IMG/VR virus record: IMGVR_UViG_3300043772_002064
Coordinates: 1 to 33,672 of that record
Source of the DNA: a virus
DNA length: 33,672 nt
Direction: 5' to 3' (one strand)
Below are positions 1-33,672 of the stretch, piece by piece. The notes under the pieces are model-generated. The model did not search any database and was not told where the DNA came from. It was given only the letters and a program-made list of their open reading frames with translations. Each line of letters begins with the position of its first letter. Position 1 is the stretch's first letter. Made by a program: the position numbers and the translations under genes.

Positions 1-1518
1 ATGTTGATGTTGGCTTGGTCTTATAAATTCAAATTAGCAATTCCTAAAAAACAAGAAAAGGCGGACTTTGTAGGAGGATTATCAAGATTACTAAAAGTAG
101 GATATTCAAAGTCAGTATTAAAACTCGATTATTCTTCACTATACCCATCCATCCAATTAGTTCACGATGTATTCCCTGATTGTGATGTTACAGGTGCGAT
201 GAAAGGAATGTTATCTTATTTTAGAAATACTCGTATTATGTATAAGAACTTAGCGGGAGAATGGTATGAAAAAGATAAAAAGAAATCATTATCATATGAC
301 CGTAAACAATTACCTATTAAGATTTTTATTAACTCAATGTTTGGAGCGTTATCTGCACCACAAGTATTTGCTTGGGGGGATATGTTTATGGGAGAACAGA
401 TTACTTGTACGGGAAGACAATATCTTAGAATGATGATTAAGTTCTTTATGAAAAAGGGTTATACACCACTGGTAATGGATACTGATGGGGTCAATTTTTC
501 AAAACCTGATGGAGTTGAGAATAGAGTTTACATTGGTAAAGGTAATAATTGGAAAGTTAAAAAGGGTAAAGAGTATAAAGGTGATGACGCTGATGTTGCA
601 GAATTTAACGATATGTTTATGAGAGGTGAGATGGCCTTAGATACCGATGGAACTTGGCCTTCTTGTATTAATCTTGCTCGTAAAAACTACGCGGTTATGG
701 ATGCCAAAGGTAAAATCAAATTAACTGGTAACACAATTAAATCAAAAAAACTTCCACTATATATTGAAGACTTTTTAGATAAAGGGGTTAAATACTTACT
801 TGAGGGTAAAGGTCAGGAGTTTGTTGAGTGGTATTACGAGTATCTATCCAAGATTTATAATAAAGAAATCCCACTAATGAAAATCGCCCAAAGAGCAAAA
901 GTAAAACTTAGTATGGATGATTATATCAAAAGGTCAAAACAAAAAACAAAGGCGGGTGGTGATATGTCGATGATGGCTCATATGGAATTGGCAAGACAAC
1001 ATAAGTTAAATGTTAATTTGGGTGATGTTATATACTATGTTAATAACGGAACAAAGGCTTCAGAGGGGGATGTTCAGAAGATAACAAAAAAGTTAACTAA
1101 GAAACAAATAACAGAACTTGAGGCTGCGGGTAAAAAAGTACCTGAACCAACAAAAGAAATTCAAATTAATTGTTATATGTTAGACGCAAAAACTTTAGAA
1201 AACAACCCAGGTATGACAGGTGATTATAATGTGGCAAGAGCGGTAACAACATTTAATAAAAGGATTGAGCCATTACTTGTAGTTTTTAAGGATGAGGTTA
1301 GAGAAAGTTTACTTGTTGACAAACCTGAAGATAGAGGGTTATTTACAAAAGACCAATGTGAATTAATTAATGGACACCCATTTGAACCTGAAGACCAAGA
1401 TTCTTTAGAAGAAGTTTTAAAATTATCTGAAGGGGAAGTTAAGTATTGGGAGAAAAGAGGTATTGACCCTAACTATATGTATGAATTGGCTGATGAAGGG
1501 TGGGAAGAATACATTTAA
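1..1518 (+). CDS. Family B DNA polymerase, C-terminal part (5' end outside window)
   Basis: Replicative phage DNA polymerase related to T4 gp43. The 505 visible residues hold the polymerase palm and thumb. Motif A is DYSSLYPS (catalytic D43), motif B is KIFINSMFG (K107, N111, G115) and motif C is MDTDG (D160 and D162). No 3'-5' exonuclease motifs are present, and T4 gp43 is about 900 residues. The ATG at base 1 is therefore probably an internal Met, with the exonuclease half lying left of the window; a split polymerase cannot be excluded. The C-terminus is acidic. The stop overlaps by 4 bases the end of the convergent minus-strand gene at 1515. The polymerase would act with the gp32-like protein encoded at 32099. 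Confidence 0.92.
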   Translation: MLMLAWSYKFKLAIPKKQEKADFVGGLSRLLKVGYSKSVLKLDYSSLYPSIQLVHDVFPDCDVTGAMKGMLSYFRNTRIMYKNLAGEWYEKDKKKSLSYDRKQLPIKIFINSMFGALSAPQVFAWGDMFMGEQITCTGRQYLRMMIKFFMKKGYTPLVMDTDGVNFSKPDGVENRVYIGKGNNWKVKKGKEYKGDDADVAEFNDMFMRGEMALDTDGTWPSCINLARKNYAVMDAKGKIKLTGNTIKSKKLPLYIEDFLDKGVKYLLEGKGQEFVEWYYEYLSKIYNKEIPLMKIAQRAKVKLSMDDYIKRSKQKTKAGGDMSMMAHMELARQHKLNVNLGDVIYYVNNGTKASEGDVQKITKKLTKKQITELEAAGKKVPEPTKEIQINCYMLDAKTLENNPGMTGDYNVARAVTTFNKRIEPLLVVFKDEVRESLLVDKPEDRGLFTKDQCELINGHPFEPEDQDSLEEVLKLSEGEVKYWEKRGIDPNYMYELADEGWEEYI

Positions 1519-1898
1519 TCCAACTTAATACCATCGGACGAAATTATATACCAATTGTTTTCAATTAAAACCATCTCAACACAAGCACCTTTACTTATAT
1601 TAAGTTCATCATAGTACTCATCTATCTTTCCGATAGATGGGGTTATGGTAACATTTGTTAATACTTTAATAATAATATGGTCTGATTTAGAATTGTCTAA
1701 AACCAAATTACAATGTTCTGTATTTTTGATTAAAATTAAATCTTCACCATTTGTAGTATACGAAGATTCGGTTACAACTTTTTTTAAAAACTCAGGCACT
1801 AACGGAATAAGTTTCTCAAAATATTCAATCTCTTTATGTTGTTTAATATTATAGGTTTTATCACCAATTTTTTTTCTAACCAAAGTCGATTTTATCAT
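1515..1898 (-). CDS. Small fibre/collar-like structural protein
   Basis: 127-residue protein of unconfirmed function. The C-terminal 75 residues are a run of short beta strands with regularly spaced hydrophobics (HIIIKVL, VTITPSIGKIDE, GACVEMVL) ending in NNWYIISSDGIKLD. This style is common in trimeric beta-prism domains of phage fibres and head-decoration proteins. Its ATG overlaps the 3' end of the gp13-like neck gene by 4 bases, so the two are almost certainly co-translated. In T4 the collar whisker gene wac lies beside gene 13, and the position here is compatible with a neck or collar fibre. That role is inferred from context and strand pattern only. Confidence 0.4.
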   Translation of the reverse strand: MIKSTLVRKKIGDKTYNIKQHKEIEYFEKLIPLVPEFLKKVVTESSYTTNGEDLILIKNTEHCNLVLDNSKSDHIIIKVLTNVTITPSIGKIDEYYDELNISKGACVEMVLIENNWYIISSDGIKLD

Positions 1899-3022
1899 AT
1901 CACATAAATTTGTCTTGGCATTGCGGTAAATTTCTTTTGTTTGTTTAAGTTTTCCGCAAGTAACGCTTCACGTTCCATTACTTTTTCAGGCCTTAATCTT
2001 GTTAATCTACCTTCCGCACCGGTTAATTCCTCAATTAGTTTAGATTTTTCATCTTTTGCCTCAGTTGACAATGATTGATAATCCATTGTTAATTCAGAAT
2101 CAGGAGTTTTTAAATTACCACTATATTTTCCTCTTACCTTTGATAAGGTTTCTTTACAATAAGCAATAAACCATCTTCTTACCCACTGTTGAGCGGGATT
2201 ATTTAAATCCGTCCATCCAATTTTATCAAATGGAACATCTGATGGTAATCTAATAATGTCAGGATTGTCTTTTAAACATTTATCTCTATCGGCACCTTCC
2301 GCTTCATAATACCAATACCAAACTTTACCTTTAGTTAAAGTACCGTTACCAAAATCAAATTTACCACCCGGGGTATTCATTAAATGAATCGCTTTTTTAC
2401 CATCAGGTAATGCAGTAACTCTATATGTTAAATCACCGGCAATAATTCTTCTTTGTATGTTAATTTCTTGCATTCTTAGTAACATATCAAAAGCAGGCAT
2501 CATAAAATATCCTCCGGCAGTGTTACCCATTTGAGCAAGTCCTCCACCACCTCCAAGTCCTCCGCCAGCACCTAGCGCTCCAAAAGACCAAGGGTCAAAC
2601 ATAACATTATTTAATGTTGCGGGACTAAACCACAATAACTCGTTTAACTCTCTATTTGCAGGAATTTCATAAATTTGCTGTCCCTTAACTAATTGTATGT
2701 AGTCTTTTTTAAGAACAGAGTCTCCTCCTGCCTGTAACCCAACAATTTTTGAATAAGCGTAGGTATATCTTTGTTCGTAATCTAAACTTTTTGTTGTAAA
2801 TGCTTTAGATAAAGATTGAGTATCTAAATTTAAATTATAAAGTGATGTCCATTGAGATTCAATTAACCAATCTTGAACATATTGTGAATAATCGTCTATT
2901 GAGAATTCCAATAGAGTGTCCATTTGTTCATCCTCTAATTCAATAGACCTTAAAGGTGCTCCCAATAAGTGTCTAACTTTACGATATAAATCGCTTCTTT
3001 CTGGTTCTGCAATGATTGACAT
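1895..3022 (-). CDS. Neck protein, T4 gp13-like
   Basis: 375-residue putative head-completion/neck protein that would join the DNA-filled head to the tail. Helical N-terminal part (residues 10-60), a middle segment with KGQQIYEIPANRELNELLWFSP (about 113-134), then a C-terminal helical part with QQWVRRWFIAYCKETLSKVR followed by a charged helix. This layout (helical start, a beta region ending in an ILWF-type strand, W-rich C-terminal helices) matches gp13 of T4-like marine phages, as I recall the family. An unusual Gly-rich loop (residues about 148-171) sits in the middle and looks like a flexible insertion. A TATTTATA motif ends 16 bases before the ATG. The gene heads a two-gene minus-strand unit. 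Confidence 0.6.
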   Translation of the reverse strand: MSIIAEPERSDLYRKVRHLLGAPLRSIELEDEQMDTLLEFSIDDYSQYVQDWLIESQWTSLYNLNLDTQSLSKAFTTKSLDYEQRYTYAYSKIVGLQAGGDSVLKKDYIQLVKGQQIYEIPANRELNELLWFSPATLNNVMFDPWSFGALGAGGGLGGGGGLAQMGNTAGGYFMMPAFDMLLRMQEINIQRRIIAGDLTYRVTALPDGKKAIHLMNTPGGKFDFGNGTLTKGKVWYWYYEAEGADRDKCLKDNPDIIRLPSDVPFDKIGWTDLNNPAQQWVRRWFIAYCKETLSKVRGKYSGNLKTPDSELTMDYQSLSTEAKDEKSKLIEELTGAEGRLTRLRPEKVMEREALLAENLNKQKKFTAMPRQIYVI

Positions 3023-3038
3023 AATTGTGTTCTTTATA

Positions 3039-3048
3039 TATAAATATC
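3039..3048 (-). promoter_or_regulatory. Late-type motif GATATTTATA upstream of the neck gene
   Basis: Read on the minus strand this is GATATTTATA, ending 16 bases before the ATG at 3022. It overlaps the stop codon of the upstream SOD-nuclease gene by two bases. The same motif at exactly the same spacing precedes the next minus-strand gene (4567). Confidence 0.5.
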
Positions 3049-4567
3049 AATCTATCTTAAAAACTAAATCACTCTTATTTAAGACAAAATTTCCCTCAAT
3101 AATTTCGGTATTTGAATTATCAAACACATATATTTTTTTTCTATTTGTGAATATTAACCAATCTGTATCATATTCCTTAACGCCACCAGTTTCGATAAAA
3201 ATAACTTTATCCCCATCAACTTTAATATCTTTAAAAGGTTTAACCTGAACAGTCTTTTTACTTCCATTATAAATAATTTCACAATCAACTCCTTGTAATG
3301 TATCACTAAGATTACCAATACTAGCAATCTTTTTAACATTATCATTACCAAGTCTTTCTTTTAATTTTTTAACAACATAGTCTTCGTTAGTATCGCCAAA
3401 CCCACCTGTCTTTTTAACCGTATCCATCAAAGCTTTAAATGTAGATGATTCGGGATTAAAGATTCTATTTTTAAAGTAAGTTATTGCGTTTAACAATCTT
3501 GTAAGTTGTTCCTCATTGTTTTCAACATTAAATGTTATTGGTCTTTTCTTCATTGTGAAAAGAACTTTATTTATGTCGTTAACTAAGATACAAAAACAGG
3601 TATAATTTGTATTAACTCTATTAAATATTGAACGACCGGGTTCTCCCATAAAATCGTATAAACCTCTTAATGTTCCCGGAGCATATTCATTTCTTTTATA
3701 ATAGTTGTCAGGAAATACCTCTGATAAAGTTTTCTCAATCCACTCATTAAAATCTTTCTTAATATTTGGGTACTTGTTAAATAACTCTCTATAAAAAGAG
3801 TTTTCTCTTGTACTACATTTTTCGTCTACCGATTCTGACAAAATAATTCTTCTAAAATAATTTTCGTTTAATGTTGTTTTGGTCTTCATCTCATACATTT
3901 TGTTAACGAATTCCCAATTAACAAAATCCCAAAAACCCTTAATATAATCGTCTCTTTTATTTTTATATTTTAAATAATAAGCATGTTCCCATAAATCTAA
4001 ACCTAGTAAAGGGTAACCACCTCTTTTAATAACATTCATTAGTGGGTTATCTTGATTCGGGGTTGACATAATTTTTAATCTTCCCTTTTTGGTTAAAACA
4101 AGCCACACCCATCCTGAACCAAATCTTTTTTGTGCAACATCTTCAAACCTTGATTTAAAGTTTTTAAATGATTCAAAATGTTTGTTTATTTTTTCTAATA
4201 ATTTTTCTGAGGGGTTTTGTTTTTTTGGGGATAACATCTTCCAAAATAAGGCGTGGTTAAAGGCGCCACCCGCGTTATTTCTAATAACTTTTGGAAATCT
4301 ACTTATTGATTTTACAATTTGTTCAAGTTCCAAATCACCATAATCTTTTTTGGATAAAACGTCATTCAATTTTTTAACATAACCTTTATAATGTTTGTTA
4401 TAATGAACATCCATTGTTTCGGAATCAATGAATTGTTTTAAAGAGGAATAAGAATAGGGTAATTTTTCAATACCGATTTTTTTCATTTCGGTTAATAAAA
4501 AATCCTTACTTTCAGACTTTTGTATTTGTTCTAATAAAACAGATGTTTTTTCTAATATACTTCTCAC
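3047..4567 (-). CDS. Fe/Mn superoxide dismutase fused to a PD-(D/E)XK nuclease-like domain
   Basis: 506-residue two-domain protein. Residues about 35-222 are an Fe/Mn superoxide dismutase. All four metal ligands are visible: H55 (in DVHYNKHY), H105 (in FNHALFW), D191 and H195 (in DLWEHAYY). Second-shell Y63 is also kept. G101 and Q172 (in STPNQDNP) sit where MnSODs, rather than FeSODs, place Gly and Gln, so Mn use is favoured. Residues about 390-485 look like a PD-(D/E)XK nuclease core: E395, D428 in GVD, and Q441-V-K443. The 225-390 linker is unrecognised. The start is GTG; no in-frame ATG lies upstream, and starting at M28 would remove the leader MRSILEKTSVLLEQ. That leader ends in an (L/I)xE site like T4 capsid-targeting peptides. 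A TATTTATG motif lies 16 bases upstream. The SOD call is secure; nuclease activity is inferred. Confidence 0.88.
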   Translation of the reverse strand: MRSILEKTSVLLEQIQKSESKDFLLTEMKKIGIEKLPYSYSSLKQFIDSETMDVHYNKHYKGYVKKLNDVLSKKDYGDLELEQIVKSISRFPKVIRNNAGGAFNHALFWKMLSPKKQNPSEKLLEKINKHFESFKNFKSRFEDVAQKRFGSGWVWLVLTKKGRLKIMSTPNQDNPLMNVIKRGGYPLLGLDLWEHAYYLKYKNKRDDYIKGFWDFVNWEFVNKMYEMKTKTTLNENYFRRIILSESVDEKCSTRENSFYRELFNKYPNIKKDFNEWIEKTLSEVFPDNYYKRNEYAPGTLRGLYDFMGEPGRSIFNRVNTNYTCFCILVNDINKVLFTMKKRPITFNVENNEEQLTRLLNAITYFKNRIFNPESSTFKALMDTVKKTGGFGDTNEDYVVKKLKERLGNDNVKKIASIGNLSDTLQGVDCEIIYNGSKKTVQVKPFKDIKVDGDKVIFIETGGVKEYDTDWLIFTNRKKIYVFDNSNTEIIEGNFVLNKSDLVFKID

Positions 4568-4583
4568 AAAATGATTATTTTAA

Positions 4584-4593
4584 CATAAATATC
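4584..4593 (-). promoter_or_regulatory. Late-type motif GATATTTATG upstream of the SOD-nuclease gene
   Basis: Minus-strand GATATTTATG ends 16 bases before the GTG start at 4567, the same spacing as for the neck gene. It supports the GTG as the true start. Confidence 0.5.
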
Positions 4594-4627
4594 CTGTATT
4601 TACCATATTTTCAGAGTCTAAAATAAA

Positions 4628-4659
4628 TTTGGTAGATTAGAAAACATTTCATATCTTTG
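4628..4659 (+). promoter_or_regulatory. Bacteroidetes-type promoter of the metalloprotease gene
   Basis: TTTG (4628-4631), 20-base spacer, TATCTTTG (4652-4659). This matches the Bacteroidetes -33 TTTG / -7 TAnnTTTG consensus exactly. Only four bases separate the -7 element from the ATG at 4664, so transcription would begin at or very near the start codon, giving a leaderless or nearly leaderless mRNA. Confidence 0.65.
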
Positions 4660-4663
4660 TATT

Positions 4664-5173
4664 ATGAAAACATTATTATTATTTATAACCATTTTATTCG
4701 GTATATCAGTATATTCTCAATCGTATAAAGACACATCTTTAAATGTGAGAATATTAAGAATGGATAATTATGATTCGTTAAAATTACAAAAACATTCTAA
4801 ATTTATTAAAGAAAAATTCGGTTATAAAGTAATTTTACCCGATAACACAATTAAAAGTGAAGATTACTTAACGATAAGTAATTCTTTTATTGATGTTATT
4901 AAATTACTTCAAAATATGTATTGTTATGAAATAACTATTGTTTTTACAAATAATCCTTTATATGAAAGTCCCATATCTTTAAAAGGGGCAACAGATTACG
5001 AAAGAAAGGTAATCATTATTGATGGTAATTTAGATGACATTAATTTAGTTATAATTCATGAGATTGGTCACGTCTTAGGAATACATCATTGTGAAAATAC
5101 TGATTGTATAATGTTTGATAATGCGGTTAAAGAAGAATTTTGTAATAAATGTTTATCTATTTTTAATAGATAA
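4664..5173 (+). CDS. Secreted archaemetzincin-like zinc metalloprotease
   Basis: 169-residue predicted exported protease. Residues 1-18 form a signal peptide (MKT, then LLLFITILFGISV, with likely cleavage after VYS before QS), typical of Bacteroidetes. The catalytic motif HEIGHVLGIHHC (residues 132-143) gives zinc ligands H132, H136 and H142 with base E133. It is followed by CIM (C148, M150) and CNKC (C160, C163). This is the archaemetzincin layout HExxHxxGxxHCx4CxM...CxxC, with a second cysteine zinc site, but the final spacer is shorter (9 rather than the usual about 17). Archaemetzincins are normally cytosolic, so a signal peptide is unusual. The gene has its own host-like promoter and is divergent from the SOD gene, as expected for an acquired accessory gene. 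Substrate unknown; periplasmic or outer-surface action is inferred. Confidence 0.8.
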   Translation: MKTLLLFITILFGISVYSQSYKDTSLNVRILRMDNYDSLKLQKHSKFIKEKFGYKVILPDNTIKSEDYLTISNSFIDVIKLLQNMYCYEITIVFTNNPLYESPISLKGATDYERKVIIIDGNLDDINLVIIHEIGHVLGIHHCENTDCIMFDNAVKEEFCNKCLSIFNR

Positions 5174-5183
5174 AATATTTATT
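5174..5183 (+). promoter_or_regulatory. Late-type motif AATATTTATT before the 458-aa gene
   Basis: AATATTTATT directly follows the metalloprotease stop codon and ends five bases before the ATG at 5189. If it is a -10 element, the transcript would start at about the start codon. Confidence 0.35.
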
Positions 5184-5188
5184 AACAT

Positions 5189-6565
5189 ATGGAAGAAAAA
5201 AAATTTATTAGTGAATTACATAGAATGAAATACCTATTTTCTCATGAGAGAGGTGTGGTTATTTCTGAACAAACAAAAATACCCCAACAATTACCAGATT
5301 CATCGAAAAAACCCTCTAATAAAACTGTTACTAGTCAAGAGACAACTAGTACTAAAAAAGAAGGTAGTGAGACCGTTATATCTAAAACAAGAACTGAAAA
5401 AATAAAATTATCAGAAAGGTTTACCGCAACTTATGATGAAAATAGTGATGACCCAAACCTGTTTTTAAATAGTGCGTATCAAAAAATAATTGATAGGTTA
5501 AATCAAGAAAATCCTGAAAAGTTATCAATATTAATTACAAAGGCAAATATAATCGGAACCGCAAGTAATCAATGGGGTGGTCCAACAAAATATGATTCTG
5601 ATAATAATTACAAATATTTAGGCGGAGAACAGCCTCAAACACCCACTGAAGTTACTTTAGATGGTAGAACAATTAAATTTAACAAAAATTATGGTCTAAA
5701 TAAAACTTTAGCAAATAAAAGAGCGAATAATTTTTGGACTAAACTACTAGTTAAATTACAAACCCCACCTGTTAATCCTCCCGAAAAACCAATAATTAAG
5801 ATGGGTGCTGACGTTACCCCAACTATAAGTCAAATGGTTGTCAATACAGGGGGTCAAAACGATGATGTTAGAGTTCAACAAAAATACCCAAATCCGGGAC
5901 AAACAGTTTTAATTGATTTAGAATTTGTTTATGAAAAAACGAAGACGGAAATCGAAAGGCTTCCTGTAAATATTGAAGAGACTTCAATTAGAACCTCAAC
6001 TCATTGGTGTGATGGAACTGATGGAACCGGGTTTGTCGGAAATTTGGACGCAAAAAAATATTGTTTAGGTAAAAGGGATAAGTCAGCGGATAAAATGAAT
6101 GGTGCTTTTAATACATCTAAACCCAATAATAAATCCACTGAAACTTCACCAAGAATCAAGAGAGTTCCTGTGGGAGTATCAAACCCAGCAAGTGTTAAAG
6201 GTATTAATATATCTGACGTTGATTGGACTAAATCTCAAGTAACTACTATTATGGAATACCCTAATATGGTATCAACTGAACACGATTACATATTTCGTTA
6301 TGAAATGGATTACGGTATTTGGGAGTTTTTTTGGCAAGATTTTAAAATCACTACAATATCAAGAACTCCAAAAAAAGGTCTTGATTGGATTGCCAGTAAG
6401 GTAAAAGATGTTAAAGGTGTTTCACCTGGTGCAATAAAGAATATCTTATCTGATACAAATAGCAAATTTTATATACAAGAATTATTAGTTTGTATGAATT
6501 TAAAGAAGAGTGGTGGAGACGCTTATAGAAAATCTTTTGATTATTATGTTAAACCTTATATTTAG
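5189..6565 (+). CDS. Leader-bearing protein of unknown function with weak OmpA-like stretch
   Basis: 458 residues, not confidently assigned. The first 27 residues (FISELHRMKYLF, then VVISE before Q28) resemble the start of the protein at 31313 and end in an (I/L)xE site, so they may be a cleavable capsid- or virion-targeting leader. Residues 28-75 are Ser/Thr/Lys-rich and look disordered. Residues about 112-190 contain IIGTASN and NKTLANKRAN, which recall the GxA...N..LA..RA pattern of OmpA-like domains, but the match is weak. The C-terminal part is rich in aromatic residues (YGIWEFFWQDF) and has a WCDG and a Cys pair. The last 17 bases overlap the convergent SNF2 helicase gene. A virion protein is the best guess. 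Confidence 0.5.
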   Translation: MEEKKFISELHRMKYLFSHERGVVISEQTKIPQQLPDSSKKPSNKTVTSQETTSTKKEGSETVISKTRTEKIKLSERFTATYDENSDDPNLFLNSAYQKIIDRLNQENPEKLSILITKANIIGTASNQWGGPTKYDSDNNYKYLGGEQPQTPTEVTLDGRTIKFNKNYGLNKTLANKRANNFWTKLLVKLQTPPVNPPEKPIIKMGADVTPTISQMVVNTGGQNDDVRVQQKYPNPGQTVLIDLEFVYEKTKTEIERLPVNIEETSIRTSTHWCDGTDGTGFVGNLDAKKYCLGKRDKSADKMNGAFNTSKPNNKSTETSPRIKRVPVGVSNPASVKGINISDVDWTKSQVTTIMEYPNMVSTEHDYIFRYEMDYGIWEFFWQDFKITTISRTPKKGLDWIASKVKDVKGVSPGAIKNILSDTNSKFYIQELLVCMNLKKSGGDAYRKSFDYYVKPYI

Positions 6566-8321
6566 TAGAATTAATTTTATTCATAATCTGTTCGACAATA
6601 TCTCCCTTATCTAAATTATCCCCCATTACGGTTTCAATAATAGACTTCTTTGAGTTTACAATATCATATATTGAACCCTCAATAGTATTTTCAAATATTG
6701 GGTAATAAACAAGAACATTATTTTTTTGACCATATCTATACGCCCTATCCTCCGCTTGAGATAAGTCTCCCGGCACAAATGATAAATCGTTTATGATTAC
6801 AGATTCAGCTGCGGTTAAAGTTAAACCAACTCCCGCCGCTTTAACATTACCAACAAATACTTTTATTTTATCGTTTTCTTGGAATTGGTCAACCGCATAT
6901 TGTCTTTGTGGTTTAGAAGAACTTCCATCTAATCTTACCGCCTGTTTACCAAAATGGTCGGCAATTCTATTTAATGTGTCTGTAAAGTTTGTGAATATGA
7001 TAACTTTCTTTTCTTGGTCGATTATGTTTTGAGTGAGTTCAATTGTGTGTTGTATTTTTTCTTCAGCAATTACTTGTCTTACTTTCATAAGTTTTGTAAA
7101 TTGAATTGTTAAAGATTTTGATTCCTCACTCTTAGTTCTATACCAATCAAAATACTCACCCATTAGTCCTTCATAAAGTTTTGATTTTAATCTTAAATAA
7201 ACAGGGGTAATAATCTTTTCAGGTAAATCCAATACTTCCGTTTTCAATCTTCTTAAAACTTGTTTTGAAGTTCTATCTCTTAATTCTTCTAAGTTAGATG
7301 CTCCTGACACATTCCAAATCTTTCTGTTACCGGCCTTAAACTGATATCCTTGACAATATCTAATAGCATATGCCATCCAATTCTGTGCGACAGGGCTCTC
7401 AATTAATTGAAGTAAATTAAAATAATTCATTGGTCTATTTGTCATTGGAGTTCCTGTTAATAACCAAAGTCTATTCGCCTTCTTAGAAAAATGATTTACA
7501 AGTTTTGTTCTTTGAGCCTGACCATTTTGAATGTAATGGGCTTCATCTATGATAATCAAATCAGGATTTAACTTACCAATCATCGAGTTTTCTTTATCCT
7601 TTAAATCATAGAAATTTTTTAAGATGTCATAATTCACAATAATAAAGTCGTGGTCTAATGAAAAGTTTTTACTTTCACAAATAAAAATACTTCTATCGGT
7701 GTAATTTCTAATTTCTCTTTCCCAATTTATTTTTAAAGATGCTGGACAAATAATTAAAATCTTTTTTGCCCCACTCTCAATCGCTGCGATTGTTGCTGAG
7801 GTAGTTTTACCAACACCCATATCGTCAGCTAATATAAATCTTTTAGAACCAACCAATTTTTCTATCGCCTCTTTTTGATGATTTAACGGTGGTCTATGAG
7901 AATATTTAAAGTAGTCAATTTCGACCACTTTAGTTGTGTGAGTTTTTAGTAAAGCCCCTTTAGGTAACCAAAAATCATGTATAGTTTCTCCTGAAAATAC
8001 TTTACCCCAAATGTGATAAGATTTTTCTTTTTCTGTCAATAACTTCTCCACCCAAACCTCAGTCGGTATTTCAGTATATAATTTCTCATCCGCAATTTTC
8101 TTTGCGAAGTAGGGGTCTAAATCAACCCACTTCTTAGCAACCTTTGGAGTTTTGTTGTGGTTATTAATTATATATTCTGATTGAGAACGAGTTGGATAAA
8201 ACTTTTTGTTAGTTAGTTTTTGTTGTTTTAATTTTAAGATATAGTTATTCGCGCCTTCATACGAATCCAATATGGATAAGGCATTATGTTCGATAAGATT
8301 ATTTGTCAGACCTGAAGTCAC
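6549..8321 (-). CDS. SNF2-family DNA helicase/translocase
   Basis: 590-residue superfamily 2 ATPase of the SNF2/SMARCAL1-like type. Helicase motifs in order: Walker A DDMGVGKT (166-173), DEAH (259-262), LTGTP (288-292), AAGVGLTLTAA (495-505) and QAEDRAYRYGQ (522-532) with the arginine finger. The first 140 residues are an unassigned N-terminal domain. It probably remodels or reverses forks and recombination intermediates, the job UvsW does in T4, but the sequence is SNF2-like rather than plainly UvsW. The start is GTG at 8321; the frame stays open upstream but has no ATG. A perfect host-like promoter lies about 25 bases upstream, which suggests earlier expression than the surrounding virion genes. 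Its 3' end overlaps the convergent 458-aa gene by 17 bases. Confidence 0.9.
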   Translation of the reverse strand: MTSGLTNNLIEHNALSILDSYEGANNYILKLKQQKLTNKKFYPTRSQSEYIINNHNKTPKVAKKWVDLDPYFAKKIADEKLYTEIPTEVWVEKLLTEKEKSYHIWGKVFSGETIHDFWLPKGALLKTHTTKVVEIDYFKYSHRPPLNHQKEAIEKLVGSKRFILADDMGVGKTTSATIAAIESGAKKILIICPASLKINWEREIRNYTDRSIFICESKNFSLDHDFIIVNYDILKNFYDLKDKENSMIGKLNPDLIIIDEAHYIQNGQAQRTKLVNHFSKKANRLWLLTGTPMTNRPMNYFNLLQLIESPVAQNWMAYAIRYCQGYQFKAGNRKIWNVSGASNLEELRDRTSKQVLRRLKTEVLDLPEKIITPVYLRLKSKLYEGLMGEYFDWYRTKSEESKSLTIQFTKLMKVRQVIAEEKIQHTIELTQNIIDQEKKVIIFTNFTDTLNRIADHFGKQAVRLDGSSSKPQRQYAVDQFQENDKIKVFVGNVKAAGVGLTLTAAESVIINDLSFVPGDLSQAEDRAYRYGQKNNVLVYYPIFENTIEGSIYDIVNSKKSIIETVMGDNLDKGDIVEQIMNKINSTKYKV

Positions 8322-8346
8322 AATATCATAATAAACTTTGTTAAAA

Positions 8347-8378
8347 CAAAAATAAGAAGTATTTATAAATATGTCAAA
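8347..8378 (-). promoter_or_regulatory. Bacteroidetes-type promoter of the SNF2 helicase gene
   Basis: On the minus strand: TTTG (8378-8375), 20-base spacer, TATTTTTG (8354-8347), a perfect TTTG-N20-TAnnTTTG. The expected start near 8341 gives a leader of about 20 bases before the GTG. The -33 element lies inside the divergent gp14-like gene, and the spacer contains the late-type palindrome at 8360-8371. Confidence 0.7.
8360..8371. promoter_or_regulatory. Palindromic late-type motif TATTTATAAATA
   Basis: A perfect 12-base palindrome that presents TATTTATA on both strands. The plus-strand copy (8360-8367) ends three bases before the gp14-like ATG; the minus-strand copy lies 42 bases before the helicase GTG. 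It sits inside the helicase promoter spacer. Confidence 0.45.
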
Positions 8379-8886
8379 TAATAAAGTTCCAATAACAAGA
8401 GTTGGTAAGTTTTTTGGTAGAGAAGATTTCGATTTGGATATCTCAATGGGTGAAGAATGGTTACACGGGGATATGAATTTTACTTTGGTATTATACAGAG
8501 TAGATAGAATGAAAACAAAAACCGATGATGTGTATGGTGAGACCGTAGAAGATGGTATTAAGTTTTTACCCCCTGTTGAGTTTAAAGGTTATGTTCAAAT
8601 TATGGCGCCTGAAAATAAAAATCTTGGTAATAGTAAAATAAATCAATTTGAACCAGGTAATTTAAAAGTTTCTGTTTATCAAAAACATTTGGATGAGTTG
8701 GGTATTGATATTAGTTTTGGAGACTACATTGGATATTACGAAACTGAAAGTAGAGTTAGGTACTATACCGTGAATAATGATGGTAGAGTTGTGTCTGACA
8801 ATAAACATAATTACGCGGGAACAAGACCTTATTATAGAACAATAATGGCTTCTGCGGTTGTTAATAACGAGTTTAGAGGTTTATAA
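8371..8886 (+). CDS. Head-tail connector, probable T4 gp14-like neck protein
   Basis: 171-residue protein assigned mainly by context. It is followed after 4 bases by the gp15-like gene and then the sheath, where T4 has gene 14. It is beta-rich with conserved-looking blocks: YGETVEDGIKFLPPVEFKGY, VYQKHLDELGIDISFGDYIGYY and a C-terminal YAGTRPYYRT. The 'ELGI.I..GDYI.Y' stretch resembles the part of connector proteins in which a strand is followed by a barrel loop contacting the next ring. T4 gp14 is longer (about 256 residues). No catalytic motif is visible. A TATTTATA motif ends three bases before the ATG. It could instead be another small head-closure protein. Confidence 0.45.
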   Translation: MSNNKVPITRVGKFFGREDFDLDISMGEEWLHGDMNFTLVLYRVDRMKTKTDDVYGETVEDGIKFLPPVEFKGYVQIMAPENKNLGNSKINQFEPGNLKVSVYQKHLDELGIDISFGDYIGYYETESRVRYYTVNNDGRVVSDNKHNYAGTRPYYRTIMASAVVNNEFRGL

Positions 8887-8890
8887 AATA

Positions 8891-9934
8891 ATGCCGTTAC
8901 CTAAAAAAATAAAAAAAAACATACCGTTAACCGAATCTAAAATTCTTTTAGAAAGAAGAAAAGAATTGGTTGATAAAATCAATCAGGACGGTACTTATCT
9001 TCCTAAGAGTTTATTACATGCTGATTTAGATGGGGGGTTTTTAGATTTTGTAAAAAATGATTTAAAATTGGTTGTTACGGGGAAACTTGTACCAACTGTT
9101 GATGTTATAATGACAACTCAGAATTGGGCACAATTTACCGAAACTTGGAATTTCCAAAATATAGATAAAAATGCAGAGCCACCTTTCGTAACAATAATAA
9201 GAAATCCTGAAGTTAAGTATGGTAGTAACCCGTTAATCTATACAATACCAAATAGAAGACAATATTTTTATGCACAAGTTCCTACTTGGGACGGCCAAAG
9301 AGCCGGAATGGATATTTACAAAATACCACAACCAGTTCCTGTCGATATAACATACTCTGTTAAAATAGTTTGTAATAGAATGAGGGAATTAAACAAGTTT
9401 AACCAAATTGTTTTAGAAAAATTTTCGTCTAGACAATCATACGCTAATATAAAAGGACACTATATTCCTATAATAATGAACAACATTTCTGACGAATCTG
9501 TTATGGATGTTGAAAAAAGAAAATATTATATTCAGAGTTATGAATTTACTATGTTAGGTTTTTTAATTGATGAAGATGAGTTTGAGGTTTCTCCTGCGGT
9601 AACAAGAATATTACAAATTTATGAGGTTGATAAAAAATCATTTAGTAGAGGAAAGAAAAATGAATCCGAAGAAAAACCAACAACAATGAACTTTCTATTT
9701 GTGACCGGGAATAACACACTTGTTGAAAAATTTTATTATACCTCAAATATAAAGATTGGTAATACTACAAATATAAATTTAGAAAATGGATATTCCGTTT
9801 ATATTAATAATAATTATTACGGGGATGACGTTGTGGAAATTCAAATCAATACCAACGATGTTCTAAAAATACAGGTTAATAAAACCGACATTACTTTAGA
9901 TTCTAATATAGAATTATTTATTGATTACATTTAA
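8891..9934 (+). CDS. Tail sheath terminator/stabiliser, T4 gp15-like
   Basis: 347-residue protein, probably the ring that caps the tail tube and sheath and binds the neck. The core (residues about 60-250) has the gp15 pattern: PTVDVIMTTQNWAQF near the start, then VPVDITYSVKIVCNRMRELN, a 'HYIPIIM' strand, and SYEFTMLGFLIDEDEF before the core ends. T4 gp15 has the equivalent order of a segment on the ends of strands, 'IYELSIFTRYEDD' and 'WSLTFEVNGWMYPP'. A C-terminal extension of about 85 residues is Asn/Ile-rich and beta-like. The ATG at 8891 is preferred over the in-frame TTG at 8858, because the latter would overlap the upstream gene by 29 bases. The last 4 bases overlap the convergent ribbon-helix-helix gene. 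Confidence 0.65.
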   Translation: MPLPKKIKKNIPLTESKILLERRKELVDKINQDGTYLPKSLLHADLDGGFLDFVKNDLKLVVTGKLVPTVDVIMTTQNWAQFTETWNFQNIDKNAEPPFVTIIRNPEVKYGSNPLIYTIPNRRQYFYAQVPTWDGQRAGMDIYKIPQPVPVDITYSVKIVCNRMRELNKFNQIVLEKFSSRQSYANIKGHYIPIIMNNISDESVMDVEKRKYYIQSYEFTMLGFLIDEDEFEVSPAVTRILQIYEVDKKSFSRGKKNESEEKPTTMNFLFVTGNNTLVEKFYYTSNIKIGNTTNINLENGYSVYINNNYYGDDVVEIQINTNDVLKIQVNKTDITLDSNIELFIDYI

Positions 9935-10095
9935 TTTTCGCCGTAAATATCCTTTTTTTCTTTACACTTCTCAATAATAAGTTTTTCTAAAAATCTATAC
10001 ATTTTAATACCATTTTTTTCACAATAAGTTTTAAGTAGTTCGTGTACTTCTACCGTTATCTTTAAATTCTTTATTTTTTTATTGTTAATCGACAT
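9931..10095 (-). CDS. Small ribbon-helix-helix-like regulator (54 aa)
   Basis: A 54-residue minus-strand ORF fills the otherwise empty 9935-10217 gap. Its sequence runs: basic start (INNKKIKN), a single beta strand LKITVEV, then helix HELLKTYCEKNG, a turn, and helix MYRFLEKLIIEKCKEKK. Strand-helix-helix in about 45 residues with a basic N-terminus is the Arc/MetJ ribbon-helix-helix fold, a DNA-binding dimer. It is transcribed divergently from the sheath gene, and a minus-strand TATTTATA motif lies 34 bases upstream. It could autoregulate or act on late genes; targets are unknown. Its stop overlaps the end of the gp15-like gene by 3 bases. Confidence 0.65.
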   Translation of the reverse strand: MSINNKKIKNLKITVEVHELLKTYCEKNGIKMYRFLEKLIIEKCKEKKDIYGEN

Positions 10096-10129
10096 AAGAT
10101 AAAAAAGGCAGAATTTATTCTACCTAATT

Positions 10130-10137
10130 TATAAATA
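10130..10137 (-). promoter_or_regulatory. Late-type motif TATTTATA upstream of the ribbon-helix-helix gene
   Basis: The minus-strand TATTTATA ends 34 bases before the ATG at 10095. It lies in the 122-base divergent region shared with the sheath gene. Confidence 0.4.
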
Positions 10138-10174
10138 CTATGAATAAAGTAAAGAACTTTGTTATTTTTTGTAA

Positions 10175-10182
10175 TATTTATC
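10175..10182 (+). promoter_or_regulatory. Late-type motif TATTTATC upstream of the sheath gene
   Basis: AATATTTATC ends 35 bases before the sheath ATG at 10218. The leader between them is almost pure A/T with no Shine-Dalgarno sequence. Confidence 0.45.
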
Positions 10183-10217
10183 TATAATAAATAAAAAAAT
10201 TAAATTTAAAAAGAATA

Positions 10218-13200
10218 ATGGCATCTAACAGTAAAGTATTCGTATCTCCTGGGGTTTACACTTCAGAAGTTGATTTAAGTTTTGTGGCACAAAGTGTTGG
10301 TGTTACAACTTTAGGAATCGTTGGTGAAACCTTAAAAGGACCGGCTTTTGAGCCTATCTTCATTAGAAATTATGATGAGTTTTCATCGTATTTTGGAGGT
10401 ACTTCACCTGAAAAATTTATAAACACACAAATCCCTAAGTATGAGGCATCATATATTGCTAAGGCTTATTTACAACAATCAAATCAATTGTTTGTAACAA
10501 GAGTTTTAGGATTGTCAGGTTATGACGCGGGTCCTTCTTGGACTATCTCAACTAAAGCAAATGTTGACCCTTCTACAGTAACTCTTTGTTATAGTTCAGT
10601 TACGGACATTAATATTTGTAGTGGTCAAACAAATCCTTGTGACCCTTGTTGTGTTAGTTATGAGATAATACCTTATTTGTTTGAGTATACCGGATGTACT
10701 AACAATGTGGACTCAATTATATTTGACGAAATTAATATACCGGACGAAATTTTATCAAAATTAAATTTACCATACGAAAGATTTGACGGAACTCAATCGA
10801 GTTTATCTGAAAATATTAAATCTCAGATATTTGATATTATTAATGACGAATCTTTAGTAACCCCTAAAGGATTGGAAAGTTCATCAGTTTATTATTATGG
10901 TGTTGTGTCAGGAGACACATATGACTATATAAAAAGTCTTGGTTTTAGTGCTGAAACAAATGTTTTTGATGTTGATGATGTTAATTCAGAAACAGCTAAT
11001 TACTCCGACCCAAATAACGACCCTTGGTATTATGCGTTATTCGATAATATCGGTAGCGGTAATTATACTGGTTATTCTTTTTATTCATTAGTTAATGCGA
11101 CTCAAATTATAACAGGGTCAACAACAACAACTTCAACCTCAACAACAACCACAACAACCAATCCTTGTAATCCTGTTACCCCAACAACTACAACAACTAC
11201 TACTCAGAAACCTGTTTATTGTTATACTGGAGAGGTTTATGGTCATATTTTTGTATATAAAGGAAAGGCTTATTTAGATTACGATGATTTAGTAATTGCA
11301 ACTTTACGTTCAAGAGGTTTGGCAACATACTCTGAAGATGACGGAGCGGTCTATGAAGTTAGCGGATTAACTCAGGTAACTATAAATTGTAATGGAGTTT
11401 ATTCAGGAGTAACAAAAAACCCTTATTCAACATTTGGACTAAATATAACAAATAAAGATGGTAAATCTTTCTTCTTTGAGACATCGTTTTCAAATTCAGA
11501 TTCTAAATATATTTCTAAAGTATTTGGAACTTCTAATTTTGGAAAACCTAGAAGTGAAACTCCTTTATTCGTAGAGGAAAATTTCCAAGCGTTATTAAAT
11601 TACTCTTGGAGAAAAGGTTTTATAAGAGGTTTAAGTTGTGATTTAACCGCATTACCTAATGCCAGACAAGGTTCTGACCCAACTTCAATTGCTTGGTATT
11701 TGGAAAGATATCAATCACCAACCTCTCCTTGGGTTGTTTCTGAATTAAGAGGTAACAAAGTATTTAGATTATTTAAATTCACCACAATTTCAGATGGTAA
11801 CGCCGCTAATACTGAGGTTAAAATATCTATCGCAAATATTTCATTTAACAATGGAACATTTGATGTTATAGTTAGAGACTTTTTTGACACGGACGCAGCT
11901 CCTATTGTATTAGAAAAATTCACAAATTGTAGTATGAACCCTGAAGATAATTCATTTATCGCCAAAAAAATAGGTACTTTAGATGGAGAGTTCCAATTAA
12001 ACTCAAGATATATTATGATTGAGATTAATGAAGATGCTCCAATAGATTCTTTACCTTGTGGTTTTGAGGGGTATCAATTTAGAGAATATGCCGGTGTAAA
12101 ATCACCATTCCCGATTTATAAAACTAAATATGATTTCCCTGGTGAAATTGTTTATAATCCTCCATTTGGTTTAGCGTCAGGTGCGGATGACGCAATTAGA
12201 AGTTCAGGTGATAATGTTAGAAGAACTTATTTAGGTATTTCTGACACTATTGGTCTTGATTTGGATTTCTTCACATACAAAGGAAAACAATTACCATTAA
12301 GTGTTTGTACAGATATTACGGGTGATGAATGGTTTTTTAAAACAAGAGGTTTCCATATGGACAAAAACGCGGCTAGTATTACTATTACTGATGGGTTTAC
12401 AACGAGTGGTACTCCGGCGTTTTTTGTTGGTTCTGCTGAATTTGATTCTGACCCTCAAGAAGAGTCAAACCCTTATTATAGATTATTCGCTCGTAAATTC
12501 TCATTATTATGTGCCGGCGGTTTTGACGGATGGGATATATACAGAGAATCAAGAACTAATACTAATAGATTCGTTTTAGGTCAATTAGGTTATAGAAATG
12601 GAGCTTGTCCTTCTCAAAAATACCCAACATCAACAGGGTGGGGAGCATTTAAACCAATAACCGTAGGAGACAACACTCAAGATTGGGCAAATACCGATTA
12701 TTATTCGTATCTTTTAGGACAAAGAACTTTTGCAAATCCTGAAGCAGTTAATATCAACGTATTTGTAACACCAGGTATTGACTATGTTAATAATTACAGT
12801 TTAGTCGATAGAGCAATCGATATGATTGAAAACGATAGAGCGGATTCATTATATATCTGTACAACTCCTGATTATAATATGTTTGTTCCTACTGTTGGTG
12901 ACCAATTAGATTTAATATATCCACAAGAGGCGGTTGATAACCTTGAAGATTCTGGAATTGACTCTAATTACACCGCAACTTATTATCCTTGGGTATTAAC
13001 AAGAGACACCGTTAATAACACTCAAATTTACATACCGGCAACCGCTGAAGTAACTAGAAACTTAGCGTTAACCGATAATATTGCTTTCCCTTGGTTCGCG
13101 GCCGCTGGTTACACAAGAGGTTTGGTAAATGGTATTAAGGCTCGTAAAAAGTTAACACAAGAGGATAGAGATGTGTTGTATAATGGTAGAATTAACCCAA

Positions 13201-13583
13201 TCGCAACTTTCTCAGATGTTGGAACTGTAATATGGGGTAATAAAACTTTACAGATTAGACAGTCCGCACTTGATAGAATTAATGTGAGAAGATTGTTATT
13301 ACAAGCTCGTAAATTAATATCTGCAGTATCGGTTAGATTATTGTTTGAACAAAACGACCAAAAAGTAAGACAAGATTTCTTAGATGCGGTTAATCCAATA
13401 TTAGACGCGATTAGAAGAGATAGAGGTTTGTATGATTTCCGTGTAACAGTTTCTTCTGACCCAGCGGATTTAGATAGAAACCAAATGACAGGTAAAATTT
13501 ATATAAAACCAACCAAATCTTTAGAGTTCATAGATATCACATTCTACATAACTCCAACAGGAGCGTCTTTTGAAAATATCTAA
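10218..13583 (+). CDS. gp18: Contractile tail sheath protein, gp18-like, with large insertion
   Basis: 1121-residue tail sheath subunit that contracts to drive the tube into the cell. The N-terminus (PGVYTSEVDLSF, TLGIVGETLKGPAFEP, SSYFGG) and the C-terminal core (FPWFAAAGYTRGLVNG, LDRINVRRLLLQARKLI, then GKIYIKPTKSLEFIDITFYI) are classic sheath signatures that form the conserved interlocking domains. T4 gp18 is 659 residues. The extra length lies between about residues 110 and 430. It includes a Cys cluster (C124, C134, C141, C144, C145, C160), a Thr-only linker (301-329) and a small Cys-bounded domain (about 333-400). These would sit on the outside of the sheath. A hairpin terminator follows at 13596. 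Confidence 0.95.
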   Translation: MASNSKVFVSPGVYTSEVDLSFVAQSVGVTTLGIVGETLKGPAFEPIFIRNYDEFSSYFGGTSPEKFINTQIPKYEASYIAKAYLQQSNQLFVTRVLGLSGYDAGPSWTISTKANVDPSTVTLCYSSVTDINICSGQTNPCDPCCVSYEIIPYLFEYTGCTNNVDSIIFDEINIPDEILSKLNLPYERFDGTQSSLSENIKSQIFDIINDESLVTPKGLESSSVYYYGVVSGDTYDYIKSLGFSAETNVFDVDDVNSETANYSDPNNDPWYYALFDNIGSGNYTGYSFYSLVNATQIITGSTTTTSTSTTTTTTNPCNPVTPTTTTTTTQKPVYCYTGEVYGHIFVYKGKAYLDYDDLVIATLRSRGLATYSEDDGAVYEVSGLTQVTINCNGVYSGVTKNPYSTFGLNITNKDGKSFFFETSFSNSDSKYISKVFGTSNFGKPRSETPLFVEENFQALLNYSWRKGFIRGLSCDLTALPNARQGSDPTSIAWYLERYQSPTSPWVVSELRGNKVFRLFKFTTISDGNAANTEVKISIANISFNNGTFDVIVRDFFDTDAAPIVLEKFTNCSMNPEDNSFIAKKIGTLDGEFQLNSRYIMIEINEDAPIDSLPCGFEGYQFREYAGVKSPFPIYKTKYDFPGEIVYNPPFGLASGADDAIRSSGDNVRRTYLGISDTIGLDLDFFTYKGKQLPLSVCTDITGDEWFFKTRGFHMDKNAASITITDGFTTSGTPAFFVGSAEFDSDPQEESNPYYRLFARKFSLLCAGGFDGWDIYRESRTNTNRFVLGQLGYRNGACPSQKYPTSTGWGAFKPITVGDNTQDWANTDYYSYLLGQRTFANPEAVNINVFVTPGIDYVNNYSLVDRAIDMIENDRADSLYICTTPDYNMFVPTVGDQLDLIYPQEAVDNLEDSGIDSNYTATYYPWVLTRDTVNNTQIYIPATAEVTRNLALTDNIAFPWFAAAGYTRGLVNGIKARKKLTQEDRDVLYNGRINPIATFSDVGTVIWGNKTLQIRQSALDRINVRRLLLQARKLISAVSVRLLFEQNDQKVRQDFLDAVNPILDAIRRDRGLYDFRVTVSSDPADLDRNQMTGKIYIKPTKSLEFIDITFYITPTGASFENI
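11118..11204 (+). repeat. Thr-rich low-complexity tract in the sheath gene
   Basis: Codons 301-329 are nearly all Thr (ACA, ACT, ACC), split by the Cys-containing NPCNPVTP. The codon mix makes it a degenerate rather than perfect DNA repeat. It probably encodes an extended linker before the inserted Cys-bounded domain. Confidence 0.8.
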
Positions 13584-13591
13584 TATTTATA
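13584..13591 (+). promoter_or_regulatory. Late-type motif TATTTATA after the sheath stop
   Basis: TATTTATA begins directly after the sheath stop codon, 46 bases before the next ATG. A terminator hairpin lies between it and that gene, so if it is a promoter, part of its output would be attenuated. Confidence 0.3.
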
Positions 13592-13595
13592 ACAA

Positions 13596-13625
13596 ATTGG
13601 GGGGAGTAAAGTCCCCCTAATTTTT
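13596..13625 (+). terminator. Rho-independent terminator after the sheath gene
   Basis: ATTGGGGGGA (13596-13605) pairs with TCCCCCTAAT (13612-13621) in a 10-bp stem with one G-U pair and a 6-base loop, followed by TTTT. It is a very strong hairpin in AT-rich DNA and would limit read-through from the highly expressed sheath gene. Confidence 0.85.
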
Positions 13626-13637
13626 AATAGTAAAAAT

Positions 13638-14465
13638 ATGAGAAAAAAAATTGACGAATCATTCCAAGATTATATACCAGTAATTATAGGTAGTATAGGT
13701 ACGATATTTGCAATTAAACAATTTGGAATGAAAATTTTAGGTAAAATTTTTAACTCGATATTGGACTCGTTTGGTAAAAATTTTTGCACAAAATCCTTTA
13801 AATTTTTTTTAGAATTAATAAAGAATTCACCAGAAAAAGTAATTATAGAATATAAAAAATTCGATGATTATTATCAAATATCTTTAGATTTACAAGATAA
13901 ATCATTTATGAATGAAGATTTTGACGTTAATTCTTTAGAACCTTCAGACCTACCGGCATTAATTAAAATATATAGTAATGGTAAAATAGACTTTAAGTGT
14001 GTGTATGAAATAGTTAGTTTTGAATATGGTGGAGAGATTTATTCGGAATTAGAAGGGTTTATTCGTAAATATGGTAAGGAAAATAAAAAATTAAGAGACC
14101 AAAACGAATTAATTAAAATTAGGGAAATATTGAATAGTGTTTTACCAAGTGTTACTGAAAATGGTTTGACACAAGAAAAAATTATCAACATGTTACAGAA
14201 CATGGATAGTAATTTATTGGAAAAATTATCTAATGAATTGTCTCAATTTTTTGATATTTCACAAGAAGATATTAAAAAAATTATTATAAATTCATCAAAC
14301 ATCAATTTAAAATTTAATGAAGGGTTGATTTATGGTGTTTTCGCAAAAGAATTGTATAAAAATATTTTAGCTTATATAGAAAAAAATAATTTAAATGAAA
14401 GTATTTTACCGGTAATTAAAGAAGAAATTAATAGAATTAAAAGTTTATTTAAATATAAAATATAA
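13638..14465 (+). CDS. Unknown helical protein with hydrophobic N-terminus
   Basis: 275 residues, no family recognised. Residues about 12-30 (YIPVIIGSIGTIFAIKQFG) are hydrophobic and could be one membrane-spanning or amphipathic helix. The rest is mostly charged helix, with repeated 'IKKIIINSSN' and 'LEKLSNEL' type segments. The C-terminus (LNESILPVIKEEINRIK) resembles a short LNEN/LNES peptide seen near the end of the HAD protein and between the domains of the SOD fusion. The gene lies behind the sheath terminator and 21 bases before the HAD gene, so the two are probably expressed together. Its position among late genes suggests a virion or assembly role, but nothing in the sequence proves it. 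Confidence 0.55.
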   Translation: MRKKIDESFQDYIPVIIGSIGTIFAIKQFGMKILGKIFNSILDSFGKNFCTKSFKFFLELIKNSPEKVIIEYKKFDDYYQISLDLQDKSFMNEDFDVNSLEPSDLPALIKIYSNGKIDFKCVYEIVSFEYGGEIYSELEGFIRKYGKENKKLRDQNELIKIREILNSVLPSVTENGLTQEKIINMLQNMDSNLLEKLSNELSQFFDISQEDIKKIIINSSNINLKFNEGLIYGVFAKELYKNILAYIEKNNLNESILPVIKEEINRIKSLFKYKI

Positions 14466-14473
14466 TTAATACC

Positions 14474-14483
14474 GATATTTATT
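14474..14483 (+). promoter_or_regulatory. Late-type motif GATATTTATT before the HAD gene
   Basis: GATATTTATT ends three bases before the ATG at 14487, the same tight placement as at 8371 and 5189. Confidence 0.35.
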
Positions 14484-14486
14484 AAT

Positions 14487-15449
14487 ATGTCAATTAGAAA
14501 TATAATAAAAAATGTTTTACATGAAGAGGTAAAACAAAAAAAATTAAAATTGTTTGCGTTAGATTGGGATGATAATATTCTGAGAATGCCAACAAAATTA
14601 TATGTTAAGACTGATGATGGGGACTCTGTTGGAATGTCTACTGAGGATTTTGCCATTTATAGAGAAAAAATTGGGAAGGAACCCTTTGAATTTGAGGGTA
14701 AAACTATTGTTGGATTGGATAACAATGCGTTCAGAGACTTTACTCGTTCAGAAAGTTTTTTAGATGATACTGAAAAGGCAATTAGAAAAAATAGAAAATC
14801 CCCAAGTTTTGTATCCTTCAAAAAAGCCTTAATAAAGGCAAGTCCATTTTCAATTATAACTGCAAGAGGTCACGACCCAGAAGTAATTAAACAAGGAGTT
14901 AAAAGATTTATTGAATTGGTTTTATCACCCGAAGATAAAGAAAGAATGATTAACAATATAAAAAACGTTTTGAGTTTTGAAGACCGAGACAAATTTTATA
15001 AAGTTGACCGAAGTAGTGACGAACAATTATTAGATATTTACTTAGATTATAAAGGAAGATATTATCCTGTTTCTTCAAAAGAATTCGGAAGACAATTTAG
15101 ATTAGATTCTGCAAAAGGAGCATCTAGTCCAGAACAATCTAAAAAAATAGCATTGTCAGATTTCTTAGAACAGGTTTATAATGAAGTTGGTGATTTAATT
15201 AAAAGCGGTAAATACGGACCTATCTCTTTAGGTTTTTCAGACGATGACCCAGGGAATGTTAGAAGTATGATAAATCACATACAAGATGAACTTTCAATGA
15301 TGTATCCAGAAATAAAATTCATTGTTAAAGACACTTCTGAAGGAGGTATGAAAAAAATTATTATAAAAAGAGAAAGAGAACTAAATAAAGATTTAAATGA
15401 AAATTATATAATTAATAAAATTAAAAAAGAATTATATAAATTAAGATAA
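14487..15449 (+). CDS. HAD-superfamily hydrolase
   Basis: 320-residue predicted phosphatase or phosphotransferase of the haloacid dehalogenase fold. Motif I is ALDWDDN with nucleophile D26 and acid D28. Motif II is IITARG (T125). Motif III Lys is probably K219 or K220 before IALSDFL. Motif IV is GFSDDDPGN (D252-D254). A cap-like insertion lies between motifs I and II (residues about 40-115). The first 19 residues (IRNIIKNVLHEE...) precede the catalytic core and contain an LxE site like other leader-type N-termini here. The C-terminus repeats the LNEN motif (LNENYIINKIKKEL). The substrate is not evident: a nucleotide, a sugar phosphate, or a DNA or RNA 3' phosphate are all possible. It lies directly upstream of the tail tube gene. 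Confidence 0.8.
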   Translation: MSIRNIIKNVLHEEVKQKKLKLFALDWDDNILRMPTKLYVKTDDGDSVGMSTEDFAIYREKIGKEPFEFEGKTIVGLDNNAFRDFTRSESFLDDTEKAIRKNRKSPSFVSFKKALIKASPFSIITARGHDPEVIKQGVKRFIELVLSPEDKERMINNIKNVLSFEDRDKFYKVDRSSDEQLLDIYLDYKGRYYPVSSKEFGRQFRLDSAKGASSPEQSKKIALSDFLEQVYNEVGDLIKSGKYGPISLGFSDDDPGNVRSMINHIQDELSMMYPEIKFIVKDTSEGGMKKIIIKRERELNKDLNENYIINKIKKELYKLR

Positions 15450-15510
15450 TTATATTATATACTATAAAAATAAAAAAACGAAAGTAAATAGAAAAAATTT
15501 CACAATAGTA

Positions 15511-15518
15511 TATTTATA
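15511..15518 (+). promoter_or_regulatory. Late-type motif TATTTATA upstream of the tail tube gene
   Basis: TATTTATA ends 37 bases before the ATG at 15556, in a 106-base gene-free region (15450-15555) that is otherwise A/T-rich and shows no other structure. Confidence 0.45.
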
Positions 15519-15555
15519 TAATAAAGATAAAATAAAGTTATAAAAAAATAAAAAA

Positions 15556-16044
15556 ATGGCTGATTTACTGATGAAAATGCCGGTTCCTTATGAACCCAAA
15601 AGGCAAAATCGATTTATATTGAGATTTGATTCTACGTTAGGTATTAACGAGTGGTTTGTTGAGAGCGCGGCAAGACCGTCCATAACCATCAATCCTGTTG
15701 AGATTCCATTCTTAAACACTTCAACTTATGTTGCCGGTAGATTTAAATGGAATACCATTAACGTTAAATTTAGAGACCCAATAGGTCCTTCGGCATCCCA
15801 AGCTTTAATGGAATGGGTTCGTTTATGTGCTGAATCAGTTACGGGTCGTATGGGTTACGCGGCAGGTTATAAAAAAGATGTTAATTTAGAAATGTTAGAC
15901 CCAACAGGAGTTGTTGTTGAGAAATGGATTTTAGAAGATACATTTTTAACATCGGTTAATTTTGATTCGTTAGCATATTCTCAAGACGCAATTGCAACAA
16001 TCAGTGCAACACTTCAGATGGATAGATGTATATTAGTATATTAA
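15556..16044 (+). CDS. gp19: Tail tube protein, gp19-like
   Basis: 162-residue subunit of the inner tail tube, essentially the same length as T4 gp19 (163). Recognisable features are the N-terminal PKRQNRFILRFD, the loop SAARPSITINPVEIPFLN, the strand WNTINVKFRDPIG, an ALMEWVRLCAE helix, and a C-terminal YSQDAIATISATLQMDRCIL strand. The order tube, chaperone, tape measure, baseplate that follows is the standard contractile-tail module. It has its own late-type motif and its own terminator (16066), as expected for a protein needed in very high copy number. Confidence 0.93.
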   Translation: MADLLMKMPVPYEPKRQNRFILRFDSTLGINEWFVESAARPSITINPVEIPFLNTSTYVAGRFKWNTINVKFRDPIGPSASQALMEWVRLCAESVTGRMGYAAGYKKDVNLEMLDPTGVVVEKWILEDTFLTSVNFDSLAYSQDAIATISATLQMDRCILVY

Positions 16045-16065
16045 TTTACTGAAAAAAATATTTTC

Positions 16066-16094
16066 AATCCCATACAATATGTGTGGGATTTTTT
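16066..16094 (+). terminator. Rho-independent terminator after the tail tube gene
   Basis: AATCCCATAC (16066-16075) pairs with GTGTGGGATT (16081-16090), a 10-bp stem with one G-U pair and a 5-base loop, followed by TTTT. It lies 21 bases after the tube stop codon. Confidence 0.88.
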
Positions 16095-16110
16095 ATTTAT
16101 ACTATTTATA
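16094..16110 (+). promoter_or_regulatory. Two late-type TATTTATA motifs upstream of the chaperone gene
   Basis: TATTTATA occurs at 16094-16101 and again at 16103-16110, directly after the tube terminator and 43 bases before the ATG at 16154 (second copy). This suggests transcription restarts here. Confidence 0.4.
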
Positions 16111-16153
16111 ATACTAAAAATTAAGATATTTTTAATTATAAAAACTTTTTAAT

Positions 16154-16912
16154 ATGGATGATAATTTAATGCAAGCAGCAACCGAAAATTTTAGTTTACC
16201 TCATGATGTGGTTCAATTACCAACGGGAGGTGTTTTCTATAAATCAAAAAAGAAATCCGTTAAAATGGGTTATCTAACCGCAAATGATGAAAACATTTTA
16301 ATGAGCGCGGTTCAAGGAAATAAAGACGGAATTGTTATGTCTTTATTAAGAAATAAACTATATGAACATGATTTAAGACCTGATGAACTTCTGGATAGTG
16401 ATATTGAGGCTTTATTAATCTTTTTAAGAAATACTTCTTTCGGACCTGAGTATTCGATAACACTTATAGACCCTATTACTGATAAAAAGTTTACTACCGA
16501 TATTTTACTTGACGAACTAAATATAATAAAAACTAAAGTTAATCCTGACGAAAATGGAATGTTTACCACTGTATTACCTAAGAGTAACGCGACTGTAAAG
16601 TTGAGGCCTTTGTCTTACGGTGAAGTAATTGAAATTGATAAAATGGCAGACCAATATCCGGCTGGTAGAATTGCCCCAAAAGTAAGTTGGAGATTGATGA
16701 AACAAATTCAAGAATTAAATGGTAGTTCAGACAAGGGAGTAATTTCAAAGTTCGTAGATGTATTACCAATAGCGGATTCTAAATACATTAAAAAATTTTT
16801 AAAAGACAATGTCCCGTCATTAGACTTAAATAAAACTGTAAGAGCCCCATCAGGAGAAATGGTAACAACTGAGATTGCCTTTGGGGTTGAATTTTTTCGG
16901 CCTTTCTTCTAA
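16154..16912 (+). CDS. Tail/baseplate assembly chaperone, T4 gp26-like
   Basis: 252-residue protein of the T4 gp26-type baseplate hub assembly family, the counterpart of tail assembly chaperone G. Visible features are VVQLPTGGVFY near the N-terminus, followed by YLTANDENILMSA, IEALLIFLRNTSFG, 'ITLIDPITDKKF', the beta region VLPKSNATVKLRPLSYGE, and a C-terminal FGVEFFRPFF. The 'PTGGVFY...LT..DE..L' start is the family's most typical signature. It lies between the tail tube and tape-measure genes, where such chaperones are found. The 3' end overlaps an open reading phase that continues for 47 codons after this stop, suggesting a programmed frameshift that makes a longer form (see 16866). Confidence 0.75.
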   Translation: MDDNLMQAATENFSLPHDVVQLPTGGVFYKSKKKSVKMGYLTANDENILMSAVQGNKDGIVMSLLRNKLYEHDLRPDELLDSDIEALLIFLRNTSFGPEYSITLIDPITDKKFTTDILLDELNIIKTKVNPDENGMFTTVLPKSNATVKLRPLSYGEVIEIDKMADQYPAGRIAPKVSWRLMKQIQELNGSSDKGVISKFVDVLPIADSKYIKKFLKDNVPSLDLNKTVRAPSGEMVTTEIAFGVEFFRPFF

Positions 16913-17054
16913 TTATAGACAATTTATTTTTGACGAATATTATTTAATGGCTAAAATTTTGAGTACTTCGTACTCTGATTTTATGTCCATGCCAACCTAT
17001 ACTAGAAAATATCTTGTTAATAAAATCATCGAATATAACACTCCAAAAACTTAA
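16866..17054 (+). CDS. Frameshift extension of the tail chaperone (GT-like)
   Basis: In the +1 phase relative to the gp26-like gene, the sequence is open from 16866 to a stop at 17052-17054. A +1 shift at TTTTTTC would give a protein of about 299 residues: 248 from the zero frame plus 51 from this phase. The extension reads RQFIFDEYYLMAKIL, then YSDFMSMPTYTRKYL and VNKIIEYN. The 'MP..TR.YLV.K..E' part resembles the T domains of tail chaperone pairs. It ends 28 bases before the tape-measure start, the normal place for a GT-type product. Translation from the internal ATG at 16947 would give only 35 residues. Confidence 0.65.
   Translation, partial: QLRLPLGLNFFGLSSNYRQFIFDEYYLMAKILSTSYSDFMSMPTYTRKYLVNKIIEYNTPKT
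16892..16898 (+). promoter_or_regulatory. Candidate +1 frameshift site T6C
   Basis: The zero frame reads TTT TTT CGG. The tRNA-Phe on the second TTT can re-pair with TTC one base downstream. The next zero-frame codon is CGG, an arginine codon rarely seen in this AT-rich, AGA-using genome, and a slow codon favours +1 slippage. No search for a downstream structure was possible. Confidence 0.5.
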
Positions 17055-17060
17055 ATAAGA

Positions 17061-17068
17061 TATTTATA
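17061..17068 (+). promoter_or_regulatory. Late-type motif TATTTATA upstream of the tape-measure gene
   Basis: GATATTTATA ends 14 bases before the ATG at 17083, just after the stop of the chaperone extension. Confidence 0.5.
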
Positions 17069-17082
17069 TTAAAACTTAAATA

Positions 17083-18954
17083 ATGGCAGATGGTGATAAA
17101 AATCCTTTAGAAGGAACTAAAGATTATTTAGACAAATTTCGTAAAGATTTAGAAAACATTTATAAGGAGGCATTTAATCCCAAAAATATTGCTGACCAAA
17201 TGTTAGACTTAGACCAAAAAGCGTCCGAAGTCGCTAAAACATTTGGTGTTGGTAGAGACAATATCTACAATATTAATAAGGGTATAACCGAAGCGATAAC
17301 TAATGTTACGCTATTAGGTGGTTCATATCAAGACGTTGCGGACATTCAAACGAGTATTGCAACAAATCTAGGTAGGAATGTATTATCAACTACAGAAACG
17401 GTTGAAAGTTTATTTAAAACTTCACAAGTTGTTGGAGAAACGTCTCAGGTTTTGGTTAAAAGTTTTAAGGATGTTGGTATGTCCGCCTCATTTATTGAGG
17501 AAGAAATGACAAAAGTGGTTAGTCAAGCCAGAAGCATTGGGGTTAACGCTCAAGCGGTGTCAAAACAAGTAGTATCGAATATGTCAGACTTGAACAAATT
17601 CAATTTTGAAGGAGGGGTTCAAGGAATGGCAAAAATGGCAGCACAAGCGGTTAATTTAAGAGTTAATATGAAAGATACACTTGCGTTAGCTGAAAAAATG
17701 TTTAATCCCGAACAAGCGATTGAAATGGCAGCAGCAATGCAAAGATTAGGTGTGGCACAAAGTGATTTATTAGACCCATTAAGATTAATGGAGATGGGAC
17801 AAAATGACCCCGCGGAGTTACAAAACCAAATTGCTGAAATGACAAAACAGTTTATCACAATGGGTAAAGAGGGTAATTTTGAAGTTATGCCGGGTTCTAA
17901 ATTAAGACTACAAGAAATTGCTAGAGAATTGAATATTAATTATGGGGAATTGGTTAAGATGGGTATGGCAGGGAAAGAATTGGATGAAAAATTAAATAGA
18001 ATTAAATTCCCACCAGGCGCTTTTACCGAAGAACAAGAAAAGTTTATTGCAAATATTGCCGAAATGGATAAAGACGGTCAATTTAAAATTAAAATTGACG
18101 GTGAAGATGTTGGTTTGGAGGAGGCAATGAAAAGGTTTGGAGATAATTCCGATTTACTTACCCAAGTTATGAAAGATAGCGAACCAAAATCAATGCAACA
18201 ATTGGCTGAAGAACAATTAAGTACCTTAAAAACCATAGAAAAAAATATGGAGGCCGGACAACAAATTGGTTTTGCCGCGGCAGGCAGTCGATTCGGAACG
18301 GACGCTACTAATTTAACAAGGGCAGCAACCACAACAGGGGGACAATTAGTTAGGGCAACTTTGGGTAAAGACGTTAAAGGACAAAGTAAAGTAATTGATA
18401 GTGTTTATTCTTCTGCGGATAGTTTAATTAAGGTTTTAACAGGACCCGGTTCTTTGGAAGAAAAAACAAAAAAAACTGCGGATATTATGGCAAAAACCGG
18501 CAATGATTTTAAAGACGCATTAAAAGGGATTAATGATGTTGGGGGTAAAGCAAAAACGGAATTAGATAATTTAAGAGCGTCAGGTAATAAATTAGTTAGT
18601 ATATTTGATAATATTGCAGGACTATTTTCTTCAGATAAAGGAAAGACATCCAAATCAGCGGTACCACCTTCACCTAAACTACCTGAAACTAGCGAAAAAG
18701 TTAATAGAGTTATAGAAAGTGCTGGTATTACGGTTGGAAAATCAGGAGGAGAAACCTCAAGTGCTCCTTTGGACCTTGTTGTTACTATTAATCACGACTT
18801 TAAAAATGTTCCAACTAATATAGATATAAACCAACTTAAAGAAGCCTTAAAAGTCGCCGTTCCTGATAAAGAAATTGCGAATGTTATTAAAAATGAAGTC
18901 GAAAAAATCACTAAAGATAGTGGCTTAAAAGGAATACCAACTGGAGGTCGGTAA
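17083..18954 (+). CDS. Tape-measure/hub-associated protein, gp29-like
   Basis: 623-residue mostly helical protein, close in length to T4 gp29 (590), the tail tape measure. Evidence is positional plus composition. It follows the tube and chaperone genes, is Ala/Lys/Glu-rich, and contains long helical runs (IADIQTSIATNLG-type repeats, AQAVSKQVVSNMSDLNKF, IEMAAAMQRLGVAQ). Two near-repeated 'AMKRFGDNSDLL' / 'AMQRLGVAQSDLL' segments are seen. Low-complexity Ser/Pro linkers occur near 540-570, before a C-terminal beta-containing domain (LVVTINHDFKNVPTNIDINQL) that may anchor to the hub. The name fits a short or medium tail, about half that expected for a very long tail. A phage scaffold protein would be an alternative. 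Confidence 0.7.
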   Translation: MADGDKNPLEGTKDYLDKFRKDLENIYKEAFNPKNIADQMLDLDQKASEVAKTFGVGRDNIYNINKGITEAITNVTLLGGSYQDVADIQTSIATNLGRNVLSTTETVESLFKTSQVVGETSQVLVKSFKDVGMSASFIEEEMTKVVSQARSIGVNAQAVSKQVVSNMSDLNKFNFEGGVQGMAKMAAQAVNLRVNMKDTLALAEKMFNPEQAIEMAAAMQRLGVAQSDLLDPLRLMEMGQNDPAELQNQIAEMTKQFITMGKEGNFEVMPGSKLRLQEIARELNINYGELVKMGMAGKELDEKLNRIKFPPGAFTEEQEKFIANIAEMDKDGQFKIKIDGEDVGLEEAMKRFGDNSDLLTQVMKDSEPKSMQQLAEEQLSTLKTIEKNMEAGQQIGFAAAGSRFGTDATNLTRAATTTGGQLVRATLGKDVKGQSKVIDSVYSSADSLIKVLTGPGSLEEKTKKTADIMAKTGNDFKDALKGINDVGGKAKTELDNLRASGNKLVSIFDNIAGLFSSDKGKTSKSAVPPSPKLPETSEKVNRVIESAGITVGKSGGETSSAPLDLVVTINHDFKNVPTNIDINQLKEALKVAVPDKEIANVIKNEVEKITKDSGLKGIPTGGR

Positions 18955-18997
18955 TAAGTTTTAATAGTAATGTTTTATAAAAAAATAAAAATTAATC

Positions 18998-19005
18998 TAT
19001 TTATA
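18998..19005 (+). promoter_or_regulatory. Late-type motif TATTTATA upstream of the 1671-aa baseplate gene
   Basis: TATTTATA ends 16 bases before the ATG at 19022, matching the spacing at 3022 and 4567. Confidence 0.5.
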
Positions 19006-19021
19006 TTATAAAATATAAAAT

Positions 19022-22000
19022 ATGTCCGTAAGTCCTCTTTCTTTTGTTTCAACAAATAGTTTTAGAACCGTTTTAATGGGTAAAAATTTACCCCCTTATA
19101 GTGTTCCGGGATTTTATAGACCACAAACAGGAGAAGTAAATTACGAGACTCAAATAAATGTTTCAAATGTTATTGATTCGCCAGGAGAATTAATAAATTC
19201 GGACCCATTTGCACAACAATTATATCCATTAAATCAATATGGACCTACAGGAGGTTATCAATTAGGAATTACATACAATAACTTATCACAACCTGTTGAT
19301 TCCAATCAAGGAGAATATAATATTATTGATACAAAGCTCGACATAATAAACGAGTTTTATATTGATACTGCATCTATTGTAAATGAATACATACCAATTG
19401 GTGGGTATAGTGATATGTATGAAATTGGTGACTTAGAACCAATAACAAGAGCCAATCAACCATATTGGGAACCCCCTTCATTTAGACCCTCAAGTTATAC
19501 TCCGTATCAAATTTTATTATCAGATAATCCATCAGGAACCAACGGAACATTATCTAATGATTCATTTATCGCTAAATTAGGTGCGATAAAATTAAGAGAG
19601 GCATTACAAGCAAGAATTGACGCGGAAATTTTTCAAAACACTTTTGGTACATTAAATGTACAAGGTTTAACAGACCCATTTCAAGCAAGTTTAATTGCGA
19701 CAGGACAACAACCTTTAATTTATAGAAATTGGCAAATAACAAGACCCGAAAATCCATTAACGTCTGCGGCAGATTTTTTAACAAGACTTACAGGTTCTTA
19801 TTGGCCGGTATCACCAATACCGGGAGATTATTTTAACGAAAATGAAATTAGAGGCGGAATATACCAACAAGTTTCTAACGCATTAAACGTTACAAATCAA
19901 TTAACAGGTGGATTTTTAGGACCTATACTTAATAAATTTAGAAACCCTTCAGAAATATTTTTAGCTAATACAGGAAATGCTCAAAGGTCGGTTTTATTTA
20001 GAACTCTTGATTTAAATAAATACCAACCCGGGTATAATAAAAATTATGGAGGTATTTTAGGAGTCGCTCAAGGAGCGGTTAATTTGGCGGTCAGTTTAAT
20101 TAATCCTGACAATGATACTGTTGTTAGTTCGTATTATGTTGGTAGTAGAAATGCGGAACCCTCAACAATAACATCACCACCAAATCAAGTCCCTGTTAAT
20201 TCCGCCGGACAACAAATACAAGCACCGGTATACGGACCATCTGAATTAGCAATCCTATATGAAGGAAATCAGAATTTATTAAATTTTGGTTTAGCGGGTA
20301 AAACATTAAGAGATGGTGGAGGTATTGACGGACAATTTGTTTGGGTTTCACCAAAATACAAGGGAGCTGCCGGATATAAAGCAACTCCTGGAGGAGGTAC
20401 AGGTAGTTTAGATGAGGAATATAATTTAATTAGTAGTACTTACGAAAAAAATGAATCAACTAATATTACATTTAAAGAAAATTCAATATTAGACCAAACA
20501 CAAAGGTTAATTGAATCCGCTGATAATGTATCGGGAATTTCTAAATTAAAACACGTTGGTAATGCGATTAATCAAGTTAGCAAAGTATTCAACGATGGGT
20601 ATAAAGAAATGACTAAGGGTTCACAAGTGGTTTCATATAAAGATTTTACAACAGGGGCTGAAAAAGGTATTGAATATTGTAGAGTGTTTACTAAAGACAC
20701 CCCTTACTACACCTATGCTGATTTACAGAAAACAGACGGTATAACAGTATCAGGTAGAAGATTTACGAATTCAGTATTTGATAATACCTATAATTTAAAT
20801 ATTGCCCCGATAAAAAATCCAAATTCAACAAACATTATACCAAATAACGATTTAGGTAAAGGAGGATATGCTAAAAAATATATGTTTTCAATTGAAAACT
20901 TGGCTTGGAGAACATCTAGTAGACCTGGTTATACTTATGACGAGTTACCTGTTTGTGAAAAAGGACCTAATGGAGGTAGAGTAATGTGGTTTCCACCATA
21001 CGATTTAAAATTTAACGATACTAGTTCGGCTTCTTGGACACCAACCGATTTTGTTGGAAGACCTGAACCTATTTACACTTACAAAAGTACAACCAGAGCG
21101 GGAAGTATTACTTGGAAAATAATTGTTGATAATCCATCTGTTTTAAATTTAATAGTTGAAGAACAATTAAAAGGTGCCAACAATGAAAGAATTAATTCTA
21201 TATTAGATTCATTTTTTGCGGGATGTGTTAAGTACGACATATACGAATTAGGTAAGAAATTTAATAGAATTAAATCAAAAGATTTGTATTTAATACAAGA
21301 AAAATTAAATAATCCAAGATTGACACCTCAAGAAGTTAAAGTTGTTACAAAACAAATACCTAAATCAGACACCACAATAAAAACAAACCCCGAAACCCCA
21401 CAAGAAAACCCAACACCAAACTATAGTGAATATGAAGGAAGATACGAGGGACTGTCTTTCTATTTTGAAAACGACATACCAAAACCTTCACAAACAAACG
21501 CAAATTTCCAACCACTATATACGGCATATCTAGGACTTAAAAATACATATGAGACTACTTCAGCATCAATTTTTGATGAAACAAAGCCTTTCTGTAAAAA
21601 AAATGAGACCAATAAAACATATTGCTCAAACAATAAAAGAGTTGGAGAGTTTTTTACAACCGTTATTGAGGATAACTATAATAGATTTGTAAAAACCGAA
21701 AAAAACTTAATATTAGAAACTTATAATCTTTTTAAAGAAAACCTCATAGATGGAGTTACTATAGAATTAGTAGGTTCTGCATCGGCTTTGAGTAATGTTG
21801 AGTACAATAAAAAATTATCGGAAAGAAGAATTACCGCGGTTAAAAATTTCCTTAAAACAACAACCGCTGAAGGTGGGGTTAAACTCGAAGAGTTTTTTAG
21901 TAAAATAAAATTTATTGAATCCGCGCAAGGGGAAATTTCAGTTGCTCCAAAAGGTAAAGATAATAAATTCGGAGATAACGTTAACTGTAATCAAAATATT

Positions 22001-24037
22001 ACTGGAGGTACTGGAACAGTTACAAATGGAGGTTCTCAATGGTATTCAGTTAACGCAATGGCTTGTAGAAGAGTGTCGATTAAATCTATTAAAGTAACAC
22101 CAATCCCATTATTACCGGAAGTAACAATAACACCAAACCCTGAAGAAACAACAATAACAGAAACATTTACGCCTAAAAAACCTGCACCTGAAAGAACAAT
22201 AGAACAAGTTGAAAAAGAAGGTATTTCTAAAATAGTATTAAGAAATTTATTAACTGAATGTGATTATTTCTCATTAATTGAGAAAAAAGACCCGATGGTT
22301 TACGATTCTATAAAACAAAAGGTAAAATATTTTAGTCCCGCTTTCCACTCAATGACACCTGAAGGATTAAATTCAAGAATAACTTTTTTAAATCAATGCG
22401 TTAGGCCTGGAGAAACTATACCGGTTATTGGAACTGACGGAAAACCAAAATATAATGACGCTTTAAATACATCATTTGGTGCACCACCTGTTTTAGTTTT
22501 AAGGATTGGTGATTTTTATCATACCAAAGTTATTGCAGAAAGTGTTGCGTTTTCATATGAACCTTTAATATACGATATGAATCCTGAAGGGATTGGTATC
22601 CAACCAATGTTGGTTAACGTTACAATGAGTATTAAATTTATTGGAGGACACGGATTAGCAAAACCCGTTGAACAATTACAAAACGCATTATCTTTCAATT
22701 ATTATGCTAATACTGAAATATATGATGAAAGAGCGGTTTGGACGGAAGACACCTCAAAATTAGACAAACAAATATTACAATCTATAATTGATTCTGAAAA
22801 ATTGGTAACTAAAAAAGATGTTGATAATAAACCACAAAATAATGGTGGAACAACTATAGGAGAAATTGTAACAAACATTCCTGTGGAAAATGGTCAGACA
22901 GGTGAAATTGCGTATTTAAAAATTATGGACTCTTTGTTAGATAACACTAAAAATTACATGGAAACAACTGTAAATACTATGGAGAAATTAGTATTACAAA
23001 CTAATTTTGGTATAATGCAATTAGTTAGTGATGAAAGAGGGTGTTTTAAAGGGTCAATAAGGGCGACTGAAAGTTCGGTGTTATTATATGGTATTACTAA
23101 AAATGCAACAAATAGATTAGACTCGTTATTTCAGAAAGTTATTGACGGAATAAATGATGATACAAATCCATTATTAGCAAAAGTTTTTGAAGGTAGAAGA
23201 GATAAATTTAAACCTTCAGACGTTGCGAGTCTAAAAACAAATATGATTAATTATGTTAGCGGACTCAAATCCCAAATAGACTCAACAATTTCAACAACAT
23301 TACAAGATTTGACAATACAACAACAAGATTTTGTTCAGGTGATTAGAAAATGCGATTTGATTTATCTTAAAACTGATGGTAAAATTTTAGAAACTGGAGA
23401 ACCTAGAATCTATAATATAACAGAAACTGATATGGTTAGTGAATCAAGTACCTATCAACCCGCAGATACATACATTGAATTTCAAGAAGATTTTAAAACA
23501 TTACAATCTTGTATTGAAGAATTTAACAATAATATACTTTTAACTTTAGATATTAGTGATGACGGAACTTCATTTTATAATGAAGGGGATTTTAAAATGG
23601 CTAATGAAAATAATTTTACCGGGTTAAATAACAAATACTTTTTTATGATTATGTCAAGAATTTTTAATGATAAGAATAAAAAAGAAGAATTTAAGAAAAA
23701 AATAATTAGTGGTTCTTTATTAGAAGTTAAATCACCAATTAATCTTAGAAAAAAATTTGACGACTATGTTGATGACTTGGCGGAACAATATTCGGATGAG
23801 TTAGATAATGAAGAAAAGAAATTTAAAAATTTAAAAAAATCTAAACAATACAAAGATTTAATTGAAGGAATTACAGAAAAAATGTACCCTAAAGGTAAAT
23901 ATAGAAAATTTGATTACACAACAGTTCCTGATGAAGAAAAAATTGCCCAGCAAACTCAAGAGGTCATAAATCTATACAAAACTGTTAATATTAATACAAA
24001 TGAAAACGAGTGGACTAATAAAATTAAATTTACATAA
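19022..24037 (+). CDS. Giant baseplate/tail-tube-initiator protein with OmpA-like domain
   Basis: 1671 residues, a multidomain baseplate protein. Residues about 905-950 form an OmpA-like peptidoglycan-binding segment: IELVGSAS (G918), then YNKKLSERR (S933-R936) and AVKNFL, matching the family's 'G...YN..LSERRA..V'. The Asp usually contacting diaminopimelate ('TD') is replaced by SA. A later region (about 1100-1230) has FSPAFHSMTPEGLNSRITFL, LVLRIGDFYHTKV, 'MNPEGIGIQPMLVNVTMSI' and FIGGHGL. I recall these blocks from tube-like baseplate proteins of other large phages; the gp48/gp54 family is a possible relative. The C-terminal 400 residues are helical and charged. The gp53-like gene begins 2 bases after its stop. 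Confidence 0.7.
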   Translation: MSVSPLSFVSTNSFRTVLMGKNLPPYSVPGFYRPQTGEVNYETQINVSNVIDSPGELINSDPFAQQLYPLNQYGPTGGYQLGITYNNLSQPVDSNQGEYNIIDTKLDIINEFYIDTASIVNEYIPIGGYSDMYEIGDLEPITRANQPYWEPPSFRPSSYTPYQILLSDNPSGTNGTLSNDSFIAKLGAIKLREALQARIDAEIFQNTFGTLNVQGLTDPFQASLIATGQQPLIYRNWQITRPENPLTSAADFLTRLTGSYWPVSPIPGDYFNENEIRGGIYQQVSNALNVTNQLTGGFLGPILNKFRNPSEIFLANTGNAQRSVLFRTLDLNKYQPGYNKNYGGILGVAQGAVNLAVSLINPDNDTVVSSYYVGSRNAEPSTITSPPNQVPVNSAGQQIQAPVYGPSELAILYEGNQNLLNFGLAGKTLRDGGGIDGQFVWVSPKYKGAAGYKATPGGGTGSLDEEYNLISSTYEKNESTNITFKENSILDQTQRLIESADNVSGISKLKHVGNAINQVSKVFNDGYKEMTKGSQVVSYKDFTTGAEKGIEYCRVFTKDTPYYTYADLQKTDGITVSGRRFTNSVFDNTYNLNIAPIKNPNSTNIIPNNDLGKGGYAKKYMFSIENLAWRTSSRPGYTYDELPVCEKGPNGGRVMWFPPYDLKFNDTSSASWTPTDFVGRPEPIYTYKSTTRAGSITWKIIVDNPSVLNLIVEEQLKGANNERINSILDSFFAGCVKYDIYELGKKFNRIKSKDLYLIQEKLNNPRLTPQEVKVVTKQIPKSDTTIKTNPETPQENPTPNYSEYEGRYEGLSFYFENDIPKPSQTNANFQPLYTAYLGLKNTYETTSASIFDETKPFCKKNETNKTYCSNNKRVGEFFTTVIEDNYNRFVKTEKNLILETYNLFKENLIDGVTIELVGSASALSNVEYNKKLSERRITAVKNFLKTTTAEGGVKLEEFFSKIKFIESAQGEISVAPKGKDNKFGDNVNCNQNITGGTGTVTNGGSQWYSVNAMACRRVSIKSIKVTPIPLLPEVTITPNPEETTITETFTPKKPAPERTIEQVEKEGISKIVLRNLLTECDYFSLIEKKDPMVYDSIKQKVKYFSPAFHSMTPEGLNSRITFLNQCVRPGETIPVIGTDGKPKYNDALNTSFGAPPVLVLRIGDFYHTKVIAESVAFSYEPLIYDMNPEGIGIQPMLVNVTMSIKFIGGHGLAKPVEQLQNALSFNYYANTEIYDERAVWTEDTSKLDKQILQSIIDSEKLVTKKDVDNKPQNNGGTTIGEIVTNIPVENGQTGEIAYLKIMDSLLDNTKNYMETTVNTMEKLVLQTNFGIMQLVSDERGCFKGSIRATESSVLLYGITKNATNRLDSLFQKVIDGINDDTNPLLAKVFEGRRDKFKPSDVASLKTNMINYVSGLKSQIDSTISTTLQDLTIQQQDFVQVIRKCDLIYLKTDGKILETGEPRIYNITETDMVSESSTYQPADTYIEFQEDFKTLQSCIEEFNNNILLTLDISDDGTSFYNEGDFKMANENNFTGLNNKYFFMIMSRIFNDKNKKEEFKKKIISGSLLEVKSPINLRKKFDDYVDDLAEQYSDELDNEEKKFKNLKKSKQYKDLIEGITEKMYPKGKYRKFDYTTVPDEEKIAQQTQEVINLYKTVNINTNENEWTNKIKFT

Positions 24038-24039
24038 AA

Positions 24040-24363
24040 ATGGGAGGACAATATTATAATAGATATAATAGTTTTATTATTAATGGAGAACAAACGATTG
24101 TCCCTTATATAAATTTACCAAGTAAAAGTACGGATAAAAGATTTATATATAAAGTAGGACAAAGTAGATTGGATAAAGTCTCACAACAGTATTATAACTC
24201 CCCTAATTTTGGATGGTTAATAATGTTAGCCAATCCGATATTTGGAGGTCAGGAATGGGAAATACCTGATGGTACTGTATTGACAATTCCATTTCCTTTA
24301 GTAGCTTCTCTACAAGATTATAATAACGAATTAAACAATCATTTCTTCTATTATGGTAGATAA
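24040..24363 (+). CDS. Small LysM-like baseplate protein, gp53-like
   Basis: 107-residue protein with a single LysM-like domain: FIYKVGQSRLDKVSQQYYN, then NFGWLIMLANPIFGGQEWEI and PDGTVLTIPFPL. It resembles T4 gp53, a baseplate wedge component that carries a LysM fold, and XkdP-type tail proteins; T4 gp53 is longer (196 residues). It lies between two giant baseplate genes and its last 11 bases overlap the next gene's start, so the three form one translationally coupled block. Confidence 0.68.
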   Translation: MGGQYYNRYNSFIINGEQTIVPYINLPSKSTDKRFIYKVGQSRLDKVSQQYYNSPNFGWLIMLANPIFGGQEWEIPDGTVLTIPFPLVASLQDYNNELNNHFFYYGR

Positions 24364-27300
24364 ACCAGAAAATATATTGGTCGAATTTGACTACAATAAC
24401 ATTAGCGTTATAGACCCAAATAAAGTTATTGACGAAAACGGTAGAGCCAAAGAAAGAGTTGTTAAACAAGAAAATTTAGTAATGTATGCTAATTTGGAAT
24501 GTAATGTACTACCAAGAACCAAATTGGCAGTAGGGGTTGCAAATAACGATGCCATACAAACCATATCAATTGCGAGTATTAATTTTTTAAATCCTGGAGG
24601 TAAAACTTTTTTAGATAATTCTTGGACTGATGAGTTAACAGGAAAAGACACAATACAAGGTAAAGGAGTTAATCAACCAAAACTTAACGAAATAAAAAAC
24701 CCTAATAAAAGTGGTGACTACTATATTAGACAAACAATGTCTTCAAACGGAAACCCAAAATCCGTTGACAACGGGTTGTTAGGAATTACTTCAATAGATA
24801 TACGACAGAATACTTCTTTTATGCCTGTTGTTACCATAAAATTAATTGATGTTAAAGGGAGGGCGTTGTTTGAGGCGGGAGACAGTTCACCATACGCGGC
24901 GTTTTTTAACTTACCATACCCAATGTTTCATTTAACTATTAAAGGTTATTACGGTAAAGCGGTAAAATTACCCTTAATGTTACAAAACTTTACATCCTCA
25001 TACAACTATTCAACAACTAATTTTGACATTACCCTAACTTTTTATACTTACAAATACACAATGTTAGCGGAAATTATGATGGGAGGATTATTAGCGACGC
25101 CTAATATGTATAAAAATAATTTAACCGTTGAAACTAAAAAAGGAACTCCGTCTCAATATGTTAATGTTAGAGATACTGTTGTTGAAAGAGGATATCAAAA
25201 AATAAGGGAAGTTTATAGTGAATATAAATCTAAAGGGTTAATACCTGAAGATTTTCCAGAGCTAACGTTAGCACAAATGAGGTATAACATTAGTAATTTT
25301 GTAAAAAATATTTTTGATTCTTTTACAAAACAAAATATGACCCCATTAACTAATCTTAATGAATATCAAAAAACTATTGATAATTATAGAAAAGATGTTT
25401 TTACCGCGGTAAATGGTTCTTGGTTTTCCGAAAACATGGATAATGAAAAATATTTAGTTTTAACTAATAAAACTAAAATTTATACTTATAAAAAAGAAAT
25501 TACAGACACTAAAGGAGCTAAAAGTAAATTAGAAGAAACAATTTTAAAAAAATATAATGATATTTTAAACGGTAACAAAACTGTGGGTCAGAATGGTTCT
25601 TACAAAATTGGAGGTAAAGGACAAAAATCTACAACAATAAAATGTGAAATAACAATAAATGATTTTATTGTTAAGGATGTTATAATAGATTCTGACGTTG
25701 ATTGGGTTGAAACCTACATAGTTTGGAAAAAAAGTAAAAAAATTCTTGATAAAGAAAGTGAAGAAATAAAAAATTTTAAAAAAGAAGTCCAAGAATCAAA
25801 TATTTTTAATACAATACAAACTGTAAAACAAAACGGACAAAAAGAAAGAGCGAAAGATTGGTTTGTTTTTCAAGGACCGGCATCAACAAAAGACCCGTTG
25901 GCAAAAATAAAATTACCAAGTAAAACTTTTGATGATAAAATCAACGATATATCAAAGAAGTTAAAAGAATATAAAGAAAAAATAGAAACCGATTTAACCG
26001 AGGCCTTATCAGATTTGTTACAAAATAAAAATTCTGGACTTGGGTTTATTCCAAATATAAGAAATGTTTTAGCAGTTATATTTGCAAATGGAGAAGGTTT
26101 TATAAGATTATTAGATGACGTTCATAAAGAGGCTTGGGATATTAATAGTGACCCAGAATTATTAAAACTTAGAAAAAACGCAATTTTTAATACTGATGTT
26201 GCCGGAGCGTCCCAAGATAATTTAACTCCCGGAGACGACAATACTCCAATCTACCCTTGGCCTCAATTAATTGTTTCAACCCCTGGCGAAAATGGGCAAG
26301 AAAAATACGAAATAAGATACCCTGGTGATGAAGCGTTAAAAAGTTTAACAAAAGTCGAAGTTGAAGGTTCGTGGCCTGAAGTTGAATTTGTTGAGGAGTT
26401 TATTAGAGGTTTGGCAGAAAGACAAACAATTACATCAAACACAATACCCGTAGATAATAATACTATTAATATTAAAAGAGTTTCTTTTGACGCTATAGAA
26501 TTTCCAATTGGAAATGACGTTTATAGTAATAAAGAAGAAGTTAAATTTTTTTATGAGATATATGAAAGACTAATATTAATTGCGAATATATCAAAATTAT
26601 CTAGAGCATCATCATCTGTAAGTGATACTGATAAAATAGTTAATTTAATTGCAGAATGTGAAAGTATAAATTTAAACAGTTCTTTATCCAGTGCCGACCC
26701 TTTTCTAATTAAAAAATTGACTGATTATGGTTTATCTGCGTCAAATTACTTATTAAGTATTAGACACTTTTCCAATCAAGGACTTGGACAAAGTTGGCAA
26801 AATTATATAAGAGGGGTTTTTAATACTAACTACATAAACAATAGAATACTTAACGGACAATTTGATTTTTTAAATCAAGAAATTTTAAATAGCGTTAAAA
26901 CACAGCCTCAAGTATCAATAAAAAACGAAAACGACATATCAAGTTACATTACTGGGTCAACAACCTCTAATGAGTTTGATTTTACTGATACATACCCCTT
27001 TACCGATAATGATTGGGTGAAATTATATTTAGCGAATTCAATCTCATTTACTAATCCAAAAGATTGTTTTAACACCACAAAAGTGTTAAATTATAATCAA
27101 CAAAGAAAAATAATAACAAATTTTGTTGAAGGCTCTTCAAAAAATATAATAAGACCTGTAACGGTGTTTAATTATCTTAGTGATACTTTAGAGTTTCCTA
27201 AAACAATACTTGGAGACCCACTAAACTTACAAATACTTAAATCTTTTTATAATAGTAGAGAAATTAAAGACCAAGTACCTACTGAAGGTAGATTGGTATA

Positions 27301-30300
27301 CTCAAATTATGATAATAATGTAACCGCAACCCAAACAACATCAATATTAAACACACCCTATTTTATAAATTCGATACAGGAAGGAATACAAAATTTTAGA
27401 GATTTTTCACCTTATCCTTTTGTGTCAGCGGCTTACTATTTTATTAATAGTTTACCAATTGCAACTTTAAGAGAAAAATATAAAAGTTACGAAAACAATT
27501 CAACAATTGAATTAGATTACATATTTGCAACCATAAAAAAATATGGTGCAATACATAAAGTACCATACGCTTGGGCTTTAAAACTTGGTTCGGTTTGGCA
27601 TAGGTATAAAAAACATATTGAAACTGGAGTTGATATTTTAGATGCTAGTTGGAATAATTTTAATTACGTCAATAACTATGACCCATTAACCGACAACAAA
27701 GAAAAAGTATATAGTTTAAATTTTAATAATTCACAAATTGATATTGTCTTACAGAAAAATACTATTATTGGGTCAGAATTATCAACATTAATAAATACCG
27801 GATTTTACCCGAAATTAATTAATGATTTTAACGTATTTTACCAAGGTTTTGAAATTTATACAGGTTATACCGAAAGCGACATCCAAACCGGATTTACGTT
27901 TGGGGTTAATTTAAATTATGCTAATGACGCGATTGTTAATTTATATGAAGGGTTTGACGAATCAATACCAAATAGAGATTTAAGAATAATACCTTGGTCA
28001 GTTTCAGTTGATAATTTTTCCGATACAAAAAGTATGTTTGTTATGCCGTCTCACGGTTCATTATTTAATCAAACATTGGCGGAATGTTTTAATATTCAAA
28101 CAGTACCGACTTATAAAATAACTAATGAAGTTTTTGATAATCAAGCAATGTATGATGGTTCTGTCAGACTTTTTTGGGCGTCACCAAATTATGGGTATTT
28201 TGATAATTCAAAAGTAACTAAACCTCAACCTGATGAATATTTTAAAAAAATATTAAATGATGAAAGAATCCAAGAAAGTTTTTCAATAAGCGGAAACGGT
28301 TCTTACACTAAAATAAGTGAAATTTTTTCAGTTTTTGAAAAAAATATTTTAGATAAATTTGAACAAATGTTTTTAAATTTTTCTAAATCAATATACGATA
28401 GCGATTTAGGTAATCTAACGACAGACCAAGTACTATACACCGAATCTGGAGGAGATACCGACTTACCATCTCAACAAATATATAAAAATTTTCAAGCCCT
28501 TATGACAGAAATGATGAGGGTTAATAAAGAAAACGAATACGAGAATGGCACTGATTTTGTGACTAAGGTACAATTAGCACAATTTAATAAAATTGGTGAG
28601 ATAATAAATGGGTTTTTAAATTACGATGTTGTTTTTAAACACGGAAACCCATCTTCATTTGATTTAAAACTATTTAAAACGTTTTCACAATCCGATTTAA
28701 CAGACCCATATACTTGGGAATCATATAACGCAACAACACCTGACGCATTACCTTTTAATGGAGGCGGAGTAACACTATCTCAATCTAAAATAAATTACCC
28801 TAATGAATGGAAAACATTAGAAACTTATGTTGGTTTTTCAGAAATACCTGAAATGGAGTATAAAAATAACGGTTCTTACATTACCGATTTTTTTATTGAT
28901 TTTGGAGTTGCTTTTAAACAAGAAAACATTATTAATTTCGCCCCAATAATTAAAATTTATGCGACTCAAAAATTATTAAGTAAAAAAAGTAACACATCAC
29001 CACCACCAACAACGACAAATCAAAATTCTTACGCAATATTACAAAATGGTAATATTGTTGAAGTTTTTAAGGGTCCGGGGCCTAAAAGTAGGGCGGTTTT
29101 ATTTACACCAGACAAACAAACGATATTGTCAACAACAACCCCATCATTCCAACCTAACGATAATGTATTGATTGAGGAAATAATATTAGGTTACTATCAG
29201 GCGTCATTACAATTAAACCCTATTGTTGAAAAATACATTAGACCTACAACATTAACACAACAACCTTCAGCAAGTAAAAAGTTTAACTTAACAACTTTCT
29301 ACACATTAATGACAAGTTTTTTAGAAAATAACTTGAGTTTTCAAAATAAAATTTTGGATAACTTAATGATTAAGGTTAGAGATACGCTACCAAAAACAAC
29401 AATCACGGTTGAAGTTAGAAAGCCTTCAGAAATAAATGGAGGAACACAATCTAAATCAGAACTTTACGAGTCATTCAAAGCACTTAATGATAAATGGATT
29501 GCGGGATATGATATTAAAAATAAAACATTATTTGAAGATGTTCTATTGTTAGATAGAGCTAGCAGAAATATAGGTGAAAAAATATTAGTTGATATTTTTA
29601 AACTACAAAATAGACTTGAGAACATTGATTCTCAAATTGATATGTTAACCTTTGTTCAAACTATATTAGTTGAAAATCATTTTATCGTTATGAATCTACC
29701 AACGTACGTTAATTTTTATAACGTACAAGACGCGGTTAAAAACCCAATACCAAAACCAGAAGGAACGTTGGAGTTTGCAAACACATTATTTGGAACGTTT
29801 TTAAATGTTGATTACAGAAACTCATCCTCTAAAATGGTTTGTTTCTACGGAGGTAAACCAAGTGAACAATTAGATTTAAAAAATAATGTTGATTATAGAT
29901 TTAGAAATGACGCGTTTGATTTAAGAAGAGCTAGTGATAATCCTTTGATTGAAAATCAAATCGATAAAAAAGATTGGGCGTTTTCTAATAAAGTTGTTGG
30001 ATTTAATATAGATATAGGTCCCCAAAATCAACAAATATTTCAGGGATTTGATGTTAGTCAAACAGCTGGAAAGGCAACCGCTGAAAGTATTGAAGTGATA
30101 ACTCAAATGGGTAATCAAAATCGTAATAGAAATGGAGCAACTCAAAGCGTATCATTGTATAACTTATATAAAAATAGAAGTTATAGATGTCAAGTAACTA
30201 TGATGGGAAATGCACTAATACAACCCACAATGTATTTTAATTTAAGAAATGTCCCAATGTTTAGTGGACCTTATATGATATTAGAGGTTAGTCATAGAAT

Positions 30301-31039
30301 TTCACCGGGAACATTTACGACTTATTTTACAGGAATAAGACAACCAACCGCATCATTACCAATACTCGATGACTACTTACAATCATTAAGAAAAAATTTA
30401 CTACAGTCAATTATTGAAAAAATTGAACAAGATAAGAGAGAACAAGAGTTACAAGCAAATAGCGGAACAACAACACCAACTAATGACGCTAATACAACTT
30501 CGTTAGAAAATTGTACAACTATATCTAAGTATTCTAAATACACATTAAAAACACCAACAAAAACAACTGCCACTGTTGAAAACGTTTATGATGCAATTAA
30601 AAACATTACAAATTCTGTTTTATTAAGGAAAGTAATTTTTTGTAGAATGTATTTTGAAACTGGAGAAGGACCTAAATTCTCAACAAATGAATACAATTAT
30701 GCCGGAATTACATTAGATGGTAATTGGGGAGGTGCGGACAGTTTTTTTGAAAATAACTATTATTGTAGCTCAAAAAAATACCCATACGCGGTTTTTAGTT
30801 CTTTATCAAATTCAATTAACTTTCTAAAGGCTAGATTAGAACCAAGAGTACAACAATCAATTAATGATGGAACTTTAGTAGACACCTTGGATAGTATAAC
30901 AAAATTTGTTATTTTAAATTATTCATTTGAAACCGCAACAGATGAGGATTATGAAAACACCTCATCTGAGGCGATACAGAGTTATAAAGCCAAAATGAAA
31001 AAGGCTATTACTTATTTTGAACAATTAAAATCAAGATAA
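24353..31039 (+). CDS. Giant baseplate hub protein with C-terminal peptidoglycan-hydrolase-like domain
   Basis: 2228 residues. Near the N-terminus (about 140-245) a tube-like beta domain is visible: LLGITSIDIRQNTSFMPVV, 'FNLPYPMFHLTIKGYYGKAV', and FDITLTFYTYKYTMLAEIMM. Residues about 1880-2010 resemble gp27/gpD-type hub domains: WAFSNKVVGFNIDIG, YRCQVTMMGNALIQPTMYFN, SGPYMILEVSHRISPGTFTT. A linker rich in Gln, Ser and Thr follows. Residues about 2075-2228 look like a glucosaminidase/lysozyme-like domain: MYFETGEG (candidate catalytic E2102 or E2105), NEYNYAGI, WGG, YPYAVFSSLSNSINFLKARL. The enzyme would open the cell wall as the tube passes, the job gp5 does in T4. The catalytic call is by motif only. 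Confidence 0.72.
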   Translation: MVDKPENILVEFDYNNISVIDPNKVIDENGRAKERVVKQENLVMYANLECNVLPRTKLAVGVANNDAIQTISIASINFLNPGGKTFLDNSWTDELTGKDTIQGKGVNQPKLNEIKNPNKSGDYYIRQTMSSNGNPKSVDNGLLGITSIDIRQNTSFMPVVTIKLIDVKGRALFEAGDSSPYAAFFNLPYPMFHLTIKGYYGKAVKLPLMLQNFTSSYNYSTTNFDITLTFYTYKYTMLAEIMMGGLLATPNMYKNNLTVETKKGTPSQYVNVRDTVVERGYQKIREVYSEYKSKGLIPEDFPELTLAQMRYNISNFVKNIFDSFTKQNMTPLTNLNEYQKTIDNYRKDVFTAVNGSWFSENMDNEKYLVLTNKTKIYTYKKEITDTKGAKSKLEETILKKYNDILNGNKTVGQNGSYKIGGKGQKSTTIKCEITINDFIVKDVIIDSDVDWVETYIVWKKSKKILDKESEEIKNFKKEVQESNIFNTIQTVKQNGQKERAKDWFVFQGPASTKDPLAKIKLPSKTFDDKINDISKKLKEYKEKIETDLTEALSDLLQNKNSGLGFIPNIRNVLAVIFANGEGFIRLLDDVHKEAWDINSDPELLKLRKNAIFNTDVAGASQDNLTPGDDNTPIYPWPQLIVSTPGENGQEKYEIRYPGDEALKSLTKVEVEGSWPEVEFVEEFIRGLAERQTITSNTIPVDNNTINIKRVSFDAIEFPIGNDVYSNKEEVKFFYEIYERLILIANISKLSRASSSVSDTDKIVNLIAECESINLNSSLSSADPFLIKKLTDYGLSASNYLLSIRHFSNQGLGQSWQNYIRGVFNTNYINNRILNGQFDFLNQEILNSVKTQPQVSIKNENDISSYITGSTTSNEFDFTDTYPFTDNDWVKLYLANSISFTNPKDCFNTTKVLNYNQQRKIITNFVEGSSKNIIRPVTVFNYLSDTLEFPKTILGDPLNLQILKSFYNSREIKDQVPTEGRLVYSNYDNNVTATQTTSILNTPYFINSIQEGIQNFRDFSPYPFVSAAYYFINSLPIATLREKYKSYENNSTIELDYIFATIKKYGAIHKVPYAWALKLGSVWHRYKKHIETGVDILDASWNNFNYVNNYDPLTDNKEKVYSLNFNNSQIDIVLQKNTIIGSELSTLINTGFYPKLINDFNVFYQGFEIYTGYTESDIQTGFTFGVNLNYANDAIVNLYEGFDESIPNRDLRIIPWSVSVDNFSDTKSMFVMPSHGSLFNQTLAECFNIQTVPTYKITNEVFDNQAMYDGSVRLFWASPNYGYFDNSKVTKPQPDEYFKKILNDERIQESFSISGNGSYTKISEIFSVFEKNILDKFEQMFLNFSKSIYDSDLGNLTTDQVLYTESGGDTDLPSQQIYKNFQALMTEMMRVNKENEYENGTDFVTKVQLAQFNKIGEIINGFLNYDVVFKHGNPSSFDLKLFKTFSQSDLTDPYTWESYNATTPDALPFNGGGVTLSQSKINYPNEWKTLETYVGFSEIPEMEYKNNGSYITDFFIDFGVAFKQENIINFAPIIKIYATQKLLSKKSNTSPPPTTTNQNSYAILQNGNIVEVFKGPGPKSRAVLFTPDKQTILSTTTPSFQPNDNVLIEEIILGYYQASLQLNPIVEKYIRPTTLTQQPSASKKFNLTTFYTLMTSFLENNLSFQNKILDNLMIKVRDTLPKTTITVEVRKPSEINGGTQSKSELYESFKALNDKWIAGYDIKNKTLFEDVLLLDRASRNIGEKILVDIFKLQNRLENIDSQIDMLTFVQTILVENHFIVMNLPTYVNFYNVQDAVKNPIPKPEGTLEFANTLFGTFLNVDYRNSSSKMVCFYGGKPSEQLDLKNNVDYRFRNDAFDLRRASDNPLIENQIDKKDWAFSNKVVGFNIDIGPQNQQIFQGFDVSQTAGKATAESIEVITQMGNQNRNRNGATQSVSLYNLYKNRSYRCQVTMMGNALIQPTMYFNLRNVPMFSGPYMILEVSHRISPGTFTTYFTGIRQPTASLPILDDYLQSLRKNLLQSIIEKIEQDKREQELQANSGTTTPTNDANTTSLENCTTISKYSKYTLKTPTKTTATVENVYDAIKNITNSVLLRKVIFCRMYFETGEGPKFSTNEYNYAGITLDGNWGGADSFFENNYYCSSKKYPYAVFSSLSNSINFLKARLEPRVQQSINDGTLVDTLDSITKFVILNYSFETATDEDYENTSSEAIQSYKAKMKKAITYFEQLKSR

Positions 31040-31062
31040 TTTAAAATTTGATAAATTTTAGA

Positions 31063-31070
31063 TATTTATA
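31063..31070 (+). promoter_or_regulatory. Late-type motif TATTTATA upstream of the 74-aa gene
   Basis: GATATTTATA ends 12 bases before the ATG at 31083. A short A/T inverted repeat (31042-31060) precedes it. Confidence 0.45.
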
Positions 31071-31082
31071 AATAAAAAGATT

Positions 31083-31307
31083 ATGAGTACAAAATTAATA
31101 TTGGATAGCTATCTTGGTAAAAACACAAGAACATCCGAAAAAGACTTAGGTAATGGTTCTAAACAAGTTTGTGATTTAGATACTGGAGAATGTTATACTG
31201 TAAGAATGAAAGATGGTCTTATTGAAAGAGTTGATAATACTATGAAAACTAATAAAAAAATCCAAGTTGAAACCACTACGGGTATAAAACAATTATTAAA
31301 CGGATAA
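31083..31307 (+). CDS. Small protein of unknown function
   Basis: 74 residues, no family recognised. It is hydrophilic, with a Cys pair in the segment KQVCDLDTGECYTVRMKDGL that reads as a beta hairpin; the CxxxxxxC spacing is not a standard zinc motif. It is followed after 5 bases by the Pro-rich leader-type protein gene, and has its own TATTTATA motif, so the two form a short late transcription unit. A virion accessory protein is possible, but nothing in the sequence shows it. Confidence 0.55.
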   Translation: MSTKLILDSYLGKNTRTSEKDLGNGSKQVCDLDTGECYTVRMKDGLIERVDNTMKTNKKIQVETTTGIKQLLNG

Positions 31308-31312
31308 ATAAA

Positions 31313-32011
31313 ATGAGTATCGATAAAAAAATATTAAACGAAATTAATAGATATAAAAGTATTAATAAGTATATAATGGAACAAGATGTTCCACCACCAG
31401 CCGAACCTATATTACCTCCACCACCAGGAGACCCAGCGGCAGGAGCACCACCGACAGACCCAGCAGCGGCAGGAGCACCACCGACAGACCCAGCAGCGGC
31501 AGGAGCGCCACCTGTTGAAGAAACGCCTCCACCAGCACCTGTTGATACTACAACCGACCCGGATGTTGAAAAAATAGGTGATGAAAAAGAAGGTAAAAAA
31601 GAATTAGAAATTACAGACTTGGTTAAGTCTCAAAAAAATGTTGAGGATAAACAAGAAGAATACTTTAATAATTTATTTAAGTCATTACAAGATTTAGAAG
31701 AAAAATTATCTAATATGGACATGATTGTTAATAAATTAAACGATATTGAAGCAAAGGTTGAAAAATATAGAACTAAAACTCCTGAAGAAAAATTAGAATT
31801 AAGAAGTTTAGATTCAGGACCTTTTAATCAAAAATTATCACAATATTTTGAAGATAAACAAGGTGATTTTGAAAAACAAGGTAGAGAAGAATACATTTTA
31901 ACAAAAGACGAGGTTGAAGATTTTTCCCCTTCAGAAGTTAAAAAAAGTTTTAGAAACTTTGAAGAAGGTAGAGACGATGAACCAAACGCTTTTAACCAAT
32001 TTAAATTTTAA
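31313..32011 (+). CDS. Pro/Ala-rich leader-type coiled-coil protein
   Basis: 232 residues. The first 23 (ILNEINRYKSINKYIMEQ) resemble the N-terminus of the 458-aa protein and end in an (I/L)xE site (I21-M22-E23) followed by Gln, so a capsid-targeting peptide is plausible. Next comes a Pro/Ala-rich region (residues about 25-85) with a 10-residue repeat DPAAAGAPPT, then an acidic stretch and a heptad-like helix (about 105-165: LFKSLQDLEEKLSNMDMIVN). The C-terminus ends in FNQFKF and is acidic. No catalytic motif is seen. Scaffold, internal head protein or baseplate-associated protein are all possible. A strong terminator follows. Confidence 0.6.
   Translation: MSIDKKILNEINRYKSINKYIMEQDVPPPAEPILPPPPGDPAAGAPPTDPAAAGAPPTDPAAAGAPPVEETPPPAPVDTTTDPDVEKIGDEKEGKKELEITDLVKSQKNVEDKQEEYFNNLFKSLQDLEEKLSNMDMIVNKLNDIEAKVEKYRTKTPEEKLELRSLDSGPFNQKLSQYFEDKQGDFEKQGREEYILTKDEVEDFSPSEVKKSFRNFEEGRDDEPNAFNQFKF
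31430..31513 (+). repeat. 30-bp tandem repeat encoding DPAAAGAPPT
   Basis: Three units (27, 30 and 27 bases; 31430-31456, 31457-31486, 31487-31513), nearly identical and visibly richer in G+C than the surrounding DNA. The length change is by whole codons, so slippage would alter the linker without breaking the frame. Confidence 0.85.
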
Positions 32012-32040
32012 GTAATGGGGAAGAAATTCCCCAACTTATT
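32012..32040 (+). terminator. Rho-independent terminator after the Pro-rich gene
   Basis: TGGGGAA (32016-32022) and TTCCCCA (32027-32033) form a 7-bp stem with a GAAA loop; outer AAGT/ACTT bases can extend it. It is followed by ACTTATTT, a weak U tract. It marks the end of the late block before the ssDNA-binding gene. Confidence 0.7.
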
Positions 32041-32070
32041 TGACATTACAAAGGCTGACACTTATATTTT
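32039..32070 (+). promoter_or_regulatory. Host-like promoter of the ssDNA-binding protein gene
   Basis: TTTG (32039-32042), 20-base spacer, TATATTTT (32063-32070), one mismatch from TAnnTTTG. The same stretch also reads as TTGACA-N17-TATATT, a sigma70-like promoter. Transcription would start near 32076, leaving a leader of about 23 bases to the ATG at 32099. Confidence 0.6.
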
Positions 32071-32098
32071 ATCATAAACAATTAAATAACACGAAAAA

Positions 32099-32947
32099 AT
32101 GGCGACAAACAATTCACTCGACGCGGTACTAGCACAGTACGAAAGTTCAAAACAGGGGTCTTCATCTTCCTCTAAAATGTCTCAAGACGAAAGGATGAAA
32201 AAATACTTCGCAGCAATCCTTAAAGACAACGAAAAACAAGGACAAAAACGATTAAGAATTCTACCAACAAAAGACGGTTCTTCACCATTCAAAGAAGTAT
32301 GGTTTCACGAAGTTCAGGTAGATGGTAAATGGCAAAAATTCTATGACCCGGGTAAAAATGACAATGAACGTTCACCTTTAACTGAGGTATACGAAGAATT
32401 AATGGCAACAGGAAAAGAGTCAGATAAGAAATTGGCAACACAATACAAACCACGTAAGTTTTATATTGTTAAAGTTGTTGATAGAGATAACGAGGCTGAC
32501 GGAGTTAAATTCTGGAGATTCAAACACAACTATAAAAATGAAGGAATCTTAGATAAAATTATTCCAATTTGGAGAGCAAAAGGAGATATCACAGACCCTG
32601 AAAAAGGTAGAGATATTATTCTTGAGTTAACCAAAGCAAAAACACCAAACGGAGCGGTATATACAGTAATTCAAACAATTATGTATGATGACCCGGCACC
32701 GATTCACGAAAAGAAAGAAACAGGTGATTCTTGGGTTAATGATGAATTAACATGGGAAGATGTGTATTCTAAAAAACCTGAAGAATATCTTGAAGCTATT
32801 GCAAGAGGAGAAACTCCACGTTGGGATTCAGACGCAGGTAAATACGTTTACGGAAATTCTGACGAACAAACAATTGATATGGGTAGTAAGAAATCTACAA
32901 AAGACCCACAGGCTGACGCAGAACCTGATGAAGATATGCCATTTTAA
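32099..32947 (+). CDS. gp32: ssDNA-binding protein, gp32-like
   Basis: 282-residue replication protein that coats single-stranded DNA and recruits replication partners. T4 gp32 is 301 residues. Visible are the Ser-rich N-terminal region with KMSQDERMKKYFAAILKD, the core (RLRILPTKDGSSPFKEVWFHEVQ, YKPRKFYIVKVVDRDNEADG, KFWRFKHNYKNEGIL), and an acidic C-terminal tail ending DEDMPF. The core lacks the Cys/His zinc ligands of T4 gp32, as in several other T4-like relatives. The tail ends like the 'DDDIPF' tip of bacterial SSB, which binds host partners. Its host-like promoter and flanking terminators on both sides form an independent single-gene unit. Confidence 0.87.
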   Translation: MATNNSLDAVLAQYESSKQGSSSSSKMSQDERMKKYFAAILKDNEKQGQKRLRILPTKDGSSPFKEVWFHEVQVDGKWQKFYDPGKNDNERSPLTEVYEELMATGKESDKKLATQYKPRKFYIVKVVDRDNEADGVKFWRFKHNYKNEGILDKIIPIWRAKGDITDPEKGRDIILELTKAKTPNGAVYTVIQTIMYDDPAPIHEKKETGDSWVNDELTWEDVYSKKPEEYLEAIARGETPRWDSDAGKYVYGNSDEQTIDMGSKKSTKDPQADAEPDEDMPF

Positions 32948-32962
32948 AATTTATTAATCATT

Positions 32963-32986
32963 GCGTGGACAAATCGTCCACGCTTT
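32963..32986 (+). terminator. Rho-independent terminator after the ssDNA-binding protein gene
   Basis: GCGTGGAC (32963-32970) and GTCCACGC (32976-32983) form a perfect 8-bp stem with a 5-base loop, followed by TTTATT. It lies 15 bases after the stop codon. Confidence 0.85.
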
Positions 32987-33000
32987 ATTACATTTAACTT

Positions 33001-33225
33001 ATGAGAAAAGAAAACAAAATTACAGAAAAAATGTATGAGGCTTTATGTGCCAAATACCAATCACAAGCTTTAGAAGCAGAAGCATCACTACTTGTTTATT
33101 TTACTTCACCTGTTGGAATTGGAGAACATCCACAACATATTGAAGAAATGGATAAACTTGTTGAAAAGATTGCTAATGCAAAAGACAAATTAGAAACAAT
33201 CAAAGAATTTTATAAATACGAATAA
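33001..33225 (+). CDS. Small helical protein of unknown function
   Basis: 74 residues, predicted as two amphipathic helices (ITEKMYEALCAKYQSQALEAE and IEEMDKLVEKIANAKDKLETI) joined by a short loop with SPVGIGEHPQH. No family recognised. It follows the ssDNA-binding protein's terminator without a clear promoter of its own, so some read-through or a promoter I could not see must drive it. Its stop codon overlaps the start of the following glycosyltransferase gene by one base (TAATG). Confidence 0.55.
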   Translation: MRKENKITEKMYEALCAKYQSQALEAEASLLVYFTSPVGIGEHPQHIEEMDKLVEKIANAKDKLETIKEFYKYE

Positions 33226-33672
33226 TGATTTCTGTTTTAACTTTGACTTACGGAAGAAAAAAGTTATTAGAAGAATCTATATTTTCATTTTTACAACAAA
33301 ACACCGATAAAAATGAAATGGTCATTATAAATGATGAAGTTGGGGTTAAATATAAATTAAATTATTCTAACGTAAAAATAATTAATTTAGATAAAAGATT
33401 TTCAAGTATATCTAAAAAATTAGAATGGGGGTTTAAACAATGTAAATATGAATACATCTATAGATTAGATGATGATGATTTACTATCACCAAATGCGTTA
33501 AAACGAGTTGAAGAACAGATAATTGAAAATCCTAATTATGAGGTTTATAGAAATTACAAACATTATTATTTTGAACATAATAAGTTTTTGGGTGTTAATG
33601 AAAGTATAAACACCGGAAATGTATATACTAAAAAATATTTAAATCGTATTAATTTTGGCGATAAAAATTTTG
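33225..33672 (+). CDS. Family 2 glycosyltransferase, N-terminal part (runs off the window)
   Basis: 149 residues of a GT-A fold glycosyltransferase are visible. It begins ISVLTLTYGRKKLLEESIFS, the normal nucleotide-sugar-binding strand and helix, and has the metal-binding acidic motif YRLDDDDLLSP (D82-D85) at the usual distance. It should transfer a sugar to an acceptor that cannot be told from this part; phage targets include hypermodified DNA bases or the cell surface. The start codon ATG at 33225 overlaps the previous stop by one base. The window ends inside the gene. Confidence 0.78.
   Translation, partial: MISVLTLTYGRKKLLEESIFSFLQQNTDKNEMVIINDEVGVKYKLNYSNVKIINLDKRFSSISKKLEWGFKQCKYEYIYRLDDDDLLSPNALKRVEEQIIENPNYEVYRNYKHYYFEHNKFLGVNESINTGNVYTKKYLNRINFGDKNF

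Follow-up and report, generated by a model that had tools for sequence, protein, structure and literature searches.

The locus considered here raises the question of whether a phage gene that joins a superoxide dismutase (SOD) to a second, putatively nucleolytic domain encodes one bifunctional enzyme or a precursor from which two are cut. The window, by which we mean the whole stretch of DNA analyzed (33,672 nucleotides, a 33.7-kb fragment), carries this gene on its minus strand (3047..4567) as a 506-aa ORF with a GTG start, and full-length relatives occur in at least 596 tblastn-confirmed IMG/VR stretches. The source phages are large uncultured T4-like phages forming one family, and we read their nearest records as pointing to a freshwater origin, which may not fit every contig. 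A Bacteroidota host is a guess, since the capsid protein is closest to those of isolates as different as a Microcystis phage (43%), Flavobacterium phages (41%), and Rhodothermus phage RM378 (37%), among others. The downstream neighbor is a gp14-like neck protein or head-tail adaptor (1895..3022, minus strand; phrog_211, 1.1e-10), while an SNF2-type helicase (6549..8321, minus strand; Pfam SNF2, 1.2e-29) lies upstream, and this order is kept in relatives. Neck, sheath, and tube genes all adjoin the gene, just as an initial sequence-only reading had placed it beside neck and tail genes. Within the window, ~2 kb (4593-6567) lack a counterpart in the 203-kb relative L003; this interval encodes a leader-type protein (5189-6565) and, at 4664-5173, a metalloprotease whose N-terminus contains a signal-like stretch.

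Residues 28-228 (3884..4486, minus strand) form an Fe/Mn SOD domain. Pfam matched both of its parts (Sod_Fe_C at 1.7e-40 and Sod_Fe_N at 2.4e-21), with scores of 137.6 and 76.4 bits against curated cut-offs of 20.9 and 27, while a sequence search of the PDB matched solved SODs at 4e-60 and the structural model aligned with SOD structures at Z scores of up to 21.5 (4yio, 193 residues aligned, rmsd 2.9). Profile, similarity to solved enzymes, and fold all identify residues 34-226 as an SOD. A scan of IMG/VR gave at least 599 pattern matches, of which at least 596 proved to be relatives in tblastn and 80 were retained; conservation was assessed in 45 representatives that are <90% identical and share as little as 45% identity with the window. 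None of fifteen key residues varies in this set, and ten of them belong to the SOD (H55, H59, Y63, G101, H105, Q172, D191, E194, H195, and Y198). These include everything that had initially been listed as intact, namely the four metal ligands (H55, H105, D191, and H195), Y63, and the MnSOD-type G101/Q172 pair, and every SOD-bearing representative keeps all of the ligands. Purifying selection is also stronger on the SOD part than elsewhere in the gene, its dN/dS being 0.11 compared with 0.31-0.35 (nuclease) and about 0.4 (leader and linker), values that are approximate because the dS of the pairs used runs from about 0.9 up to 1.2. Thus, the SOD active site appears intact and dismutase activity is predicted. 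In fold, ligands, and the Mn-type G101/Q172 pair, the domain resembles other Fe/Mn SODs, including the stand-alone phage enzymes of PA5oct-like phages and Vibrio phage 2.275.O; however, the phage SOD genes that we inspected all encode stand-alone proteins of about 180-200 aa, whereas this one adds a leader and a nuclease partner.

The remainder of the protein, residues 246-506 (3050..3832, minus strand), comprises a helical part (247-380) and a core of about 385-506. No sequence family in Pfam, PHROG, or the PDB matched the window's copy of this unit, and an ABC-3C identity was rejected, the match being that of a single member (3.6e-4) and isolated. Modeled alone, the unit reached a pLDDT of 87.7 and aligned with the Holliday junction resolvase Hjc (2wcw, Z 8.7, rmsd 3.5 over 103 residues), NhoI (Z 8.2), and I-Ssp6803I (Z 7.7), and nearly all of the structural matches listed are nucleases of the PD-(D/E)XK fold. 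Foldseek was weaker, giving no match to the PDB with E below 1e-3 (best E 0.01), so the assignment rests upon the second structural alignment together with the residue pattern. The latter consists of the catalytic-type E395 on nuclease helix 1 (3383..3385), a further acidic residue, D422 (3302..3304), the catalytic-type D428 of the GVD motif (3284..3286), and the QxK motif Q441-V-K443 (3239..3247), all encoded on the minus strand. E395, D422, D428, Q441, and K443 are invariant in 45/45 representatives and are kept in a stand-alone homologue of 25% identity that a 735-kb phage encodes. By its model, the region of residues 385-485, in which the sequence-only reading had recognized an E...GVD...QVK arrangement of this kind, does adopt the PD-(D/E)XK fold, and Mg2+-dependent DNA cleavage would be its expected activity. 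The core fold and the E/D/QxK residues are shared with Hjc, RecU, I-Ssp6803I, NhoI, and DpnI, but the unit differs from these nucleases in belonging to no known sequence family, forming instead a family of its own, in its extra conserved helical part, and in its fusion to an SOD. A search of 84,980 bacterial and archaeal genomes with one pattern found no relatives of the domain, and viral contigs queried directly with the stand-alone homologue gave no match, while a query with the alignment did find relatives. The unit also finds a match within a much longer protein, A0A8D9CCA0 (1113 aa), from an uncultured marine phage.

The fusion is therefore not confined to a single contig, being present in the at least 596 relatives noted above. 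It had been put forward as undescribed, and we likewise found no description of an SOD-nuclease fusion, or of a packaged phage SOD, in the open-access literature. A public database does already hold an unremarked example: A0A6J5L953, a 501-aa protein from an uncultured Caudovirales phage annotated solely as a superoxide dismutase, has a C-terminal part, unnamed in that record, that matches the nuclease unit (TM 0.90, 30% identity) and is very probably the same fusion.

The borders between these domains carry a recurrent motif. The leader, residues 1-27 (4487..4567, minus strand), ends in (L/I)xE at E27 (LLTE|M), and the linker between the SOD and the nuclease, residues 229-245 (3833..3883, minus strand), contains two further putative prohead-protease sites (LNE235|N and LSE245|S). 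The motif occupies the exact column in 41/45 representatives at E27, 41/45 at E235, and 42/45 at E245, compared with a chance background of about 1.9% per position; allowing for [LIVM]xE nearby, site 235 is kept in all 45 and site 245 is missing in two. When 32 representatives were searched for columns with ≥80% [LIVMF]xE, only E27, E235, E245, and E194 emerged, of which the first three are domain borders (leader/SOD and SOD/nuclease) and E194 is part of the SOD active site. Sites persist in the linker even though it evolves faster than any other region, and the two segments of the model with pLDDT <50 (residues 19-38 and the linker, 231-248) coincide with the borders. A cut at E27 would leave the SOD beginning 8 residues before its LPY motif, which is close to where SODs usually start. 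Prohead protease gp21 of T4 cleaves after L/I-X-E (PMC9026906), and short leaders serve as capsid-targeting sequences (PMC5694885). Among the six large relatives searched for gp21 and gp23, a gp21-type Peptidase_S77 (PF03420) is present in four, and the same four encode a gp23 capsid protein, whose N-terminus reads LINE|A in 4/4.

Natural variants of the locus indicate which parts of the protein travel together. In some relatives, the position between the helicase and the gp14-like gene is occupied by proteins of 277-309 aa that keep the leader, the nuclease, and (L/I)xE while lacking the SOD. One SOD-less type reads 'SINE|MKKIEIEKL' and then directly 'KSIISEG', which comparison with its nearest relatives identifies, at the sequence level, as an in-frame loss of the SOD body. 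The 309-aa proteins (L146-L151 and L153-L155) had at first seemed to bear an SOD, since the full-length profile aligned with their leader, but inspection showed them to be SOD-less. A tree of the nuclease domain requires at least four label changes, corresponding to a distant stand-alone pair, the L117 group, L147, and L134. The last of these (5030-6594) was rejected as an SOD loss, since it encodes SOD and nuclease in two frames that overlap at the linker, a split that is possibly natural or a sequencing error. With L134 and the distant pair among the four changes, at least two independent losses (or gains) are counted within the clade. In the opposite direction, one relative encodes an 882-aa version composed of leader, SOD, nuclease, and nuclease, with (L/I/M)xE at each border; by inspection, both of its nucleases contain the E, D, and QxK residues, and the sequence recurs in five contigs. 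Thus, as far as these sequences go, the nuclease is the constant partner and the SOD an optional module.

Expression and gene order were consistent with a virion role. The late-type motif ATATTTAT lies about 20 nt upstream of the start codon (4585..4592, minus strand), in agreement with the claim that the gene sits under such an element, and a TATTTAT-type element precedes the gene in every listed relative. In the 322-kb relative, [AT]TATTTAT precedes 67/296 genes versus about 5 expected, and these include the scaffold, sheath, tube, and terminase genes (placed by position or similarity), from which we infer that it is a late promoter. Although the SOD-nuclease gene stands by the neck and helicase genes, outside the head cluster, both the 322-kb relative and the 203-kb relative carry, between the gp21 protease and scaffold genes, a nuclease paralogue that has a leader of its own; the 203-kb relative also encodes an SOD-nuclease 97% identical to that of the window.

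From these results, we favor a reading, to which we assign a probability of roughly 60%, in which the protein is a late-expressed precursor that is packaged into the capsid as cargo, split by the prohead protease into an SOD and a nuclease, and delivered with the DNA. Two separate cargo enzymes are suggested by the protease-type sites between the domains and by the loss of the SOD body alone in close relatives, while the head-protease-type sites at each border make packing into the head, cutting, and injection probable. The leader would take the precursor into the prohead, where a gp21-type protease would cut it after the (L/I)xE motifs ending in E27 and in E235, E245, or both. The mature products would be an Fe/Mn SOD (about residues 28-235) and a PD-(D/E)XK nuclease (about 246-506), which would enter the host together with the DNA, the SOD clearing superoxide early in infection and the Mg2+-dependent nuclease attacking host or competitor DNA. 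Virion delivery, as originally proposed, is thereby strengthened by the gp21-type protease, the border sites, and the head-cluster paralogue, and the head-targeting nature of the leader is plausible, whereas the single bifunctional enzyme of that proposal is probably wrong. More generally, it seems an evenly balanced proposition that the locus encodes a modular cargo polyprotein, in which injected enzymes lie behind one leader, each flanked by prohead-protease sites, with modules gained or lost and released separately in the head. Several points weigh against the cargo reading. Unless a nuclease carried in the head were kept inactive there, or the DNA shielded from it, the phage would put its own genome at risk. 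In addition, (L/I)xE is a short motif, the P1' residue at E27 is usually Met, the leader lacks sequence similarity to the other leader types in these genomes, and the gene is outside the head cluster.

Comparable systems are known. The internal proteins and Alt of T4 are leader-borne, processed by gp21, and ejected, and the precursor similarly combines an L/I-X-E leader, a late context, a presumed ejection, and a gp21 homologue in relatives; however, the T4 internal proteins are single small proteins, whereas the precursor has a pair of catalytic domains, or three of them in one relative, separated by putative sites. Chlorovirus PBCV-1 combines the two functions in its virion, packaging an active Cu/Zn SOD (A245R, the product of a late gene) and two restriction endonucleases; cells infected with PBCV-1 contain less superoxide than those infected with a virus that has no SOD gene, and the packaged enzymes are credited with the breakdown of host DNA within 5 min (PMC7019647). 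The products of the precursor may, by analogy, lower superoxide and attack DNA early in infection, although the PBCV-1 enzymes are separate proteins, its SOD is of the Cu/Zn type, and its host is eukaryotic. We know of no prohead-protease processing of the PBCV-1 SOD or restriction enzymes.

It is also conceivable, if unlikely, that the protein remains uncut and works in the infected cell as a bifunctional auxiliary metabolic or DNA-metabolism enzyme, its (L/I)xE motifs being incidental. Short motifs do arise by chance, jumbo phages have stand-alone SODs outside virion gene clusters, and phage SODs are commonly taken as metabolic genes (PMC12542629). This would leave the confinement of conserved (L/I)xE to the domain borders and the SOD active site as a coincidence, which the 882-aa version, following the same border rule, would repeat; the repeated loss of the SOD between the two sites and a late-type promoter motif common to virion genes likewise argue against this alternative. 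Somewhat more doubtful is the possibility that the nuclease processes DNA late in infection, for instance by resolving or debranching it for packaging, with the SOD merely protecting DNA or protein during that step. The resolvases Hjc and RecU are among its nearest structures, its paralogue is in the head cluster, and a Pfam search of six large relatives detected no RuvC. Yet the fold does not single out a resolvase, since matches to restriction enzymes, a homing endonuclease, and a defence nuclease score within about 1.5 Z units, and the Pfam result falls short of establishing that a resolvase is absent because visual inspection of an ORF in the 322-kb relative (272055-272654; VLGLDVSTKTIGWAL) suggests a RuvC-like protein. 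This alternative would also leave the leader and border sites unexplained. A non-enzymatic structural or targeting role for the SOD fold in the virion, raised earlier as a scaffold and recalling the SOD-fold subunits of the plastid RNA polymerase complex (among the structural matches listed), is very improbable given that the ligands and second-sphere residues are all invariant (45/45) and the dN/dS is the lowest in the gene, while the SOD is dispensable at a locus where the rest stays.

If the cargo reading is correct, this would be the first known phage SOD to be packaged and the first multi-enzyme injected precursor split by a head protease, as to our knowledge there is no earlier phage case of either. 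It would also suggest that oxidative defence and DNA attack upon entry are paired as virion functions in phages, as they are in chloroviruses, and a leader plus L/I-X-E borders would provide a sequence rule for finding injected enzymes in uncultured phages. As a separate observation, the 322-kb relative (G001; L087-L103) encodes dozens of proteins with recurrent leaders, such as MKKxIRLTESDLxxIVKRxINEQ and MKYLITESKL, that end in an (L/I)xE-type motif (examples at 31641-34179, 36500-41223, and 126638-127321). In this genome, [LI]xE[AGSQ] occurs at 7.3 per 1000 in residues 1-25 versus 2.1 past residue 100, and the leader-bearing proteins are possibly a large packaged set.

Follow-up and report, generated by a model that had tools for sequence, protein, structure and literature searches.

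The window analysed here is a whole virus record of 33,672 bases and represents a fragment of a phage genome. T4-type genes in it code for a tail sheath, a baseplate hub, a single-strand DNA binding protein and a match to a head-tail adaptor, and its tube gene scores slightly below the Pfam gp19 cut-off. The promoter type, the Q-rule signal-peptide sites and a phage-encoded protein of 1850 aa with a T9SS sorting domain in a related locus (L061) indicate that the host is probably a member of the Bacteroidota. The gene for the 1850-aa protein (L061:363-5915, minus strand; T9SS type A sorting domain, 38.6 bits, cut-off 23) is located two genes downstream of the L061 homologue of the gene described below.

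The gene of interest, from its ATG at 4664 to the end of its stop codon at 5173, encodes a 169-residue putative zinc protease (Table 1). A sequence-only reading of this DNA had placed the feature at 4628 to 5173, which is correct when 4628 is taken as the start of the promoter, and its H132/E133, CxM (C148-I-M150) and CxxC (C160-N-K-C163) are all present as stated. As that reading also noted, the gene is isolated by strand from its left neighbour, a superoxide dismutase-like gene on the minus strand (3047-4567) whose start is at 4567. The 506-aa dismutase-like protein has its superoxide dismutase domains at residues 34-223, followed by a long C-terminal part without a Pfam match. On the right, the 458-aa protein has an N terminus of the EELNRIKFLLNYExGKxISEQ type, common to proteins encoded at L020:883-2055, L237:637-1803 and L041:4377-5759, which we take to be possibly a capsid-targeting segment, comparable to those of T4 internal proteins.

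Table 1 Features of the protease locus in the window
Feature	Position	Strand	Remarks
Exported archaemetzincin-like zinc protease (predicted)	4664..5173	+	169 aa; profile, alignment, model, fold comparison
Putative host-type promoter (sigma ABfr/sigma A of Bacteroidota)	4628..4659	+	-33 TTTG 4628-4631, N20, -7 box TATCTTTG 4652-4659
Predicted signal peptide, residues 1-18, MKTLLLFITILFGISVYS	4664..4717	+	Predicted cleavage before Q19; Q-rule (excerpt of PMC5837995)
Catalytic zinc site HEIGHVLGIHHC, residues 132-143	5057..5092	+	H, E, G, C invariant in 33/33 aligned proteins
C148-I-M150	5105..5113	+	Second Cys of Cys4 site and Met of Met-turn; alignment
C160-N-K-C163	5141..5152	+	Last two Cys of Cys4 site, 9-residue loop before; alignment
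Protease gene and 458-aa gene, DNA missing in near-identical siblings L218/L219	4593..6529 (approximate)		
Co-inserted 458-aa gene	5189..6565	+	Candidate late motif TATTTAT at 5176-5182

The window protein contains the full archaemetzincin metal-ligand set, HEIGHVLGIHHCx4CIM...CNKC. Residues 132 to 143 (HEIGHVLGIHHC) match the HEXXHXXGXXHC zinc site, and C143-x4-C148-I-M150 provides the CX4CXM motif with the Met-turn. The Pfam M54 profile recognized the protein with an E value of 2.9e-6 and 27.9 bits, above its curated cut-off of 24.4, and the NCBIfam archmetzin model gave 30.9 bits, far below its cut-off of 145. The Pfam M10 (matrixin) profile also exceeded its cut-off (E 1.8e-6, 28.4 bits, cut-off 24), with a match that covers only residues 124-153, around the zinc site common to both families. 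The solved structures nearest by sequence are archaemetzincins (E 1.1e-4). A structure model of the window protein built on the family alignment (mean pLDDT 91) predicts the archaemetzincin fold, with a Z score of 18.6 and an rmsd of 1.9 over 144 residues against archaemetzincin 4axq; the next families by fold among the matches listed, venom and ADAM-type enzymes, reached 13.7. Archaemetzincins thus come first by both sequence and fold, while matrixins are absent among the matches listed, which excludes nothing.

Searches of viral contigs with the window protein and its right neighbor found no relatives. A DNA pattern for the active site, HExGHxxGxxHCx4CxM, succeeded, yielding 65 loci in viral contigs, nearly all of which code for small proteins of the window type. 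Many related viruses carry the same kind of gene. Six loci with a cut gene or no usable start (L003, L006, L007, L027, L035 and L039) were dropped, and the remaining 59, together with the window, were reduced to 34 representatives. A tblastn search with four family proteins (window, L041, L022 and L020) gave no matches in 50,697 phage records, and a literature search on archaemetzincins with phages or viruses, judged by title and abstract, found no paper on phage archaemetzincins.

A phylogeny of phage and cellular archaemetzincins was obtained as a quick maximum-likelihood tree of 98 proteins, in which the cellular set came from genome contigs among the matches listed and the rows outside Bacteroidota were thinned to every second one (31 rows). 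Thirty-one of the 34 phage proteins, including that of the window, form a single phage-only clade (SH-aLRT 99, stem 1.22), and the cellular Bacteroidia proteins fall into separate clades. The window protein pairs with that of L020 (support 96). L013, L015 and L025 fall outside the phage clade and are omitted from the 31.

Eleven positions, H132, E133, G135, H136, G139, H142, C143, C148, M150, C160 and C163, are invariant in 33 aligned proteins (the alignment left out L013), at identities to the window protein of 19-35%. The archaemetzincin domain is thus not a chance motif. The sequence-only reading had proposed an archaemetzincin-like site, and this is borne out by the complete ligands, the M54 score, the 33/33 invariance and the nearest fold. 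The window protein departs from the family in one respect. The published archaemetzincin motif has X17 between Met and CXXC (excerpt of PMC3427221), whereas CNKC is found 9 residues past the Met in the window protein. This spacing is 12 in 24 of the 34 phage proteins and 16-17 in 74 of 78 cellular proteins among the matches listed. The window protein is therefore an archaemetzincin-like variant branch rather than a strict member of the family.

The N terminus of the window protein has a computed hydropathy of 2.31 over 15 residues, followed by VYS and then Q. These features predict a Sec signal peptide of the Bacteroidetes Q-rule type (excerpt of PMC5837995) with a cut before Q19, so that our script-based check agrees with the export signal of the earlier reading. 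A hydrophobic N-terminal stretch is present in 33 of the 34 representatives, including all 31 clade members; the only one without it is L013, outside the clade. The script classified the 33 N termini as anchor-like (24), lipobox (7) or Q-rule (2, the window and L020, the latter with GFS before Q). The lipobox assignment of L012 is open to doubt, given that L019, a close relative, is without the Cys. Anchor, lipobox and Q-rule site are three forms that would all lead to the periplasmic side.

The earlier claim that export is foreign to archaemetzincins did not hold. Of 198 genomes in the Flavobacterium fontis class, 29 contain M54 matches, 27 of them above the cut-off, and 12 of the 17 cellular Bacteroidia archaemetzincins that were read by eye, among the matches listed (L186-L209), look like lipoproteins. 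We thus dropped the idea that export is a novelty of the phage proteins. Nor was there evidence for the suggested action outside the cell: profile searches of the window protein for a T9SS sorting domain found none, and most homologues look membrane-anchored.

The sequence TTTG-N20-TATCTTTG ends 4 nt ahead of the protease ATG. Flavobacterial -7 boxes span positions -12 to -5 (excerpts of PMC9723704 and PMC6847099), and the predicted +1 is thus the A of the ATG at 4664, giving a predicted leaderless mRNA. Such mRNAs account for 5.5% in Flavobacterium psychrophilum (excerpt of PMC9723704). The full promoter pattern has five matches in the window, with 3.6 expected; a match alone is thus weak evidence, and we rejected the in-window count as proof. 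Across the clade, TAHHTTTG is found within 60 nt upstream of 29 of 31 genes, compared with 27 of the 321 other ORFs in these loci (Fisher p 1e-24, the related loci not being independent), and exactly 4 nt before the start in 12 of the 31. Gene starts were chosen by script, except those of L017/L048 and L047, which we placed manually at a Met following a promoter and which therefore slightly favored the promoter count; control ORFs begin at the first ATG, and wrong starts may reduce their motif count. This conservation is strong evidence that the host-type box would function as a promoter. The genes for a T4-type RNA ligase and a phosphoesterase have the host-type box at the same 4-nt distance. 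The 4-nt leaderless layout was dropped as a mark of exported proteins: 10 of the 20 such ORFs with a -33 TTG were classified as exported by the script, and 8 of those 10 are homologues of the protease gene.

A second motif, TATTTAT, is present within 60 nt upstream of 13 of the 21 window genes, e.g., at 5176-5182; among random 60-mers it occurs in 2%, and among shuffled upstream regions in 7.6%. The genes preceded by it include those for the sheath, the tube, the dismutase-like protein and the 458-aa protein, and we regard it as a candidate late promoter in this group of phages. TATTTAT occurs upstream of 89 of the 321 other ORFs, none of which has both motifs (0/321; probability of no overlap 1e-4), and of only 1 of the 31 clade protease genes. 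We read the host-type box and TATTTAT as putative early (host) and late (phage) classes, respectively, a timing suggested by the motifs. With the host box in 29/31 and TATTTAT in 1/31 clade genes, the earlier proposal of a host-type promoter that sets the gene apart from the late genes appears sound.

Comparison with sibling loci showed how the gene is placed. We fetched 80 loci with a related sheath gene, and both flanks align in 32 of them; in 24 of these 32, the dismutase-like and helicase genes are only 26-86 nt apart. In L218 and L219, which encode two proteins 97% and 95% identical to those of the window, the junction gap is 33 nt. The protease gene and the 458-aa gene are thus an insert between late-type genes in the window. 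The L020 junction has the same content, a protease gene and a gene of the 458-aa type, and at the L237 junction a 458-type gene is accompanied by another exported ORF. The latter (L237:1806-2360, minus strand) has a Q-rule signal and a putative host-type promoter 4 nt ahead of its ATG; we do not claim it as a CAP-domain effector (Pfam CAP 18.6, cut-off 21.1; model pLDDT 35). At the other long junction gaps (L270, L274, L275, L289, L293 and L294), the left gene aligns only in part, and we did not treat these as further cases of the insert; late-type ORFs are present in L270, L274, L289 and L293, the four that were read.

L218 shares a 203-kb contig with L017, indicating that this phage has a protease gene elsewhere; the L017 protease is 32% identical to that of the window. 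Between the window and L020, the upstream 100 nt are 88% identical and the protease proteins 36%, as expected of a fast-changing or exchanged gene. Fast change is not special to the protease gene, however, as the neighboring 458-aa type proteins of the two loci have diverged as much (29% identity).

Computation shows, for this locus and its relatives, the fold with its active site complete, the export sequence at the N terminus, the class of promoter, the phage-only clade and the insertion between late-type genes. From them we infer enzyme activity, timing and actual export. Its own bacterial-type promoter and export signal suggest that the protease is made early and sent to the envelope, and the combination of early-type promoter, export and intact active site suggests that it acts on the periplasmic side of the infected cell. 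We consider it probable that the gene encodes an early exported envelope protease. The host RNA polymerase probably transcribes it from its own promoter soon after DNA entry, and the resulting mRNA would be leaderless. Export of the protein is probably by Sec, with a cut before Q19, and the mature product would be a soluble, 151-residue enzyme of archaemetzincin fold in the periplasm, where it may cleave one or several proteins of the envelope or of incoming phages. Most homologues would get to the same side via a membrane anchor or a lipobox.

The target and purpose of the protease are guesses. The T4 Spackle protein (gp61.3), which is made early and located in the periplasm, excludes superinfecting phages (excerpt of PMC7677548), and superinfection exclusion is thus our first guess: by analogy, the protease might close the infected cell to further phages, as Spackle does without proteolysis. 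The whole statement, that of an early, Sec-exported zinc endopeptidase used by a T4-like Bacteroidota phage for superinfection exclusion, is tentative and may well be wrong in part. At least one archaemetzincin has no detectable proteolytic activity (excerpt of PMC3427221), and the metzincin of Maribacter phages belongs to a different type, with no TAnnTTTG box immediately before its gene; both count against it.

Nearly as likely, and itself no better than possible, is that the same early exported protease disarms the host by cutting envelope-stress regulators, membrane-bound defense sensors or periplasmic host proteases. Localization and promoter class would be the same, and fast divergence or exchange between conserved flanks would fit a struggle against a host target that changes no less than one against rival phages. 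The window protein has no match in an anti-phage defense library, which is uninformative for a counter-defense protein. The sequence-only reading had suggested lysis as one possible role. Predicted export to the envelope would suit a lysis or release factor that makes the envelope weaker late in infection, and an archaeal archaemetzincin added externally inhibited the growth of several bacteria (excerpt of PMC4681839). This role is nevertheless unlikely, because the host-type box rather than the candidate late motif precedes the gene (29/31 and 1/31 clade genes, respectively); moreover, no holin or endolysin was recognized beside it in the window.

The archaemetzincin fold might instead serve as a binding domain in a metal-binding, non-proteolytic protein. 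Inactive or non-proteolytic relatives are reported (excerpt of PMC3427221), NCBIfam holds a model for a non-proteolytic archaemetzincin-like protein, and the Cys loop is shortened; yet none of the 33 aligned proteins departs from the catalytic Glu, the three His or the Met, although their identity to the window protein is 19-35%, and we regard this reading as improbable. We give very little credence to processing of phage-encoded exported proteins, for example surface proteins such as the 1850-aa protein of L061 with its T9SS sorting domain: the protease gene does lie near the gene for that protein, but in that one locus only, and no such protein was recognized in the window.

An early exported envelope protease thus remains our preferred reading. 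Extended to the whole phage-only branch, it would make these archaemetzincins early, often leaderless, Sec-exported envelope effectors of Bacteroidota phages, encoded by mobile single genes that lie among late genes, each with a host-type promoter of its own, and using proteolysis to exclude rival phages or to silence the host envelope; we offer this generalization as a doubtful but possible one. Phage action on the Bacteroidota envelope is little known, and an exported protease of early type that recurs among these phages offers a concrete candidate. What archaemetzincins do biologically is poorly known as well, and in phages their role could be studied through a visible phenotype. With the two classes of promoter motif, it may be possible to sort early from late genes in uncultured phages of this group.

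Among known systems, Spackle is likewise made early by a T4-type phage and delivered to the periplasm (excerpt of PMC7677548), a likeness of working principle only. It is not a protease but binds and inhibits the gp5 lysozyme, and common descent with the window protein is not indicated. The closest cultured case is the matrixin-family metalloprotease of Maribacter phages Colly_1 and Molly, also a small metzincin with a lipoprotein-type signal and a fold similar to that of the window protein. Yet it is a separate type, without the archaemetzincin cysteines and with no TAnnTTTG box directly upstream, and tblastn of the window protein against phage records gave no match to it. The lipoprotein-like archaemetzincins of cellular Bacteroidia (e.g., Flavobacterium, L127, L136 and L145) resemble the window protein in being of archaemetzincin type, apparently exported and from the likely host group. 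They differ in forming separate tree clades and in their longer Cys loop of 15-17 residues, and TAnnTTTG is found within 75 nt at 1 of the 17 loci read, among the matches listed. Finally, the archaemetzincins of known structure (M54; AfAmzA 3zvs/4axq, MkAmzA 2x7m, and 3lmc) share the ligands HExxHxxGxxHC, Cx4CxM and CxxC with the window protein and match its model with Z scores of 16-18.6. The window protein is distinguished from them by a Met-CxxC loop of 9 residues instead of 17, a predicted signal peptide, and its place in a phage-only clade with a long stem.
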